The notes below the pieces were generated by a model. The model did no database searches, was not told the origin of the DNA, and saw only the letters and a list, made by a program, of their open reading frames with translations. Of a stretch of 64,000 nucleotides of DNA, positions 1 to 64,000 are shown one piece after another. The DNA is from Streptococcaceae bacterium (lineage in GTDB: Bacteria > Bacillota > Bacilli > Lactobacillales > Streptococcaceae): positions 1-64,000 of the forward strand of contig JAISYQ010000005.1 of the NCBI GenBank assembly GCA_031269775.1, given 5' to 3'. Numbering within the stretch: position 1 is the first letter of the stretch; the number at the start of each line of letters is the position of its first letter. Made by a program: the position numbers and the translations under genes.

Positions 1-55
1 CAAATTAAATTAAATAAGTTAATTTTTACGAAGACAAATAGAAAAAATAAAATTT

Positions 56-89
56 CCTAATAGCTAAACTGCTTTGTTTAGCTATTAGG
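56..89 (-). terminator. Rho-independent terminator downstream of the 41-aa peptide gene
   Basis: A perfect 14-bp inverted repeat (56-69 pairs with 76-89, 6-nt loop) is followed on the minus strand by a T-rich run. It lies about 40 nt past the stop codon of the small peptide gene, so that gene is probably its own short transcript. Confidence 0.75.
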
Positions 90-131
90 AGAATGCTTAT
101 CACAAATCTCTAGCAACAAAATACTAAGCCA

Positions 132-257
132 TTAGGATGAGAAGAAAGTATACAACAATGAGCCACTCACTCCCCATTGATGACCTGGAGTTATGATTTC
201 TTCAACATCTTCTAAGAAATCAAAGTCAACGGTAGCTTTTCTTAAATCTTTTTCCAT
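132..257 (-). CDS. 41-aa orphan peptide, possible RiPP or secreted-peptide precursor
   Basis: An ATG at 257 is preceded by a very strong ribosome binding site (AAAGGAGGTGAAAAGTT), and a textbook terminator follows the stop. This makes a real gene likely despite its size. The N-terminal half is charged and acidic (FDFLEDVEEIITPG around residues 12-25), like many RiPP leaders. The C-terminal part is hydrophobic and Trp/Ser-rich (QWGVSGSLLYTFFSS) and has no cysteine. I do not recognise the family. No modifying enzyme or transporter is visible on the right; any partners would lie to the left, outside the window. Confidence 0.6.
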   Translation of the reverse strand: MEKDLRKATVDFDFLEDVEEIITPGHQWGVSGSLLYTFFSS

Positions 258-354
258 AACTTTTCACCTCCTTTAATTTATTTAAAGTCTAATTTATAAA
301 TTTTTCTCACAAACTTAAATATCATAAATCCTAAATTTAAGACTTCTGCAAAAT

Positions 355-2563
<2,209 letters not shown>

Positions 2564-2596
2564 AGCACACTTACCTTTCCATTAAATGTAAATAGA

Positions 2597-3700
2597 TTAA
2601 ACATTAAAGCGAAATTCCATAATATCTCCATCTTGTACCACATAATCTTTTCCTTCTAAACGAAGACGACCATTTTCTTTTACAACTTGGTAACTACCAT
2701 ATTTATCTAAATCTTCAAAAGAAATCGTCTCAACACGAATAAAGCCACGTTCAAAATCAGAATGAATAATGCCAGCAGCCTGTGGCGCTTTCATTCCGCG
2801 GCGAAAGGTCCAAGCGCGTACCTCTTTTTTACCTGCTGTAAAATAAGTACTAAGTCCAAGCAAATGATATACGGTTTTTGTTAATTGATTTAAACCAGAT
2901 TCTGCCAAACCTAAAGCTTCCAAAAATTCTTGCTTTTCCTCTTCTTCATCTAGCCCAGCAATCTCTTCTTCTACGCGTGCAGAAATCACTACCATATCGG
3001 TTTTCTCCTTTTGAGCAAATTCACAAATCTGCTGAACATAGTTAAGCGAATCGGCTTCTTTAATTTGATCCTCTGCGACATTTGCAACATAAATCACAGG
3101 CTTTATGGTTAATAGAAATAAACGCTTAACAACTGCTTTTTCTTCCTCAGTAAAAGTAATGCTTTGAGCAGAGTATCCTGCTTCTAAAACTGGTTTAATC
3201 TTTTGTAATATGGCAAATTCAAATGCGGCATCTTTATCTTTTGTTTTTGCCATTTTTTCAATTCGCACGTAGCGTTTATTGATAGATTCCAAATCCGCTA
3301 AAATCAACTCAAGATTAATCGTTTCAATGTCTTCTAAAGGATTAACGCACCCTCTTACATGCGTAATATTCTCATCATCAAAGACACGTATTACATGGAC
3401 AATCGCATCAACTTCACGAATATTTGCTAAAAATTTATTACCTAATCCTTCACCTTTTGATGCACCTTTGAGAATTCCTGCGATATCTGTAAATTCAAAG
3501 GTGGTTGGAACTGTCTTTTTAGGGTTAATCAACTCGGTGATTCGCTTAAGACGAGCATCAAAGATTTCTACTCTTCCCACATTTGGCTCAATTGTTGCAA
3601 AAGGATAATTAGCAGCTTCTACCCCTGCTTTAGTAATTGCATTAAATAGTGTTGATTTACCGACATTTGGCAAGCCAACAATTCCAGCTGTTAAAGCCAT
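2597..3700 (-). CDS. ychF: Redox-regulated ATPase YchF (Obg family)
   Basis: A universally conserved P-loop NTPase of the Obg/HflX superfamily that prefers ATP and associates with ribosomes. The 367-aa protein begins with MALTAGIVGLPNVGKSTLFN (G1 at 8-15), has G3 in the FTDIAG region and a NVAE motif in place of NKxD, which fits ATP specificity. A coiled-coil insert follows at about 130-200, and a C-terminal TGS domain ends in DGDIMEFRFNV. The start is ATG with GAAAGG upstream. It sits just downstream of the DUF951 gene. Confidence 0.97.
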   Translation of the reverse strand: MALTAGIVGLPNVGKSTLFNAITKAGVEAANYPFATIEPNVGRVEIFDARLKRITELINPKKTVPTTFEFTDIAGILKGASKGEGLGNKFLANIREVDAIVHVIRVFDDENITHVRGCVNPLEDIETINLELILADLESINKRYVRIEKMAKTKDKDAAFEFAILQKIKPVLEAGYSAQSITFTEEEKAVVKRLFLLTIKPVIYVANVAEDQIKEADSLNYVQQICEFAQKEKTDMVVISARVEEEIAGLDEEEEKQEFLEALGLAESGLNQLTKTVYHLLGLSTYFTAGKKEVRAWTFRRGMKAPQAAGIIHSDFERGFIRVETISFEDLDKYGSYQVVKENGRLRLEGKDYVVQDGDIMEFRFNV

Positions 3701-3721
3701 TGAATTATTCTTCCTTTCAAT

Positions 3722-3919
3722 TCAATTAGATAAAATTTTCTTTAAACGTTTTTCAAAATTATGACGCGTCATCATGACAATACGATGACAATTAGTACAT
3801 TCAATTTTAATATCTGCACCCATACGAATAATTTCCCAACAATTTGCCTTTTTTTTCGTTTCCTTTACCACACAAACATGCGGCTTTTTCATCTTTATAA
3901 AATTGCCTAAATTGTACAT
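3722..3919 (-). CDS. DUF951 family small protein
   Basis: A 65-aa protein beginning MYNLGNFIKMKKPHVC, preceded by AAAGGA at 7 nt; an upstream in-frame ATG at 3946 has no better ribosome binding site and would be longer than the family norm. It contains a small Cys/His cluster (C-x2-C-H in IECTNCHR) in an OB-like fold typical of DUF951. The function is not established. It commonly precedes ychF in Lactobacillales, as here, with 21 nt to ychF, and is the first gene of the leftward operon. Confidence 0.85.
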   Translation of the reverse strand: MYNLGNFIKMKKPHVCVVKETKKKANCWEIIRMGADIKIECTNCHRIVMMTRHNFEKRLKKILSN

Positions 3920-4150
3920 TTTTTTTCCTTTATTTTTTGCGATCATTTATTTTTTAATCTTACCTTTAAAACATCTATTTTTCAATCTTCTTTTAAGTTT
4001 GAATCGACGAATAATTTTAGAACAAAAATCAATAGTTATTTCTAAAAATTTAAACTAATTTTTGAAGAAAACTAAACTTTCGTGCTTTTTTTAGCACTTT
4101 CCATTAGAATAAACGATAAGTAAATAGACTAAAAAAACGGAGGGGTTAAG

Positions 4151-4717
4151 TTGGATTTTGAAGAAAAAACCATTCAGCGCCGCGAAATATTTAAAGGAAA
4201 AATTATTCATGTGGTTGAAGATGAAGTAAAATTACCTAATAATCTTGGTGTTACTAAACGCGAATTGGTTTTTCACCAAGGCGCAGTTGCAGTTATCCCT
4301 ATTACTAAAAAAGGAAAAATGGTTTTGGTAAAACAATTTCGTAAACCTCTTGAAAAAACATTATTAGAAATTCCTGCTGGAAAAATTGAGATCGATGAGT
4401 ATGATGATCTAGAATTCGCAGCCAAACGAGAGCTAGAAGAAGAAACTGCTTATCAAGCAAAAAAATTCTGTAAACTTACGGAAATTTATATGACTCCTGG
4501 TTTTTGTAACGAAATACTACACCTTTATTTTGCCACAGATCTAGAAAAACAAGTAAGTCCACGACCAAAAGATAAAGATGAAATCCTAGAAATTTATGAA
4601 TTGACCTTTGAAGAAGCAAAACAAGCTGAAAAAGATAAATTAATTTATGATGCTAAAACCGTTATAGCTTTAAAATTTTGGGAAATAAAGCAATTGCGAG
4701 GCATTTATGAATGGTGA
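4151..4717 (+). CDS. NUDIX hydrolase, ADP-ribose pyrophosphatase type
   Basis: Predicted to hydrolyse ADP-ribose to AMP and ribose 5-phosphate. The 188-aa protein begins at TTG, 7-8 nt after GGAGG. The Nudix box is present (AGKIEIDEYDD then LEFAAKRELEEETAY), preceded by the QFRKPLEKTLLEIPAG strand typical of the NudF group. The spacing between the box Gly/Glu and the REL motif is two residues longer than the canonical pattern. It overlaps the next gene by 11 nt and heads the operon NUDIX-small membrane protein-mtnN-radA. Confidence 0.9.
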   Translation: MDFEEKTIQRREIFKGKIIHVVEDEVKLPNNLGVTKRELVFHQGAVAVIPITKKGKMVLVKQFRKPLEKTLLEIPAGKIEIDEYDDLEFAAKRELEEETAYQAKKFCKLTEIYMTPGFCNEILHLYFATDLEKQVSPRPKDKDEILEIYELTFEEAKQAEKDKLIYDAKTVIALKFWEIKQLRGIYEW

Positions 4718-5009
4718 AGACCCTAGGCTAACGCGAGAGGATATAAAACGTTTACGTGCAATTGAGCAACAACGTCTAGCTCAGGTTAGCAAAAAAGTTA
4801 ATCAAGAAAGCAAAAAAGAGAAAAAACAGCGAGAAGATTTTTATCGTAAAGAAAGAAAAAAACTTGAAAAGCAAGAAAAGAAAATAGCTAAAAGAAGTCG
4901 CTTAGCAGAAAAAAGAGAAATTAGAAAGCGCAGTTCATTTTTAACAAAAGCTATAATTATTATTGGGTTGTTGCTTGCTTTATTGTTAGCATGCGCAATT
5001 TTTTTCTAA
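4707..5009 (+). CDS. Small basic coiled-coil protein with C-terminal membrane anchor
   Basis: A 100-aa protein that starts inside the end of the NUDIX gene (translational coupling). Residues 10-75 are strongly charged (Lys/Arg/Glu/Gln) and predicted helical. Residues about 78-98 form a single membrane helix ending in AIFF. This suggests a tail-anchored protein with the charged part in the cytosol. I do not recognise a named family. Similar small proteins often sit between these two enzymes in lactobacilli, but that is recollection of gene order, not function. Confidence 0.75.
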   Translation: MNGEDPRLTREDIKRLRAIEQQRLAQVSKKVNQESKKEKKQREDFYRKERKKLEKQEKKIAKRSRLAEKREIRKRSSFLTKAIIIIGLLLALLLACAIFF

Positions 5010-5030
5010 AAAATTAGAAAGGAATAATAA

Positions 5031-5723
5031 ATGAAAATAGGTATTATCGGTGCAATGGAGGAAGAAATTAAGATAATCAAACAAAATTTGAAAAACCTTC
5101 AAAGATGGATGTGTGCAGGCGTTATCTTTCATAAAGGAATAATCAAAAATCATAAAGTAATTTTAGTCCAATCAGGAATTGGCAAAGTTCAATCTGCAAT
5201 TACAGCAACTCTTCTGATTCATGAATTTAAAGTAGAAGCTATTATCAACACTGGTTCTGCTGGTGGGATTGGTAAAGATTTATCTGTTGGGGATGTTGTT
5301 TTATCTGAAGAAACAGCATATTTTGATGTGGACGTTACAGGTTTTAATTATCGTTATGGACAATTGCCAGGACAACCACTTTACTTTAAAGCCAGTAAAT
5401 ATCTTTTAAGTTCTATGAAACAAGTAGCCGAAAAAATGAATCAACCAGTTAATTTAGGTTTAATTGTCACAGGAGATTCTTTTGTTAATAATCTTGATAA
5501 AATTAAAGACATAAAAAAACATTTTCCTAAAGCACTTGCTGTTGAAATGGAAGGAGCCGCAATTTCTCAAGTTGCCCATCAATTTAGGATTGGCTGTTTG
5601 ATTGTTAGAACTATTAGTGATACAGCTGATGAGAATGCAACCGTAAATTTTGATGAGTTTATTATTGAAGCAGGAGAAAAATCAGCTAAAATGGTCCTTC
5701 AATTTTTAGAAGTGTTGAAATAA
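5031..5723 (+). CDS. mtnN: 5'-methylthioadenosine/S-adenosylhomocysteine nucleosidase
   Basis: Cleaves adenine from methylthioadenosine and S-adenosylhomocysteine, recycling by-products of SAM use and supplying S-ribosylhomocysteine for AI-2 synthesis. The 230-aa protein has the family hallmarks: GAMEEEI at 7-13 with the catalytic Glu12, NTGSAGG in the middle, AVEMEGAAI for nucleoside binding, and the catalytic Asp in SDTADENA near residue 198. The start ATG follows AGAAAGGAATAATAA. It lies 21 nt after the coiled-coil gene and 28 nt before radA. Confidence 0.96.
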
Positions 5724-5751
5724 AAGTAAAGCCAATTTAGAAAGGAATAAT

Positions 5752-7125
5752 ATGGTAAAAAAGGGAAAAATGCAATTTTTATGCCAACAATGCGGATATA
5801 TTTCACCAAAGTATTTAGGTCGTTGTCCAAATTGTAAAGAGTGGAATAGCTTAGTGGAAGAAATTATAAAAGAAGAGGACTCTCCACATCTTGTTCGCAT
5901 TTCTTTAACTGGCGAAAAGACAAAGCCATTGCTTTTAAATGAGATTCAAGCAAATAAAACACCGCGTGTAAAAACAAAATTAGAGGAATTTAATCGCGTA
6001 TTAGGAGGAGGTGTCGTACCTGGTTCACTTGTTTTAATCGGCGGAGATCCAGGTATTGGAAAATCAACACTTCTTTTACAAGTTTCTAAGCAATTAGCAC
6101 AAACGGGAGGATTGGTTTTATATATATCCGGCGAAGAATCTGCTCAGCAAATAAAAATGCGTACCGAGCGCTTAGGTAGTATAGAAAATGAATTTTACAT
6201 CTATACGCAAACCAATATGCAAGATATTCGCATGCAAATGAAAAAATTGCAACCAAATTATGTCATTATCGATTCCATTCAAACAATGATACAGCCTGAA
6301 GTGTCCAGTATTGCAGGTTCAGTTTCACAAATCCGTGAAGTTACAGCCGAATTATTGCAATTAGCCAAAATAAATAATATTGCCATTTTTATTGTTGGCC
6401 ATGTCACCAAAGAAGGTTCCCTTGCTGGTCCTAGAATGTTAGAGCATATGGTTGATAGCGTTCTTTATTTTGAAGGAGAACGTCATCATAATTTTCGTAT
6501 TTTGCGTGCTGTGAAAAATCGTTTTGGTTCAACAAATGAAATTGGCATTTTTGAAATGAGTCAAGATGGATTAAAAGAAGTTATTAACCCGTCTGAGATT
6601 TTTCTAGAAGAAAGATTAGATGGAGCAACGGGTTCAGCAATTGTTGTTGCTTTAGAAGGAACACGTCCTATTTTAGTAGAAATTCAAGCTTTGGTATCTC
6701 CCACAATTTTTGGTAATGCTAAAAGAACAACTACAGGGGTGGATTACAATCGTGCTGCCTTGATTATGGCTGTTCTTGAAAAACGAGCAAATCTTTTATT
6801 GCAAAATCAGGATGCGTTTTTAAAAGCAGCTGGTGGCGTGCGCTTAAATGAACCTGATATCGACTTAGCTGTTGCTATTGCTATTGCTTCTAGCTATAAG
6901 GAAAAAGGAACATCTTTTGATGAATGTTTTGTTGGCGAAATTGGTTTAACTGGTGAAATTAGACGAGTAAATCGCATCAACGAACGGATAAAAGAAGCAG
7001 AAAAGTTAGGATTTTGTAAAATTTATATTCCAAAAAATCATTTGCAGGAATTAGATAAATTTTCTGAAATAAAGATTATTCCTGTATCTACATTATTAGA
7101 AACATTGACAAAAGTTTTTAATTAA
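5752..7125 (+). CDS. radA: DNA repair protein RadA
   Basis: A RecA-related helicase that promotes branch migration and processes recombination intermediates. The 457-aa protein has a four-Cys zinc finger (C11, C14, C25, C28), Walker [11 protein letters not shown] at 97-106, the diagnostic KNRFG motif at 255-259 and a C-terminal Lon-protease-like domain ending the chain. ATG follows AGAAAGGAATAAT. Only 4 nt separate its stop from that of the convergent permease gene, so there is no room for a dedicated terminator. Confidence 0.97.
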
Positions 7126-7129
7126 CTAT

Positions 7130-8533
7130 CTACTTTTTCTCATTTAACAGCGAATGTGTACGTCCATAGCAAAAGTAAATGATAAAACCTAACGCTAAAG
7201 CAACGGTAAAGACAATCCAAGTTATAATTTGCAAACGAAACATTAAATAGCCACTAATTATAATGGAAAGAATAGGCAGTATAGGAACTAACGGCGTCTT
7301 AAACTCTCCTTGATTTGGTTTACCAAATTTTTTTCGTAAAATAATAATCCCAATGGCCATAAAGATTAAATACATTAGTGTTGCTATATTAACAAATTCT
7401 GCTAATAAATTTAAAGGAACAATCCCAGCAAAAATCATGGAAAAGCCACCCGCCACAAAGGTCGCATTTTTGGGAACATGAGTTTTGCGATCCACTTTTT
7501 GTAATGATTTTGGCAATAAACCGTCTTTACTAATCGCATAAATTAATCGGGATAAACTATATAACATTGAAATGCAAACGGTTAATAAGGTTAAAACGGC
7601 TACAATTGAAATAATCGATGCTATTAGCGGTTGATTTATAGTACGCATTGCGTAAGCTACAGGATCTTTGATTCCTTTTAGTTTGTCAAAAGAGACAATG
7701 CCCGTAAGCACTAAAGTAACAATAATATAAAACACTGCTGCTAATGTAATGGAACCTAACACACCTTGAGGAATTCTTTTTTGTGGATTATCAACCTCTT
7801 CAACAGCCATAGGGACAGACTCAAACCCCAAATAGGCAAAAAATACTAAGGCAGCACCAGCCATAACTCCGCCTTTACCATGTTTACCAATAAATCCATA
7901 AGGCATAAAAGGCACCCAGTTTTCTAATCTAATAAAAAAAATTCCTACGACAACAAATAAAGCAATAATACCAAATTTTACGTAGATCATCCAATGATTT
8001 AAACGCAACATTTTTTTAGCCTCCTGTAAAACCCAAAGAGTTACAAAAAATAAAACCAGCATAGCTAGAATATCTACATATGTGCCATTTTTTAAATCAA
8101 AAGAAGCACGTAAAGCCTTTGGCAAGTAAATTTCTAAGGAATTGAGCAAACCTTGTAAATATCCCGCCCAACCAGAAGCAACACTTGAAGTCGCAAGTAT
8201 AAATTCTACAATCATTAACCAGCCGGTTACCCAGGCAATCCCTTCTCCTAAGACAGAATAAAGATAAGCATAAGGCCCACCTATTACAGGGATGCGCGAG
8301 GCAAACTCAGCATAAAATAAGCCAGAAATTCCCACTGCCACTGATGTTATTAAAAAAGATAAACTTGAGGCTGGCCCTGCATATTCACTAGCAGCAATTC
8401 CTGTAATAGTAAAAATACCGGTACCGACAATTGCACCAATTCCTAAGATTAATAAGTCTGTTGTCTTTAAATTACGATTTAATTGCGTTGTTTCTAATTC
8501 TTGAGGAATTTTTTTTGTTCTGAAAAACTTCAT
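7130..8533 (-). CDS. APC-superfamily amino-acid permease
   Basis: A membrane transporter of the amino acid-polyamine-organocation superfamily, closest by eye to the YfnA/cationic amino-acid group. The start at 8533 (MKFFRTKKIPQ) has GGAG at 6-7 nt and gives 467 aa; an upstream in-frame start lacks this. The conserved TM1 motif GIGAIVGTGIF occurs near residues 32-42, and about 12 membrane helices follow, with the FAYLGFESV motif in TM6. The substrate cannot be fixed from sequence. It is a single gene, divergent from yfhO. Confidence 0.9.
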   Translation of the reverse strand: MKFFRTKKIPQELETTQLNRNLKTTDLLILGIGAIVGTGIFTITGIAASEYAGPASSLSFLITSVAVGISGLFYAEFASRIPVIGGPYAYLYSVLGEGIAWVTGWLMIVEFILATSSVASGWAGYLQGLLNSLEIYLPKALRASFDLKNGTYVDILAMLVLFFVTLWVLQEAKKMLRLNHWMIYVKFGIIALFVVVGIFFIRLENWVPFMPYGFIGKHGKGGVMAGAALVFFAYLGFESVPMAVEEVDNPQKRIPQGVLGSITLAAVFYIIVTLVLTGIVSFDKLKGIKDPVAYAMRTINQPLIASIISIVAVLTLLTVCISMLYSLSRLIYAISKDGLLPKSLQKVDRKTHVPKNATFVAGGFSMIFAGIVPLNLLAEFVNIATLMYLIFMAIGIIILRKKFGKPNQGEFKTPLVPILPILSIIISGYLMFRLQIITWIVFTVALALGFIIYFCYGRTHSLLNEKK

Positions 8534-8635
8534 AAAGATCTCCGTTCTTTGTACAATCAACTATATTCAGTAGATTTATTGATTAATATATCATAAAATT
8601 TCAAGAGTGAGATTAAAAATAAGGATATTAAAATT

Positions 8636-11275
8636 ATGAAGTGTAATTTTTTTAAAACAAAAGTATTTTTCTGGCTAAAAGGTAAAGGTAAGTGGTATTT
8701 ACTAAGTTTTCTTTTCCCAGTACTTATTGCTGGTATTTGCTACTATAATTTAGGAATTTACTTAAAAAGCGCTCGAAGTATTATGGCAAGTGATTCTTTT
8801 TCACAATTTTCTAATTTCCATGCAAGTTTTAATAATGTCTTACATGGCAAGCAAAATTTTTTATATACATGGAACGCTTCTTTAGGTTTAAATTTTTTAA
8901 CCTTAGTCTCTTACTATTTGGGTGGAATTTTTACTCCGATCGTCTTTTTTTTCGATAATCAAAACATTCCTGATGCCCTATATTTAATTACACTATTAAA
9001 GATTGGGAGTGCTGGCTTTGCCTTTTATCTTTTTGCAAAAAACCGTTTTTCTTTATATTCTCCAGTCTTGATTGCTTTTTCAACATCTTATGCTTTGATG
9101 AGTTTTGTGATGGCGCATTCTGAAATTATTATGTGGTTAGATGCTTTTATTTGGTTGCCACTAATAATTTTAGGAATCCATCGTGTTTTGGAAAAACAAA
9201 AGCAAGGGCTCTTGTTTGTTAGCTATCTTTTTTTATTTATCTCTAACTTCTATACAGGTTTTATGATTGGTGTATTTAGTTTTTTATATTTTTGTGTGCA
9301 GCTTTTTATTCATTGGTCAGTATATAAAGTGCGTATTTTTGCATATCTTAGAACATCGATTCTATCAGGAATTGCTTCTATGGTGATGATTCTACCTATG
9401 TATATGGATTTACGTGAAAACGGAGAAAAGCTTAGTAAAGTGGAGAGCTTTTTTACAGAAGATGTTTGCATCTGGTCACTTCCATTAAAGAATTTTATTG
9501 GCGCGTATGATACAACAAAATTTCATGCTTTACCTTTCGTTTATATCGGTCTTTTTCCATTGATATTTATGTTTTTTTTCTTTCTTTCTAAAAAAATTGC
9601 TTGGAGCGAAAAACTAGGTTATGGTCTTTTATTTTGTCTTTTAGTTGCTAGTTTCTATATTGATTGGTTAAATTTATTTTGGCAAGGGTTTCATTATCCT
9701 AATATGTTTTTATTCCGTTTTTCTTTTTTATTTTCTTTTTTGGTGATTGTCCTTGCTTTAAAAGGTTTTTTTGTTTTAGATAAAGCAGAGTTTATTAAAG
9801 TTGTTTTAATTTTATTAGGATTAATTCTAACTTTCAGCATTACTTACATTTATAATCATCGTAGAGTTAAATTTATTGGATATAGCGAAATTTTTTTAAC
9901 ACTTTTATTTTTACTTGTTTATGGTGTTTTACTATTTCTAGTGCTTTTTTATCAGAAAAGTCGTAAACAAAAATTAGGACTAGTTTTTTTATTGATCATC
10001 TCTTTTGAAATGGCGATTAATACGCGCAGTGAGTTTCAAGGAATTCTAAAAGATTGGGGCTATTCATCACGTTCACTTTATACTAAACCTTATCCAGATA
10101 TTTATCAGTTAGTTGAAGAAGCAAATAAACAAGAAAAAGACAGTCGTTTTCGCTTGGAAAATTTATCCTCGATATCGGCTAATGATGGACTGAATTATGG
10201 CTATAGTGGAATTAGTTTCTTTAGTTCCATCCGCAATCGGCATTCAAGTTCCTTTTTAAATAAAATGGGTTATAAGTCTGCAGGAACCAACTTAAATATC
10301 CGTTATGACAATAACACCCTATTGATGGATAGCTTACTTGGTGTTAAATATAATATTGATAAAAATAATCCTATGAAATACGGTTTTACTAAACAAAAAA
10401 CAGTAGGTGATTATCATCTATATAAAAATGACAATGCACTAAACTTAGCTTTTAAGACAAACAAAGAAATTTATAAATCGCCGGTTATAAATAATGATAA
10501 TCTTTTAAATCAGCGCCTCTTTTTTAATACTTTATCGCAGAGAAATGAGCATTATTTTATGTTCGCTCAGCCAGAGTTGGTAAATCAAAAAGATGTCGAA
10601 ATTGTAAATAATCAATCAACAATTACATATAAGGAAACAATGAGTGATGTGGCAAAGACTGTAACGTATAAGGTTAAAGTTCCAGCAAGAAAGCAGAGCT
10701 ACTTTAGCTTTTTTGTAACAAATCCAGCTGAAGCTGGTGCTAGTAGTGCAAGCATTATGGTAAATGGGCAAAATCATCATTCAGAAGTTGGAATAACGGG
10801 ACAATATATCAACTTAGGTTATCATGCAATCGATGAAGAAGTAACTTTTACTGTTAGTTTATATGGCAGTGCTAAGGTTACAATTTTAAAACCACGCATT
10901 TTATTACTTGACACACAAGCTTTTCAGCGCTCAGTTGATCAATTAAAAATAAAAGGAGTTAATTTTAAAGGAAATGGACGCCAGATTATTGGTAGTACAG
11001 TGGCTAATAATCAAGAAAAAGTGCTATACGCCACAATCCCCTATGACAAAGGATGGAAAGCTTGGGTTAATGGAAAGCAAGTCAAAATCCGTCCGACACA
11101 AAATGCATTTATTACACTTCCTTTAGTAAAAGGTAAAAATACGATTAAATTATCGTTTTTCCCTCAAGGTTTAAAAACGGGGATTGTCCTGTTTATTAGT
11201 GGGATTACTTTCTTTATGGTTAGTGAGTATTTTATTAAGAAATCTAAGAATGTGTCTAAAATTTTTTTATTATAA
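8636..11275 (+). CDS. YfhO family membrane protein (GT-C type glycosylation protein)
   Basis: A large 879-aa polytopic protein with about 12 membrane helices in residues 20-460, a long extracellular beta-rich domain at about 470-850, and one final helix near 853-870. The NFYTGFMIG motif and early luminal acidic residues fit YfhO. YfhO-type proteins in Bacillus and Listeria add sugars to lipoteichoic acid or related cell-envelope polymers using lipid-linked donors; this is family knowledge, and the sugar and acceptor here are unknown. The start is ATG with AAGGAT upstream. It appears monocistronic. Confidence 0.88.
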   Translation: MKCNFFKTKVFFWLKGKGKWYLLSFLFPVLIAGICYYNLGIYLKSARSIMASDSFSQFSNFHASFNNVLHGKQNFLYTWNASLGLNFLTLVSYYLGGIFTPIVFFFDNQNIPDALYLITLLKIGSAGFAFYLFAKNRFSLYSPVLIAFSTSYALMSFVMAHSEIIMWLDAFIWLPLIILGIHRVLEKQKQGLLFVSYLFLFISNFYTGFMIGVFSFLYFCVQLFIHWSVYKVRIFAYLRTSILSGIASMVMILPMYMDLRENGEKLSKVESFFTEDVCIWSLPLKNFIGAYDTTKFHALPFVYIGLFPLIFMFFFFLSKKIAWSEKLGYGLLFCLLVASFYIDWLNLFWQGFHYPNMFLFRFSFLFSFLVIVLALKGFFVLDKAEFIKVVLILLGLILTFSITYIYNHRRVKFIGYSEIFLTLLFLLVYGVLLFLVLFYQKSRKQKLGLVFLLIISFEMAINTRSEFQGILKDWGYSSRSLYTKPYPDIYQLVEEANKQEKDSRFRLENLSSISANDGLNYGYSGISFFSSIRNRHSSSFLNKMGYKSAGTNLNIRYDNNTLLMDSLLGVKYNIDKNNPMKYGFTKQKTVGDYHLYKNDNALNLAFKTNKEIYKSPVINNDNLLNQRLFFNTLSQRNEHYFMFAQPELVNQKDVEIVNNQSTITYKETMSDVAKTVTYKVKVPARKQSYFSFFVTNPAEAGASSASIMVNGQNHHSEVGITGQYINLGYHAIDEEVTFTVSLYGSAKVTILKPRILLLDTQAFQRSVDQLKIKGVNFKGNGRQIIGSTVANNQEKVLYATIPYDKGWKAWVNGKQVKIRPTQNAFITLPLVKGKNTIKLSFFPQGLKTGIVLFISGITFFMVSEYFIKKSKNVSKIFLL

Positions 11276-11298
11276 ATTAGTATAAAAAAATTCTAGAC
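11254..11298. terminator. Long AT-rich hairpin, probable bidirectional terminator
   Basis: 17 nt at 11254-11270 pair with 11282-11298 (16 of 17 matched, 11-nt loop), and both arms carry seven-base A/T runs. It overlaps the yfhO stop and lies between two convergent genes. Confidence 0.5.
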
Positions 11299-11356
11299 AG
11301 ACTCTTAGAGCACAAAACTTTTCAAGTGAAAAAACAGGTTAAAGTTTGATAAAATT

Positions 11357-12202
11357 TTAAAATTCTAACTTATCAGGATTTTTTGCCAATCCTGCCACAC
11401 CTTTCAAATCATCGATAAAAGTAACATCCTCATCTGTTAGAACAAAGTCAAAAAGCTGAATATTTTCAATTATCCTTTCTTCATGAACAGATTTTGGTAG
11501 AGGAAGATAGCCTTTTTGTAAGCTCCAACGAAGAACTACTTGAGCGATTGATTTTTGATATTTTTCTGCAAGCATCTTTAATTCTGCTACTTTAAAGAGA
11601 TTTCCTGTACCAAGCGGAGAGTATGCTGCAGTTAAGATATTATGCGCTTGATTATAGCGAATAATTTCTAGTTGTTGATCGCTAGGGTTAACAAAAATCT
11701 GGTTAACTTGCGGTAAAATTTTTGCCGTTTGTAACAAAGCATCGATGTGATGTGGATGGAAATTTGAAATACCAATAGCACGAATTTTCCCTGCTTTTTG
11801 CGCTTCTTCCATTGCTTTCCATACTTCAGCGTTGCGTTTTGCCCAATTTGGGCGACTTTTTCTAGGATTTGGCCAATGAATCAGATATAAATCTAAATAA
11901 TCTACACCTAATTTTTCTAAAGAGGTATGAATTGCATATTTAGCATCTTCATATGTCAACACATCATTCCAAAGTTTTGTTGTTAAAAAAACTTCTTCTC
12001 GTGACACTTTTGATTTTTTAATCCCACGGCCGACAGATTCTTCATTGCCATATATGGCCGCAGTGTCAATATGACGATAACCATTTTCTAAAGCAATTTT
12101 AATAACATTTTCAGCATCCCTATTAAGAGTTTGCCAAGTGCCAAAGCCAATAACAGGTATTTTAGCCCCATTTATAAGTTTATATGTATCTGCTAAATTC
12201 AT
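11357..12202 (-). CDS. Aldo/keto reductase
   Basis: An NADPH-dependent oxidoreductase of the AKR superfamily, resembling the 2,5-diketo-gluconate/glyoxal reductase group. The 281-aa TIM barrel shows the full catalytic tetrad: Asp46, Tyr51, Lys76 and His109 (HIDTAAIYGNE, LTTKLW, LYLIHWP). The C-terminal coenzyme motif PLPKSVHEERI is present. ATG follows AAAGGAGAATTTTT. The natural substrate cannot be inferred. It lies 80 nt downstream of uvrA on the same strand. Confidence 0.93.
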   Translation of the reverse strand: MNLADTYKLINGAKIPVIGFGTWQTLNRDAENVIKIALENGYRHIDTAAIYGNEESVGRGIKKSKVSREEVFLTTKLWNDVLTYEDAKYAIHTSLEKLGVDYLDLYLIHWPNPRKSRPNWAKRNAEVWKAMEEAQKAGKIRAIGISNFHPHHIDALLQTAKILPQVNQIFVNPSDQQLEIIRYNQAHNILTAAYSPLGTGNLFKVAELKMLAEKYQKSIAQVVLRWSLQKGYLPLPKSVHEERIIENIQLFDFVLTDEDVTFIDDLKGVAGLAKNPDKLEF

Positions 12203-12282
12203 AAAAATTCTCCTTTTTTGCTTTTTATATAGTAATAATGACCATTTATTCTACCTTAAAGCACTTAATTTTTACAGCGATA

Positions 12283-15120
12283 CTACTTTTTCTCCATAAC
12301 TTTCTTAAGATACTCTCCCGTATAGCTTTTATCGACCTTCATAACCTTTTCTGGTAGCCCTTCTGCAACAACTCTACCTCCATTTTCACCTCCTTCTGGT
12401 CCCAAATCAATAATGTAATCTGCACATTTAATCACATCCAAATTATGCTCAATTACTAATACCGTATTTCCTGCATCAACTAATCTCTCAAGCACTTTTA
12501 ACAAACGCGCAATATCATCTGTATGAAGTCCAGTTGTTGGTTCGTCTAAAATATAAAAATTTTTCCCATTAGATATGCGATGCAATTCTGAAGCTAACTT
12601 CATCCTTTGAGCTTCCCCACCTGAAAGAGTTGTAGCTGACTGTCCAAGAGTAATGTAGCCTAAACCTACATCAACTATTGTTTGCAATTTTCGATAAATT
12701 TTTGGAATAGGTTTAAAAAATTCTACCGCATCAGATGCTGTCATATCCAAAACTTCCGCAATATTCTTACCCTTATAACGCACTTCTAGCGTTTCTGAGT
12801 TATACCTATGCCCATGACAAACTTCACAAGAAACATAGATATCCGGCAAAAAATGCATCTCAATCTTGATAATCCCGTCTCCCTTACAAGTATCACAACG
12901 ACCGCCCTTAACATTAAAACTAAAACGACCCTTTTTATAGCCACGCACCTTGGCTTCACTCGTCTTAGCAAACAAATTACGAATATCATCAAAAACACTG
13001 GTATAAGTTGCTGGATTACTCCGTGGTGTACGCCCAATAGGGCTTTGATCAATAGCAATTAATTTCTCAAGTCCCTTATATCCCGTAAGTTTTTTATACT
13101 TTCCTGGTTTTTTAGAATTGCGATTTAGCTTTTGCGCTAAAACTTTTTTTAAAATTTGATTTACCAAAGTAGATTTTCCCGAACCAGATACTCCTGTTAC
13201 GGTAATAAAAGTTCCTAAAGGAAATTTTACTGTAATATTTTTTAAATTATTTTCCGTTGCACCAGTTAAACGAAGAATTTTTCCACTGCCCTTACGACGC
13301 TTTTTAGGCACCTTAATCTTCTTTTTCCCAGATAAATACTGACCTGTTAAAGACTGTAAATTCCCTGCTACCTCTTCTGGCGTGCCAAAAGCAGTTACCC
13401 AACCGCCAAACTCTCCTGCACCAGGACCCATATCAATTAAAAAATCAGCTGAGCGCATAGTATCCTCATCATGCTCCACTACAATTAAAGTATTACCAAG
13501 ATCACGCATCTTACGTAATGAAGCAATCAAACGATTATTATCTCGCTGATGAAGACCAATCGAGGGTTCATCCAAAATATACAAAACGCCCGATAAATTA
13601 GAACCAATTTGTGTCGCCAAGCGAATACGCTGTGCTTCTCCACCAGAAAGAGTCCCTGCTGCTCGATCCAAGGTTAAATAATTTAAACCAACATTTTGCA
13701 AAAAAGTTAAACGATCTCTAATCTCCTTAATAATCGACTGAGCAATTACAGTATCTTTTTCAGACAATTTGATTGTTACTAAAAATTTTAAAGCATCCTC
13801 AATTGTCTGCTCGCTAAATTTTGCAATATGCACTCCTGCTATTTCAACTGAAAGAGCTTGTGAGTTCAAACGATACCCATGACAAGTTGTACAGGTAAGT
13901 TCTGTCATATAGCTCTTCATTTGTTCTCTTGTAAAATCAGAGTTTGTTTCGCGAAATCTGCGACTAATATTATTGATAATACCTTCAAAAAGAACTTCAA
14001 CATCCCTGATGCCACCAAAATCATTTTCATAATGAAAATGAAAAACCTCATCCCCTGACCCATAAAGAATAAGATCTTTCTCTTCTTTAGAAAGTCTTTT
14101 AAAAGGTAGATCCATATCAATATTAAACTCTCTCATCGCCTGCTCTAACATCTGCGGATAATAAGTTGAACTAATCGGATTCCATGCAACAATAGCACCC
14201 TCACGCAAAGTTTTTTTTTGATCAGGAATTACCAAATCCATATCTACCTCAAGTTTTACTCCCAAGCCATCACAGTCAGGACATGCCCCAAAAGGAGCAT
14301 TAAATGAAAATAAACGCGGCTCCATCGCCCCAACGGTAAAGCCACAAAAAGGGCAAGAGTAGTGTTCACTAAAAAGAAGCTCCTCCTTGCCAATCACATC
14401 AACAACCGCAAAACCTTGCGCTAAACGCAATGCCGCCTCAAAGGAGTCAAATAAACGTGAACGAATCCCTTCTTTTATAATAATCCGATCAACAACAATC
14501 TCAATTGTATGCTTTTTACTTTTAGCAAGAGGCGGCACTTCGGTAAGATCATACAGCTTACCATTAACGCGAACACGCACATAACCTTCACTTTGAATTT
14601 GCTCAAAAACTTTCTTATGCTCACCCTTCTTTGCTTTAACAATCGGCGCTAAAATCTGAATTTTAGTCCGATCATCCATAGTCAAAACTTGCTTAACCAT
14701 CTGCTCTACCGACTGAGAAGTAATCTCAATATGATCATTTGGACAAATTGCTCGTCCCACCCGCGCATACAAAAGTCGCAGATAATCATTAATTTCGGTA
14801 ACCGTCCCCACTGTTGAACGCGGATTTTTACTCGTTGTCTTTTGATCAATTGAAATTGATGGACTTAGTCCATCAATTGAGTCCACATCAGACCTTTCCA
14901 TTTGCCCCAAAAATTGCCTTGCATATGCTGATAAACTCTCAACATAACGACGCTGACCTTCTGCATATAAAGTATCAAAAGCAAGAGAACTCTTTCCCGA
15001 ACCTGAAAGGCCAGTAATCACAACCAATTTATCTCTTGGAATCTCAACATCAATATTCTTTAAATTATGAGAGCGCGCTCCACGAATAATGATCTTATCA
15101 TGTGCCAAAAAAACCTTCAT
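12283..15120 (-). CDS. uvrA: Excinuclease ABC subunit A
   Basis: The damage-sensing ATPase of nucleotide excision repair. Both ABC modules are complete: Walker [10 protein letters not shown] and signature [12 protein letters not shown] in the first, and GVSGSGKST and [12 protein letters not shown] in the second, with two C-x2-C zinc modules (CPFCGF/CPDCDG and [16 protein letters not shown]). The frame is open to a TTG at 15213. I chose the ATG at 15120 ([17 protein letters not shown]), which gives 945 aa, the normal family length, although its ribosome binding site is poor. uvrB, often adjacent in relatives, is not here. Confidence 0.95.
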
Positions 15121-15327
15121 CCCTTCATAAATCGCTAATTGCCTGTTTTTTATTTTTTGTAAAAATTTTTTATATTCCTTGCAACAACAACTTCTACTTG
15201 ATTTTTTTAGCAACTATTGCAATTAACGTATCTTCATAATCCTTCATTTCTATTTCTAAAGCAGATAAACAATCCGCTCGCCTGAGTAACAGCTAAAACA
15301 TTTATTGTTTTAATTAACTTTTCAATT

Positions 15328-16275
15328 TCAATTTTTAGGTCGATAAAAATTACGATTATCAAGTCCAAAAATTCGTTGCGTTTTCTCACCTTTAGCTACT
15401 TGTTTTATGGCAGAAGTCATCATTGAAATTGCAGCATCTAAATTATCAATATTATGCAACACTTCTGCCTCCATAATTTTAGGTCGCACAGGAGAGCCAT
15501 ATTCTAATAATCCATGGTGCGCTAAAACAACATGGCGCAATAAAAGCAAATCTTCTTTACGATCATCAATTCCAAGCTCAAGCGCTGCTTTAGTAATTTC
15601 TTCATCAATAATAACAATATGCCCCAATAAATTTCCAGCTAAAGTATACTCTGTCCCCACAGGACCAGTTAACTCCAAAACTTTTCCTAAATCATGTAAA
15701 ATTACACCAGCATACAATAAAGAACGATTTAGCTCAGGATAAAGTTCAATGATACATTCAGCCAAACGCAATATACTAACTGTATGAAAAGCTAACCCCG
15801 TCTCAAAAACATGATGATTTGATTTTGCCGCTGGATAAGCAAAAAAAACTTCTTGATATTTATTTAAAAGAAAGCGTACAATTCGCTGCCAATTAGCATT
15901 AGTAATTTCAAATAATCTCTTATTAATTTCTTTTTCTAAATCACCCTTTTTCATTGGCGGTTTATCTTTATAATCTTCAGGATTATTCGGTTCCATACTA
16001 GTTGCAACTCGCAAACGAATTTGATTCACTTGCGGCATTCCTTGATAAAGTTCCTTTCTTCCAGTCATATATACAACTCTGCCAGAAGTAAACTCTCGAA
16101 TCGTTTTTTCATTCGTATCCCAAAGATTACCACTGATTAAAGACGAACGATCTTGAAAAGTAAAAGCTTGGTACTGCTTACCTGCTCGCGTCATGCGCAC
16201 ATCCATACTCTGAATCAATACATAAGTTTCAAAATTTTCATCCACCTGAATTTCATTTAACATTTTTACCATCAT
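15328..16275 (-). CDS. yhaM: 3'-5' exoribonuclease YhaM
   Basis: An exonuclease with an N-terminal OB-fold (about 10-100) for nucleic-acid binding and a C-terminal HD phosphohydrolase domain (HTVSILRLAE and later VILHDLGKVLEL). In Bacillus and Streptococcus YhaM trims RNA 3' ends. I chose the ATG at 16275 because it overlaps the yhaN stop in the classic ATGA arrangement, with AAAGG upstream; it gives 315 aa, close to the B. subtilis protein. It is last in the coupled yhaO-yhaN-yhaM unit. Confidence 0.92.
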   Translation of the reverse strand: MMVKMLNEIQVDENFETYVLIQSMDVRMTRAGKQYQAFTFQDRSSLISGNLWDTNEKTIREFTSGRVVYMTGRKELYQGMPQVNQIRLRVATSMEPNNPEDYKDKPPMKKGDLEKEINKRLFEITNANWQRIVRFLLNKYQEVFFAYPAAKSNHHVFETGLAFHTVSILRLAECIIELYPELNRSLLYAGVILHDLGKVLELTGPVGTEYTLAGNLLGHIVIIDEEITKAALELGIDDRKEDLLLLRHVVLAHHGLLEYGSPVRPKIMEAEVLHNIDNLDAAISMMTSAIKQVAKGEKTQRIFGLDNRNFYRPKN

Positions 16276-18872
16276 AACTCTACTACCTTTCCACAATTGG
16301 ACTCTAAAAACAATGAATGCATCAACTTATCACTTGAAAAAAGAATTACTTGCTCTTTTTTAGCAACCTCTTTAAATAACTTTAGTAAATTACCTCTACG
16401 CTTTTCATCATAATGCAACCAACCATCATCCACTAAAATCGGAGCATAATGTTTATTTCGATGCAACAAAAACGCCATTCTAATCGCTAAATACAACTGA
16501 TCTCTCGCTCCTGTAGATAAATCAGCTACACGAAAAAGATTGCCACTTACATCTTCAAGTTTAAGAGCGCCTTCAACTAATTTAATGCCCACATATTGAG
16601 CAGAAGTCAAATCACTAAACAATTTAGATGCTTCTTTTAACAATTCATGCAAAGTTTGATCCCTTGAAGCACGCAATAAATCAATTAAAACTTTTGTCTC
16701 TACTTGCTTAATCAACCACTCTTTAACTAAATGACGAAAATACTCAAGCTGATAACTTTCGTCTTGAATCAATGAAGATAACACGCCATCCTTTTCTAAA
16801 AAAGCCTTCTCTCCTTTTAATCTAGCTTTTTCTTCAACTAATCTTTGATATTCTTCTGCAATCTTTTCAAATTCTAACTTTGCTTCTTTAAAATGTTTAG
16901 AAATTTCATCAAAATTAATCGGCTGCGTCAAATCAAATATTTCTTTTAACTGAGCAAATATAAAATCATAGCGAATTTTAGCTTCTTCTAAAGCTTGTTG
17001 TTTTTGCAAAAACTCTTCAATCCCTATAAAATTTACCAAATGATACTGCTTAATAAATTTATCCGCTTCTAAATTAAACTTATCAATCTTAGCTTCTAAG
17101 CTTTTAATCCGATCAAAAATCATACTAGAATCGAGCTTTTTATTTTCCTTGCTAATCGCTTCCATATCAAATACAAATGAATGGACTATCTTAAACTTAT
17201 CCTTAATATGTTTATTAATAAGCGGCAACCAATCATTTAAAAAAATGGTTTCTTCATCAAACTTAGCTAACTTAGCACGAATCTCCTTAAGTAGTTGAAC
17301 TTGCTGATTTCGCACTTTAAGCATCTTGTGAAATGTTTCAATTTGATGATAAAAACGCAATATATCATCAAATGTTTTCATCTCTTTTAAATTTGCCTGC
17401 TGAATCATTTGCTGAAAATATTTAAGCAAATGCTTACATTTTCTATCATTATTTTCAATACATCGTTTTTTTACCTTTTCCAGATTTTTTTGATATCCCC
17501 ATCTAAGCAATAACGTCAAAATAATACCCAAAAATGAAATTACAAAAAAGTAAATAAAATTCCATGGTGATGCACAAAAAATCAAAAATAATAAACCTAT
17601 TCCCGCAAAAAAAATAGAAATAATAAACGATAAAATATCTCTTTTAGCAGAATACTTACATAACTGCGCCTGCGTTCCATCAACTAAAATATCATTTCCA
17701 AACTTTAGCCTTAAAACTTCCTCACGTATCTTTTCTACTTCTTCATAGTCAAGCAAATCAGGTGGATGATCTTCCTGCCACTTCCAACGACTGCTTAACT
17801 CAATAAGTGTATCTACTGCTTGCTTTAGTTGAATTTGATACTCTTGTTCTTTTTGCGTTAGTTTTGTAACATTAACTTCTTGTTCCAAAAATTTGGTAAT
17901 CTTTTCCTTATTTTTTAAGTAAAATGAATAATTTTCTGTTTTATTTGCTAGCTCTATTGTTAAGGCAACCTTATATTTTTGATCCGACTCTTTTAACTCT
18001 TCTTTTGTCTGTTGATATCGCTGATAAAAAATTTTCAGTCGCTTAACCTCAGTCTTATCATATAATGGATTTTGCTTAAATTTTTCTTTTAATGAAAACC
18101 ATTCACGATACCCTTCAGCTGCCTGCAGCTGTTTTTGCAAAAAGTTAAGCAACTCATCCTTTTGCTTAAAAGATGCACGATTTTCTTCTATCTTTTTATC
18201 CAAATAAAGTAATTGCTTTTGTACCTCTTGATAAATGCTTTCCTCTTGTTCTTTTTGCACTATTTTTTTACGTATTGCAAAAAGCTCTTGCATTGCTGCA
18301 TTAATGGGACGCACACTACCTTTTTTGGCAAATAATTTCTCAGCATCCTCTTGCAACACTTTAGCTTTTTTGATCAACTCACGTGAACCAGTCGATGCAA
18401 TTGCTAGTAAAGTACCTTCGATTGTCTCTTCTCTCATTAAACGAATTTCTAATAACTGCTCTTGCTTTAAACTATATACCGAATGAAATAATTCAATGTT
18501 TAGTGGCCTAATAATATGCCAAAATTCTTCCTCACTTAAACTTTGCCCATCAGCTAAGTAAATATTTACTTCTGCATTATTGCGCGTCTTCTCTTTTCCT
18601 TTAATCCCCTTACGCTCAATAACAACTTCCCCATACTTAAAGATATCAAGCACTAATTGCCCGCCAAAAGAAGAATTTGCTCTTTTAGGGCGAAAATGAC
18701 GATTACTTTTCTTAGCCGTTTCAAAGCCAAATAACATCTGGTCAATAAAACTATATAATGTCGATTTCCCTGACTCATTAGCGCCAAAAATCAACTGCAG
18801 CCCATCATAAAATTCATATGTTTGCTCTATCAGTTTCCCAAAACCATAAATTTGTGCACGAACAAGCTTCAC
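16272..18872 (-). CDS. yhaN: YhaN-like SMC/Rad50-type ATPase
   Basis: An 866-aa AAA ATPase organised like SbcC/Rad50: Walker A GANESGKST at about 31-39, long coiled coils, and a C-terminal signature LSTGARDQLYLAIRMAF followed by Walker B ILVDDGWLHYDEKR. Unlike soluble SbcC it has a hydrophobic hairpin of two membrane-like helices at about 410-460 in the middle of the coiled coil, as known for the YhaN family. The GTG start overlaps the yhaO stop by one base (TAGTG) with AAGGAG at 7 nt. It presumably forms an SbcCD-like complex with YhaO. Confidence 0.9.
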   Translation of the reverse strand: MKLVRAQIYGFGKLIEQTYEFYDGLQLIFGANESGKSTLYSFIDQMLFGFETAKKSNRHFRPKRANSSFGGQLVLDIFKYGEVVIERKGIKGKEKTRNNAEVNIYLADGQSLSEEEFWHIIRPLNIELFHSVYSLKQEQLLEIRLMREETIEGTLLAIASTGSRELIKKAKVLQEDAEKLFAKKGSVRPINAAMQELFAIRKKIVQKEQEESIYQEVQKQLLYLDKKIEENRASFKQKDELLNFLQKQLQAAEGYREWFSLKEKFKQNPLYDKTEVKRLKIFYQRYQQTKEELKESDQKYKVALTIELANKTENYSFYLKNKEKITKFLEQEVNVTKLTQKEQEYQIQLKQAVDTLIELSSRWKWQEDHPPDLLDYEEVEKIREEVLRLKFGNDILVDGTQAQLCKYSAKRDILSFIISIFFAGIGLLFLIFCASPWNFIYFFVISFLGIILTLLLRWGYQKNLEKVKKRCIENNDRKCKHLLKYFQQMIQQANLKEMKTFDDILRFYHQIETFHKMLKVRNQQVQLLKEIRAKLAKFDEETIFLNDWLPLINKHIKDKFKIVHSFVFDMEAISKENKKLDSSMIFDRIKSLEAKIDKFNLEADKFIKQYHLVNFIGIEEFLQKQQALEEAKIRYDFIFAQLKEIFDLTQPINFDEISKHFKEAKLEFEKIAEEYQRLVEEKARLKGEKAFLEKDGVLSSLIQDESYQLEYFRHLVKEWLIKQVETKVLIDLLRASRDQTLHELLKEASKLFSDLTSAQYVGIKLVEGALKLEDVSGNLFRVADLSTGARDQLYLAIRMAFLLHRNKHYAPILVDDGWLHYDEKRRGNLLKLFKEVAKKEQVILFSSDKLMHSLFLESNCGKVVEL

Positions 18873-20101
18873 TACACCTCTCCTTTCAAGACATGCTTAT
18901 CATCGATTAACTCAAACGAAGAATAAAAACGACGTTTGGCCTCCTCATACACTTCTTTTTGAAAATTAACATCTGCAATCTCAAGCAGCTCTTCCACCCC
19001 TCGTTTTGAAGTTAAAGGCTCACTTAAACTTTTCAGCAAATTTTGCTCAACAAATTCTTCAAAACGTTTTTCTATTATCTCTTTTTTAAAAGGAATAAAA
19101 CTCTTTTTTAAAACATCTTCCTTTACCTGCCAAGAAATATCACTAATCGATAATTCAAGCGGATACAAACTGTTAAAAAATTCAATTAATTCTAACGCAT
19201 TTAAAGCAGAAACCAACTCTTCATTAACATTAATCAGCTTAACATCAACAAACTGCTGCACTTCTCCTAACAAACTCTCTAGCTTCTCTTGCAATAATAA
19301 ACGCAACTCTTCCATTGTTTGCACAAAATTTATATCACAAACAATCAACTGAAATTCAAGTGTTGCCACCCTAATCTGCTCAACTTTTAAAACTTCTTTA
19401 TTTATTTCTACTAAATTTACACTACGACTTTCCTTTTCTTTGCGCGTATGACCAATAGGAGCACCAGCATAACGAATCCGTCCCTTTTGATCTAAAATTT
19501 TAGGATAATGAATATGCCCTAACGCCCAATAATCATAATTTTTCTCCTGCATCTTTTGCAGCGAAAATGGAGCATAACGGCCACTATCTCCACCCATCTC
19601 ACCATGGTAGATTCCTAAATGATAATCCACATCTTTTTGTCTTTTCGGGAAAGATAAAATTTTTCTTTCAGAAATCCAAGGATTTTCATAACTAAAAGCA
19701 GAAATAGCAATTTTTTCGTCATTTTTACTCTTCAGTTGAGTCGTTACAACCTCCTCTTTAGTAAATAAAAAAACATTTTTAGGAAAACGAAACCAAAATC
19801 GTGACTTATTGTAATAATCATGATTACCAAAAATCATAAAGACTGAAATCGCTTTTTTAAAAAGTTGTTGAAATACGTCAATCAATAAACGTTGCACCTT
19901 AGGAGAGGAAAAAGACTGATGAAAAGTATCACCAGCCAAAATAATAAAATCAACTTGGAATTTTATTGCCATTTTAACGATATTTTCTAAAACCCTTTTA
20001 TTTGCCACAAGCAAACGATCCGTAAACAAGCTTTCCGTTGGCCTAACGCCTTCAAAAGCTCGATCTATATGTAAATCTGCCGTATGTAAAAAACGAATCA
20101 T
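18872..20101 (-). CDS. yhaO: YhaO-like metallophosphoesterase (SbcD-like nuclease subunit)
   Basis: A calcineurin-type phosphoesterase of 409 aa, related to SbcD/Mre11. Metal-binding motifs are in order: TADLHID at 7-13, LAGDTFH, FGNHDYY and GHIHYPK. The C-terminal third is a capping and partner-binding region. ATG at 20101 lies 11 nt after AAGGAG. It starts the yhaO-yhaN-yhaM unit, 28 nt downstream of recA, so DNA-end processing and recombination genes may be co-transcribed. Confidence 0.92.
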   Translation of the reverse strand: MIRFLHTADLHIDRAFEGVRPTESLFTDRLLVANKRVLENIVKMAIKFQVDFIILAGDTFHQSFSSPKVQRLLIDVFQQLFKKAISVFMIFGNHDYYNKSRFWFRFPKNVFLFTKEEVVTTQLKSKNDEKIAISAFSYENPWISERKILSFPKRQKDVDYHLGIYHGEMGGDSGRYAPFSLQKMQEKNYDYWALGHIHYPKILDQKGRIRYAGAPIGHTRKEKESRSVNLVEINKEVLKVEQIRVATLEFQLIVCDINFVQTMEELRLLLQEKLESLLGEVQQFVDVKLINVNEELVSALNALELIEFFNSLYPLELSISDISWQVKEDVLKKSFIPFKKEIIEKRFEEFVEQNLLKSLSEPLTSKRGVEELLEIADVNFQKEVYEEAKRRFYSSFELIDDKHVLKGEV

Positions 20102-20129
20102 TTGCTCAATTTCTCCTTTTTATAATCAA

Positions 20130-21176
20130 TTACGCTTCACCAATAACTACTTCTTCTCCTTTTATAGACGTAACTTCTTCTGCTCCTAAAATACCATATG
20201 CTTTACGCACTTTTTGATAAATCTCCTCAAATATGGCCGAATTCTTTTTTAAATATTGTTTAGTTTTTTCTTTTCCTTGACCTATTCGCTCATCATTATA
20301 GCCGTACCAAGCACCTGATTTATTAATAATATCTTTTTCAACAGCCATCGAAATCACTTCACCAATACGTGAAATTCCCTCTCCATACATAATCTCAACT
20401 TCTGCTACTTTAAACGGTGGCGCCACTTTATTTTTTACAACTTTGATTTTCGTCTCATTGCCAACAACATCCGTTCCTTCTTTTATTTGCCCGCCACGAC
20501 GAACTTCCAAACGAACAGTTGCATAAAATTTTAAAGCACGACCTCCTGGAGTCGTCTCAGGATTCCCAAACATAACCCCTACTTTTTCGCGAATTTGATT
20601 AATAAAAACAGCAATCGTTTTCGTACGATTAATTGTTCCTGACAATTTACGCAAGGCCTGACTCATCAAACGTGCTTGCAAGCCAACATGAGCATCCCCC
20701 ATCTCTCCTTCAATTTCTGCTCGTGGAACTAAAGCCGCTACAGAATCTACTACAATAATATCCACTGCACCAGAAGAAACCAAAGCATCCGCAATCTCTA
20801 AGCCTTGCTCTCCTGTATCTGGCTGAGATAACAATAAATCATCAATATTAACTCCTAATTTTTGTGCATATAAAGGATCTAGTGCATGCTCAGCATCAAT
20901 AAAAGCTGCCACACCACCTTGGCGCTGAACTTCTGCAATAGCATGTAAAGCCACTGTTGTCTTCCCAGAAGACTCAGGCCCATATACCTCAATAACTCTC
21001 CCCTTTGGATACCCGCCAACACCTAACGCAAGGTCTAATGCTAAAGAACCCGATGATACCGAAGAAATCTGCTGATCTACCTTTTCACCTAACTTCATAA
21101 CAGAACCCTTACCAAAATTTTTTTCAATTTTCTTTAATGCTAAATTCAATGCTTCTTCTCTATTATCTTTCACCAA
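20130..21176 (-). CDS. recA: Recombinase RecA
   Basis: The strand-exchange recombinase and SOS co-protease. The 348-aa protein has Walker [10 protein letters not shown] at about 66-74, the [12 protein letters not shown] and [10 protein letters not shown] regions, and the L2 loop [16 protein letters not shown]. The TTG start at 21176 lies 8 nt from AGGAGG; a GTG directly follows it. I see no convincing GAAC-type LexA box in the 77 nt before it. It sits directly downstream of cinA, as in many Lactobacillales and streptococci. Confidence 0.98.
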
Positions 21177-21253
21177 AATAAAATCCTCCTAAAAATACTA
21201 CATACAAACTCTCATTTTTTTGCTACAATTTATTCACTCAATCAAAAATCTAT

Positions 21254-22501
21254 CTAATCTAACAATTCCCTACGAAGAATATCAAGTCCACGCATCACAG
21301 CACTCTTTCGCACAAACTGCCGCGCTTTCCTAAAATGAAACATTTTTGCAATTGGGGGTTTTCCACGTCTTGCAAAACCAATCCACACTATCCCTACTGA
21401 ATTTTTCTCCAAAGAATTAGGACCTGCCACACCAGTAAAAGACAAAGCATAATCTGTATTTACAATATCTCGAGCAGCTTTTGCCATCATTCTCGCCGTA
21501 AACTCTGAAACCACTCCTTCTTCTAACAAACTTGCCTCAGAAATACCTAACAACTTTACTTTTGTATCTAATGAATAAGCTACAATTCCACCTTTATAAA
21601 CTTCAGAAACACCATCTACTTCCCCAAGTGTGGACTGAAACAATCCTGATGTTAAACTTTCTACTGCTGTTATTGTCTTTGCCTTTTCTTTCAATAAAGA
21701 AATAACTACTTTTGCTAAAGAGTTATCATCTCCATAACCATAAAAGTAAAAAGCAATATCTTCTACAGCTAAAATTTTTTGCTCTAAATAATCAAGTTTC
21801 TTTATTGCCTCATTTGTATTTTTAGACTTTGTAGCTAAGCGTAAAGTCACTTCTGTATTTTTTGCATAAGGAGCTAGGCTTGGATCAATTTGCTCTGCAA
21901 TTAATTTTTCTAACTTAGCAGCTAGCTGCGCCTCACTAATTCCATAAAAACGCAATACTCTGATATGAATTTGCTCTTTTTTTCCTATAATTTTTTCTAA
22001 CAATGGCTTTAACTCTTTAGTAAACATTGATTTCATTTCACTTGGCGGACCAGGTAAAACCACATAATAATGATTGTTTTTTTGCAAAAAAGCTCCCACA
22101 GCCAAACCAACTTGATTAAAAAGCGCTTTTGCATGCTCCATCACCAAAATTTGACGTTCATTATTAGCTGTCTTCTCACATTTTGTCTGCACAAAATATT
22201 CTTCTAACTTTTTCTTTCCTTTAAGATCATAAACCAATTCTTCTGATAAATGCTCTGCTAAAACCTGCTTAGTTATATCATCCTGCGTTGGTCCCAAACC
22301 TCCAACTAAAATCAATAAATCACTGCGCTTTTCTGCTTGTAGAATAGCTTCTTCAATACGTTTTTTATTATCTGAAACACTTACATGATAATAAATATCA
22401 ATTCCTAAATCAGCTAAATATTCAGAAATAATAGCGGCATTTGTATTTACTACTTGCCCCATTAAAAGCTCTGTTCCTACCGCGATAATTTCTGCTTTCA
22501 T
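21254..22501 (-). CDS. cinA: CinA family protein (competence/damage-inducible; NMN deamidase domain)
   Basis: A 415-aa two-domain protein. The N-terminal MoCF/COG1058 domain (VGTELLMGQVVNTN, GGLGPTQDD, LPGPPSEM) is linked to ADP-ribose pyrophosphatase activity in the family. The C-terminal CinA domain (ESLTSGLFQSTLG, YKGGIVAYS, SFTGVAGPN) is the nicotinamide-nucleotide amidase fold. The ATG at 22501 lies 8 nt from GGAGG, better placed than the TTG just before it. It is upstream of recA, a classic competence-linked pair. Confidence 0.95.
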   Translation of the reverse strand: MKAEIIAVGTELLMGQVVNTNAAIISEYLADLGIDIYYHVSVSDNKKRIEEAILQAEKRSDLLILVGGLGPTQDDITKQVLAEHLSEELVYDLKGKKKLEEYFVQTKCEKTANNERQILVMEHAKALFNQVGLAVGAFLQKNNHYYVVLPGPPSEMKSMFTKELKPLLEKIIGKKEQIHIRVLRFYGISEAQLAAKLEKLIAEQIDPSLAPYAKNTEVTLRLATKSKNTNEAIKKLDYLEQKILAVEDIAFYFYGYGDDNSLAKVVISLLKEKAKTITAVESLTSGLFQSTLGEVDGVSEVYKGGIVAYSLDTKVKLLGISEASLLEEGVVSEFTARMMAKAARDIVNTDYALSFTGVAGPNSLEKNSVGIVWIGFARRGKPPIAKMFHFRKARQFVRKSAVMRGLDILRRELLD

Positions 22502-22856
22502 CAATTATGCCTCCACTTTTATATTCACTTATCCTCCTTACATTTTAGTCGACTTTCAACTGAAAGAACATACAAAATTTATTGAGTGATAAGCGATATA
22601 TTTATTTATTTCCAAAAAACCAATAAATTCTCATCTACTAAAAATAGTACGAATTTTTTTGTAAAAAGTTGAATAATTTATAAAAAATAGACATAATTAT
22701 TCTTCTTATTAATTTAATTTACTCAATATGACACTATTTAAATAAAATCATAAAAAAAAACCTAAACACTATTCTGTATTTAGAGTTTTTTTATTCCTGA
22801 CTTTATCAGCCTTTTCGTACACCAAAATGCTGTAATCATTTCGTGGACTATGTTTC

Positions 22857-23085
22857 ATTAGACCTCCTTAGAAACTAGGGTATAACGAGAATTCGTTTCA
22901 ATTTTTTCTTGATACAAGGAAAAAAACTTAAAGATACGTGTTTTTATTTCGAGGCTTTTTAACGCTAGAGGCATGGCTTCTAGGTGATGGATAAAAGAAA
23001 ATGAACGAAAGTGAATTTTCTGTCGCCGTCAGGGAAAAAGAAAAAGAAATTCTCATACATCTAGTTCCAAAGGAGGTCTATTAAT
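22857..23085. repeat. MITE-like repeat, full-length copy A
   Basis: A non-coding element of about 229 bp with imperfect terminal inverted repeats: the left end reads TAGACCTCCTTAGAAACTAG and the right end, reversed, TAGACCTCCTTTGGAACTAG. Its left 150 bp recur in reverse orientation at 60092-60237, and both ends recur at 56182-56342. It encodes no transposase. The ends contain GGAGG-like sequence that could act as a ribosome binding site for adjacent frames. Confidence 0.8.
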
Positions 23086-23471
23086 TTTGTACAGTTTAAA
23101 TTTAATGTAGACAATCACCCCCTATAGCGTACTTATTGAGAAAATATTTTCTTTTTTACGAATTAATTGACAAAATAAAAAAGTGTTATATAGTAAATTA
23201 TGTTAAAAGAAAAAGTAAACAAAAAATAATCTGGTTATCGCTATTTATAACAATCATTTTGACTAAAGCATCACACTATTTTACTATAGCTTCAATTGAT
23301 AAATGAGTGAAAAAAAGAAAAATATTCGATAAGTAAAACTTAATTTACAATTTGATAAATGTAATTCACTTCACTAGAGCTTATAAATAAGTTCTTAAAA
23401 AGATTTTTCAAAATAAGTTAAACTATAAATAATCTGCTATATAGAAGATAAAAGAATTTAGGATACCTACA

Positions 23472-23506
23472 AAAAAGGTAGGATCAATGAATGCACCTAC
23501 CTTTTT
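23472..23506. terminator. Hairpin with A/T-flanked stem, possible bidirectional terminator
   Basis: 11 nt at 23472-23482 pair perfectly with 23496-23506; the stem core is GGTAGG/CCTACC and both outer arms are A or T runs. No intact gene lies immediately upstream on either strand, so it may be a relic. Confidence 0.4.
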
Positions 23507-23786
23507 CAAATAAGTATTTAGAATTAGGAAAGACATTACAAGCATTTGAACTGGGGGAGTTATCAAACGCTCATTAAACACAGAAGTATTGACGCTAGCA
23601 AAATAAATTAAAAATTTCTTTTAAACCTAGCTTCAAGCTCGCCTTCCTAATATCTATGTGCATAATATTAAAAAAAATTTAGTAAAATGTTTTATGTAAA
23701 CTTTTTTCACAACATTTTGATTTTTATTTATTTGATTTTATATACACTTATGATTATATTGTAAAATATATAATCAATTTGTCTAT

Positions 23787-23816
23787 TTGTCTTAAATAGT
23801 AAAATTTTTGTATCAT
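23787..23816 (+). promoter_or_regulatory. Candidate promoter of the Rgg-like gene
   Basis: TTGTCT and TATCAT are separated by 18 nt, ending about 127 nt before the chosen ATG. The region is very AT-rich, so a chance match is possible. Confidence 0.3.
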
Positions 23817-23943
23817 AATGTTTAAAACTCATATTCTCTTATATGTTGAACGATTTAAAAATTACTTCAAGCTTTGCTTGATTTACAACTTGTCTAATAC
23901 GATTTCATCACTGATAATTATATTAAAAAGGTTGGTAAAAATT

Positions 23944-24807
23944 ATGAATTGGAATTTTGGGCAAGTTTATCAAAGAATTCGTAAAGAAAAAGGTTTGTCA
24001 CAAAAAAATGTTTGTGGAGACTTAATTTCAAGAACAACTTTATCAAAGATTGAAAATTGTCATAGTGTGCCATCATATGAAACTTTTGCTTACTTACTAA
24101 AACAAGTGAATATGTCTTTTGAGGAATTTGAATTTGTCTGTAATGATTTTGAATTAGATGGCAGAATGAAAATTTTTTCTAAATTTGATATGGCTATTTC
24201 AAATGAAAATATTCAAACACTGTCTGAATTAAGAAAAGATTGCATTAATTTTTTAGAAAAAAATCATGATTTAGGAATTTCAGATTTATTAATGACCATT
24301 GATTATTTAATTCTTATTCATAAAGACACTGAGATAGAGAACACGAAAGCAACTAAGTTAATTAATGTCCTTTGGAAAAAGTTAGAGCTTATTGATACTT
24401 GGTATTATAACGAAATAAAGATGATTAATTGCATTTTATTTTATTTCCCCATAGAGACAGTTTTGAGCTTTTCTGTCAAATTAATTGAATCAATCAAAAA
24501 ATATGAAGGTTTTAGCAAAGATATTGATAATTTTTGTTGTGCTGTTTATACCAATCTGGCAACACTTTATCTTTATAAAAATTTTTATATAGAATGTCTT
24601 GAAATTAGTAAATTGATTATAGAATTAGCACAAAGTATTAAACGTTATGATGTTTATTGTCTTGGCAATGTGAGAATTGGACTTTGTATGAAAGACAAAC
24701 AAAAAATTCAAAATTCAATTAAAACTCTCGAATTTTTTAGCGAAATTGAACTTGTCAAAGAAATAAAAAAAGAAGTTAAACGATTTTTTCCATTGATTAA
24801 TGGCTAA
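23944..24807 (+). CDS. Rgg/GadR/MutR-type transcriptional regulator
   Basis: A 287-aa protein with an N-terminal XRE-type helix-turn-helix (about 5-62, including GLSQKNVCGDLISRTTLSKIE split over two helices) and a C-terminal alpha-helical repeat region. This is the layout of Rgg regulators, which bind short peptide pheromones and control bacteriocin or virulence loci. The ATG at 23944 (MNWNFGQVYQ) is the family start; the frame is open for 42 more codons upstream, but these look unrelated. It converges with the phosphatase gene of the peptide-secretion locus. I found no clear pheromone gene next to it. Confidence 0.85.
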   Translation: MNWNFGQVYQRIRKEKGLSQKNVCGDLISRTTLSKIENCHSVPSYETFAYLLKQVNMSFEEFEFVCNDFELDGRMKIFSKFDMAISNENIQTLSELRKDCINFLEKNHDLGISDLLMTIDYLILIHKDTEIENTKATKLINVLWKKLELIDTWYYNEIKMINCILFYFPIETVLSFSVKLIESIKKYEGFSKDIDNFCCAVYTNLATLYLYKNFYIECLEISKLIIELAQSIKRYDVYCLGNVRIGLCMKDKQKIQNSIKTLEFFSEIELVKEIKKEVKRFFPLING

Positions 24808-24917
24808 AAGTCTGTTTATGAAAACATAAACAAACTCTTAAATATAAGTAAACAAGTTCTAAAAGAGACTAAAATATCTATATTGGCTAATTTGCACACT
24901 CTTTGCTTAAAATCTTT

Positions 24918-26978
24918 TTATTTCAATTTCTTAACTAATTTTAAAATATTCTTCCCATCTTTATATTCATATTCAAGATTGTCCATCATTTTTTTAACCA
25001 TATAAATACCAAGTCCACCAATTGGTTTATCAAAAATATCACTGTCATCATCTTCATTACCTTTAGCTTCTATAGGATTAAACTCAAAGCTATCATCAAT
25101 AAAGGTAAGTGACATTTTTTCTTTTTCTATTTCTATAATAAAAGTTAATGTACTAGCTTTAGAATGATTTAAAACATTTGAAACAAGTTCATCAACAGCT
25201 ACCATAAAAGCATGTTGAGTCTTCGTATCAATAACTTTTCTATCCATGGCTTTCTCAATAAAGTTAAGTGCTTTATCTGTCATCTGCTCATCAACTGCTA
25301 AATCAAGTTTTTCTATCAACGCTTGCTCACTTCCTTTAGTAATCATTAATAAAGCTAACATTGTAATATCATCAAATTGTGCTACCCCTTGTGCATAACT
25401 ATCAATATCCGCAAGAATATTTCTTAACATCACACCAACTTCTTCATGCATATGTTTTTGGCAAGTTTCCTTTAAGCGATCCCAACCAAAAGATTCGTTT
25501 TCTTTATTAACAGCATCAGGCACTCCATCTGTATAAAGTAATAAAATCTCTCCGGGTTTTAAAAAAAGTTCATTAATCACATACCGCGTGCCTTCCATAC
25601 CTCCAAGGACAAAATTTCGTTTCTCCGGCTCAACATATCGTACTGCTTTGTCATTTCTATCCATAATAATCAAAGGCTCATGCCCTGCATCAGCATAAAA
25701 TAAACGACCTGTTTTAACATCAAAAACTCCAAGAATACTTGTTGTAAACAGTGATGCTTCGTTTCCTTCGCAAAGCTCATTATTAACACGATTAAAGACT
25801 TTATCCACAGAAAGTCTTGCTTGCGTGTAGTCTTTAATTAAGGTCTTTGAAATAACCATAAAAAGTGCAGCCGGAACGCCTTTATCACTAACATCCCCGA
25901 TAACAATTGCTATATGATCATCATCTAACATAAAGAAATCATAAAAATCTCCACCAACTTCTTTAGCCGGACGCATTAAAGCATGTAAATCAAATTCACC
26001 GCGATTTGGTTCAAATGGGAAAATTTTCGGTAACATATCTGATTGGATTTGTGTTGCTACATTTAACTCTGTACCCATTCTTTCTTTATCTTTTGTTACT
26101 TGCGTTAAATTAGTAATATAATTATTAATATCTTCTTCCATTTTTTGAATGTCTTTTGTTAGCTGACCAATCTCATCCCGTGAACGAAAATTTAATTTAC
26201 TAATCTCTGTTTGCTCATTTTCTGAATTCATTGAGATTGATCTATCTTTTACAAACTTATTAGCTGCTTTTGAAATAAGGGCGATTGGTTGAACAACTAC
26301 TTTATTTAACAGTAAATAAAGAATAAGAATCGAAAATATCATTAAAGCAAAAATAAGGACAAACATTTGCTTTAAAAAGTTGTACAATTTATTAATAACA
26401 TCTTGCATAGAAATATCTGCACCAATCATAGCAATTACTTCATTCTTATTATTAAATATTGGACTAGAAATACTCATTAACCATCCATATTTAGAAGTTT
26501 TAGTCATAAATGCCTTTGTTCCTTTACGTAAATCAATATTTTTCTCCCCTACATCCAAATGATATGAATCTCCAGGAATCATAGCATTTGAACTAGTATC
26601 TGTATCCATAATCGCAATAGATTTATCTTTTTCATATTTTTGAATATATAAAAATTTTACATCATTAGCTTTTTTTACTTGCATTAACATTTCACGTTGT
26701 TCTTTATAAATTTTATTATTTTTTAATGATTCTTTATAATCCTTCACTTTAGCTTTATTTTTATCTGTTAAATTTTTGATAATCATTTGTAGTTGATCTT
26801 CATCTATAGCAAGAGCTACCGTTTTAGTTAATTCTCCAATCTTTTGTTCATAAGTTGATCGAATTAACTTTTCAGTAAAAACATAATTAAACAGCAAAAC
26901 AACAAAAGACATTAAAGCTAATAAAATAATTGCAATCGCACTTATTTTAAAACGTAAAGAGCCTTTCCTTTTCTTCAT
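24918..26978 (-). CDS. Membrane sensor with SpoIIE-type PP2C phosphatase and HATPase domain
   Basis: A 686-aa protein with membrane helices at about 11-33 and 195-228 enclosing a Cache-like extracellular sensor, then HAMP and coiled coil (about 230-310), a PP2C-type SpoIIE phosphatase (VGGDFYDF, IGDVSDKGVPAALFM, LLYTDGVPDAVN) and a C-terminal GHKL ATPase of the RsbW/SpoIIAB type (AVDELVSNVLNHS as N box, GGLGIYMVKKMM as G box). The phosphatase and anti-sigma-like kinase of a partner-switching system are thus in one chain. The likely substrate is the STAS protein at 36677-36976. It starts 4 nt after the sensor/MFS gene and ends the operon. Confidence 0.9.
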   Translation of the reverse strand: MKKRKGSLRFKISAIAIILLALMSFVVLLFNYVFTEKLIRSTYEQKIGELTKTVALAIDEDQLQMIIKNLTDKNKAKVKDYKESLKNNKIYKEQREMLMQVKKANDVKFLYIQKYEKDKSIAIMDTDTSSNAMIPGDSYHLDVGEKNIDLRKGTKAFMTKTSKYGWLMSISSPIFNNKNEVIAMIGADISMQDVINKLYNFLKQMFVLIFALMIFSILILYLLLNKVVVQPIALISKAANKFVKDRSISMNSENEQTEISKLNFRSRDEIGQLTKDIQKMEEDINNYITNLTQVTKDKERMGTELNVATQIQSDMLPKIFPFEPNRGEFDLHALMRPAKEVGGDFYDFFMLDDDHIAIVIGDVSDKGVPAALFMVISKTLIKDYTQARLSVDKVFNRVNNELCEGNEASLFTTSILGVFDVKTGRLFYADAGHEPLIIMDRNDKAVRYVEPEKRNFVLGGMEGTRYVINELFLKPGEILLLYTDGVPDAVNKENESFGWDRLKETCQKHMHEEVGVMLRNILADIDSYAQGVAQFDDITMLALLMITKGSEQALIEKLDLAVDEQMTDKALNFIEKAMDRKVIDTKTQHAFMVAVDELVSNVLNHSKASTLTFIIEIEKEKMSLTFIDDSFEFNPIEAKGNEDDDSDIFDKPIGGLGIYMVKKMMDNLEYEYKDGKNILKLVKKLK

Positions 26979-26982
26979 TCCA

Positions 26983-29937
26983 TCAACCGCCTTTTTTAAG
27001 ATTTAATAAACCAAAAATTAAACCTACAAACAATAAAACTCCACATACAATTAAAATACCTGTACTTTTTCCTAAAATAAGCACAGTACTAAAAAGAAGT
27101 GGCCCTACCGCTTGACCCAAATTTTCAAACAAGGAATATGCTCCTATTGATTTATTTACACCATACAATTCTACTTCCTTAAGACTGGAAAAATAAACAT
27201 TTTGTGCAGTAAATGTAAAACTATCAGCAATTCCCATTACGATAAGTACAATCAGTGCAATAAGCAAGGTTGGATTAAAGCCAAATACAGCAAAAGCAGC
27301 GGCATATAAAAATACTCCCAATAAAACTGCTTTTATTTTCCCAAATTTTTCTAAAATAAATTTAGCAATGATCGGCCCTAAAAACACAACCCAAACACCG
27401 TTTAATAAAAATGCTTGACCAATTTCTGATTCCGACAATCCTTTTTCTTCTCCAAAAATCGGGAAAAAATAATGTAGAAAGTAACTACAAGCTAAATAAG
27501 GAATTAAAATTCCAAGAAAATAAACTAATATTTTTGGTTTAAATAAAAATTTTAAAAAATTAATTCCTATCTCTTCTGATATTTTCTTACGCACAGGCAT
27601 TTTATCAATAAAATAATAAACATATCCCAAGATCATCACTACTACAAGACAAGCAATATAAAATACTTGCCTATTACCAATAAAACCAGCTAAACTAGCC
27701 CCAATAATAACACTACTATTAATACCAGAAAGAATTGCAGCATTAACCGAAGTAAAACCACTTTCACGCTCTTTATCATTTTTTAAAGAACTAATATAAA
27801 CATTTACTACCACAAGGGTCATACCACTGCCAAAGCCAGAAATTGCATTCCCTATAATTAACTGCCAAACATTTTGCGCAAGGCCACAGCCAAACAACCC
27901 CAAAGTAAAACATACTAAAGAAATATTTAGCATCTTTTTAATACCTAATTTTTCACTAAGTGAGCCACCAACAAAACCTAAAGCTACAAATAGTACTTCA
28001 AAAGTCATCGGCAAAGCTGATGCAATATTTTTAGAGATCCCTAAAAATGGAGTATAAATTGAAGCTGCATAAATTGGCATAAACGCTGCTGCAAGGTTAC
28101 TGGCAAAAAAAGAAGCAAAAACAATTGGCCGAACAACATTGCTATGAATAAAAGGTTTTCTTAAAGATTCTTGTCTATTTTTCTTCCATTGTTGATAAGT
28201 TTCTAAGAAAGTTAACATCTCTCTAACTATCAACATCATTACTACAACTAAACTTATCGTACTAAAGATAATTTTACGAATTATCTGATTGTTACGACGT
28301 ACATACTCATCCATATTAGAGCCAACTTCAATCAAACCAATAACTCTTTTTTGATCATCAAATATAGGATTAAGCGCATAAAGATAAGCGCCTTCAACTG
28401 TATTTAAGTTAACTTTTTGAATTCCTTTTTTTGTCCTTACAATCTTTTGCTCAACACTTCCCTCATAAGGCCATTCCCATGGATAATAAGAACCACTGCG
28501 ATTATTTGTATTTGCAAAAGTATAAATAATATCTTTATCAATTTTATATAATTCAATATAACGAGGTTCATTCCATTTATTTCCATCTTCTACTACATTT
28601 ACTATTTGCTTACGAATTTTTGCATAAGCTTTTGTTGTAAAATCCTGTGGAGAGTCTATTTCTTTTAATGCATCTTGATCTAAAATACTCGCAACTAATG
28701 TAGCAATCGAACTCATTTGACCCAATACTTCGTTTTTATATCGTTCGTTATAATTATTAATAACCATATTTGAAACAAAAAATGCTGTAATAGCTATAAA
28801 TATAAGTATTCCCATCTCTAAACGCCAAGATAAATCTTTAGAAATTTGTAAAATCATACGTTTTATAAATGGATACAATAAAAATAAACTTAATATAAGC
28901 AATATACTTACTGAAAAAATAAAACCAAAACTATATAAACGCTGAAAAAACTGAACCTCAATAGCTTTCTCTTTCGTTATTTTTCCATTGTCTTTATTAA
29001 ATTCCACTAATGCATTATCACCACTTAAAAACAATTTATCTTTTTTATCTAAAGCTAAATGATAATATAACGGCTGTTTAGACAGAGATTCATTTTGAGT
29101 CCCAGGTTGCTTTAAAAATTGTACTTTTTTAGATGAAGGAGTGATACGTAAAATAGATCTTGTACAAATATCTGTTGCAAAAATTGCACCATCACTAGCT
29201 AAAGCCATATTCCAAGGAAAACTACTTACTTTTTCCCCATTTATATTCATTTGATGATCTTTAGCTATATAAATAATTTCTGATCCATGATCTAAAATTT
29301 TATAAATATCACCATCTTTTGAAAGCGCAAACATTTCATCGTTTTTAAAAATGAACGAGTGTAACAATCGATCAGCATTGGCAAAATGAAAATGTTTTAT
29401 TTTTCGTAATTTTTTAGATTTTTCATTAACTTCATATAAAATAAAATCATTCTTTTGTCTTTTAATAAGATGTAATTTACCATTATCATAAGTTAAAGAT
29501 TGAAAATTTCCTTCAAAACGGTTGCGTTCTTTTTTTGGATAAGTATGATTAAAAATTGTTTTTATAAATTTTCCATTAGTATACTTTAAAATTTTCTGTT
29601 GCGCTACGTGAATGCTATCATCCTCTTCTAAAACAGTATCTAAAATATAAATATCGTCTTTATTTGCTGCAATTTCAGTTGCTTCATGAAAATTTTTTTT
29701 ACCACCTTGAATAACATAATCAAGCTGACCTGCTTTTGTACATTTTACAATTTTTTGCTTTCCCTGTTGAATTATTAACGAATTATCATTTTGATTTACA
29801 ATAATCCCATTAATATTTTCAAGAAAAATTTCTGTTTTGCTTCCAATTAGATGAAAATATCGAAACGTATAAATTGCAAAAATTGCAAAAATAACTAGTA
29901 AAATACTTAATAAAATAGTTCGCTTACGAACATTCAT
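26983..29937 (-). CDS. Multidomain membrane protein: extracellular propeller-like domain, Cache-like sensor and MFS transporter
   Basis: A 984-aa protein with unusual composition. After an N-terminal membrane helix (about 7-27) comes a beta-rich extracellular part (30-330) with repeated GKLHLI, DDIYILD and DGDIYKI-like strands, resembling an NHL/WD-type propeller. Helices at about 335-357 and 372-394 are followed by a second extracellular Cache-like segment (395-555). Residues about 600-980 form a 12-helix major facilitator domain. The partner phosphatase has its own sensor, so this protein may perceive a ligand and transport something, or use the MFS fold for signalling. No substrate can be named. 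Confidence 0.8.
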   Translation of the reverse strand: MNVRKRTILLSILLVIFAIFAIYTFRYFHLIGSKTEIFLENINGIIVNQNDNSLIIQQGKQKIVKCTKAGQLDYVIQGGKKNFHEATEIAANKDDIYILDTVLEEDDSIHVAQQKILKYTNGKFIKTIFNHTYPKKERNRFEGNFQSLTYDNGKLHLIKRQKNDFILYEVNEKSKKLRKIKHFHFANADRLLHSFIFKNDEMFALSKDGDIYKILDHGSEIIYIAKDHQMNINGEKVSSFPWNMALASDGAIFATDICTRSILRITPSSKKVQFLKQPGTQNESLSKQPLYYHLALDKKDKLFLSGDNALVEFNKDNGKITKEKAIEVQFFQRLYSFGFIFSVSILLILSLFLLYPFIKRMILQISKDLSWRLEMGILIFIAITAFFVSNMVINNYNERYKNEVLGQMSSIATLVASILDQDALKEIDSPQDFTTKAYAKIRKQIVNVVEDGNKWNEPRYIELYKIDKDIIYTFANTNNRSGSYYPWEWPYEGSVEQKIVRTKKGIQKVNLNTVEGAYLYALNPIFDDQKRVIGLIEVGSNMDEYVRRNNQIIRKIIFSTISLVVVMMLIVREMLTFLETYQQWKKNRQESLRKPFIHSNVVRPIVFASFFASNLAAAFMPIYAASIYTPFLGISKNIASALPMTFEVLFVALGFVGGSLSEKLGIKKMLNISLVCFTLGLFGCGLAQNVWQLIIGNAISGFGSGMTLVVVNVYISSLKNDKERESGFTSVNAAILSGINSSVIIGASLAGFIGNRQVFYIACLVVVMILGYVYYFIDKMPVRKKISEEIGINFLKFLFKPKILVYFLGILIPYLACSYFLHYFFPIFGEEKGLSESEIGQAFLLNGVWVVFLGPIIAKFILEKFGKIKAVLLGVFLYAAAFAVFGFNPTLLIALIVLIVMGIADSFTFTAQNVYFSSLKEVELYGVNKSIGAYSLFENLGQAVGPLLFSTVLILGKSTGILIVCGVLLFVGLIFGLLNLKKGG

Positions 29938-29974
29938 TTACAGATCACCTTTCGTCTTTCGTTTCGTAGACTTC

Positions 29975-30844
29975 TTATGAAATCAATTTTACCGTATACT
30001 TATGAAGTAAAAATACAGGATGCATTCGTTGCTTAAATTGACGCAAACCAGAAAGCCCCATATCTTCTCCTAAGTTCACCCATTTAATTTTCCCTTGAAA
30101 TTGCCAATGAAAATTATGATAAAAAAATTTCGCTAAACCACGAGCCGATATGCTAGTTTTCATAAAATGATTGACAAGCATTTCGCCTCTTTCTTCAACC
30201 ACCTTTACAGAAACAGGAACCCCTTGATCATAAAGAATAGATCCTTTCACCTTAGGATGACCAATTAATTTTTTTATTTCTCCATATGCTTTAACTTCAT
30301 CACCAAAAACATGAGTTTTTTGATGAAATTTACTCCATAATTTTACTACTTTATAAGAATCTTCCCAATTATTATTATTTATTTCAACTAATTTTGGTTG
30401 ATGATGATTTTTATAATAGTTATATTCTTTACGAGCTTTTTTACTAAGTATTAAAAATTTATCCAAATCATAAACATAATCACTAAAATCTATGTCATAT
30501 TTAATATCCCATTTCATTCCTTTTATGCTATTAAAAATCGGCAATTGAGCTGCTATAACGTATGAAAATTCATTAATTCCTAAGGCAGTCAATTCTCTAA
30601 TAATTGATTCATTTACATCACCTAAAATCGTATAGCAACGTTTTCCATAAGCATCATCTTGAACTAATAAAGCTGTTTTTTCATCTAATCGCATGCACTC
30701 TATATTTAAAAAATTACGATAAGCATATAACAGTGGAAAAGATAAATCAGAGATTCCCACATGATACGTTAATTTAGAAAACCATTTCTCATCATTTATA
30801 CTTAATTTTTTTAAATTTAAATCTACATTTAAAGCAACTTTCAT
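29975..30844 (-). CDS. DUF2156 (phosphatidylglycerol lysyltransferase-like, GNAT fold) protein
   Basis: A 289-aa soluble protein without membrane helices. The C-terminal motif (WVNLGEDMGLSGLRQFKQRM, then HPVFLLHKY) matches DUF2156, the GNAT-like domain of MprF-type aminoacyl-lipid transferases. The N-terminal half carries a related domain with LDEKTALLVQDD. Stand-alone DUF2156 proteins are thought to acylate or aminoacylate a substrate; the acceptor is unknown here. It is the first gene after the promoter at 30893-30921, 37 nt upstream of the sensor/MFS gene. Confidence 0.75.
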   Translation of the reverse strand: MKVALNVDLNLKKLSINDEKWFSKLTYHVGISDLSFPLLYAYRNFLNIECMRLDEKTALLVQDDAYGKRCYTILGDVNESIIRELTALGINEFSYVIAAQLPIFNSIKGMKWDIKYDIDFSDYVYDLDKFLILSKKARKEYNYYKNHHQPKLVEINNNNWEDSYKVVKLWSKFHQKTHVFGDEVKAYGEIKKLIGHPKVKGSILYDQGVPVSVKVVEERGEMLVNHFMKTSISARGLAKFFYHNFHWQFQGKIKWVNLGEDMGLSGLRQFKQRMHPVFLLHKYTVKLIS

Positions 30845-30892
30845 ATTTTATTCACCTACTATTTAAGAAAAATAACAATATTACCTAATTAG

Positions 30893-30921
30893 ATTATATT
30901 AAAATTAAATTAATTTTTCAA
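30893..30921 (-). promoter_or_regulatory. Strong sigma-A type promoter for the DUF2156-MFS-phosphatase operon
   Basis: On the minus strand TTGAAA and a perfect TATAAT are separated by exactly 17 nt, about 49 nt upstream of the DUF2156 start codon. The sensory genes can therefore be transcribed independently of the export genes. Confidence 0.75.
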
Positions 30922-31010
30922 GAGTAATTGATATTTTTTTTAAAAATAAATGAAATAAAATTAATAAAAGAAAACAATTTTAAATTTTATTCGCTGTCCT
31001 TTCCATTTAA

Positions 31011-33563
31011 TTAGGCCATTTGTCGCTTAGCAAGTTCATAAAACAAACCCTTTTGCTTCATTAATTTCTCATAATTCCCACTTTCAATAATATGACCCTT
31101 ATCTAAAACTAAGATCCGATCACAATTCTGAATCGTACTTAAACGATGAGCAATAACAATTCTTGTTGCATCAAGTTTATTCAAACTGTCAGTTACCATC
31201 TTTTGAGTCGTATTATCAAGTGCTGAAGTAGCTTCATCAAAGAAAAGGATATTTGGCTTGCCAATGATGGCTCGTGCAATCAAAATTCGCTGTTGTTGAC
31301 CACCAGAGATGGCCCCACCCATTTCTGAGAGCACCGTATGCATACCCATTGGCATATGCTTAATATCTTCAGCCAGTCCCACTTCCTCAGATACCCGCTC
31401 AGCATCTTTCATCGTTGCATAAGGAGCAGTGATGGTCATATTTTCAAAAATTGATCCGCCAATTAATTTACCATCTTGCAACACCACACCGAAACGCTTA
31501 CGCAATTCACGTTTATCCATGCCATCGATGTCTTTACCATCATAGTAAATCTTGCCTGAATTTGGTGTTTCAAATCCAAGTAATAATTTTAGCAAAGTCG
31601 ATTTCCCAGAACCTGATCCACCAACAATTCCGATATATTCACCCTTTTTAATATGAATTGATAAATCTTTTAAAATAAGACTTTCATCTGGATCATAAGA
31701 AAAATCAATATTGGTAATTTCAATATCTCCAGATAATTCCCCAGGTAATTCTGCATCATCTGAATATTCTGGCGCTGCTTCAAAAATTGGTTTTACACGT
31801 TCTAAAATTGGCTTAACAACATTTAAAGTAAGAACAGAGGTAGCAACGCCTGTCATAGCTGCTGAAAAAGCTCCAAACGCAGCTAAAAAGGCACTAAATT
31901 CACCTACAGATAAATTTAACTTGCCATTAATCATCTGATAGTAGAAAAGAAGCGAAAAACCATTTGCAACAAAAAGTGAGAGAACTTTTGCTACAGAATC
32001 TAATCTACTATTGTGTAAAGCTATTCCTTTTGAAGCTACATAAGGCTTAAGATACTCATACATCGCATGCTCTTCAACTCCTGCAACACGAACCTTTTCA
32101 ATCCCTAATAAAAATTGATACATCTTAGAATTAGCCTCAGAACTAAATTGAATCAAATCGTTTTGATATTTTGTCTGAACAAAAGCAATTCCAATAATGA
32201 TAAGTAAAATCACTACTAATAATGCAACACCAATCATCGCTAAACTGCTAGCATAATTAAACATCTGAAAAACATACATAATTGAAAATGCCGCTGAAAC
32301 AACGGTTTTAAGCCCTGTATCTGAAAAGATTTTAAAAAACCCTTGCAACTGTAAAATCCGCTCAGCTAAATCAGCTGCTTTATAGCTTCTAAAAAAACTT
32401 GATGGTAAATTAAACAAACGCTCACACGTTGCTGCAAAAATCGCATTTTCCATATTTGAAATACCAATTGCCGATGTTAAATTTTTAACAATTGTAAATG
32501 ACAAATTTCCCAAATTACAAGCAATTAAAACCATTCCGATTTGTAATATTCCCGTTGATAAACTCATTGGAATATATTTATCATAAATTTGTTGATTTAG
32601 CATTGGTAAAAGAATTCCAATAAATGTCCCTAAAAATGCTAACAAGATAAAACGAAAAATTTCTTCTCCAGTAACTTCTTTCATAGCAAAGCTAAACATT
32701 TTTTTAATTGTAATTTTCTCATTTGGAAAAGGTTTATAAATAGATTGTGCTTGTGGTTTGAGCAATCTAGCATATGATTCATCAACAGTTAGTGTCTCAT
32801 GCGTTGATGGATTATAAGCAATATATCCTTTACGCTTAGGTAATAAAGCAACTGTTTTATTACCTTTTTCCAAAAAAGCAATTAATGGACCAGAATTATG
32901 CTTATACCATCCTGGCGTTAAGATTACCTCTCTTGTTACAAAATGAGAAATCCTGGCGACATCCTGAAATTTAAAACGACGTCCATTCGAAGCCACAATC
33001 TTGTTAAAAGAAGCAATATTAATCCCTTTTTTATCACAAAGATATGCTGTTGCATCGTAAATATGATTTCCTGATTCAGGTATTTCCTGCTTAAAAGCAC
33101 TACGGTTAAAAACCGAATAAATTAAACGCAAATTGCGCTGATTAGTTTCTTTACTTTCAACTGCAGAAGCAAAGATAAAATTCTCTTCCTTAACAATAGT
33201 TCTTTGATATTCTTCTAAAAGAATTTCAGCAAAATCTTCTTCACCAAAATTAGTGATCATAGCTTGATTAACAAAATTATCGGCAATTTCTTTGGTCATT
33301 GTTTGCGACTCTTCCTCTAAATCTGCTGTATCTAAAGCCACAAAACAAAATAGCCACTCTTCTGCGTCTTTTTTTTGATAAAAACCTGGTAGTCTCTCAC
33401 CAACCTGCGCTTCATGAAGTAAATAACGCCGTCCCATTGCTCCTTTTAAAATAGGGACAATATAAACTAAAACAGAGCCGCTCTTTACAACATAAGTACT
33501 TTCTGAATTTTTAGTATAGTAAAGTTTTCCACCATGTAGATGGATAGATGTATTCTCTGACAA
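31011..33563 (-). CDS. NHLM-type peptide export ABC transporter without peptidase domain
   Basis: An 850-aa protein with a long non-catalytic N-terminal region (1-290), a six-helix ABC membrane domain (about 305-580) and an ATPase domain with Walker A GGSGSGKST, signature ISGGQQQRILIARA and Walker B ILFFDEATSALD. Size, N-terminal extension and pairing with a C39-type transporter fit the second ABC protein of NHLM bacteriocin-export systems. TTG start at 33563, 9 nt from GGAGG. It lies 87 nt downstream of the C39 transporter and is last in the export operon. Confidence 0.88.
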   Translation of the reverse strand: MSENTSIHLHGGKLYYTKNSESTYVVKSGSVLVYIVPILKGAMGRRYLLHEAQVGERLPGFYQKKDAEEWLFCFVALDTADLEEESQTMTKEIADNFVNQAMITNFGEEDFAEILLEEYQRTIVKEENFIFASAVESKETNQRNLRLIYSVFNRSAFKQEIPESGNHIYDATAYLCDKKGINIASFNKIVASNGRRFKFQDVARISHFVTREVILTPGWYKHNSGPLIAFLEKGNKTVALLPKRKGYIAYNPSTHETLTVDESYARLLKPQAQSIYKPFPNEKITIKKMFSFAMKEVTGEEIFRFILLAFLGTFIGILLPMLNQQIYDKYIPMSLSTGILQIGMVLIACNLGNLSFTIVKNLTSAIGISNMENAIFAATCERLFNLPSSFFRSYKAADLAERILQLQGFFKIFSDTGLKTVVSAAFSIMYVFQMFNYASSLAMIGVALLVVILLIIIGIAFVQTKYQNDLIQFSSEANSKMYQFLLGIEKVRVAGVEEHAMYEYLKPYVASKGIALHNSRLDSVAKVLSLFVANGFSLLFYYQMINGKLNLSVGEFSAFLAAFGAFSAAMTGVATSVLTLNVVKPILERVKPIFEAAPEYSDDAELPGELSGDIEITNIDFSYDPDESLILKDLSIHIKKGEYIGIVGGSGSGKSTLLKLLLGFETPNSGKIYYDGKDIDGMDKRELRKRFGVVLQDGKLIGGSIFENMTITAPYATMKDAERVSEEVGLAEDIKHMPMGMHTVLSEMGGAISGGQQQRILIARAIIGKPNILFFDEATSALDNTTQKMVTDSLNKLDATRIVIAHRLSTIQNCDRILVLDKGHIIESGNYEKLMKQKGLFYELAKRQMA

Positions 33564-33650
33564 TATTAAACGCCTCCTTTTTACAAGTTTGCTAAATACA
33601 CAAAGATTGTCCTTATGCTACTAAAATATACTTGTAATGCAATCTATATA

Positions 33651-35825
33651 TTATGTGTTTTGAATCAACCGTTGATAATGACCTGGCAATTTCGCCAATT
33701 CTTCGTGACTTCCACGTTGAACAATCTTACCGTATTCCATAACAATAATCTCATCACTATCACGAATGGCAGATAATCTATGTGCTACGATAATACATGT
33801 ACATCCGCGACGTTTGATATTATCAATAATTTCTTTCTCAACCAGTGGATCAAGTGCGCTGGTTGCTTCATCCATAATTAAAACTGTCGGATTAGTAGCC
33901 AAAGCACGCGCAATCTCTAAACGCTGACGCTGGCCACCTGAAAGGTTAGAGCCACCTTCGGATAATTCATAATCATAAGCTCCTGGCTTTTGCGTAATAA
34001 TATCATGAATACAAGCATCTTTTGCTGCTTGCACCATGTCAACTTCCATGACATGCTTATTCCACATTGTTAAATTCTCACGAACTGTTCCTGCAAAAAT
34101 TTGCACGCTCTGATTTACCACTGACACACTGGCATGAAACACTTCTGGCGGAATATTTCTAACAGCATGCCCATCAAACTTAATACTGCCACCCCATTCG
34201 TGATAAAGACCACTAATCACTTTTGCAACCGTTGATTTACCAGAACCTGAAGCTCCCACAAAAGCAATTGAACTCCCAACTGGCAAATCAAAAGAAAAAT
34301 TCTCAATCAATGGTGGCTCTAAAATCGAATAACCAAAACTTACCTTATCCAAAACAACATGACCTGATAATTTTGTTTCAATCTTATCTTTTTTCACGTC
34401 TTCAAGATAAGCTTCATCTTTTTCATAATTTAAAATATCTTCCACACGTGCCATATCAGTTTTGGTTGTTTGAATCTTTTGCGTAAAGCCTGAAAGGGCA
34501 TTGATTGGTGTAACAAAACTTCCAAGCAAACTAGTATATGCAATCAACTGACCAACAGATAAATCCCCACGAACGACCAAAATTCCACCAAACATCAAAA
34601 CCAAAACTTGTGTTACACCTTGTGAAATTTCCGGAATACCATTTAAAATCTCTTGTGTGCGACTCATTTCTTGACCTTTGGTTAACGCTTTACTGTAGTA
34701 ACCAAGAATTCTACCAACATAATCATTTTCCACACCAGAAGCTTTCAATGAATTCATAATCGAAATCCCTGTATAGAAAATACCACTCATCTTACCGGAA
34801 TCTTGCTGCACTTTTTTAGATAAATCAGCAATTTTTTGCGAAGACCAACGCATTAAGAAAATATTTAAAATAGCTCCAATAACCCCGATCAATGTTAATG
34901 GAATGCTATAAACTAATAATAAAACTAAATAGAACAAAGAAACAAAAATATTCAAACCTGTCTCTGCTAAGTCCCCTGCCATAAATACGCTTACATTATT
35001 GTTATTATCTACCCGTTTTGCCAAATCACCAGGAGCTCTTTGAGAGAAAAAAGCAATTGGTAAACGTAATAAATGAGTAATAAATTTTTGTGCGGACAAT
35101 AAAGCTAATTTATTTTGAAATTTCATTAACAAAATACTTTTCATATAAGTTAAGACCATCTGAAAAGCTACTGCACAAATTAAAACCCCCAAAAACTGCA
35201 TAAACCACGCAGTATTTTGATTAATTAAAATATCATCAATAAATACTTTCGAACAAATAGGAATAATCAATCCTGGAACAATCAAAAGCAAACCAATGAT
35301 AACTAAAGATAAAACCGAAGCTGTCTGTCCTTTTAAGCGTAATTTAACAAAATCGAGCATGCTACGATTTTGTTTTTCTTTAACAAAATCTTCTCCCTTC
35401 GGCATCTCTAAAACAATTCCAGTATAGCCTTCATCAAGCTCTTCTTTTGTTAATTTACGCTTTCCTTGTGCAGGGTCATTAAGATAATAATAATCCCCAC
35501 TTTTTCCTTCATAAACTACAAAGTGATTAAAATTCCAGTGAATAATCGCTGGTGTCTCTACTTCTTCAATTAATTTTTTTAAACTATAACTATATCCTTT
35601 GGGCTCTAGTCCCATTTTTTTAGCTGCTTTTACAATGTTACTAGCTTTTACCCCGTCACGAGAAACTCCAGTTTCAATCCGAAGTTCTTCAAGCGGCACA
35701 TCTTTACCATAGTAACTTAATATCATCGCCAAAGAAGCAGCACCACATTCTGTTGCTTCCATCTGGAAAACAGTTGGCGTTTTTGCACGATGAATATTTT
35801 TATGAACTATTTTTTTCTCTTCCAT
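33651..35825 (-). CDS. C39 peptidase-containing bacteriocin ABC transporter
   Basis: A 724-aa protein that cleaves double-glycine leaders while exporting the peptide. The N-terminal C39 peptidase is intact: Cys27 in QMEATECGAASLAM, His101 in NFNHFVVYE and Asp117 in YYLNDPAQG. A six-helix membrane domain (about 165-450) and an ATPase (GASGSGKST, NLSGGQRQRLEIARA, LIMDEATSALD) follow. Its obvious substrates are the two GG-leader peptides at 37268-37985. It starts 8 nt after the HlyD-like gene. Confidence 0.95.
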   Translation of the reverse strand: MEEKKIVHKNIHRAKTPTVFQMEATECGAASLAMILSYYGKDVPLEELRIETGVSRDGVKASNIVKAAKKMGLEPKGYSYSLKKLIEEVETPAIIHWNFNHFVVYEGKSGDYYYLNDPAQGKRKLTKEELDEGYTGIVLEMPKGEDFVKEKQNRSMLDFVKLRLKGQTASVLSLVIIGLLLIVPGLIIPICSKVFIDDILINQNTAWFMQFLGVLICAVAFQMVLTYMKSILLMKFQNKLALLSAQKFITHLLRLPIAFFSQRAPGDLAKRVDNNNNVSVFMAGDLAETGLNIFVSLFYLVLLLVYSIPLTLIGVIGAILNIFLMRWSSQKIADLSKKVQQDSGKMSGIFYTGISIMNSLKASGVENDYVGRILGYYSKALTKGQEMSRTQEILNGIPEISQGVTQVLVLMFGGILVVRGDLSVGQLIAYTSLLGSFVTPINALSGFTQKIQTTKTDMARVEDILNYEKDEAYLEDVKKDKIETKLSGHVVLDKVSFGYSILEPPLIENFSFDLPVGSSIAFVGASGSGKSTVAKVISGLYHEWGGSIKFDGHAVRNIPPEVFHASVSVVNQSVQIFAGTVRENLTMWNKHVMEVDMVQAAKDACIHDIITQKPGAYDYELSEGGSNLSGGQRQRLEIARALATNPTVLIMDEATSALDPLVEKEIIDNIKRRGCTCIIVAHRLSAIRDSDEIIVMEYGKIVQRGSHEELAKLPGHYQRLIQNT

Positions 35826-35833
35826 ATTTTCAC

Positions 35834-36652
35834 CTACTCAAAGCCAATTTTTTCTTTAATAGTTGGAATTAACATGCTAATTGGATGTTTTTCTGATGTT
35901 ACAATATCTGCAGTAACAGGTGTTCCTCCCTCAGGTTTTACATTTTTACCCTGCTTAGTTGACCATTCATAACCACTGACTGAAGTATTATCTTTTTTCA
36001 AATCACATCTTACTTCTACAACAGGTCCTTGTGCACTAAATAATTTTACTAAACTTTCATCATGAAGTGCTGAAAACATATCTGCTGAACTACTTACCGC
36101 ACCACCAACATAATCTACTTTTGCTTCCATATGCCCATATTCTTCTTTTGGAAATGCCGAAACATAAACATTTACTGGCATTCCTTTTTTAATTGTCTTA
36201 GCTACTTGAATACCAACATAACTTGTTACATAGGCTTGATTTTGCATCTGCTTAATTCGAGCAACTATCGATCCTTTAGCAATAGGCGTGCCATTAGCCA
36301 CAGCTATTGAGGTAACTGTACCACTTGTTGTTGCAACAATATCCTCTCCACCTTTAATTTCAAATAATACTTTTCCTCTTTTTACCTTATCTCCTGATTT
36401 AACAAGCGCCCTTTCAACAATTCCCTGAGACATAGAATAAATGGATTGCAAATCTCCAACATTCATATAAAAACCTTGAGCAGTCTGTGTTTTAGGAACA
36501 GTACTAATCATTGACCATATTACTGTTGCTACTACAATTAAGCCTGCACCTATAAGTATTAACCACGTCATTGGTGAAGCAACAACAACTAATTTATCTA
36601 ACTGCTCTGGGGAGCTTAATTTATCTAATGATTTTTGTCGAAATATTGCCAT
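35834..36652 (-). CDS. HlyD-like membrane-fusion protein of the NHLM-type exporter
   Basis: A 272-aa protein with one N-terminal membrane helix (about 29-52) and an extracellular biotinyl-lipoyl-like domain (VERALVKSGDKVKRGKVLFE, then a TSGTVTSIAVANG half). It is short for an HlyD protein and has little coiled coil, as in secretion proteins of NHLM systems. It probably links the C39 transporter to the cell-wall side. ATG has AAAGGAG at 8 nt. It lies 24 nt after the STAS gene and 8 nt before the transporter. Confidence 0.88.
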   Translation of the reverse strand: MAIFRQKSLDKLSSPEQLDKLVVVASPMTWLILIGAGLIVVATVIWSMISTVPKTQTAQGFYMNVGDLQSIYSMSQGIVERALVKSGDKVKRGKVLFEIKGGEDIVATTSGTVTSIAVANGTPIAKGSIVARIKQMQNQAYVTSYVGIQVAKTIKKGMPVNVYVSAFPKEEYGHMEAKVDYVGGAVSSSADMFSALHDESLVKLFSAQGPVVEVRCDLKKDNTSVSGYEWSTKQGKNVKPEGGTPVTADIVTSEKHPISMLIPTIKEKIGFE

Positions 36653-36676
36653 GATACCATCTCCTTTAAACTTGTA

Positions 36677-36976
36677 TTATTCAATCGTTAAAATATCCGC
36701 AAAACCACTGATTTCAAAGATCTCCATCACCTCATCACTTACATTTATCAAAACCTGGCTACCAGAACCTGCTCGCAATTTCTTTTCCATCTTTAAAAAG
36801 AAACGCAAACCTGCACTTGAGATATACTCAATATCTTTTAAATTTACGATAACTTCCTCATTACCTTCTAAAGTTTCCTCAATAGAATTAAGCTGAGGTG
36901 CTGTTGTTGTATCAACCCGTCCACTTAAAGTAACTAATACATTTTTTCCATTTTTTTCTTTATCAATATTTAACAT
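36677..36976 (-). CDS. STAS-domain anti-anti-sigma factor-like protein (RsbV/SpoIIAA type)
   Basis: A 99-aa protein from the ATG at 36976, which follows AAGAGGAGCGAATTT; longer frames lack such a site. It is a single STAS domain with the phosphorylatable serine region IEYISSAGLRFF (candidate Ser53/Ser54). In partner switching, an HATPase kinase phosphorylates this serine and a SpoIIE-type PP2C phosphatase removes the phosphate; both activities are in the protein at 24918-26978. It is the first gene of the export operon downstream of the hairpin at 37137-37177. Its eventual target is not evident. Confidence 0.92.
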   Translation of the reverse strand: MLNIDKEKNGKNVLVTLSGRVDTTTAPQLNSIEETLEGNEEVIVNLKDIEYISSAGLRFFLKMEKKLRAGSGSQVLINVSDEVMEIFEISGFADILTIE

Positions 36977-37136
36977 AAATTCGCTCCTCTTTCTTAAAAT
37001 TTTTTGCTTACATCTAACAGCCACGGAAATAAACTTAGAGTCTATAAATAAAAAAATAATGCAAGTAAATTAAGCTGTTTGTAGTTTATCAAAAAAAATA
37101 TTAAAAAGGAAAAAAAACGATTTGAAAATATTTCTA

Positions 37137-37177
37137 AAAAGACTTAATTACATGAAAAATGCGAAATTAAGCCTTTT
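37137..37177 (-). terminator. Attenuator-like hairpin between precursor peptides and export genes
   Basis: 13 nt at 37137-37149 pair with 37165-37177 (one mismatch), followed on the minus strand by a run of five T. It lies between the second precursor gene and the STAS gene, so partial read-through would give high precursor and low exporter expression. Confidence 0.55.
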
Positions 37178-37267
37178 AATTTATAATATTTACTAACTGT
37201 TAACTCCAATGTTTCAACCACCTTAACCACTGCAAATAGCCTGCCTGAAATCTTTAGTGAATGAAAA

Positions 37268-37543
37268 TTAAGAATCAAAATTAATCAGTCCTTCAATTAC
37301 ATGATCCAAATTAATAACCTGAGCAACTCCACCAACTACTTTTGTTAACTCTTCATCGCTTAAAGTTTTCTCACCTGCTTGTGAAGCCTGAAAATTTTGA
37401 ATATCATCAAGCAATTCAGTTTCTGTATAATCAGAAATATACCCTTTTGCTACTGCTAAAGCTTCTTCTTTAGACTTTATATTAATAAACTTCTTCATTG
37501 CTGTTTTATCTTTTTTAAGCAATTTCAGCAGTCTATTTTCCAT
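37268..37543 (-). CDS. Double-glycine secreted peptide precursor 1
   Basis: A 91-aa protein. The leader of about 72 residues is acidic and helical (KEEALAVAKGYISDYTETEL) and ends in LTKVVGG, a classic C39 cleavage site. The predicted core is 19 residues, VAQVINLDHVIEGLINFDS, without Cys or Thr and with one Ser, so lanthionine or azole modification is unlikely. The leader is clearly related to that of precursor 2 (KEExLA, YTExx, then an acidic stretch). ATG follows AAAGGAG at 10 nt. The leader resembles the Nif11/NHLP type in style. Confidence 0.85.
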   Translation of the reverse strand: MENRLLKLLKKDKTAMKKFINIKSKEEALAVAKGYISDYTETELLDDIQNFQASQAGEKTLSDEELTKVVGGVAQVINLDHVIEGLINFDS

Positions 37544-37631
37544 TAGTTCTCGACTCCTTTTAAATTTTAATAAAAATAATTCTATAAATTTCAGAAAATA
37601 ACTAAAATTTATAGAATTATTTAAAAATTTC

Positions 37632-37985
37632 TTATTGACCTTGACCTGGTTGTCCTTGATTCATTGCTTTATACTGACCGTAAATTCCAAAACCTAAATT
37701 TGCTAATGCACCTATTGCCTGTAAACCCATACTCAAATATGCCATATTCTGTTCAGCAGATCCTCCAGCAACTTTTTCTAAAGCTTCAGTATCTAATGCT
37801 TCGTCTCCTACAATTTCCATAGATGCTTTTGTTTCAGTAAAATCTTTTACCATTTGCTCCTCTGTATAGCCTGGTATATGTTTTTTAAGTAAAGCAAGAA
37901 TCTCTTCTTTTGTAGTTAATTTTGACATTTGCTCTCCTATACTAGGATTACTAGTTAATAACTTTGTAAGACTATTTGTAACCAT
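37632..37985 (-). CDS. Double-glycine secreted peptide precursor 2 (bacteriocin-like)
   Basis: A 117-aa protein with a leader of about 75 residues ending in LEKVAGG. The predicted core has about 42 residues: a polar start SAEQNMAYLSMG, a hydrophobic amphipathic part (LQAIGALANLGFGIYG) with GxxxG-like spacing, and a hydrophilic tail rich in Gln/Gly/Pro. This looks like an unmodified class II-type bacteriocin or signal. No Cys is present. It is the first gene of the locus, 46 nt downstream of a good promoter, with AAGGAG at 9 nt. The adjacent C39 transporter is the expected exporter. Confidence 0.85.
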   Translation of the reverse strand: MVTNSLTKLLTSNPSIGEQMSKLTTKEEILALLKKHIPGYTEEQMVKDFTETKASMEIVGDEALDTEALEKVAGGSAEQNMAYLSMGLQAIGALANLGFGIYGQYKAMNQGQPGQGQ

Positions 37986-38028
37986 AAATATTCACTCCTT
38001 AAATTGTAATTATTTTTATTTCAAAGTG

Positions 38029-38058
38029 AGTATAACAACTTATTATTTTAAAAAGCAA
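38029..38058 (-). promoter_or_regulatory. Promoter of the precursor-peptide operon
   Basis: On the minus strand TTGCTT and TATACT are spaced 18 nt, with a TG one base before the -10 (extended -10). It ends about 44 nt from the start codon of precursor 2. Confidence 0.65.
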
Positions 38059-38095
38059 ATTTCAACTTTTCATTAAGAAACCTGTAAAAATTTTT

Positions 38096-38125
38096 TTGTC
38101 AATTTTAGCTCGTTCATGTTACAAT
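38096..38125 (+). promoter_or_regulatory. Promoter of the amino-acid ABC transporter operon
   Basis: TTGTCA and TACAAT are separated by 18 nt. The transcript would have a leader of about 170 nt before the permease gene, with several short complementary segments (for example GTTAG near 38200 and CTAAC near 38259). It does not match a riboswitch I recognise. Confidence 0.55.
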
Positions 38126-38304
38126 CCTTGATAATAAAGAAATAAAAAAGTGCTCTTAAAAATTTTTGATAGTTTATTAATTTGCCTCTTAATCGCACGT
38201 TAGTCTATGATAAAGTGAACAAAGGTGAAATCACAATTTTTCGTTCTTTGCTAACTTTAGGGTTGGCAAGAAATTTTTTGTTTTAGAAATTAGAAAGGAA
38301 TGTT

Positions 38305-38949
38305 TTGGTGAATTATTTTTTAGAAATCCTACCAGCACTATTAAATGGATTAATTATAACTCTAAAAGTTTTCTTTTTAACGTCGTTAGGTTCACTTCCG
38401 CTAGGAATTTTGGTCTCATTTGCCCTTAGATCAAAGATTGCTCCTCTTTATTTTCTTTTAAATATCTATGTTTGGTTAATGCGTGGAACACCTTTGCTTT
38501 TACAGTTGATTTTTGTTTTTTATGGATTACCGATGATTGGCGTGACCTTTGCTCGTTATGAAGCAGCATTGTTTACTTTTATTTTAAATTATGCAGCGTA
38601 TTTTGCTGAGATTTTCCGCGGAGGAATTCAGTCAATTCCAATCGGACAATATGAAGCAGCAAAAGTATTACAACTCTCAAAAATTAAGACGATTCAAAAG
38701 ATTATTTTACCTCAAGTTTTTAAGATTGTTTTGCCATCCATCGGAAACGAAATAGTGAATTTGGTGAAAGATAGTTCTTTGATTTATGTGATTGGTTTAG
38801 GGGATTTGCTTCAAGCTGGAAAAATTGCCATGAGTCGAGATGTTACATTACTGCCGATGGTAGCAGTAGGCGTAATTTATTTAATTTTGATCGGTTTGTT
38901 AACTTTATTAGTAAAAAAAATTGAAAGTTACTATTCTTATTATCGATAG
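38305..38949 (+). CDS. Polar amino-acid ABC transporter permease
   Basis: The inner-membrane subunit of a His/Glu/Gln/Arg-type importer, 214 aa with about five helices. The EAA loop that contacts the ATPase is present (QYEAAKVLQLSKIKTIQKI). The start is TTG at 38305 or GTG at 38308; the GTG lies 8 nt from AAAGGA. It is followed after 11 nt by its ATPase and then by the binding protein. The substrate is not determined by sequence. Confidence 0.93.
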   Translation: MVNYFLEILPALLNGLIITLKVFFLTSLGSLPLGILVSFALRSKIAPLYFLLNIYVWLMRGTPLLLQLIFVFYGLPMIGVTFARYEAALFTFILNYAAYFAEIFRGGIQSIPIGQYEAAKVLQLSKIKTIQKIILPQVFKIVLPSIGNEIVNLVKDSSLIYVIGLGDLLQAGKIAMSRDVTLLPMVAVGVIYLILIGLLTLLVKKIESYYSYYR

Positions 38950-38960
38950 GAGAAATACGC

Positions 38961-39575
38961 ATGTTTGAGATTCGCAATTTAAGTAAAAAATTTGGCGATC
39001 GAATGTTATTTGATCGATTAAACTTACAAATTGAAAAGCAATCAATTGTAAGCATTGTCGGCCCTTCTGGTGGTGGAAAGACAACACTTTTGCGAATGCT
39101 TGCTAATCTTGAAAGTATGGACTCTGGAGAGATTTTATTGGATGGAAGAGTACTTGATATTAAAAAAGAAGAACAGATTATGGGAATTGTGTTTCAAGAT
39201 TTTCAACTATTTCCACATTTGTCTGTCTTAGAGAATATTACTTTAGCCCCAATTCAGGTGTTAAAAAAAAACAAAAAAGTAGCCGAGCATTCTGCTAAAA
39301 TATTATTATCGCATCTAGAGCTAGCTGATAAGAAATATCTATATCCTTATCAACTCTCAGGTGGGCAAAAGCAAAGGGTTGCGCTTGCACGAGCATTAGC
39401 AATGAAACCGCAAATCTTAGCATATGATGAGCCAACTTCATCCCTTGATCCAAATTTAAGAAAACAAATAGAAAAATTAATTATTAGCATGAAAGATTTG
39501 GGGGTAACACAAATTGTTGTGACACATGATTTGAATTTTGCTCAAAATATTAGTGATCAAATGATTGAAGTTTAA
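38961..39575 (+). CDS. Polar amino-acid ABC transporter ATP-binding protein
   Basis: A 204-aa ATPase of the GlnQ type: Walker A GPSGGGKTT at about 33-41, Q-loop VFQDFQLFPH, signature LSGGQKQRVALARAL, Walker B ILAYDEPTSSLD and switch His in VVTHD. It is shorter than typical GlnQ proteins because the C-terminal tail ends soon after the switch. ATG follows AGGAGAAATACGC. It energises the neighbouring permease. Confidence 0.94.
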   Translation: MFEIRNLSKKFGDRMLFDRLNLQIEKQSIVSIVGPSGGGKTTLLRMLANLESMDSGEILLDGRVLDIKKEEQIMGIVFQDFQLFPHLSVLENITLAPIQVLKKNKKVAEHSAKILLSHLELADKKYLYPYQLSGGQKQRVALARALAMKPQILAYDEPTSSLDPNLRKQIEKLIISMKDLGVTQIVVTHDLNFAQNISDQMIEV

Positions 39576-39602
39576 ATCGGCTTAGAAAAGGTAGAAAGTT
39601 AG

Positions 39603-40415
39603 ATGAAACGTATTATTATAAGTGTATTTTGTTGTTTGTTTTGTATTTCTTTAATTGGATGTTCAAAGGGTAAAAGTTTTTTAAAGAGTGATCAGTGGTT
39701 ACATATTAAGGAAAAGAAAAAAATTGTGATTGGAATCGATGATACTTTTGTTCCCATGGGTTTTCGCGATAAAAATACAAAATTAGTTGGTTTTGATATT
39801 GATTTAGCTAGAGCTGTTTTTAAAAGATATGGAATTACTGTAAAATTTAAATCAATTGATTGGGATATGAAAGAGCAAGAGCTGGATAATCAAACAATTG
39901 ATTTGATATGGAACGGATATTCAAAAAATAAACAACGTGAAAAAACACAGTTATTTTCCAAAACTTATATGAAAAATGAGCAAATTTTAGTAACCAAAAA
40001 AGATAGTAGCATTCGTTCTTTTGCGCAAATGAAAGGAAAAATTTTAGGGACCCAAAGAGGATCCGCCAGCTTTGATGTCTTTATGGATCAACCCAAAGTA
40101 TTAAAACGTTATATTAAAGGAAAGCCTGTGTTATATGAAAATTTTAATGAAGCCTTTTTGGATTTGAAAGCTGGCCGAATTAATGGCCTGCTGATTGATA
40201 ATGTTTATGTAAATTATTATTTAAAACAAGCAGAAGAAACTGCGAAATTTAATCTTATTAAAGGTGATTTCAAAAGTGAAAACTTTGCAGTTGGAGCTAG
40301 AAAGACAGATAAACAATTAATTGCAAATATTAATAAAGCATTAGATGAGTTGCAAAAAAAAGGAAAATTTCAAAAAATTACTAAAAAATGGTTTGGGAAA
40401 AATGTATGGCCTTAA
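39603..40415 (+). CDS. Amino-acid ABC transporter substrate-binding lipoprotein
   Basis: A 270-aa periplasmic-binding-protein type 2 (SBP family 3) lipoprotein. The signal peptide ends in the lipobox SLIGC with Cys20 as the anchor. The start of the mature fold shows VIGIDDTFVPMGFRD and the family motif VGFDIDLARAVFKR. It captures the substrate on the outer face of the membrane for the preceding permease and ATPase; 27 nt separate it from the ATPase gene. Confidence 0.94.
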   Translation: MKRIIISVFCCLFCISLIGCSKGKSFLKSDQWLHIKEKKKIVIGIDDTFVPMGFRDKNTKLVGFDIDLARAVFKRYGITVKFKSIDWDMKEQELDNQTIDLIWNGYSKNKQREKTQLFSKTYMKNEQILVTKKDSSIRSFAQMKGKILGTQRGSASFDVFMDQPKVLKRYIKGKPVLYENFNEAFLDLKAGRINGLLIDNVYVNYYLKQAEETAKFNLIKGDFKSENFAVGARKTDKQLIANINKALDELQKKGKFQKITKKWFGKNVWP

Positions 40416-40565
40416 AATCTACCATAAGAAAAATTTTTCAGTAATTTTTTTGCATGGTGTATGAAAATTTATTTTCGCTCTTTTTTCCTCATCTCAAGGA
40501 AAATTGAATACAATTTTAATTGTATCCTAATTTTAAAACAAGTTTAATAAATTGGAGGAGTTTGT

Positions 40566-41699
40566 GTGATAGAAAAATGGCAGAAACTAAAAAAAAATAC
40601 AGAAACGATTTTTAGTGGTCGATATAATCGCATAATTTTTGGTTTTGTCCTAACATTGATTTCTTTATGGTTTCTTTCAAAGCAGTTAAATTTCCTGATT
40701 AATCCATTATTAAGTTTTTTTGAATTAATTTTATTTCCAACAGTATTATCAGCAATTTTATATTATATCTTTGATCCTTTGATTGATTGGCTACAAGAGC
40801 GTAAAATATCTCGGATAGTTTCTATTTCTTTATTATTCACCACTCTTTTTTTACTGTTTGTTTTAATAGGATTTTTAATTGTCCCAACTATTTCAGATCA
40901 AATAGCGGCCTTTATTCGTCATTTGCCAAGAGAGCTTAAAGAGTTAAACAATCAATTACAACATTGGCTAGACGAACCTTTTTTTAAGCCAATTCGTAAT
41001 GAAATAAATGCACAGTTTAATCAAATCAATGTATATATTAGCAAATATGGTGCACAAATTAGTTCAAAGACATTTCATGGTATTGGTAATTTTGTTGGTC
41101 ATACTTTTAAAATATTAGCCGAATTGGTCATCGCTCCATTTATGTTGTTTTTTCTTTTGAAGGATAAGAAAAAAATATTACCAACATTGACTAATTTATT
41201 GCCTATAAAATTGCGAAGTGCTACAGAAAAGATTGGAAAAGAGATTCATGATAAGTTTTCATTATATTTTCGTGCACAATTAATTATGGGAACAGCTGTA
41301 ATGGTTTTATTAATGATTTCATTGAAAATTGCTGGGGTTGAATACGCTCTAACTTTAGCAGCAATAACAGGTATTCTAAATTTTTTAATTCCATCATTTG
41401 GAGCAGGAATTGGAGGCATTCCAGCAATAATAGTAGCTTTAATGGATAGTCCTTGGCGTGCTTTGGTAGTTTTTATTATTTATTATGTGATTCAACACAC
41501 AGAAAGTCATTTGGTTGCTCCATTATTGTTAGGAAATAAGCTTTCTGTTCATCCACTTACAATTTTGATTTTATTAATTTGGGCATGGGAAAATTATAAA
41601 TTTTCTGGTGTTGTCGTTATTATTCCGCTTTATGTGGTTTTGAAAGTGGTTTTGGGCTTTGCATTTGAATGGTATAAAGAAGTTAGTGGGCATTATTAA
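40566..41699 (+). CDS. AI-2E family transporter (PerM-like permease)
   Basis: A 377-aa integral membrane protein with helices at about 23-45, 48-70, 80-105, 170-195, 230-345 (several) and 340-370. The C-terminal PALLLG-like motif (HLVAPLLLGNKLSVHPL) is typical of the AI-2E/UPF0118 family. Members have been linked to AI-2 or ion export, so the function here is open. GTG start with GGAGG at 7 nt; a strong terminator follows. Confidence 0.9.
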   Translation: MIEKWQKLKKNTETIFSGRYNRIIFGFVLTLISLWFLSKQLNFLINPLLSFFELILFPTVLSAILYYIFDPLIDWLQERKISRIVSISLLFTTLFLLFVLIGFLIVPTISDQIAAFIRHLPRELKELNNQLQHWLDEPFFKPIRNEINAQFNQINVYISKYGAQISSKTFHGIGNFVGHTFKILAELVIAPFMLFFLLKDKKKILPTLTNLLPIKLRSATEKIGKEIHDKFSLYFRAQLIMGTAVMVLLMISLKIAGVEYALTLAAITGILNFLIPSFGAGIGGIPAIIVALMDSPWRALVVFIIYYVIQHTESHLVAPLLLGNKLSVHPLTILILLIWAWENYKFSGVVVIIPLYVVLKVVLGFAFEWYKEVSGHY

Positions 41700-41700
41700 A

Positions 41701-41740
41701 AACCAGACATGAATAAAAAGGTTCTTTGTCTGGTTTTTTT
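41701..41740. terminator. Bidirectional terminator between the AI-2E transporter and clpP
   Basis: 9 nt AACCAGACA (41701-41709) pair perfectly with TGTCTGGTT (41727-41735), followed by T on the plus strand; the opposite flank supplies A, so it can also serve the convergent clpP transcript. Confidence 0.8.
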
Positions 41741-41741
41741 A

Positions 41742-42335
41742 TTATTTTATTTCTGAAGCATTAATCATAATTTCATCAATTAAACCATATTCCTTTGCTT
41801 CTTGAGCTGACATATAGTTATCACGGTCCGTATCTTTTTCGATGATTTCAATGGGTTGGCCGGTCTTTTCAGCTAAGATAGCATTTAATTTTTCGCGAGT
41901 TTTTAAAATATGCCTGGCAGCTATTTCAATTTCTGTTGCTTGGCCTTGTGCACCACCAAGGGGCTGATGAATCATAATCTCAGCATTTGGCAGGGCGTAG
42001 CGTTTTCCTTTTGTTCCAGCTATTGCTAAGAAAGATCCCATAGATGCTGCCATACCAAGGACGATCGTCTGTACATCTGATTTAATAAAGTTCATTGTAT
42101 CGTATATAGCAAAACCAGCTGTAACACTCCCACCTGGAGAATTTATATATAGGTAGATGTCTTTGGTTGAATCTTGAGCATCTAAAAAAAGCAGTTGAGC
42201 AACAACAGAGTTTGTTAACACATCATCAATAAGCCCAGTTAACATAATTATACGATCTTTTAAAAGACGTGAATAAATATCATATGCTCGTTCTCCGCGA
42301 GAACTTTGTTCAATAACTGTGGGTACTAAGTTCAT
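41742..42335 (-). CDS. clpP: ATP-dependent Clp protease proteolytic subunit
   Basis: The 14-mer serine protease that degrades unfolded or tagged proteins with ClpX, ClpC or ClpE. From the ATG at 42335 ([10 protein letters not shown], with GAGGAGG at 6 nt) it has 197 aa, the normal size. The catalytic triad is Ser98 (GMAASMGS), His123 (IMIHQP) and Asp172 (KDTDRDNYM). The promoter at 42374-42402 overlaps a degenerate CtsR-type repeat. It is monocistronic. Confidence 0.97.
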
Positions 42336-42373
42336 CTTAAACCTCCTCTTCAATATTTCAAAAATACTTTTAA

Positions 42374-42402
42374 AGTTTATCTTTAAATTTCATAATGGTC
42401 AA
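42374..42402 (-). promoter_or_regulatory. Sigma-A promoter of clpP
   Basis: On the minus strand TTGACC and TAAACT are separated by 17 nt, ending about 38 nt before the clpP start codon. Confidence 0.65.
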
Positions 42403-42413
42403 ATCTACTTAAA
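42397..42413 (+). promoter_or_regulatory. Degenerate CtsR-type operator overlapping the clpP -35
   Basis: A perfect heptad GGTCAAA is followed after 3 nt by ACTTAAA (5 of 7 matches to the second heptad). CtsR operators are two direct GGTCAAA-type heptads 3 nt apart, usually over clp promoters. The position fits; the second half and spacer are weak. Confidence 0.4.
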
Positions 42414-42479
42414 TTAGCTCTTTTATATAAAATATTTATTAATACAATTTTTTACTCTATTAATTTAAATTTTACACTT

Positions 42480-44675
42480 TTAAGCAATGTCATGCTTATT
42501 TTTTTCTCGTTTATTTTTCATAAAAAAATATACTGCCACAGAAATTGTAAATCCTCCAAATATTAAGAAAATAATACTTTCTCGCCAACCTGTAGCTGGT
42601 AGAATTCCCGATGAAAAATTTTCAATTTTGCCTGAAATATTAACAATTCCAGCATCATCAATATTAAGTGCCTCTCCATATCCCGCATTTAAATTTGATG
42701 GATTCTCACCAACACCATCTCCAACCTCAAATTTAAGACCTTTTACAGCTTTATCCAAATAAAATCCAGCAGGTGCTTTAACTTCTACTATCTCATAATT
42801 CCCTTTTGCTAATCCAGGAAGATCAACAATACCAGTGATTTTTCCATCTTTTGTACTATCATCTGTTGTATAAAATTTCTGCACCTTATTATTTACAAAT
42901 AGAGCCTCTATTGTTAATTCTTCTTTTTTAGTGATTTTTATCCAATGTAGTAATCCTCGCTCATCAAATCCGCCATAAAAGTTACCTTCTTCATTTTTTA
43001 AAACAAAAGCAGCTGTATCACTAAGAATCTTTTCATCTGTTCCACCCTTGACCTTATCAAAGTCTTTCTCAAAAACAACAACATATTCAGAATCATCAAC
43101 TTCAAACTCTTTACCATAAGTTTCTTCATTATCTGGATCGCTTGGAGGATCTAAAAGAAAGGTCGGTTTGCCTATTTTAGAATCTCTTTTATCAACTAAC
43201 GAATTATTATCTTGAAAAAAACTTTTATTTATATTATTTAAATAATGTTTAATAACTCCTTTTTTTTGTTTTGCATTATTAAGATTGCTAGTAAAATCAG
43301 CTTGAAATTCCCCTAATAATTTCAATCTTCCTTTATCGATCCTTTTATATGATAGTTGTTCCACAGCATTATGATCATATGGGTTTTTAACTTTTTCATA
43401 TCCCACTATATTATTAATATTCGATTCCCTTGGAGCATCATTATTAACCAACATAATGATCGTATATGTAAGAATTTGTCCAGCTATTGCTTCTAACTTT
43501 GCTGTATTTTCATCTGTTACTTCATCAGGAACATTAATAAACATATCCGATCTTGTGGCTTTATATTTTTCTTCATTATTGTATTCCACAATAAAAGGTA
43601 ACCCGCCAATCAGACCACTATCAACACCTTTCTCCCATGTATAGATCGACTCTCCACCAAGCTCAATATCATCAAATTCATAAAAACTTAAACCTTTATC
43701 AGGTAAATCTCTTAAAAGCAAATGATTATATAAATATTTACGATGAATATTACCATTATCATCTGTTTTGGCAATAACATGATCAAAATCCATCGGAATA
43801 GGAACACTAATCTCAAAAGTTACAGGATCTCCAATTGAACGACTCACTACCTGATCGACATCTGTACCTCCTGAACTAAATCCAGAATTCCCTGAAATTC
43901 CATCATCCAAATCCATAAATGATTCTTCAAAATTGGGCACTAAACGCTTTTCAATCCTCTCAATTGCATTTTTCACATAGATATCAATCTCTCTTTTTGA
44001 TTTTGCATCCCCACCTTCTTCTTCAATAATTGGCAAAGAAAGCACAGTATTTACCGCTTTTACAACAGTTTCTTCTAGACCTGTTACAGCATTTACTGAT
44101 TCTGAAGTATCCGTTTCAATAATTATGAAAATTTTATTCTTTCCACTATTTAAAGGTTGATCAACAACAAAATCAGCTATCCCATCTTCTTCTTCACTTG
44201 CAAAATTTTTTCCCCGTCCTGTTTTTGCAATAGCTAAAGGAGGAAATCCTTCTTTTCTTAATTCTCGCTCTGGTTTTGATTTAAAGAAAGAGGCCACCGA
44301 ATAATAAGCTGCTCTACGCTGAGGCTGTGTTGCTTTTGAAAGATCATGATCCTTTTCTTCATCAGTCTTAGCTTTAGAACCCATAGTTAACAATAAAACC
44401 TTTTCATAATAAGGTGTCACATCAAAAATTTTAAATATAATATTATTAATGGGATCATTATTTACAAATTGCGAAATTTCATTTTCAGGATTTTGAACAA
44501 TATTATCAAAGTCTCCTACAGATACTTTTCTTTTGTGCAATTTAATTGTTACTTTTTCTACTAAATCTTTTGTATCAATTGATCGAACAAAATTCAATGA
44601 ATTAAAAACATAAACACAAAGAATTAGCAGCAAAAAAATCATAGCTAAATTAATCGCTATTCTTTTTTTATACAC
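42480..44675 (-). CDS. LPXTG-anchored pilin-like surface protein with Cna-B type domain
   Basis: A 731-aa secreted protein. An N-terminal membrane helix (about 7-30) acts as signal anchor or signal peptide. The middle (about 270-420) resembles a pilin backbone domain (ISVPIPMDFDHVIAKT, then SFYEFDDIELGG). Residues about 560-680 form a Cna-B/SpaA-like domain with the E-box YEIVEVKAPAGFYLD. The sorting signal LPATG at 692-696, a hydrophobic helix and a basic tail complete it. GTG start after GGAGGG. No sortase or other pilin gene is nearby, so it is probably anchored by the housekeeping sortase A. Confidence 0.85.
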   Translation of the reverse strand: MYKKRIAINLAMIFLLLILCVYVFNSLNFVRSIDTKDLVEKVTIKLHKRKVSVGDFDNIVQNPENEISQFVNNDPINNIIFKIFDVTPYYEKVLLLTMGSKAKTDEEKDHDLSKATQPQRRAAYYSVASFFKSKPERELRKEGFPPLAIAKTGRGKNFASEEEDGIADFVVDQPLNSGKNKIFIIIETDTSESVNAVTGLEETVVKAVNTVLSLPIIEEEGGDAKSKREIDIYVKNAIERIEKRLVPNFEESFMDLDDGISGNSGFSSGGTDVDQVVSRSIGDPVTFEISVPIPMDFDHVIAKTDDNGNIHRKYLYNHLLLRDLPDKGLSFYEFDDIELGGESIYTWEKGVDSGLIGGLPFIVEYNNEEKYKATRSDMFINVPDEVTDENTAKLEAIAGQILTYTIIMLVNNDAPRESNINNIVGYEKVKNPYDHNAVEQLSYKRIDKGRLKLLGEFQADFTSNLNNAKQKKGVIKHYLNNINKSFFQDNNSLVDKRDSKIGKPTFLLDPPSDPDNEETYGKEFEVDDSEYVVVFEKDFDKVKGGTDEKILSDTAAFVLKNEEGNFYGGFDERGLLHWIKITKKEELTIEALFVNNKVQKFYTTDDSTKDGKITGIVDLPGLAKGNYEIVEVKAPAGFYLDKAVKGLKFEVGDGVGENPSNLNAGYGEALNIDDAGIVNISGKIENFSSGILPATGWRESIIFLIFGGFTISVAVYFFMKNKREKNKHDIA

Positions 44676-44769
44676 TGCTTATCCCTCCAAATCAAAGCTA
44701 AGATAAAAATTATCCACCTTTAATCTAGATTTTATTATAAATTAAAATTAATATACTTTCATGTTTTAA

Positions 44770-45795
44770 CTACATATTCTCATAAATATAATTTACTAAC
44801 CTTTCCGTCTTATCCCAACCTAAACATGGATCTGTAATCGATTGCCCAAAAACTTTACCATCAAAATCTTGATTACCATCTTCTAAAAAACTTTCAATCA
44901 TAAAACCTCGTACAAACTGCGCAACTTTTTTCTTCCAATGACGGTTCAACAATGTTTGCTTAACAATGCGAATTTGTTCCAAATATTGCTTGCCTGAATT
45001 ATCATGATTAGTATCAATCACAATCATCGGATTTTTTAAATTGCCTTTTTCATACATCGAAATTGCCTTTAATAAATCTTCATAATAGTAATTTGGCCGA
45101 TTCTCCCCGTACTCGTTTAACGAACCGCGCAAAATGACATGTGCTAGTGGATTTGAACTTGATTTTACATGTTGAGCATTAAATAAAAATTCCTGCTTTT
45201 GCTGCGCTGCATATAAAGCGTTAAACATAATCGTTAAATTACCACTTGTTGGATTTTTAAATCCTGTAGGTTGATCAATACCACTAGCAACAAAACGATG
45301 TTGTTGATTTTCAACTGATCGTGCACCTATCACAATATAAGAAGCTAAATCATCAACAATTGCTAAATTTTCAGGATAAAGCATCTCATCTGCTGTTGTT
45401 AAACCTGTTTTTGTAATTACTTGCTTATGAAGCCTACGAACTGCTAAAATACCATTTAAAAAATTTGATCCAAAAGATAGATCTGGTTGATGGAGAAGGC
45501 CTTTATAACCAGATCCATTGCTCCGCGGTTTATTTGTATAGATGCGCGGAATTACAAACACTTTATCTACCACTTTTTCTTGCAGTTTTGCAAGACGTTT
45601 AACGTATTCCATCACAGCTTCTTCATCATGCGCTGAGCAAGGTCCAACTAATAAAAGCATCCTTTTATCGACGCCTTTAATAATATTTTCTAATTGCTGA
45701 TCACGCTTTTTCTTTAAGGCTTTTACTTTTTTTGATAAAATACTTGCCTGTTTAATTTCAGTCAAATCAATTATTTTACTTAATTGTTTAAACAT
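44770..45795 (-). CDS. 3-deoxy-7-phosphoheptulonate (DAHP) synthase, class I
   Basis: Condenses phosphoenolpyruvate and erythrose 4-phosphate, the first step of the shikimate pathway. The 341-aa protein has the AroF/G/H-type motifs: LLVGPCSAHDEEAV for phosphate binding, PRIYTNKPRSNGSGYKGL, IGARSVENQQHR and VIDTNHDNSGK with metal ligands, then SFLEDGNQD. It has no regulatory ACT or chorismate-mutase domain. No other aromatic-pathway gene is nearby. ATG with AGGAAG upstream. Confidence 0.95.
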   Translation of the reverse strand: MFKQLSKIIDLTEIKQASILSKKVKALKKKRDQQLENIIKGVDKRMLLLVGPCSAHDEEAVMEYVKRLAKLQEKVVDKVFVIPRIYTNKPRSNGSGYKGLLHQPDLSFGSNFLNGILAVRRLHKQVITKTGLTTADEMLYPENLAIVDDLASYIVIGARSVENQQHRFVASGIDQPTGFKNPTSGNLTIMFNALYAAQQKQEFLFNAQHVKSSSNPLAHVILRGSLNEYGENRPNYYYEDLLKAISMYEKGNLKNPMIVIDTNHDNSGKQYLEQIRIVKQTLLNRHWKKKVAQFVRGFMIESFLEDGNQDFDGKVFGQSITDPCLGWDKTERLVNYIYENM

Positions 45796-45903
45796 TTGCT
45801 TAAAACTTCCTCATTTATTTTCATGCCTTATCCATTTAGGCTATTATTATCTCAATGAGAGATTATTAACAATCTCTTTAAAAACAAGTAAGTGGATTTT
45901 TAA

Positions 45904-46950
45904 TTATATTTTTCCAATTTTCCCATCACCATTCAAATCTTCATTAATCACTACTTCCAATTCATGTACATATTTTTGTATAACTTCTTCATATTTTTCT
46001 TGTTCTTGATCACCAAGCACAGCTTTATCACTAATTGCATCTAAATTTGCAAAAAATTCAATGTGCTGGTGGAGATTACAAAATTTAATCGGAGCGTCTC
46101 CACCATAATCACCATCTAGATTAATCATTAAACGTTCATTTGAATTTAGAGTCTCTACCTTAATTTTTGCTGTTTTTGTATAGATAACCTTAGAATCTTC
46201 AATGTGCTTGCCACCGTTTAAAACAGCAGCAATAATTCGCAAAATTTCAAATACATTTGCTTGTTTTACAATTAGCAATGAAAATTTCCCATCATCAAAT
46301 TTTGCATCAGGATCAATTGTTTCAAAACCACCAACAGAATTAGTTAAGCCAACAAAAAACATTGAAATCCCCCCCTCATAGACTCCTGTATCATAAGTAA
46401 GCCGAACATTTCTTGGCTGAATTTTCGGCAATATCTCTGCTCCTTTTACTAGATAAGCCAAGTAACCAAAAGTCTTTTTTAAATTAGAAGGAACCTCAAA
46501 AGTTAGCTCCGTTAAGCTACCAGCAGCAGCAATATTTACAAAATATTTATCATCTGCTTGCCCGATATCCATCTTTACTGTTTGCTTTTTGTGCAATATA
46601 CGAATTGCATCTATTGGATTGGTGCGCGGAATTTTTAAAGCTCTCGCATAATCATTAGTTGTGCCTGTTGGAATAATTGCAAGTTTTGGACGTTTTTTAA
46701 GTTTTGCAACGCCATTAACCACTTCATTAATCGTCCCATCGCCACCAGCAACAACAATTAAAGCAAAATCTAATAAGCTTACCCTGCGCGCTTCTTTACA
46801 AGCAGAATTTTTCTTTGCTGTTGTTGCAAAAACACTTGTTTCATAGCCCATACTTTCCAATTCATTTAAAACATCTGGAAGAAAGCGTTTCATTAACCCC
46901 TTACCAGAAATTGGATTATAAATAATACGAGCTTTTTTCAATACTTTCAC
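45904..46950 (-). CDS. Diacylglycerol/lipid kinase (DgkB-like) with EF-hand-like tail
   Basis: A DAGK-catalytic-domain lipid kinase that would phosphorylate diacylglycerol from lipoteichoic acid turnover. Motifs are YNPISGKG near the N-terminus, VVAGGDGTINEVVNG for nucleotide binding and IPTGTTNDYARAL. At 348 aa it is longer than the roughly 300-aa norm. The extra C-terminus ends in INEDLNGDGKIGKI, which has the D-x-N-x-D-x-K-x-G spacing of an EF-hand or dockerin calcium loop. It lies 22 nt after gatB, at the end of the gatCAB run. Confidence 0.9.
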   Translation of the reverse strand: MKVLKKARIIYNPISGKGLMKRFLPDVLNELESMGYETSVFATTAKKNSACKEARRVSLLDFALIVVAGGDGTINEVVNGVAKLKKRPKLAIIPTGTTNDYARALKIPRTNPIDAIRILHKKQTVKMDIGQADDKYFVNIAAAGSLTELTFEVPSNLKKTFGYLAYLVKGAEILPKIQPRNVRLTYDTGVYEGGISMFFVGLTNSVGGFETIDPDAKFDDGKFSLLIVKQANVFEILRIIAAVLNGGKHIEDSKVIYTKTAKIKVETLNSNERLMINLDGDYGGDAPIKFCNLHQHIEFFANLDAISDKAVLGDQEQEKYEEVIQKYVHELEVVINEDLNGDGKIGKI

Positions 46951-46972
46951 CTCATATCAAAGAGAACTACAG

Positions 46973-48400
46973 CTATTTTGCCATCTCTTCTAGTAATAAT
47001 TTATTTACCAGTGCTGGATTTGCTTGACCTTTTGTTATTTTCATAATTTGTCCCATTAACGCTTTAAGAGCTCGATTTTTCCCAGCTTTAAAAGCTTTTA
47101 CTGACTGCTCATTATTTGCTAACACCTCTTGAATGATTAAAAGTAATTGCAAAGGATCAGATAGTTGTACTAAACCTTGCTTCTTTACTACTTCACGCGC
47201 ACTGCCACCTTTTTTAGCTAGCTCTAAAAATACTTTTTTGCCCATTTTTGAACTAAGCGTTCCCTCATCAATTAATTGAATCATCTCTGAGAAATTTTCA
47301 GGTGTTAAAAAAAGATCTTTTAATTCTTTTTTTTCCGCATTTAAAAAATGTGATACTTCACCCATTAGCCAATTAGAGACTTTTTTAGCATCTGCTCCTT
47401 TTGCAAGCGTTGCCTCAAAAAAATTAGCCATCTCAGGATTTAAAGTTAAAACCTTAGCATCATATTCTGGTAAGTTAAAATCATTTACATAACGCTTCCT
47501 TCTTGCAGCAGGCAACTCTGGCAACTCTTGCTTGATCTTTTCAATCCACTCATCAGAAAGCACAAATTTTGGCAAATCAGGCTCAGGAAAATAACGATAA
47601 TCACTTGATCCTTCTTTTACCCGCATTAAAATCGTTGTTTCAGTAATATCATCAAAGCGCCGTGTCTCTTGATAAATTACGCCACCACTACGTAAAACTT
47701 TCTCCTGACGTTTTTGCTCATAAATTAAGCCTTTGCGTACGTTACTAAAAGAATTGAGATTTTTAAGCTCTGTCTTTACTCCAAATTTCTTTTCTCCAAA
47801 AGCTCTTAAAGAAATATTAGCATCAACTCGCATGGAACCTTCTTCCATTTTGACATCAGAAATTCCTATAAATTGAATTATTGATTTTAAAGCTTCTAGA
47901 TATGCATAAGCCTCTTTAGCAGAACGCATATCAGCTTTTGATACAATTTCAATTAACGGCACGCCTTGCCTATTTAGATCAACACAAGAATAACCATCCA
48001 CATCATGTATACTTTTCCCTGCATCTTCTTCTAAATGTACACGCTCAATTCGAATCTTTTTACGTTTTTCTTGAACTTCAATCTCAAGCCAACCATCATA
48101 TCCAATCGGCTTATCAAACTGCGAAATCTGATAGGCCTTGGGCGTATCTGGATAAAAGTAATTCTTCCGATCAAAATGCGTATGCTTGGCAATTTTCATA
48201 TTTAATGCTAATGCTGCTTTGATACCAAATTCAACCATTTTCTTATTCACCACAGGCAACACCCCAGGATAGCCCCAATCAATCACATTGGTATTAGTGT
48301 TTGGCTCTGCTTTAAAATGCGCATAAGAAGGAGAGTAAGCTTTTGAATTAGTATTTAACTCTACATGAACTTCAAGTCCAATCACTGTTTCAAAATTCAT
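46973..48400 (-). CDS. gatB: Aspartyl/glutamyl-tRNA(Asn/Gln) amidotransferase subunit B
   Basis: The kinase and tRNA-binding subunit of GatCAB, which converts Glu-tRNA(Gln) (and Asp-tRNA(Asn)) to the amidated form. The 475-aa protein opens with [13 protein letters not shown]-like sequence (here [19 protein letters not shown]) and has the [17 protein letters not shown] and [11 protein letters not shown] motifs. The C-terminal YqeY-like tail is intact. Its ATG overlaps the gatA stop by 4 nt. Confidence 0.97.
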
Positions 48401-49869
48401 GACTTCCCCCCTTCAAAAATAGCTGGTTTATTGGCTGCAAAATTTGTCGCCGCTTCAAACGCAGCTGCCACTTGGTACATCTTTGCCTCTTCCCAATAGT
48501 TACCAATAATTTGTAAACCAACTGGCAAACCATCAAAAAAACCTGCTGGCACACTCATTCCCGGAAGTCCTACTAAATTTACCGAAATCGTCAATAAATC
48601 ACCTATATACATCGTAATCGGATCTTTAATATTCTCGCCAATTTTATAAGCTACAGTTGGTGTTGTTGGACCAATAATCACATCATAATTTTCAAATACT
48701 TTCTTAAAATCACGACAAATCATTGTGCGTACTTCACCGGCTTTTTTAAAATACGCATCGTAAAACCCAGAAGATAAACTAAACGTCCCCAACATAATCC
48801 GACGTTTAACCTCTTCACCAAAACCTTCTGAGCGCGATTTCACATATACATCTTCTAGAGTTTTAAACTCTTTGGTCCGATATCCATAACGAATGCCATC
48901 AAAGCGCTGTAAATTCGAACTTGCTTCTGATGAAGCAATGATATAATACACCGCAACTCCATATTTAGAATGTGGAAGACTTACCTCCTCAACATTTGCA
49001 CCTAGCTCTTTAAATGTATTGACGGCTTTTAAAATTTGATCCTTAACTCCTTTTTGAATTCCTTCATCTAAGTATTCTTCTGGTAAGGCAATTTTCATGC
49101 CCTTAATGCCCTTATTAAGATGAGCTGTAAAATCAAAAACTTCTCGTTTAGCAGAAGTAGCATCCTTTACATCATGACCACAAATCGCATTCAACACTAA
49201 AGCGTTATCTTTAACATCTCGTGTTAATGGTCCAATCTGATCCAAGGAAGAAGCAAAAGCAATCAAACCAAAACGTGACACTCGACCATAAGTTGGTTTC
49301 ATCCCGACAATACCATTAAAAGCAGCTGGCTGGCGAATTGAACCACCAGTATCACTTCCTAAAGAAACTGGAATTTCTCCTGTTGCTACAGCTGTTGCTG
49401 AGCCAGACGATGATCCTCCTGCTACTTTAGTCTGATCCCAAGCATTTTTGCTTATTTTAAAAGCAGAATACTCTCCAGAGCTACCCATTGCAAACTCATC
49501 CATATTTAACTTGCCAAGTATCACAAGTCCTGCTTGATTTAATTTTTCAACCACGGTTGCATTATAAATCGGTTTAAAATTATATAAAATTTTCGATCCA
49601 GCCGTTGTTAGAAGATCTTTAGTAATAATATTATCCTTTAGGCCAATTGGCAGAGCTTTTAGCGTTTCTTCTTTTCTGATCCCTTCTTCATCAAGCTTTT
49701 TTGCGCATTTGAGCGCATTGTTTTTATCAATTGTTAAAAAAGCTTCTACCTTAGGCTCTACTTCTCTAATACGCTTCAATGCATCTTGTGTTAACTCTTT
49801 TGCACTGATCTTTTTTTTTACCAATAAGTTATGAAGTTCATTTAGTGATTTCTTATACAACTCAGACAT
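48397..49869 (-). CDS. gatA: Aspartyl/glutamyl-tRNA(Asn/Gln) amidotransferase subunit A
   Basis: The glutaminase subunit of GatCAB. The 490-aa amidase-signature protein has the Ser-cis-Ser-Lys set: Lys in [19 protein letters not shown] and the nucleophile region [16 protein letters not shown] follows GGAGATTAGCTTTA. It starts 5 nt after gatC and overlaps gatB by 4 nt. Confidence 0.97.
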
Positions 49870-49874
49870 TAAAG

Positions 49875-50171
49875 CTAATCTCCTTCATTTAGAATCGCTG
49901 GTACTTTAATAAATCCATTCTCTTTTTCTGGAACATTTTTCATTAGTTCCTTACGATCCATACCAGGCATTGCTACATCAGCTCGAAAAATATTAATAGA
50001 ATCCACCACATGAGAAGTAAATGGTATGCCTGTTGTATCAACTTCATTAAGCTGATCCACCATATCAATAATTCTATCAAATATCTTAGTAAATTGATGC
50101 AATTCTTCTTGTAAAAATTCTAGCTTAGCAAGATTTGCTATATGCTTGATTTTCTCTTCACTAATGCTCAT
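49875..50171 (-). CDS. gatC: Aspartyl/glutamyl-tRNA(Asn/Gln) amidotransferase subunit C
   Basis: The 98-aa small subunit that holds GatA and GatB together. It starts with [19 protein letters not shown], the family's usual N-terminus, and ends with the VPAILNEGD tail. ATG follows AAGGAGACATT. It is first of the gatCAB run, 19 nt after the phosphatase gene. Confidence 0.95.
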
Positions 50172-50190
50172 AATGTCTCCTTGTTAATCC

Positions 50191-50949
50191 CTAACTTCCC
50201 ATCACTTCATTATATGCACAAGCTGTTGCTACAATAAATTTTTGGCGATCTTTAAATTTAAGAGCTAAGCCATCTAAACCACTACCTTTAAAACCAAATT
50301 CTTGAACCAAAACCATCCCAGGCGCATAATCCCATGGATATAAATTAGAAATGTAACCAATCGTATTTCCTTTAAGCATACTGATAAATTCTAATCCAGC
50401 TGAACCAATCATCCGAACTCCCATGGAATTTTCTCCAATAATTTGAATATTTTCGATATTTTGTGCATACATCCCAGCATTAACTGCCCATAAACCATCT
50501 TTAGCACCTAAATTTTTAGGAGGCCTTAACTTTTTTTCATTACAAAAAACACCAATCCCAGGACCACCCCAATATAGCTTTTGACGCGTAACATCATAAA
50601 TAAAACCTAATTTTCCAACTCCATCTTCATAAACACCAATCATAATGGCAAAATTTTCTCGTTGAAAAACAAAATTTATTGTCCCATCAATTGGATCAAT
50701 CAGCCAAACGCGCCCACTCATATCAGCTAAAGAATTTCTTTTATCTTCTTCTGCTAAGATTTTATCTTTGGAAAATTTACTTTCTATTTTTGCAATCAAA
50801 AATCTTTGAATTTCATAATCTACATTGCTCACCAAATCACTACGAGAAGATTTTATTGAAATTTGCAGCTGACTTTCTTTTCGCTTTAACACCAACTCTC
50901 CTGCTTCATAAACCCAAGCTTTTATCGTTTGCGCCAATGCATTACTCAT
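50191..50949 (-). CDS. Inositol monophosphatase family protein
   Basis: A magnesium-dependent sugar-phosphatase fold of about 252 aa. Metal-binding motifs are present: LAEEDKR, WLIDPIDGTINFV and the C-terminal YPWDYAPG. The start at 50949 (MSNALAQTIK) lies 7 nt after GAGGAG and overlaps the gatD end by 8 nt; another ATG directly precedes it. The substrate could be inositol phosphate or a nucleotide such as PAP; sequence does not decide. Confidence 0.93.
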   Translation of the reverse strand: MSNALAQTIKAWVYEAGELVLKRKESQLQISIKSSRSDLVSNVDYEIQRFLIAKIESKFSKDKILAEEDKRNSLADMSGRVWLIDPIDGTINFVFQRENFAIMIGVYEDGVGKLGFIYDVTRQKLYWGGPGIGVFCNEKKLRPPKNLGAKDGLWAVNAGMYAQNIENIQIIGENSMGVRMIGSAGLEFISMLKGNTIGYISNLYPWDYAPGMVLVQEFGFKGSGLDGLALKFKDRQKFIVATACAYNEVMGS

Positions 50950-51670
50950 CATATATCTCCTCTTCACAAATCTCTTCCCATAAAGGAATCCTAATTGTTT
51001 TATACTTATTATAAAGAGCCTTAATTAAAAGTTGATAAGCAAAATGAACATTACGTGCTAAAAATGGTCCGTGAAAATAACTGCCATAAACATTTTTATA
51101 GACCGCTCCTTCGGTTTGATCTTCGCCATTATTACCATATCCTTTGATCACTTGACCAAGCGCTTGTTCGCCTTTACCCAAAAAAGTACGTCCTTGATGA
51201 TTTTCAAAGCCATAGTAATGCTCCCCAGTTTCTTGGTTAACAATTTCGATATCACCAATAAAACGAGAATTATTTTGATTTAAAGTATAATGATCAAGTA
51301 CCCCAATTCCTGTAACTTTACGACCACAAGCTTCAATGTAATAATGGCCTAATAATTGATAACCACCACAGATAGCTAGGAAAACACCATTATTTTCAAC
51401 ATAGCATTTAATCGCCTTTTGCTTTTTTTGAATATCTAAAGAAACAACAAATTGTTCATAATCTTGTCCTCCACCAAAAAAGATCAAATCATATTTTTTT
51501 TCATTAAAATCATTATCAATAGAAATAATTTTAATATTCACCTTAACACCAAGCTTTTGACCAAAATATTTAAGCATTAAAATATTGCCATTATCTCCAT
51601 AAGTATTTAATAGATTGCCATATAAATGACAGATATTAAGTTCAAAATTTTCCTCTTGGGCGGATAACAT
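50942..51670 (-). CDS. gatD: Lipid II isoglutaminyl synthase, glutamine amidotransferase subunit GatD
   Basis: The 242-aa class I glutaminase that feeds ammonia to MurT to amidate the D-Glu of peptidoglycan lipid II. It has the nucleophile Cys101 in FLAICGGYQLLG and a late His in GSYFHGPFLARN. The start codon immediately follows the murT stop, so the pair is translationally coupled, as in Staphylococcus and Streptococcus. Amidation is needed for efficient cross-linking. Confidence 0.95.
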   Translation of the reverse strand: MLSAQEENFELNICHLYGNLLNTYGDNGNILMLKYFGQKLGVKVNIKIISIDNDFNEKKYDLIFFGGGQDYEQFVVSLDIQKKQKAIKCYVENNGVFLAICGGYQLLGHYYIEACGRKVTGIGVLDHYTLNQNNSRFIGDIEIVNQETGEHYYGFENHQGRTFLGKGEQALGQVIKGYGNNGEDQTEGAVYKNVYGSYFHGPFLARNVHFAYQLLIKALYNKYKTIRIPLWEEICEEEIYDE

Positions 51671-53026
51671 TTAAAATTTTCCTTTCAAAAAATCTGCATT
51701 AGCTAACTTTTTTCGCAAATTTAACATCGCAGTGTAAGTTGTGAAAATGTAAATATGCTCAGTAGGTGCTATTTTTATTTCATTAAGTAAACGCTTAAAA
51801 TTTGTATCAACATCGATAATTTTCTCTGTCTTCACTCCTGCAACAATTATACGACGCATCATATCTTTATGACGTTCTCCACCGACAATTATTTTGGGAA
51901 GATTAAGCTTTATTAATTTTTCATAATTGCCATCCCAAATCCAACTAGTATCAATCCCATCTGCATACTGAGAATTAAGTAAAGTGACTAAAGTAAAAGA
52001 GAAAGGTGCACGTGAAACCACATCGATTGCTTGATTTATGCCAACAGGGTTTTTCACCAAGATGATCGTAACTTTTTTACCATAGATAGAAATAACTTCC
52101 TGACGACCAAAGACTTTTTCATTACAAGCTAGACCAGCTTTAATTTTTTCGTAAGGTATCTGATAATACTCGGAGGCAGCTGTTGCCGCTAAAGCATTGT
52201 AAACATTATACACCCCGCCAACTTCCAAGGTTAAACTCATCCCGTCAATAACAAATGCTGAAGAAGTATTATCTACTTTTTTTAATTCACTTAAACAAAA
52301 ATCAAGCTGCGGACGGTGAAACCCACAATTTGAACAATAATACTTCCCAAGATTAGCATAAGTAATCATCTTATAATGAAGAATCTTTTGACATTTCGGA
52401 CATAAAACTCCTTCAGTATTATAATGAGCCATTTGCTCTTTATCAGAAAGGTGATTAAATCCATAAAATTTTTGGGAATTTTTGGTGGTACATAAAGCAA
52501 ACAAAGGGGAGTCTCCATTGCACAAAATAGTAGCATCAGGCGCTTTATTAGCTCCATTAAGCAACATTTGATAAGTAGTATAAATCTCTCCATACCGATC
52601 CATTTGGTCCCGAAAAATATTAGTAAAGACAAATAATTTTGGGTTAAGATCCTCTGTTACTTTTGCTAAAGAAGCTTCATCAATTTCTAAAACAGCGATT
52701 TTTTTTTTCTTTTTAGACTTAACATTTAAAAAAGTAGAAACAATCCCTTGAATCATATTTGATCCTGTTGAATTAGTTAAAACATAATCAAATTGCTGTC
52801 GTAAAATATTAGCTGTTAAGGAAGTGGTTAATGTTTTTCCGTTTGTGCCTGTGATAACAATGATTTCATAATCTTTTGCTAAAATTTTCAAAATTGTCGG
52901 GTCAATTTTTAATGCTAATTTTCCTGGCAAAGAGCTGCCGCCATTAAAAAATATTTGTAAAAACCAATATGTAAACTTCCCGATAAATTTTGCCATAAAT
53001 GTGCGTAAGCGCATCTTTCCATCCAT
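51671..53026 (-). CDS. murT: Lipid II isoglutaminyl synthase, Mur ligase subunit MurT
   Basis: A 451-aa Mur ligase-like protein: P-loop VITGTNGKTLTTSL at about 57-70, a Mur middle domain with a four-Cys zinc ribbon (CPKC then CSNC, about 207-240), and a C-terminal DUF1727 domain. It activates the D-Glu carboxylate of lipid II for amidation with GatD. The first ATG (53026) has no good ribosome binding site; the ATG at 53014 (MRLRTFMAKF) is an alternative start. Confidence 0.95.
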   Translation of the reverse strand: MDGKMRLRTFMAKFIGKFTYWFLQIFFNGGSSLPGKLALKIDPTILKILAKDYEIIVITGTNGKTLTTSLTANILRQQFDYVLTNSTGSNMIQGIVSTFLNVKSKKKKKIAVLEIDEASLAKVTEDLNPKLFVFTNIFRDQMDRYGEIYTTYQMLLNGANKAPDATILCNGDSPLFALCTTKNSQKFYGFNHLSDKEQMAHYNTEGVLCPKCQKILHYKMITYANLGKYYCSNCGFHRPQLDFCLSELKKVDNTSSAFVIDGMSLTLEVGGVYNVYNALAATAASEYYQIPYEKIKAGLACNEKVFGRQEVISIYGKKVTIILVKNPVGINQAIDVVSRAPFSFTLVTLLNSQYADGIDTSWIWDGNYEKLIKLNLPKIIVGGERHKDMMRRIIVAGVKTEKIIDVDTNFKRLLNEIKIAPTEHIYIFTTYTAMLNLRKKLANADFLKGKF

Positions 53027-53210
53027 TTCTGATATTTGCTTATTTTAATCAATTGTATCACAAATCAATATTTAGAAATTTTAATTTTTAACAAACTCTA
53101 AGACAGAAGAAAAAAATAATTGCCAAACCATGCAACTAAAATTGCTAGTACGATTTCGTCAAATTTAAACCTCACTTTGAATTTGACATATAAAATATAT
53201 TTATGATTTT

Positions 53211-53969
53211 ATGACATATTTAAAATAGAACAATTGAACGTAAGTTTAAGAAGGCAGCCAAATTTTTTAAAGTTGTTTTATTGACTGGAACTAGACAAGT
53301 CGGAAAAACAACAGTTTTACAATATTTAGCAAAAAGGGAAAATATTGGTAGAAATTACGTTACGTTTGATGATCCTGATACTAGAAAAATGGCAAAAGAA
53401 GATCCGCAGCTTTTCTTTCAAATTTATAAATTGCCTTTGATTATTGATGAAGTACAATATGTACCTGAAATTTTTTCATAAATTAAACTAATTGTAGATA
53501 AAAGTGATAAAAAGGGTTTAATATGGCTTACTGGTTCTCAACATTTTGAGATGATGAAAAATGTTCAAGAAACTTTAGCAGGACGTATTGGCATTTTACA
53601 AATATATAGTATAACAACTCAAGAAATAAGAGGAATTAAAAACAATTATTTAGTGGATTATTCCTATAATTCTCTAAAAATAAATCAAGAAAGATCTGCC
53701 AAATTGTTGTATGATAATATATTTGAAAATATCTTTAAAAGCGGAATGCCAGAGATAATTACTGCTGATGGTGAAGAAAGACAAATTTATTATGATACTT
53801 ACATTAATACATTTTTAATGCGCGATGTTGTGGAAATTGGAAGAATAACAAAAATTTTTGAATTTAGAAAATTTTTAAGTGCATTAGCTGCTGTGATTAA
53901 TCAAAGAGTAAATTTTTCGACATTAGCACAACATGTTGGTCTTTCTGATATTACTATTAAAGATTTGTA
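53211..53969 (+). pseudogene. Broken AAA ATPase of the DUF4143 type
   Basis: Remnant of a P-loop ATPase of the family whose members carry a C-terminal DUF4143 domain. The coding signal begins MTYLK at 53211, shifts frame near 53226, continues through Walker A LTGTRQVGKTT and Walker B PLIIDEVQY, meets a TAA at 53479, and resumes with WLTGSQ and LAGRIG. It ends at LSDITIKDL about 53966, where the intact family continues for a further 100 or so residues. Frameshift, nonsense and truncation together show it is dead. Confidence 0.85.
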
Positions 53970-54259
53970 ATTTGATATATTGATATAACACAAATAATTG
54001 GGCCATCGTTAAAGAAATAAGAGCATGATGCTTCCGGTTACCTTGCACAATCCTGCTTCGTTTCATCATAACATCACTTGATGCATTGGTTAAAGAGGAG
54101 AATGCATCTTCAAGGCCTGCCCTCTTTATATTTTGGGTTATCTGCTTTTGATTCACGCTAAACGCATGTAGAAATTCTAAAATAGGAATCAATATAGACT
54201 GACTACTGACATTTAAACCAATTTCCCTATACAATCAAAATAAAAAATAGGAGCCAGTC
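53970..54259 (-). other. Unidentified remnant between the ATPase and IS pseudogenes
   Basis: A minus-strand frame of about 80 residues is open here from a TTG (54234). Its protein-like stretch includes SSDVMMKRSRIVQGNRKHHA followed by ISLTMAQLFVLYQYI. It runs on into the antisense of the broken ATPase and lacks a good start, so it is probably the end of another decayed gene, perhaps a transposase. I do not recognise it. Confidence 0.3.
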
Positions 54260-55384
54260 ATGAACGAATTCATGTCCTATCTTCAAACAATCGAAAACAC
54301 TCGACAAGTAAGCAAAATAAATATAGCATTGGCGAAATAATTCTCCTTGTTTTAATCGGCCAACTAGTTGGTGCAGAAGGTTTTACGCAAATCGAGCTTT
54401 ATCTTAAGCATCATGAAAGCAGTCATTCGCAAGTTTCTTCCGCTTGAAAATGGCATTCCCTCGCATGACACGATGGAGAAGAGTTATTGCGCTTATTAAA
54501 CCTAATGTGATGGCAGAACTGCAACGAAAATGGCTACACCTTCAAGCAACGAAAAAGACAGATAAAATCAAGAAATTGGTTAACATTGACGGAAAAACCA
54601 TCCGTGGAAGTCACCATCAAGATCAAAATTCGCTCCACATCGTTTCTGCTTATTCAGACGCCAATGGCTTGTGTTTAGGGCAGCTACCAACGGAAGAAAA
54701 AAGTAATGAGATAACAGCTATTCCTAAGCTAATTGCTCAACTAGATTTAAAAGATACAATTATTACTATCTGTGCCTAGGTACGCAGAAAAGGATTGCCG
54801 CAACGATTCTGAAAAATAAGGCTGATTATTGCCTGGCAGTAAATGAGAACCAAAAATATCTCTATGAGGATCTTAAAGATTACTTATGTGACGAGCAGTT
54901 TTAAGAACAGTTAAAGCAAGATGATAAGTATTTTAGTACGATCGAAAAAGCTCGCGGGTAAGTTGAGATACGAGAATATTTCGTGACAACTGATGTTCAG
55001 TGGCTTAATGAGCGCAATCCTGGTTGGGAGAATTTGAAGGCTATTGGCATGATAACTAATACTATTAGGCGTGATGACCAGGTGATAGTCGAAAGTCGTT
55101 ATTTTATTTTGAGCCTCGATGTTTCGGTAGAGGAGTTTGCGAAGTGTGTGCGAGGTCATTGGAAGATTGAGAGTATGCATTGGCTTTTAGATGTGGTGTT
55201 TAGGGAGGATGCCAGTCATGTTCTGAATAAAAATGCCGCTCAAAATTTGAATATTTTGAGGAAGTTGGCGCTGGCTGTTTTGAAAGGTATGACTTTTGAT
55301 AGGCCGAGATTGAGCTATAGGAATAAAATTTTTAGCTTTGGATTGAAGCCTGAAAGATATTTGAGACAGTTGTTTGAAATGTAG
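54260..55384 (+). mobile_element. ISAs1-family transposase pseudogene
   Basis: Pieces of one DDE transposase read in several frames: MNEFMSYLQTIENTRQVSK (54260), then GEIILLVLIGQLVGAEGFTQ in another frame, LVNIDGKTIRGSHHQDQN near 54575, ADYCLAVNENQKYLYEDLK, and the C-terminal part with RGHWKIESMHWLLDVVFRED to 55384. At least one frame change near 54340, another near 54450, and in-frame stops near 54778, 54903 and 54960 break it. The DGKxxRGS and HWxIE...LDVxFxED motifs are typical of the ISAs1 group. I could not define terminal repeats. Confidence 0.85.
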
Positions 55385-55485
55385 GTGTTTTAAAAATTTT
55401 AAGAGTTTTGAAGTGGGGGATTGGAAGCTTTCATGCGTTTGACGTGGAATTAAGTAAACTTACCTTGTCAATGCTTTAAGATCCT

Positions 55486-55661
55486 GTTAACAATCTCAAG
55501 TGAAGTGAATTTTTACTTCTAATCCCTTGATAATGAAGCTTAAGTTCGCATGAGATATTGGAGCAGCTTTCTGGAAATAAATCCAGAGAAAAAGGCTCCA
55601 TATTGCTATTTGCAATTATCATACGAACACTCATTGTCAAGGGCGGTAAAAAATTGTTAAC
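55486..55661. repeat. Fold-back (hairpin-forming) element with inverted ends
   Basis: The two halves are imperfect reverse complements. Outer ends GTTAACAAT/ATTGTTAAC pair, then CCCTTGATAATGA with TCATTGTCAAGGG, then GGAGC with GGCTCC, with CTGGA/TCCAG at the tip. The whole 176 nt could fold into one long stem. A related CCTGTTAAC-xATCTC end appears at about 60022. It may be a non-autonomous mobile element or structured RNA. Confidence 0.6.
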
Positions 55662-55732
55662 TCGTAAATGACTAAAAATTTTGGGACATTTTCATTGAGC
55701 AGCGACTGTTTTGTGTGAGACAATTCATTAGG

Positions 55733-55762
55733 TTGACAAAATCAAAAAAGGGGGGGTATAAC
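55733..55762 (+). promoter_or_regulatory. Promoter of the circular bacteriocin operon with a G7 spacer tract
   Basis: A consensus -35 TTGACA and -10 TATAAC are separated by 18 nt whose last seven bases are all G, just before the -10. Homopolymer tracts inside spacers can change length by slippage and alter promoter strength. Confidence 0.65.
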
Positions 55763-55772
55763 GAATAATTAT

Positions 55773-55788
55773 CAGAAGGCGCCTTCTG
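55773..55788. promoter_or_regulatory. Perfect 16-bp palindrome at the predicted transcription start, candidate operator
   Basis: CAGAAGGCGCCTTCTG is a perfect palindrome beginning about 10 nt after the -10 hexamer. It is GC-rich in an AT-rich context. It could bind a dimeric regulator or form a small 5'-UTR hairpin. Confidence 0.45.
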
Positions 55789-55847
55789 TGGTTTCAAAAG
55801 ATTTTGTGTAGTTTTGTGGAAAAATAAACAGAAAGGAAAATGAAAAA

Positions 55848-56165
55848 ATGATACGGAAAAATAAAATTTCTTTTATTTTCATGATATTTTCGGGAACCTT
55901 GTTTAGCTTGATTACCATTTTTAAAATTTTACAAATAGTTCCTATTTTTTATTTAGCCAAAGAGTTTGCTATTCCAAGTACGGCTGCTGTTATAGCTGTT
56001 GACGTCATTGATAATGGCATGACATTAGTTTCCGTTGCTGCTGTTATAACCGCTATTGGGACTGGTGGAGCTTCGCTTGTTGCTGCTGCAGAGGGACAAG
56101 CTCTTCGAGCATTTATCAAGAGTCAAATCAGAAAAATAGGGAAAAAAGCGGTAATTGCTTGGTAA
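55848..56165 (+). CDS. AS-48-like circular bacteriocin precursor
   Basis: A 105-aa protein with the same length and layout as the enterocin AS-48 precursor: a hydrophobic leader of about 35 residues ending PIFY, then a 70-residue mature part starting LAKEFAIPS and ending KKAVIAW. AS-48 likewise has MAKEFGIPA and KRAVIAW at these points. The mature peptide (about 55953-56162) would be head-to-tail joined Leu36 to Trp105 and form a five-helix membrane-permeabilising bundle; mid-sequence TAIGTGGASLVAAAEG also matches the family. ATG has AAAGGA at 10 nt. It is followed by B, C, C1 and D homologues. Confidence 0.93.
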   Translation: MIRKNKISFIFMIFSGTLFSLITIFKILQIVPIFYLAKEFAIPSTAAVIAVDVIDNGMTLVSVAAVITAIGTGGASLVAAAEGQALRAFIKSQIRKIGKKAVIAW

Positions 56166-56181
56166 ACATTTGATCTTATAT

Positions 56182-56342
56182 TAGATCTTCTCAGAAACTA
56201 GATGTAGAGAATCTCGTTTTCTTTTTCCCTGATATATTGTCAAAAAGCCTCGAAATAGCACAACTATTCTTACGATTTTTTCCTTGTATCAAGAAAAAAT
56301 TGAAACGAATTCTCGTTATACCCTAGTTTTCGAGAAAATCTA
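56182..56342. repeat. MITE-like repeat, internally deleted copy B
   Basis: 161 bp bounded by inverted ends (TAGATCTTCTC-x-GAAACTAG on the left; TAGATTTTCTCGAAAACTAG reversed on the right). It shares the outer arms and the core CAAAAAGCCTCGAAATAG with copies A and C but lacks about 60 bp of the middle. It occupies most of the gap between the bacteriocin gene and its maturation genes, so it may influence read-through. Confidence 0.8.
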
Positions 56343-56393
56343 TTAATAAATATACTAACTAATTCTATTAAAACAAAAGAGAAGGAAATATCG

Positions 56394-58097
56394 ATGAAGC
56401 TTGTACATTTAATTTTAAAAATTCGCTTAATTCAGCAAACAAGCCTATTGAAACAATTTTTGATCAATTATGATCGAAGAATTTCCATGAAGTTTTATGT
56501 GCTCTTAAGCTTCACTTCAGAGTTATTTTCTTCTTTGATTTTAAGCGTAGGTAGTTATCATTTCTTTTTGCATAATTTTTCTCTAAATTACCGATTTTAT
56601 ATCTTTTTCTTAATCATTTTAGGAATTTTTAAAGGATTGATTAATTATCGTAAAACGCATGTATTTCCTTTTGAAGAATTTAGAAAACTTAGTCCAAAAA
56701 GCGTAAAAAGCACGAGCAAAATTCTTTTACTCGCCGATATAATATATCAGTTTCTTTTTTCATCTACTGTTTTCTGGATGCTAATTTTGTTTAGTTTGAT
56801 AAGTCTTTCAAAAATTTGGCAAAAACTTATTCTCCTTCCTGTTATGTTTTTGATTTATTTATCATTTTACTATCTTAGCAATCGTTTAATGGGCGCCTAT
56901 GCATACCATAAACAAGGACGAAAAATTGGCCTATTGCAATTATTTACCTATTTGTTGAGCAGTGCTTTTTGGTTTTTGCTTGGAAAAGCAATCATTGTTT
57001 TTATTTATGCTAATATCTATTTTTCCCTTTGTAAGCATATTAACCGATTAGAAGATTTTTTAAACAAAGAAGTTTCTCATCAATGTGCAAAAGAAATTTT
57101 AGATTTTTATATCAATGGCATTAAACATTTTGTATGTGAGTTTGCATCAATAATGAATCAAATCAATATTCAAAGTTTGTTGTTTGGCTTATTTATTCTT
57201 GTTTTTTTGGTAATTCTTGCATTTTTTTTACCAATTCATTTTTTGCCTACCAATAAAAATATTTTCATTACCAATAAGTATGATTTTTGCAACATTTATA
57301 CACATATTTTATATTGTTTTGTTAAAAAATGTGCCCATCATATGTTATTGAAAAATAATCTTTTGACCCTTAAAAGTAAGAGATGGTTATTTGCTAACAA
57401 TTTTTTCGAGAATTGTTTTATTACTTATGAATCGTGGGTGTATTTTGGAGTAGGCACTACTATTATTTTCCTAATAAAAAATGATCCTATTTCTCAAGCA
57501 CAAGTCTTAATTTGGATGAATTTGTTAATGATGGGAAATCAAAGTTATCAAGTTAGGGATAATTTATATCCTTATTTTTCCTTTAGTATTGAGAGAAAAC
57601 AGTTTTCATTGATTCGATCTATGCCAAATGGATTGGAAAAACTCTTTATGCAAAAATTATGGATTTTTCGAATGCTTTTTACTTCTTCAACCATCGTTTG
57701 GATTGGACTAAACGTTTTCTTTTTTTGTTCGACAAATCTTAATCTCATTTATTTTTTACAAGTACTTTTAGTAATTGTTCTGGGATTTTACATTTATCCT
57801 TTAATCCAAATGTATATGGTTCCTTTGGCAACAAAAATAGATTTTAACAATGAAGCTGAAATTGGAAAGTCAAAAGATGAAGTAATCATTCTTGAAAAAT
57901 TTCAAAAAATTCCACGTAAAATTTTGATTCGAGTAATCACGTGGGTTACAATTAGTTTTCTTTTTATTGGCAATTCATGGAAAAGAATACTGTTACCTAT
58001 GGAAGTGCTATATCTTTTGATTGCGACTTTTTTGATTTCGTATATTTGTCAAAAAATTCTTGTCAAAGGGTTGGTAAAAATAAATGAACTCAAGTGA
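56394..58097 (+). CDS. AS-48B-like membrane protein for circular bacteriocin maturation
   Basis: A 567-aa very hydrophobic protein with roughly ten membrane helices spread over the chain. Size, position directly after the precursor and overlap with the next gene match As-48B, the large membrane protein essential for production of AS-48 and thought to act in maturation or circularisation; its chemistry is not settled. ATG with AAGGAAA upstream. It overlaps the following gene by 14 nt. I see no classical protease motif. Confidence 0.85.
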   Translation: MKLVHLILKIRLIQQTSLLKQFLINYDRRISMKFYVLLSFTSELFSSLILSVGSYHFFLHNFSLNYRFYIFFLIILGIFKGLINYRKTHVFPFEEFRKLSPKSVKSTSKILLLADIIYQFLFSSTVFWMLILFSLISLSKIWQKLILLPVMFLIYLSFYYLSNRLMGAYAYHKQGRKIGLLQLFTYLLSSAFWFLLGKAIIVFIYANIYFSLCKHINRLEDFLNKEVSHQCAKEILDFYINGIKHFVCEFASIMNQINIQSLLFGLFILVFLVILAFFLPIHFLPTNKNIFITNKYDFCNIYTHILYCFVKKCAHHMLLKNNLLTLKSKRWLFANNFFENCFITYESWVYFGVGTTIIFLIKNDPISQAQVLIWMNLLMMGNQSYQVRDNLYPYFSFSIERKQFSLIRSMPNGLEKLFMQKLWIFRMLFTSSTIVWIGLNVFFFCSTNLNLIYFLQVLLVIVLGFYIYPLIQMYMVPLATKIDFNNEAEIGKSKDEVIILEKFQKIPRKILIRVITWVTISFLFIGNSWKRILLPMEVLYLLIATFLISYICQKILVKGLVKINELK

Positions 58098-58614
58098 AAA
58101 AAAATTACGACCTTGGGTAAAAGGATTTTTTTATTTATCGGGAAGTGTTTTTTTAAGCGGAATTTTTTTAGGCAGTGCGTTAGGAGTTTCACTTTCTTCT
58201 CTAGAATCTCATGCCATCAAAACAAGTTTTTGGGAGCTCTTTACTCACAATGTCAAAGTTTGTCTTTTTATCTTAATAATCGGCGGAGTGACAGGTAGTA
58301 TTTACTCATATTTTATAATTTTTATAAATGGATTTTTGATTGGAAAATTATTATGTTTTCTTTATTCAATAAGGGAACTTAAACAAGTTATTTCAGGCCT
58401 TTTACCTCATTTTTTCTTTGAAGTTTTTGGATTAATGATCTTCAGTACTCTTAGTAGTCTTCCGTTATTTATAGGTTATCAAATGCTGAGAACAGAAAAT
58501 TATCAACTTTCTGCAAAATTTTTTCGAGTGTTATTCTACGGTTTGTTGATAGGATTTGTTTTGATTTTTATAGCTGCTTTGATTGAAGTAAAAATTAGTA
58601 AGGTCAATTTTTAA
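58084..58614 (+). CDS. AS-48C-like DUF95/SpoIIM-type membrane protein
   Basis: A 176-aa protein with about four or five helices. The pattern LFILIIGGVTGSIYSYFIIF, with GFLIGKLL after it and PHFFFEVFGLMI later, is the DUF95/SpoIIM signature shared by membrane proteins of many circular bacteriocin clusters, where they help secretion or immunity. Translation is coupled to the B gene by a 14-nt overlap. Confidence 0.88.
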   Translation: MNSSEKKLRPWVKGFFYLSGSVFLSGIFLGSALGVSLSSLESHAIKTSFWELFTHNVKVCLFILIIGGVTGSIYSYFIIFINGFLIGKLLCFLYSIRELKQVISGLLPHFFFEVFGLMIFSTLSSLPLFIGYQMLRTENYQLSAKFFRVLFYGLLIGFVLIFIAALIEVKISKVNF

Positions 58615-58634
58615 AAAAAGGAGTCTTTTTTCAT

Positions 58635-59024
58635 ATGAACAAAAAAATTGCTGTGGTGATCATTTTAAGTGCACTTTTCCTAAGTAATAGTTTATTGTAC
58701 ATCTATGTTCTGAATGAAAAAAATCATTATAGTATTTCTTTTTTTATAATCACTTGGATAGTAGCTATTGTACTTCTTATTCCTATTTTTATGATGATTA
58801 GCTTATTGTTGATTTGCCTTATTGGTTTGGTAATAAGCCTCATCAATAAGGACTATCTTTTTAAGAGATTGTATTTGACGGTTGCTGTATTCAATAGTCT
58901 TCAATTGCTTATGAATATTTTTTTAATTGTGTTAAGTCCAAAAGAAAAAATTTCAACACCCTTTATTTTTAGTTGGAATTTCCTTTTAAATGTAGGAGGA
59001 ATCTTTTTTTTCGAAAAATATTAA
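58635..59024 (+). CDS. AS-48C1-like membrane protein, 3' end frameshifted
   Basis: A 129-aa hydrophobic protein with about four helices (7-25, 33-70, 80-100, 108-125). It ends abruptly after GGIFFFEKY within a run of eight T (about 58994-59001). With one more T the frame would read on through RKILIDYVKVSKIASNVIAI and another membrane helix to a TGA at 59123-59125, overlapping the GTG of the ATPase gene. That would give about 163 aa and normal coupling. It is either a mutation, a sequencing slip or slippage-based expression. ATG has AAAGGAG upstream. Confidence 0.8.
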   Translation: MNKKIAVVIILSALFLSNSLLYIYVLNEKNHYSISFFIITWIVAIVLLIPIFMMISLLLICLIGLVISLINKDYLFKRLYLTVAVFNSLQLLMNIFLIVLSPKEKISTPFIFSWNFLLNVGGIFFFEKY

Positions 59025-59121
59025 TAGATTATGTCAAAGTAAGTAAAATCGCTTCCAATGTTATTGCCATTATAATACTTATTTTATCTATAGGAAATCT
59101 AGTAATAGGAGTTGTTCTAAG

Positions 59122-59775
59122 GTGAATTTATCCATTAAAGATCTGGAATATAGTTATAATAAAACAGCAAAAGTGTTTAATCATTTGAATTTAAATTTTA
59201 AAGATGGAAAAATCTATGCCATTGTTGGAGAAAATGGTATTGGGAAAACAACATTATTAAATCTTTTAGCAGGATTGTATTTACCGAATCATGGAAAAAT
59301 TTTGTATAATCAAAAATTGCTAACTCAAGAAGACATAAAAGCTCAAACAGCCTTTATTCCTTGTGATATTGATTTGTACCCCTTACTAGATGCTTACGAT
59401 CATATCCATTTGGTGGCCGAATTGTGGGAGATGAAAAAAGCAACTTATAAAAGATACAAAGAAAAAGTTTTAAAATGTTTACAACAACTTCATTTAAATG
59501 AATTGGATAAAGCTGTTGAAGAGTATTCAAGTGGAATGAAATACAAATTATATTTTTCTTTAATGTTCTCAAGGGACATTCAGATTTTGCTTTTAGATGA
59601 ACCTTTTAATGTATTAGATGAAAAAAGTCAAAAAATTGCAATGGAAATTATTCAATCAATAAAATCTAATATTTTGGTTATTTTCTCTTCACATCATAAG
59701 GCAACTATTAAACAGTTTGCTGATCAAACAATAGTTTTGAATAAAGAGATAAGATTTGCTCAGCAAAGTGTGTAA
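59122..59775 (+). CDS. AS-48D-like ABC transporter ATP-binding protein
   Basis: A 217-aa ABC ATPase: Walker A GENGIGKTT at about 33-41, signature EYSSGMKYKLYFS, Walker B ILLLDEPFNVLDE and the switch His in FSSHH. It would energise export and/or immunity with the neighbouring membrane proteins. The GTG start overlaps the end of the restored C1 frame. The small immunity gene D1 normally next in the AS-48 cluster is not visible downstream. Confidence 0.9.
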   Translation: MNLSIKDLEYSYNKTAKVFNHLNLNFKDGKIYAIVGENGIGKTTLLNLLAGLYLPNHGKILYNQKLLTQEDIKAQTAFIPCDIDLYPLLDAYDHIHLVAELWEMKKATYKRYKEKVLKCLQQLHLNELDKAVEEYSSGMKYKLYFSLMFSRDIQILLLDEPFNVLDEKSQKIAMEIIQSIKSNILVIFSSHHKATIKQFADQTIVLNKEIRFAQQSV

Positions 59776-59917
59776 ATCTTATTTCTCTATGTCCTGAAAT
59801 GACATTGAAATATTAATAGGCCTGTTACAAGATTTAGGTTCATAAACATGATATTTTTATCCAAAAAACTTGGATTCATTGAACATCCTGCGAAACTAGA
59901 AATGCTATGATCAATTT

Positions 59918-60016
59918 ATGAAAATCGATCAAGCAAAAAATTTAAAAAATAAAGATTTTCGACGTTTGGTTGGCATTAAACGTAAAACCTTTATAAAAAA
60001 ATGGGCAAAATCCTAA
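59918..60016 (+). pseudogene. N-terminal remnant of an IS5-type transposase
   Basis: A 32-codon frame reads MKIDQAKNLKNKDFRRL then VGIKRKTF, which resembles the N-terminal helix region of IS5-group transposases. After that the sequence diverges and stops. No remainder of the transposase is found downstream. Confidence 0.55.
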
Positions 60017-60788
60017 GAGCCTGTTAACGATCTCCATAATTGCGAATTTTAGGATAATTTCTTGCCTTTGTAAGAAATTTTGAAAACAAAATTTCTTTTA
60101 TCCATTACCTAGAAGCCGTGCCTCTAGCGTCAAAAAGCCTCGAAATAGAAACAACGTATCTTTAAGTTTTTTTCCTTGTATCAAGAAAAAATTGAAACGA
60201 ATTCTCGTTATCCCCTAGTTTCAGATGAAGTCTATTATCTTCTCCATTTATTGAGGGTATGCTATTTCAACAGACGAATTATAAGAACCCAGAATCTATG
60301 GCCATCAGCAGGGTTATACATTTCAATTTCAGGTGGTGGCCTATTATCATTATAACTCAAAGCCACATAAGTTATAAGAAAACGAATTTGTCAAAATTTC
60401 TAATAAATTGGGAAGTTGCCAAAAATTTGCCTGATTGACCAATTTCCTTAAACTTTGCTTGAATTGTAAACTGAAAGGCAAGATCATTTGTCGTTTGGAG
60501 AAAAATTAACAGGTCTAAGATCTCTCCTTTAACAGCCAGCCCTAAAATAGATTTTTAATTCTTTATTCAAAGTCAAGACAGTACGCCAGATTTAAGTTTT
60601 AAGCTCATGAGCTCACGAGAAAAAAGTTTGAATAATAATTATAAGCTTTGTAGTAAGCTGATATGATCCATGATTCTTAACCTTCGTAACTTAGGCAAGT
60701 TGCTTTATCTTCGAGCAATAGATCAATTTTTCTGTTCAACATAGCAATTATCATTTTTTATAGGAGCTGCTTTTGGTGTAAATTTTAG
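60017..60788. other. Gene-free stretch between the two bacteriocin cassettes
   Basis: No convincing gene. It carries repeat copy C (60092-60237). A 34-codon minus-strand frame at 60262-60366 with a GTG start and no ribosome binding site is not supported. Confidence 0.6.
60092..60237. repeat. MITE-like repeat, 5'-truncated copy C
   Basis: About 145 bp closely match the reverse complement of the left part of copy A, including CTAGAAGCCGTGCCTCTAGC, the core AAAAAGCCTCGAAATA and the end ...CTAGTTTC-x-GTCTATTA. The outer left arm of the full element is replaced by unrelated sequence. Confidence 0.8.
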
Positions 60789-61424
60789 TCAAAGTGCTAT
60801 AACACGCTGACAATTTTCTGCTACTTTATTGTCATGAGTTACGATAATAATCGTTTTGCCTTTTTTATTTAACTGAAATAAAATTTCCAAGATCTCATCT
60901 CGATTTTTATCATCCAATGCCCCGGTAGGCTCATCAGCCAAAATCAATTGACTGGGTTTTAAAATACTCCTGGCAATGGCGACGCGTTGCTGCTCACCAC
61001 CTGAAATTTCAAAAATTTTTAAGTTTTGATAATTTTTAAGACCAACTTGTCTTAACGCATCATCAATCAAACTTTCCTTATCTTTTTTTATTTTCTTTAC
61101 GTATTTTAATGCCATCAGCAAATTTTCTTTAACGGTAAAATTATCAACTAAAGCAAAATTTTGAAATAAATAAGAAATTTTTTCTCGAATAATTTTATTA
61201 GATTGCTTTGAATTGATTTTAGGTACAAGCTGATCAAAGATTAAATACTCTCCGTGTTCAACAGGTTCAATTAAACCGATAGTGTTTAATAAAGTAGTTT
61301 TTCCTGAGCCACTAGGACCGGTAATTGCGATCATATCCCCTTCTAAAATTTCTAAATTAAAATTATCAAAAATAACTTTTTGCCCAAATTTTTTGGAAAA
61401 GTTTTTAATACTTACTACATTCAT
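60789..61424 (-). CDS. ABC transporter ATP-binding protein of a lactococcin-972-type cassette
   Basis: A 211-aa MacB/LolD-type ATPase: Walker A GPSGSGKTT, Q-loop YLFQNFALVDN, signature ISGGEQQRVAIARS, Walker B LILADEPTGALDD and the switch His in VTHDN. Its ATG overlaps the permease stop (ATGA), with GAAGAAGG upstream. ATPases of this size paired with a large FtsX-like protein accompany lactococcin 972-type bacteriocins and probably give export or immunity. Confidence 0.93.
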   Translation of the reverse strand: MNVVSIKNFSKKFGQKVIFDNFNLEILEGDMIAITGPSGSGKTTLLNTIGLIEPVEHGEYLIFDQLVPKINSKQSNKIIREKISYLFQNFALVDNFTVKENLLMALKYVKKIKKDKESLIDDALRQVGLKNYQNLKIFEISGGEQQRVAIARSILKPSQLILADEPTGALDDKNRDEILEILFQLNKKGKTIIIVTHDNKVAENCQRVIAL

Positions 61425-63529
61425 CCTTCTTCACCTTTCAATGCTAGACTAAGAGAGCTTTTTTCGTGTTTTTTAACCATTAAATAAATAATTAAAATAT
61501 CTATCAAAATCAGTACCAAATAAGAAGTAAGGGCAATCATATGGCTATTTAAAATTAAAATCTCAACTAGTCCAAAAAAATATATCGCACAAAAACAAAA
61601 AATTTCATTGCGATAACGTTCAAAAAACGAATACCCTAAAAGTCTGGTAACTAGCATTTCTTTTCTTTTAGAGGTTAAAATAATTAAGATGATGTAAAAA
61701 GAGGCTAAAATACTTGTTAACAGCGACAAACTAAGAATACTTATCCAGGCAATAACACTTGTCTGAGCAATATTTAACTCCCTGGCAAACCCCGTTGAAA
61801 GAACATTTTTAAATTGCACATCATTATTTTCTAATCCATTACTAATAATTGCTTGCTGAATAGCAACTCGATTCTTTTTATTATCTAAGATGCGCAAAGG
61901 ATTACGTAATGCCGAGACAGTCAAACGACTGTTTCTTTCATTTAAAAAGTTATCACTTAAACACAGAATAATTGGGTTTTTGATAAAGCCTCTATTTTGA
62001 TCAATTTTATCAATATTTTCGGAAAAAAATTCTTTATCATTATCTTGATAAAAAATCATCTGCACCGGGATATCTTTATGTATTACTCCTTTGAATCTCA
62101 CAAAAGATTCCACTTTATCTCGTTCTTTTTTAAAACTTATAGGGACCAAGTAAGTTGGCTCTGTTCCGCTAAAAAGCTTAGAAAGAGACAGCGGCAAATT
62201 AAAATTAAGCTTTTTTAAATAATTTTGATTTGCTTCCATTAATAGATAAGCGTCTTTTTTAACATCCTTTTCATCTAGCCGCCCTCCATGTACTACGATA
62301 TATTGAGCACTCGCTGTTTTTTCTAATTCTTTATAAAGTTTAAATAATTTCTTGCGTACTATATCATTACCATTAAGCTCTTCCTGAAACTCATTATCCT
62401 TATATATAAGTTTTGCTAACGTTAGATAATTTTTCTCTTGTTCATAAACTTCTTTAACTTGTAATTCTTGTAAAAGGATTTTAAGTTCTTTAGACATAAG
62501 CGGAATCGTCGCAATTAATGCCACAAAAATCAAAAACTTAAGCAGATAGCTTAAATAAAGGGAAAAGCGAAAGTTAAAGAAATTCTTTAAAACGTCTGCC
62601 AATTTGAATTTGCGAATGATTACTAACATGATCATAGAAAACAATAAACAGATAGCTAAAATAATTAATTCAAGCACTGTCAACTTTAAAAAATAAGGCC
62701 AATCACTCTCGCTTATAATTATCTTTTGCAAAGGAAGCGTTAATAGAAAAAAGAAAATAGCTGTCATTAATATCCGGTTATTTAGTTGCCCCCAGATATT
62801 TAAACTTTTAAAGCCTAAAAGTTTCATAATTCCGATTTCTTTTAGTTTTGAAATCGGATAAAAAGCACTCATTAAACAAAAAATGGCTAAGATAATGATC
62901 GAAAAGATTGAAGCTAATAAATAGATTGTTCCTTCTCCATATCCTTTACCATAAGTAGGAGTAATTAATTTTGCTTTTGCTATTTTAAAAACGACGGATA
63001 ATTGCTTAAGAACTGCCTCTTTATATTTAGGCTTAACAATTAAAGTGTATGTACCATTCACACTAATATTATTATTATTTTTTTGATAAAAATTTTTTAA
63101 TGGTCCAAAAATTAATGGCTGATCAGTAAATAAATCATGAATTTTGCCACTTTGTTTTTTATTTTTGGTATCGTATGTTGCTAAAAATTCATCCTTTTCT
63201 TGCGGCATTCGGCCGTTTACTAATTTAATCTTAAGCTTTTTAAAATAGTCTTTGGCATAAATGCCAGACTTATAGACAATTTGTTTATGATTTTTGGTCA
63301 GATTATCTGTGCGAATAATTGTTACTTGATATTTTTTAGCTAACTTAGTAAACTCTGACAACTCTTCTTCAATCGATAAAGCTGAATCTTTCACAAAGAA
63401 GGGTATAGCATTTTTAGTCATTTCGATATTATCAAGATATTGCTCGTCTCTTGCTTTTTCAGAATATGCAAAAGCAATACTTAAAAGGAGTGAAATGATG
63501 CATAAAAGCGAAATCATAATTTTTTTCAA
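61421..63529 (-). CDS. Bacteriocin-associated FtsX-like integral membrane protein
   Basis: A protein of about 702 aa with an N-terminal helix (about 1-20), an extracellular domain, a block of helices at about 205-345, a second extracellular domain, and three C-terminal helices (about 600-692). This doubled layout fits the bacteriocin-associated integral membrane family (DUF1430-like) of lactococcin 972 clusters. The TTG at 63529 lies 9 nt after GAAAGG; the ATG at 63538 is too close to that site. It is translationally coupled to the ATPase. Confidence 0.85.
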   Translation of the reverse strand: MKKIMISLLCIISLLLSIAFAYSEKARDEQYLDNIEMTKNAIPFFVKDSALSIEEELSEFTKLAKKYQVTIIRTDNLTKNHKQIVYKSGIYAKDYFKKLKIKLVNGRMPQEKDEFLATYDTKNKKQSGKIHDLFTDQPLIFGPLKNFYQKNNNNISVNGTYTLIVKPKYKEAVLKQLSVVFKIAKAKLITPTYGKGYGEGTIYLLASIFSIIILAIFCLMSAFYPISKLKEIGIMKLLGFKSLNIWGQLNNRILMTAIFFFLLTLPLQKIIISESDWPYFLKLTVLELIILAICLLFSMIMLVIIRKFKLADVLKNFFNFRFSLYLSYLLKFLIFVALIATIPLMSKELKILLQELQVKEVYEQEKNYLTLAKLIYKDNEFQEELNGNDIVRKKLFKLYKELEKTASAQYIVVHGGRLDEKDVKKDAYLLMEANQNYLKKLNFNLPLSLSKLFSGTEPTYLVPISFKKERDKVESFVRFKGVIHKDIPVQMIFYQDNDKEFFSENIDKIDQNRGFIKNPIILCLSDNFLNERNSRLTVSALRNPLRILDNKKNRVAIQQAIISNGLENNDVQFKNVLSTGFARELNIAQTSVIAWISILSLSLLTSILASFYIILIILTSKRKEMLVTRLLGYSFFERYRNEIFCFCAIYFFGLVEILILNSHMIALTSYLVLILIDILIIYLMVKKHEKSSLSLALKGEEG

Positions 63530-63546
63530 AAAAAACATCCTTTCAA

Positions 63547-63583
63547 AAAAACGATACGTCTCTCTTTAAAACGTATCGTTTTT
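63547..63583 (-). terminator. Attenuator/terminator between bacteriocin and transporter genes
   Basis: 13 nt at 63547-63559 pair perfectly with 63571-63583 (11-nt loop), followed on the minus strand by a T run that merges into the permease ribosome binding site region. Partial read-through would set transporter expression below that of the peptide gene. Confidence 0.75.
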
Positions 63584-63599
63584 CTCGTAAATTTATTTC

Positions 63600-63884
63600 T
63601 TAGCAAAGACCATAGTAGAAATTACAGCCATGATAACGTGTTAAGCGAGCCTTAGCCCAATCACCTGGACTTGCTTCACCTTTATCATATTCATTTTTTC
63701 CATATTTCACTGTAGCACAATGATTTCTACCATTATGCTTATAATCAGAAAAAGATCCAGTAGCGCCTACTCCGTAATGCCACTCGCCTCCCTCGGGAGG
63801 ATTTGCTCAAGTACCAGCATTAACCACAATTTCAGTAGTGCTTAAAGCAAATAACGATAGTGCTAAAACAACAAATTTTTTCAT
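63600..63884 (-). pseudogene. Lactococcin 972-like bacteriocin precursor with premature stop
   Basis: A 94-codon reading unit from the ATG at 63884 (GAGGAATTAAGA upstream). The signal peptide MKKFVVLALSLFALSTTEIV is followed by NAGT and then a TGA at 63809-63807, where lactococcin 972-type peptides have Trp (GTW). After it the family pattern continues: WHYGVGATGSFSDYKHNGRN, then ATVKYG, GDWAKARL and FYYGLC. Three Cys (in NHCATV, HGCNF and GLC) distinguish it from lactococcin 972, which has none. Only one base separates it from an intact gene, so it may be a very recent mutation. Confidence 0.85.
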
Positions 63885-64000
63885 TCTTAATTCCTCATAA
63901 AAAATTTTTAATAACAACATAACTTTAAAATTAACAAAATAAGTGCAAATTTGCATTTTTTTTCAAATATCTGTCAATTTTCTTTTTACACAAAAACTTT

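Follow-up and report, generated by a model that had tools for sequence, protein, structure and literature searches.

The window analysed here is a stretch of 64,000 nucleotides from the genome of a Streptococcaceae bacterium. Nine intact genes, as called from the open reading frames and read from the sequence, occupy positions 24918-37985, all on the minus strand and in the order in which an earlier note on this DNA had listed them; that note had drawn the block out to 38058, and the start of pepA places its end at 37985. The features are:

37632..37985, (-), pepA, a 117-aa double-glycine leader peptide (ORF call; Pfam/NCBIfam family none)
37268..37543, (-), pepB, a 91-aa double-glycine leader peptide (ORF call)
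37130..37180, (-), hairpin followed by a T-rich stretch, probable terminator (fold z -2.9; sequence reading)
36677..36976, (-), STAS protein of the RsbV/SpoIIAA type, 99 aa (PF01740 2.6e-15; TIGR00377 above cut-off)
35834..36652, (-), HlyD-type adaptor of an NHLM export system (TIGR03794 174.8 bits, cut-off 156.2)
33651..35825, (-), NHLM ABC1, C39 peptidase + permease + ATPase (TIGR03796 979 bits, cut-off 853.3; PF03412)
31011..33563, (-), NHLM ABC2, permease + ATPase (TIGR03797 778.7 bits, cut-off 709.4)
29975..30844, (-), DUF2156 / LPG_synthase_C protein, aminoacyltransferase-type (PF09924 1.8e-12)
26983..29937, (-), sensor-MFS protein, 984 aa (PF07690 2e-35; propeller PDB matches; alignment)
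24918..26978, (-), SpoIIE + HATPase_c_2 protein, 686 aa (PF07228 9e-42; PF13581 7e-13)

The genes from STAS onward are closely spaced, with gaps of 24 bp (STAS-HlyD), 8 bp (HlyD-ABC1), 87 bp (ABC1-ABC2), 166 bp (ABC2-DUF2156), 37 bp (DUF2156-sensor-MFS) and 4 bp (sensor-MFS-SpoIIE). The hairpin at 37130..37180, which a G+C-based terminator scan missed, is a probable terminator parting the peptide genes from the exporter genes; since it lies with its T-rich tail between pepB and the STAS gene, the peptide genes probably have a transcript of their own and the STAS gene would open that of the exporter. Another strong hairpin (z -5.2) is present downstream of pepA. A promoter scan found 76 sites against 74.7 in shuffled sequences, which is no excess, and was discarded. 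There are no direct or inverted repeats of at least 24 bases in the region, and thus no sign in it of a recent mobile element. A gene for an Rgg/GadR/MutR-like regulator (weak matches only) is found at 23818-24807; it was considered as a regulator of the block and rejected, as it is convergent with the block end and no equivalent gene was seen next to the block in either of the two siblings examined for their downstream flank. A Gram-positive pilin-type protein with a pilin D1 domain, a SpaA domain and an LPXTG-like anchor is encoded near the block at 42480-44675.

The HlyD-type adaptor and the two ABC proteins are adjacent on one strand and all exceed the curated NCBIfam cut-offs, so that they make up a complete NHLM trio; the earlier note had taken them for a C39 transporter and a separate NHLM transporter. 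In ABC2 an N-terminal domain of about 165 amino acids precedes the TIGR03797 match. The block contains no modifying enzyme, as the earlier note had said, and a search of the organism's own genome gave no LANC-like gene.

The most likely start of the STAS protein is the ATG at 36976 (giving 99 aa), which has AGGAG upstream. Its PDB relatives are SpoIIAA/RsbV, and an alignment shows that the phospho-serine motif YISSAGLR is conserved, with YISSAGL present in the window and its siblings. The SpoIIE-HATPase protein is predicted to be a membrane-anchored PP2C phosphatase and an RsbW-type kinase in one chain. Its metal-binding Asp motifs (GGDF, DVSDKG, YTDG and FDD) are all present, and its kinase half, which scores above the PF13581 cut-off, keeps the N-box VDELVSN and the G2 motif GGLGIY, with a Ser at the G1 glycine in the window. 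The closest named family of the phosphatase is SiaA (NCBIfam). The earlier note had called this protein Cache-HAMP-SpoIIE-HATPase; the last two domains are there, and the first two are represented only by motifs and weak NCBIfam matches (SiaA, ChvG), with no match in Pfam.

The sensor/MFS fusion that had been noticed before is indeed one. It begins with an NHL-type β-propeller (PDB profile matches to the Pizza and PknD propellers), followed by membrane helices, a Cache-like segment (weak sCache_3 matches in three homologues) and the MFS part (PF07690); the AlphaFold model is weak (mean pLDDT 41). The DUF2156 protein has a partial match of 47 bits to PF09924 (LPG_synthase_C, the MprF-type domain family); its nearest solved structure is the uncharacterised 2hqy (9e-11), and its AlphaFold model is also weak (mean pLDDT 52.5).

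The block and its peptides in the genus

The window's own genome (G000), that of a small gut-type lactic bacterium, measures 1.2 Mb in 32 contigs and is estimated to be complete. It encodes a single STAS protein and one HATPase_c_2 protein above the cut-off, and PF04542 matches in it an RpoD-like protein of 383 aa and one weak sigma-like protein of 180 aa on contig C22. These lie outside the block, so the earlier statement that the block lacks a sigma factor holds. As far as contig ends allow, the block is common to all five genomes of the genus, in the order STAS-HlyD-ABC1-ABC2-DUF2156-(GNAT)-sensorMFS-SpoIIE, and none of the genus blocks contains a sigma gene. The DUF2156 gene always adjoins the sensor-MFS gene, with or without the one GNAT gene between them. 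In one sibling (G004, contig C44, loci L065 and L066) the DUF2156-sensorMFS pair stands twice in tandem before SpoIIE, which looks like the addition of a further sensor to the one switch. A STAS gene was found in three of the siblings, each time as a single copy, but not in G002, whose assembly is 58% complete and whose contig breaks inside ABC2. The chromosomal sites, the flanks and the peptide cargo of the block differ from genome to genome: G003 has LanM and an FMN reductase, and G004 has NHLP-leader precursors, a PoyD-type epimerase and a SPASM radical SAM enzyme beside the exporter, while the window has only two plain double-glycine peptides.

PepA has a 75-aa leader ending in ...LEKVAGG and a 42-aa core that is Gly/Gln-rich, hydrophobic and without Cys; compared with sibling G003 its leader is 73% and its core 35% identical. 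In pepB the leader has 72 aa and ends in ...KVVGG, and the 19-aa core (VAQVINLDHVIEGLINFDS) is 79% identical to that of G003, with 69% identity in the leader. Neither peptide has any Pfam or NCBIfam match, and the NHLP and Nif11 leader models fail to recognise either, so by these models the window peptides are not NHLP peptides, even though the exporter by its family matches belongs to the NHLM system. Three further double-glycine peptides with relatives of the pepB leader are encoded in G000, far from the exporter: two on contig C16 (L252:5574-5870 and 5977-6264) and one on contig C2 (L253:5808-6110). The C16 pair has counterparts with similar cores in G003 and G004. The recurrence of the pepA/pepB leader type at these places suggests that one exporter probably serves several scattered peptides.

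Switch genes beside NHLM exporters in the Clostridia

Among 120 sampled relatives, TIGR03797 scores above its cut-off only in this genus. We searched the same model in 291 genomes of the class Clostridia, 348 of one family and 299 of another, fetched 97 NHLM loci together with flanks of up to about 9 kb to either side, and scanned them with profiles for which the window and its relatives supplied the sequences (home-made profiles with loose cut-offs, E 1e-3, and 40 bits for counts). The enrichment set comprised 94 loci (1.64 Mb), the two seed genomes being left out, and expected STAS numbers were taken from the genome-wide PF01740 counts in the same genomes. These loci contain 32 STAS genes where 2.47 are expected (about 13-fold), and 29 of the 94 have at least one where 2.42 are expected; the Poisson probability of about 1e-24 is a guide only, as related genomes are not independent. 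The class and both families were reached by way of seed loci that have the exporter/switch pairing, and the broad class sample, which is the least biased, still has 4 STAS genes against 0.45 expected; enrichment is seen in all three samples (loci with STAS, 4/23, 12/45 and 13/26). STAS, SpoIIE and HATPase genes are all present in 17 loci. A clustering of neighbours that uses no profiles has at the top of its non-exporter list STAS (30 loci), ECF (25), SpoIIE (24) and HATPase (21). The switch genes are on the strand of the exporter in 71 of 81 cases, as against 623 of 844 for other ORFs. The phospho-serine motif is found in 28 of the 36 clostridial NHLM-linked STAS matches, and all four metal-binding motifs in 23 of the 26 exporter-linked SpoIIE proteins. 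The earlier note had proposed a search for such co-occurrence, and switch genes do recur beside NHLM exporters in Clostridia; its view that the cassette is special to a lactic-type Firmicute is not supported, since this is a common clostridial arrangement, which this Lactobacillales genus probably shares by transfer.

About two thirds of the clostridial NHLM loci have no STAS gene within about 9 kb (loci on broken contigs are counted here, and since many clostridial contigs are short the absence of a gene is weak evidence), so the exporter does not need STAS. The exporter-linked STAS proteins do not form one exporter-specific clade (15 changes on the tree against a shuffled mean of 19.8), and there is thus no sign of a dedicated exporter-binding lineage. 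An ECF sigma factor was considered as the partner of the switch and is not supported by the co-occurrence test: ECF and switch genes occur near NHLM loci independently of one another (Fisher p = 0.62). A sigma factor is not part of the exporter/switch unit; ECF genes lie near many NHLM loci on their own account.

A tree of ABC1 proteins places the window and its genus with locus L154 (genome G615) at full SH-aLRT support, and then with L155 (90%); both of these loci carry switch genes. G615 (L154/L261) has a gapless, same-strand run that begins SpoIIE, HlyD, ABC1, ABC2, HATPase, STAS and a CPBP protease, continues with a second HlyD, ABC1 and ABC2, a 313-aa protein and an NHLP precursor, and ends with a SPASM radical SAM enzyme, a PoyD-type epimerase and a second NHLP precursor. 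The HATPase and STAS genes thus sit between two NHLM trios, and no sigma gene is found in this compact run. This interdigitated run is the strongest single evidence that exporter and switch share a function; with the conservation of the block through the genus and the STAS enrichment it makes the exporter/partner-switch link, which the earlier note had put forward, a real one. The STAS protein of L261 also has a weak match to the MlaB model (2e-5).

We searched 391 Clostridia for the sensor part of the MFS protein, which matched in nine genomes. The sensor-MFS gene directly follows NHLM ABC2 in L122, L172, L182 and L185, and is divergent from ABC2 in L186. At four other loci (L144-L147) it accompanies SpoIIE, with DUF2156 in three of the four and HATPase in two, and the exporter is absent from the stretch fetched; the sensor is therefore a portable part. 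The earlier note had reckoned with a coincidental link should the sensory genes occur widely apart from the exporter, and to the extent of these four loci they do occur apart from it. A MATE transporter family occurs near nine NHLM loci, and the members checked carry a C-terminal HATPase_c_2 (RsbW-type) fusion; two lie directly beside STAS genes (L160:81-1847 and L203:17336-19063). With the sensor-MFS protein near switch genes as well, transporter-like proteins seem to feed such switches repeatedly.

Possible output of the switch

The reading that we prefer, at a probability of about 0.4, is that the partner switch controls NHLM export, with the STAS protein as its output, most likely acting on the exporter itself. 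The NHLM machine (HlyD, C39-ABC1 and ABC2) would have an RsbU/RsbW/RsbV-type partner switch of its own. A cue, from outside or coupled to transport, might be read by the sensor-MFS protein and by the Cache-like part of the SpoIIE-HATPase protein, upon which the phosphatase and kinase halves of the latter would set the phosphorylation of the conserved STAS serine. STAS could then act on the exporter, in the manner of MlaB on the ABC ATPase MlaF, and would thereby switch the export of several double-glycine peptides from the block and from other sites in the genome. STAS is the likely output because the kinase has a membrane tether, which leaves STAS as the sole soluble component that is free, and the exporter would be its most economical target: no other partner in the block is constant, the block has no sigma gene, and MlaB provides a precedent. 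Control at the exporter is also plausible if, as seems probable, that exporter serves scattered peptides.

Each half of this arrangement has known relatives. The window has all three exporter proteins of the NHLM/NHLP system (TIGR03794, TIGR03796, TIGR03797), but adds partner-switch genes and peptides whose leader is foreign to the NHLP and Nif11 models (an NHLP-leader precursor is present in the cluster in sibling G004 and in L154). Like RsbU/RsbV/RsbW and SpoIIE/SpoIIAA/SpoIIAB it has a PP2C phosphatase, an RsbW-type kinase and a STAS protein with a phospho-serine motif; unlike them it has phosphatase and kinase fused and membrane-bound, in a sigma-free block linked to an exporter. BtrU and BtrW of Bordetella act on the type III secretion process itself, so that BtrU/BtrV/BtrW likewise tie a partner switch to secretion (PMC8256260), though in a proteobacterium and without an ABC exporter. 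SypE, both a kinase and a phosphatase, acts on a STAS protein, SypA (PMC8256260), and SiaABCD includes the closest named family of the window phosphatase; the outputs of these two systems differ, being a biofilm target and, for SiaC-SiaD, a diguanylate cyclase. The nearest parallel to the proposed contact is MlaFEDB, in which the STAS-only MlaB binds the ABC ATPase MlaF with Thr52, at the STAS phospho-site position, in the interface (PMC7367683); MlaFEDB is, however, a lipid transporter, the MlaB fold is shorter than that of SpoIIAA, no kinase or phosphatase of MlaB is known, and its phosphorylation is unproven.

The exporter and the switch thus belong to known families, and as far as we have searched their recurrent union at NHLM exporters is not described: open-licence PMC papers on NHLM/NHLP with STAS, SpoIIE or partner switching do not report the link, and the founding NHLP paper does not mention it. 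NHLM exporters accompany RiPP genes in many gut Firmicutes, and we found no account of the timing of their export, nor is the target established for several sigma-free partner switches (SypA, RbaV). The survey makes the pairing a feature of many gut peptide exporters and not a one-strain curiosity, and points to protein phosphorylation as a possible switch of bacterial peptide export. That NHLM exporters of gut Firmicutes are in general gated post-translationally, by a phospho-switchable STAS protein that binds the ABC exporter under a transporter-like sensor and without a sigma factor, is a wider proposal that we advance only tentatively. If true, it would give a phosphorylation-gated ABC peptide exporter and a sigma-free class of output for partner switching. 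Since the window's block is compact and unites exporter and switch in a genome of 1.2 Mb that encodes only one STAS protein, it allows the question of the target to be tested directly; for genome mining, switch genes beside exporters are a marker of peptide clusters likely to be under environmental control.

The main rival, which we think unlikely, is that the HATPase half sequesters a sigma factor (RpoD or the 180-aa sigma-like protein) and STAS releases it, placing the exporter and peptide genes under transcriptional control. In its favour, STAS and HATPase resemble RsbV and RsbW, the RsbW of Chlamydia binds sigma66, the primary sigma factor (PMC4552016), a weak sigma-like protein is present at C22, and ECF genes lie near about a quarter of the clostridial NHLM loci; yet ECF presence is independent of switch presence, neither the genus blocks nor the L154/L261 run has a sigma gene, and the window kinase is fused to a membrane phosphatase. 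An improbable alternative is that the switch acts on some other cytoplasmic factor encoded outside the block (an enzyme, a second-messenger protein or a regulator), the exporter being one of several co-inherited outputs. No such gene occurs in the genus blocks, and the switch is strongly tied to exporters in particular, although the kinship of the phosphatase to SiaA, in whose system a diguanylate cyclase is the target of SiaC, the GGDEF gene beside the switch at one clostridial locus (L005) and the finding of the sensor module away from exporters all point in that direction. We consider it quite improbable that the DUF2156 protein and the MFS part work as a pair in envelope protection or immunity, by aminoacylating and flipping lipids, so that the switch adjusts self-protection and not export: the MprF-type synthase domain family of DUF2156 and the tandem duplication of DUF2156 together with sensor-MFS in G004 would fit, but the MFS protein bears propeller and Cache-like sensor parts, and the pair is found with SpoIIE at exporter-free loci. 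Lastly, a chance neighbourhood, in which the genes have a locus or a mobile element in common but no function, is very improbable in the face of the 13-fold STAS enrichment in all three samples, the strand bias of the switch genes and the interdigitated L154/L261 run, even though exporter and switch parts also occur apart and the block lies at different chromosomal sites in the genus.

Possible large substrates of the exporters

Two siblings encode a large protein that starts with the double-glycine leader of pepB, after which come BspA-type leucine-rich repeats and a calpain-family protease domain (L255:315-3914 in G003, 1199 aa; L257:5352-7106 in G001, 584 aa). These proteins are possibly a large cargo of the exporter. 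In some Clostridia, proteins of about 2500-2800 aa are encoded immediately after NHLM ABC2 (L132:6671-14221 and L133:11161-19455), and these too are possible large exported substrates.
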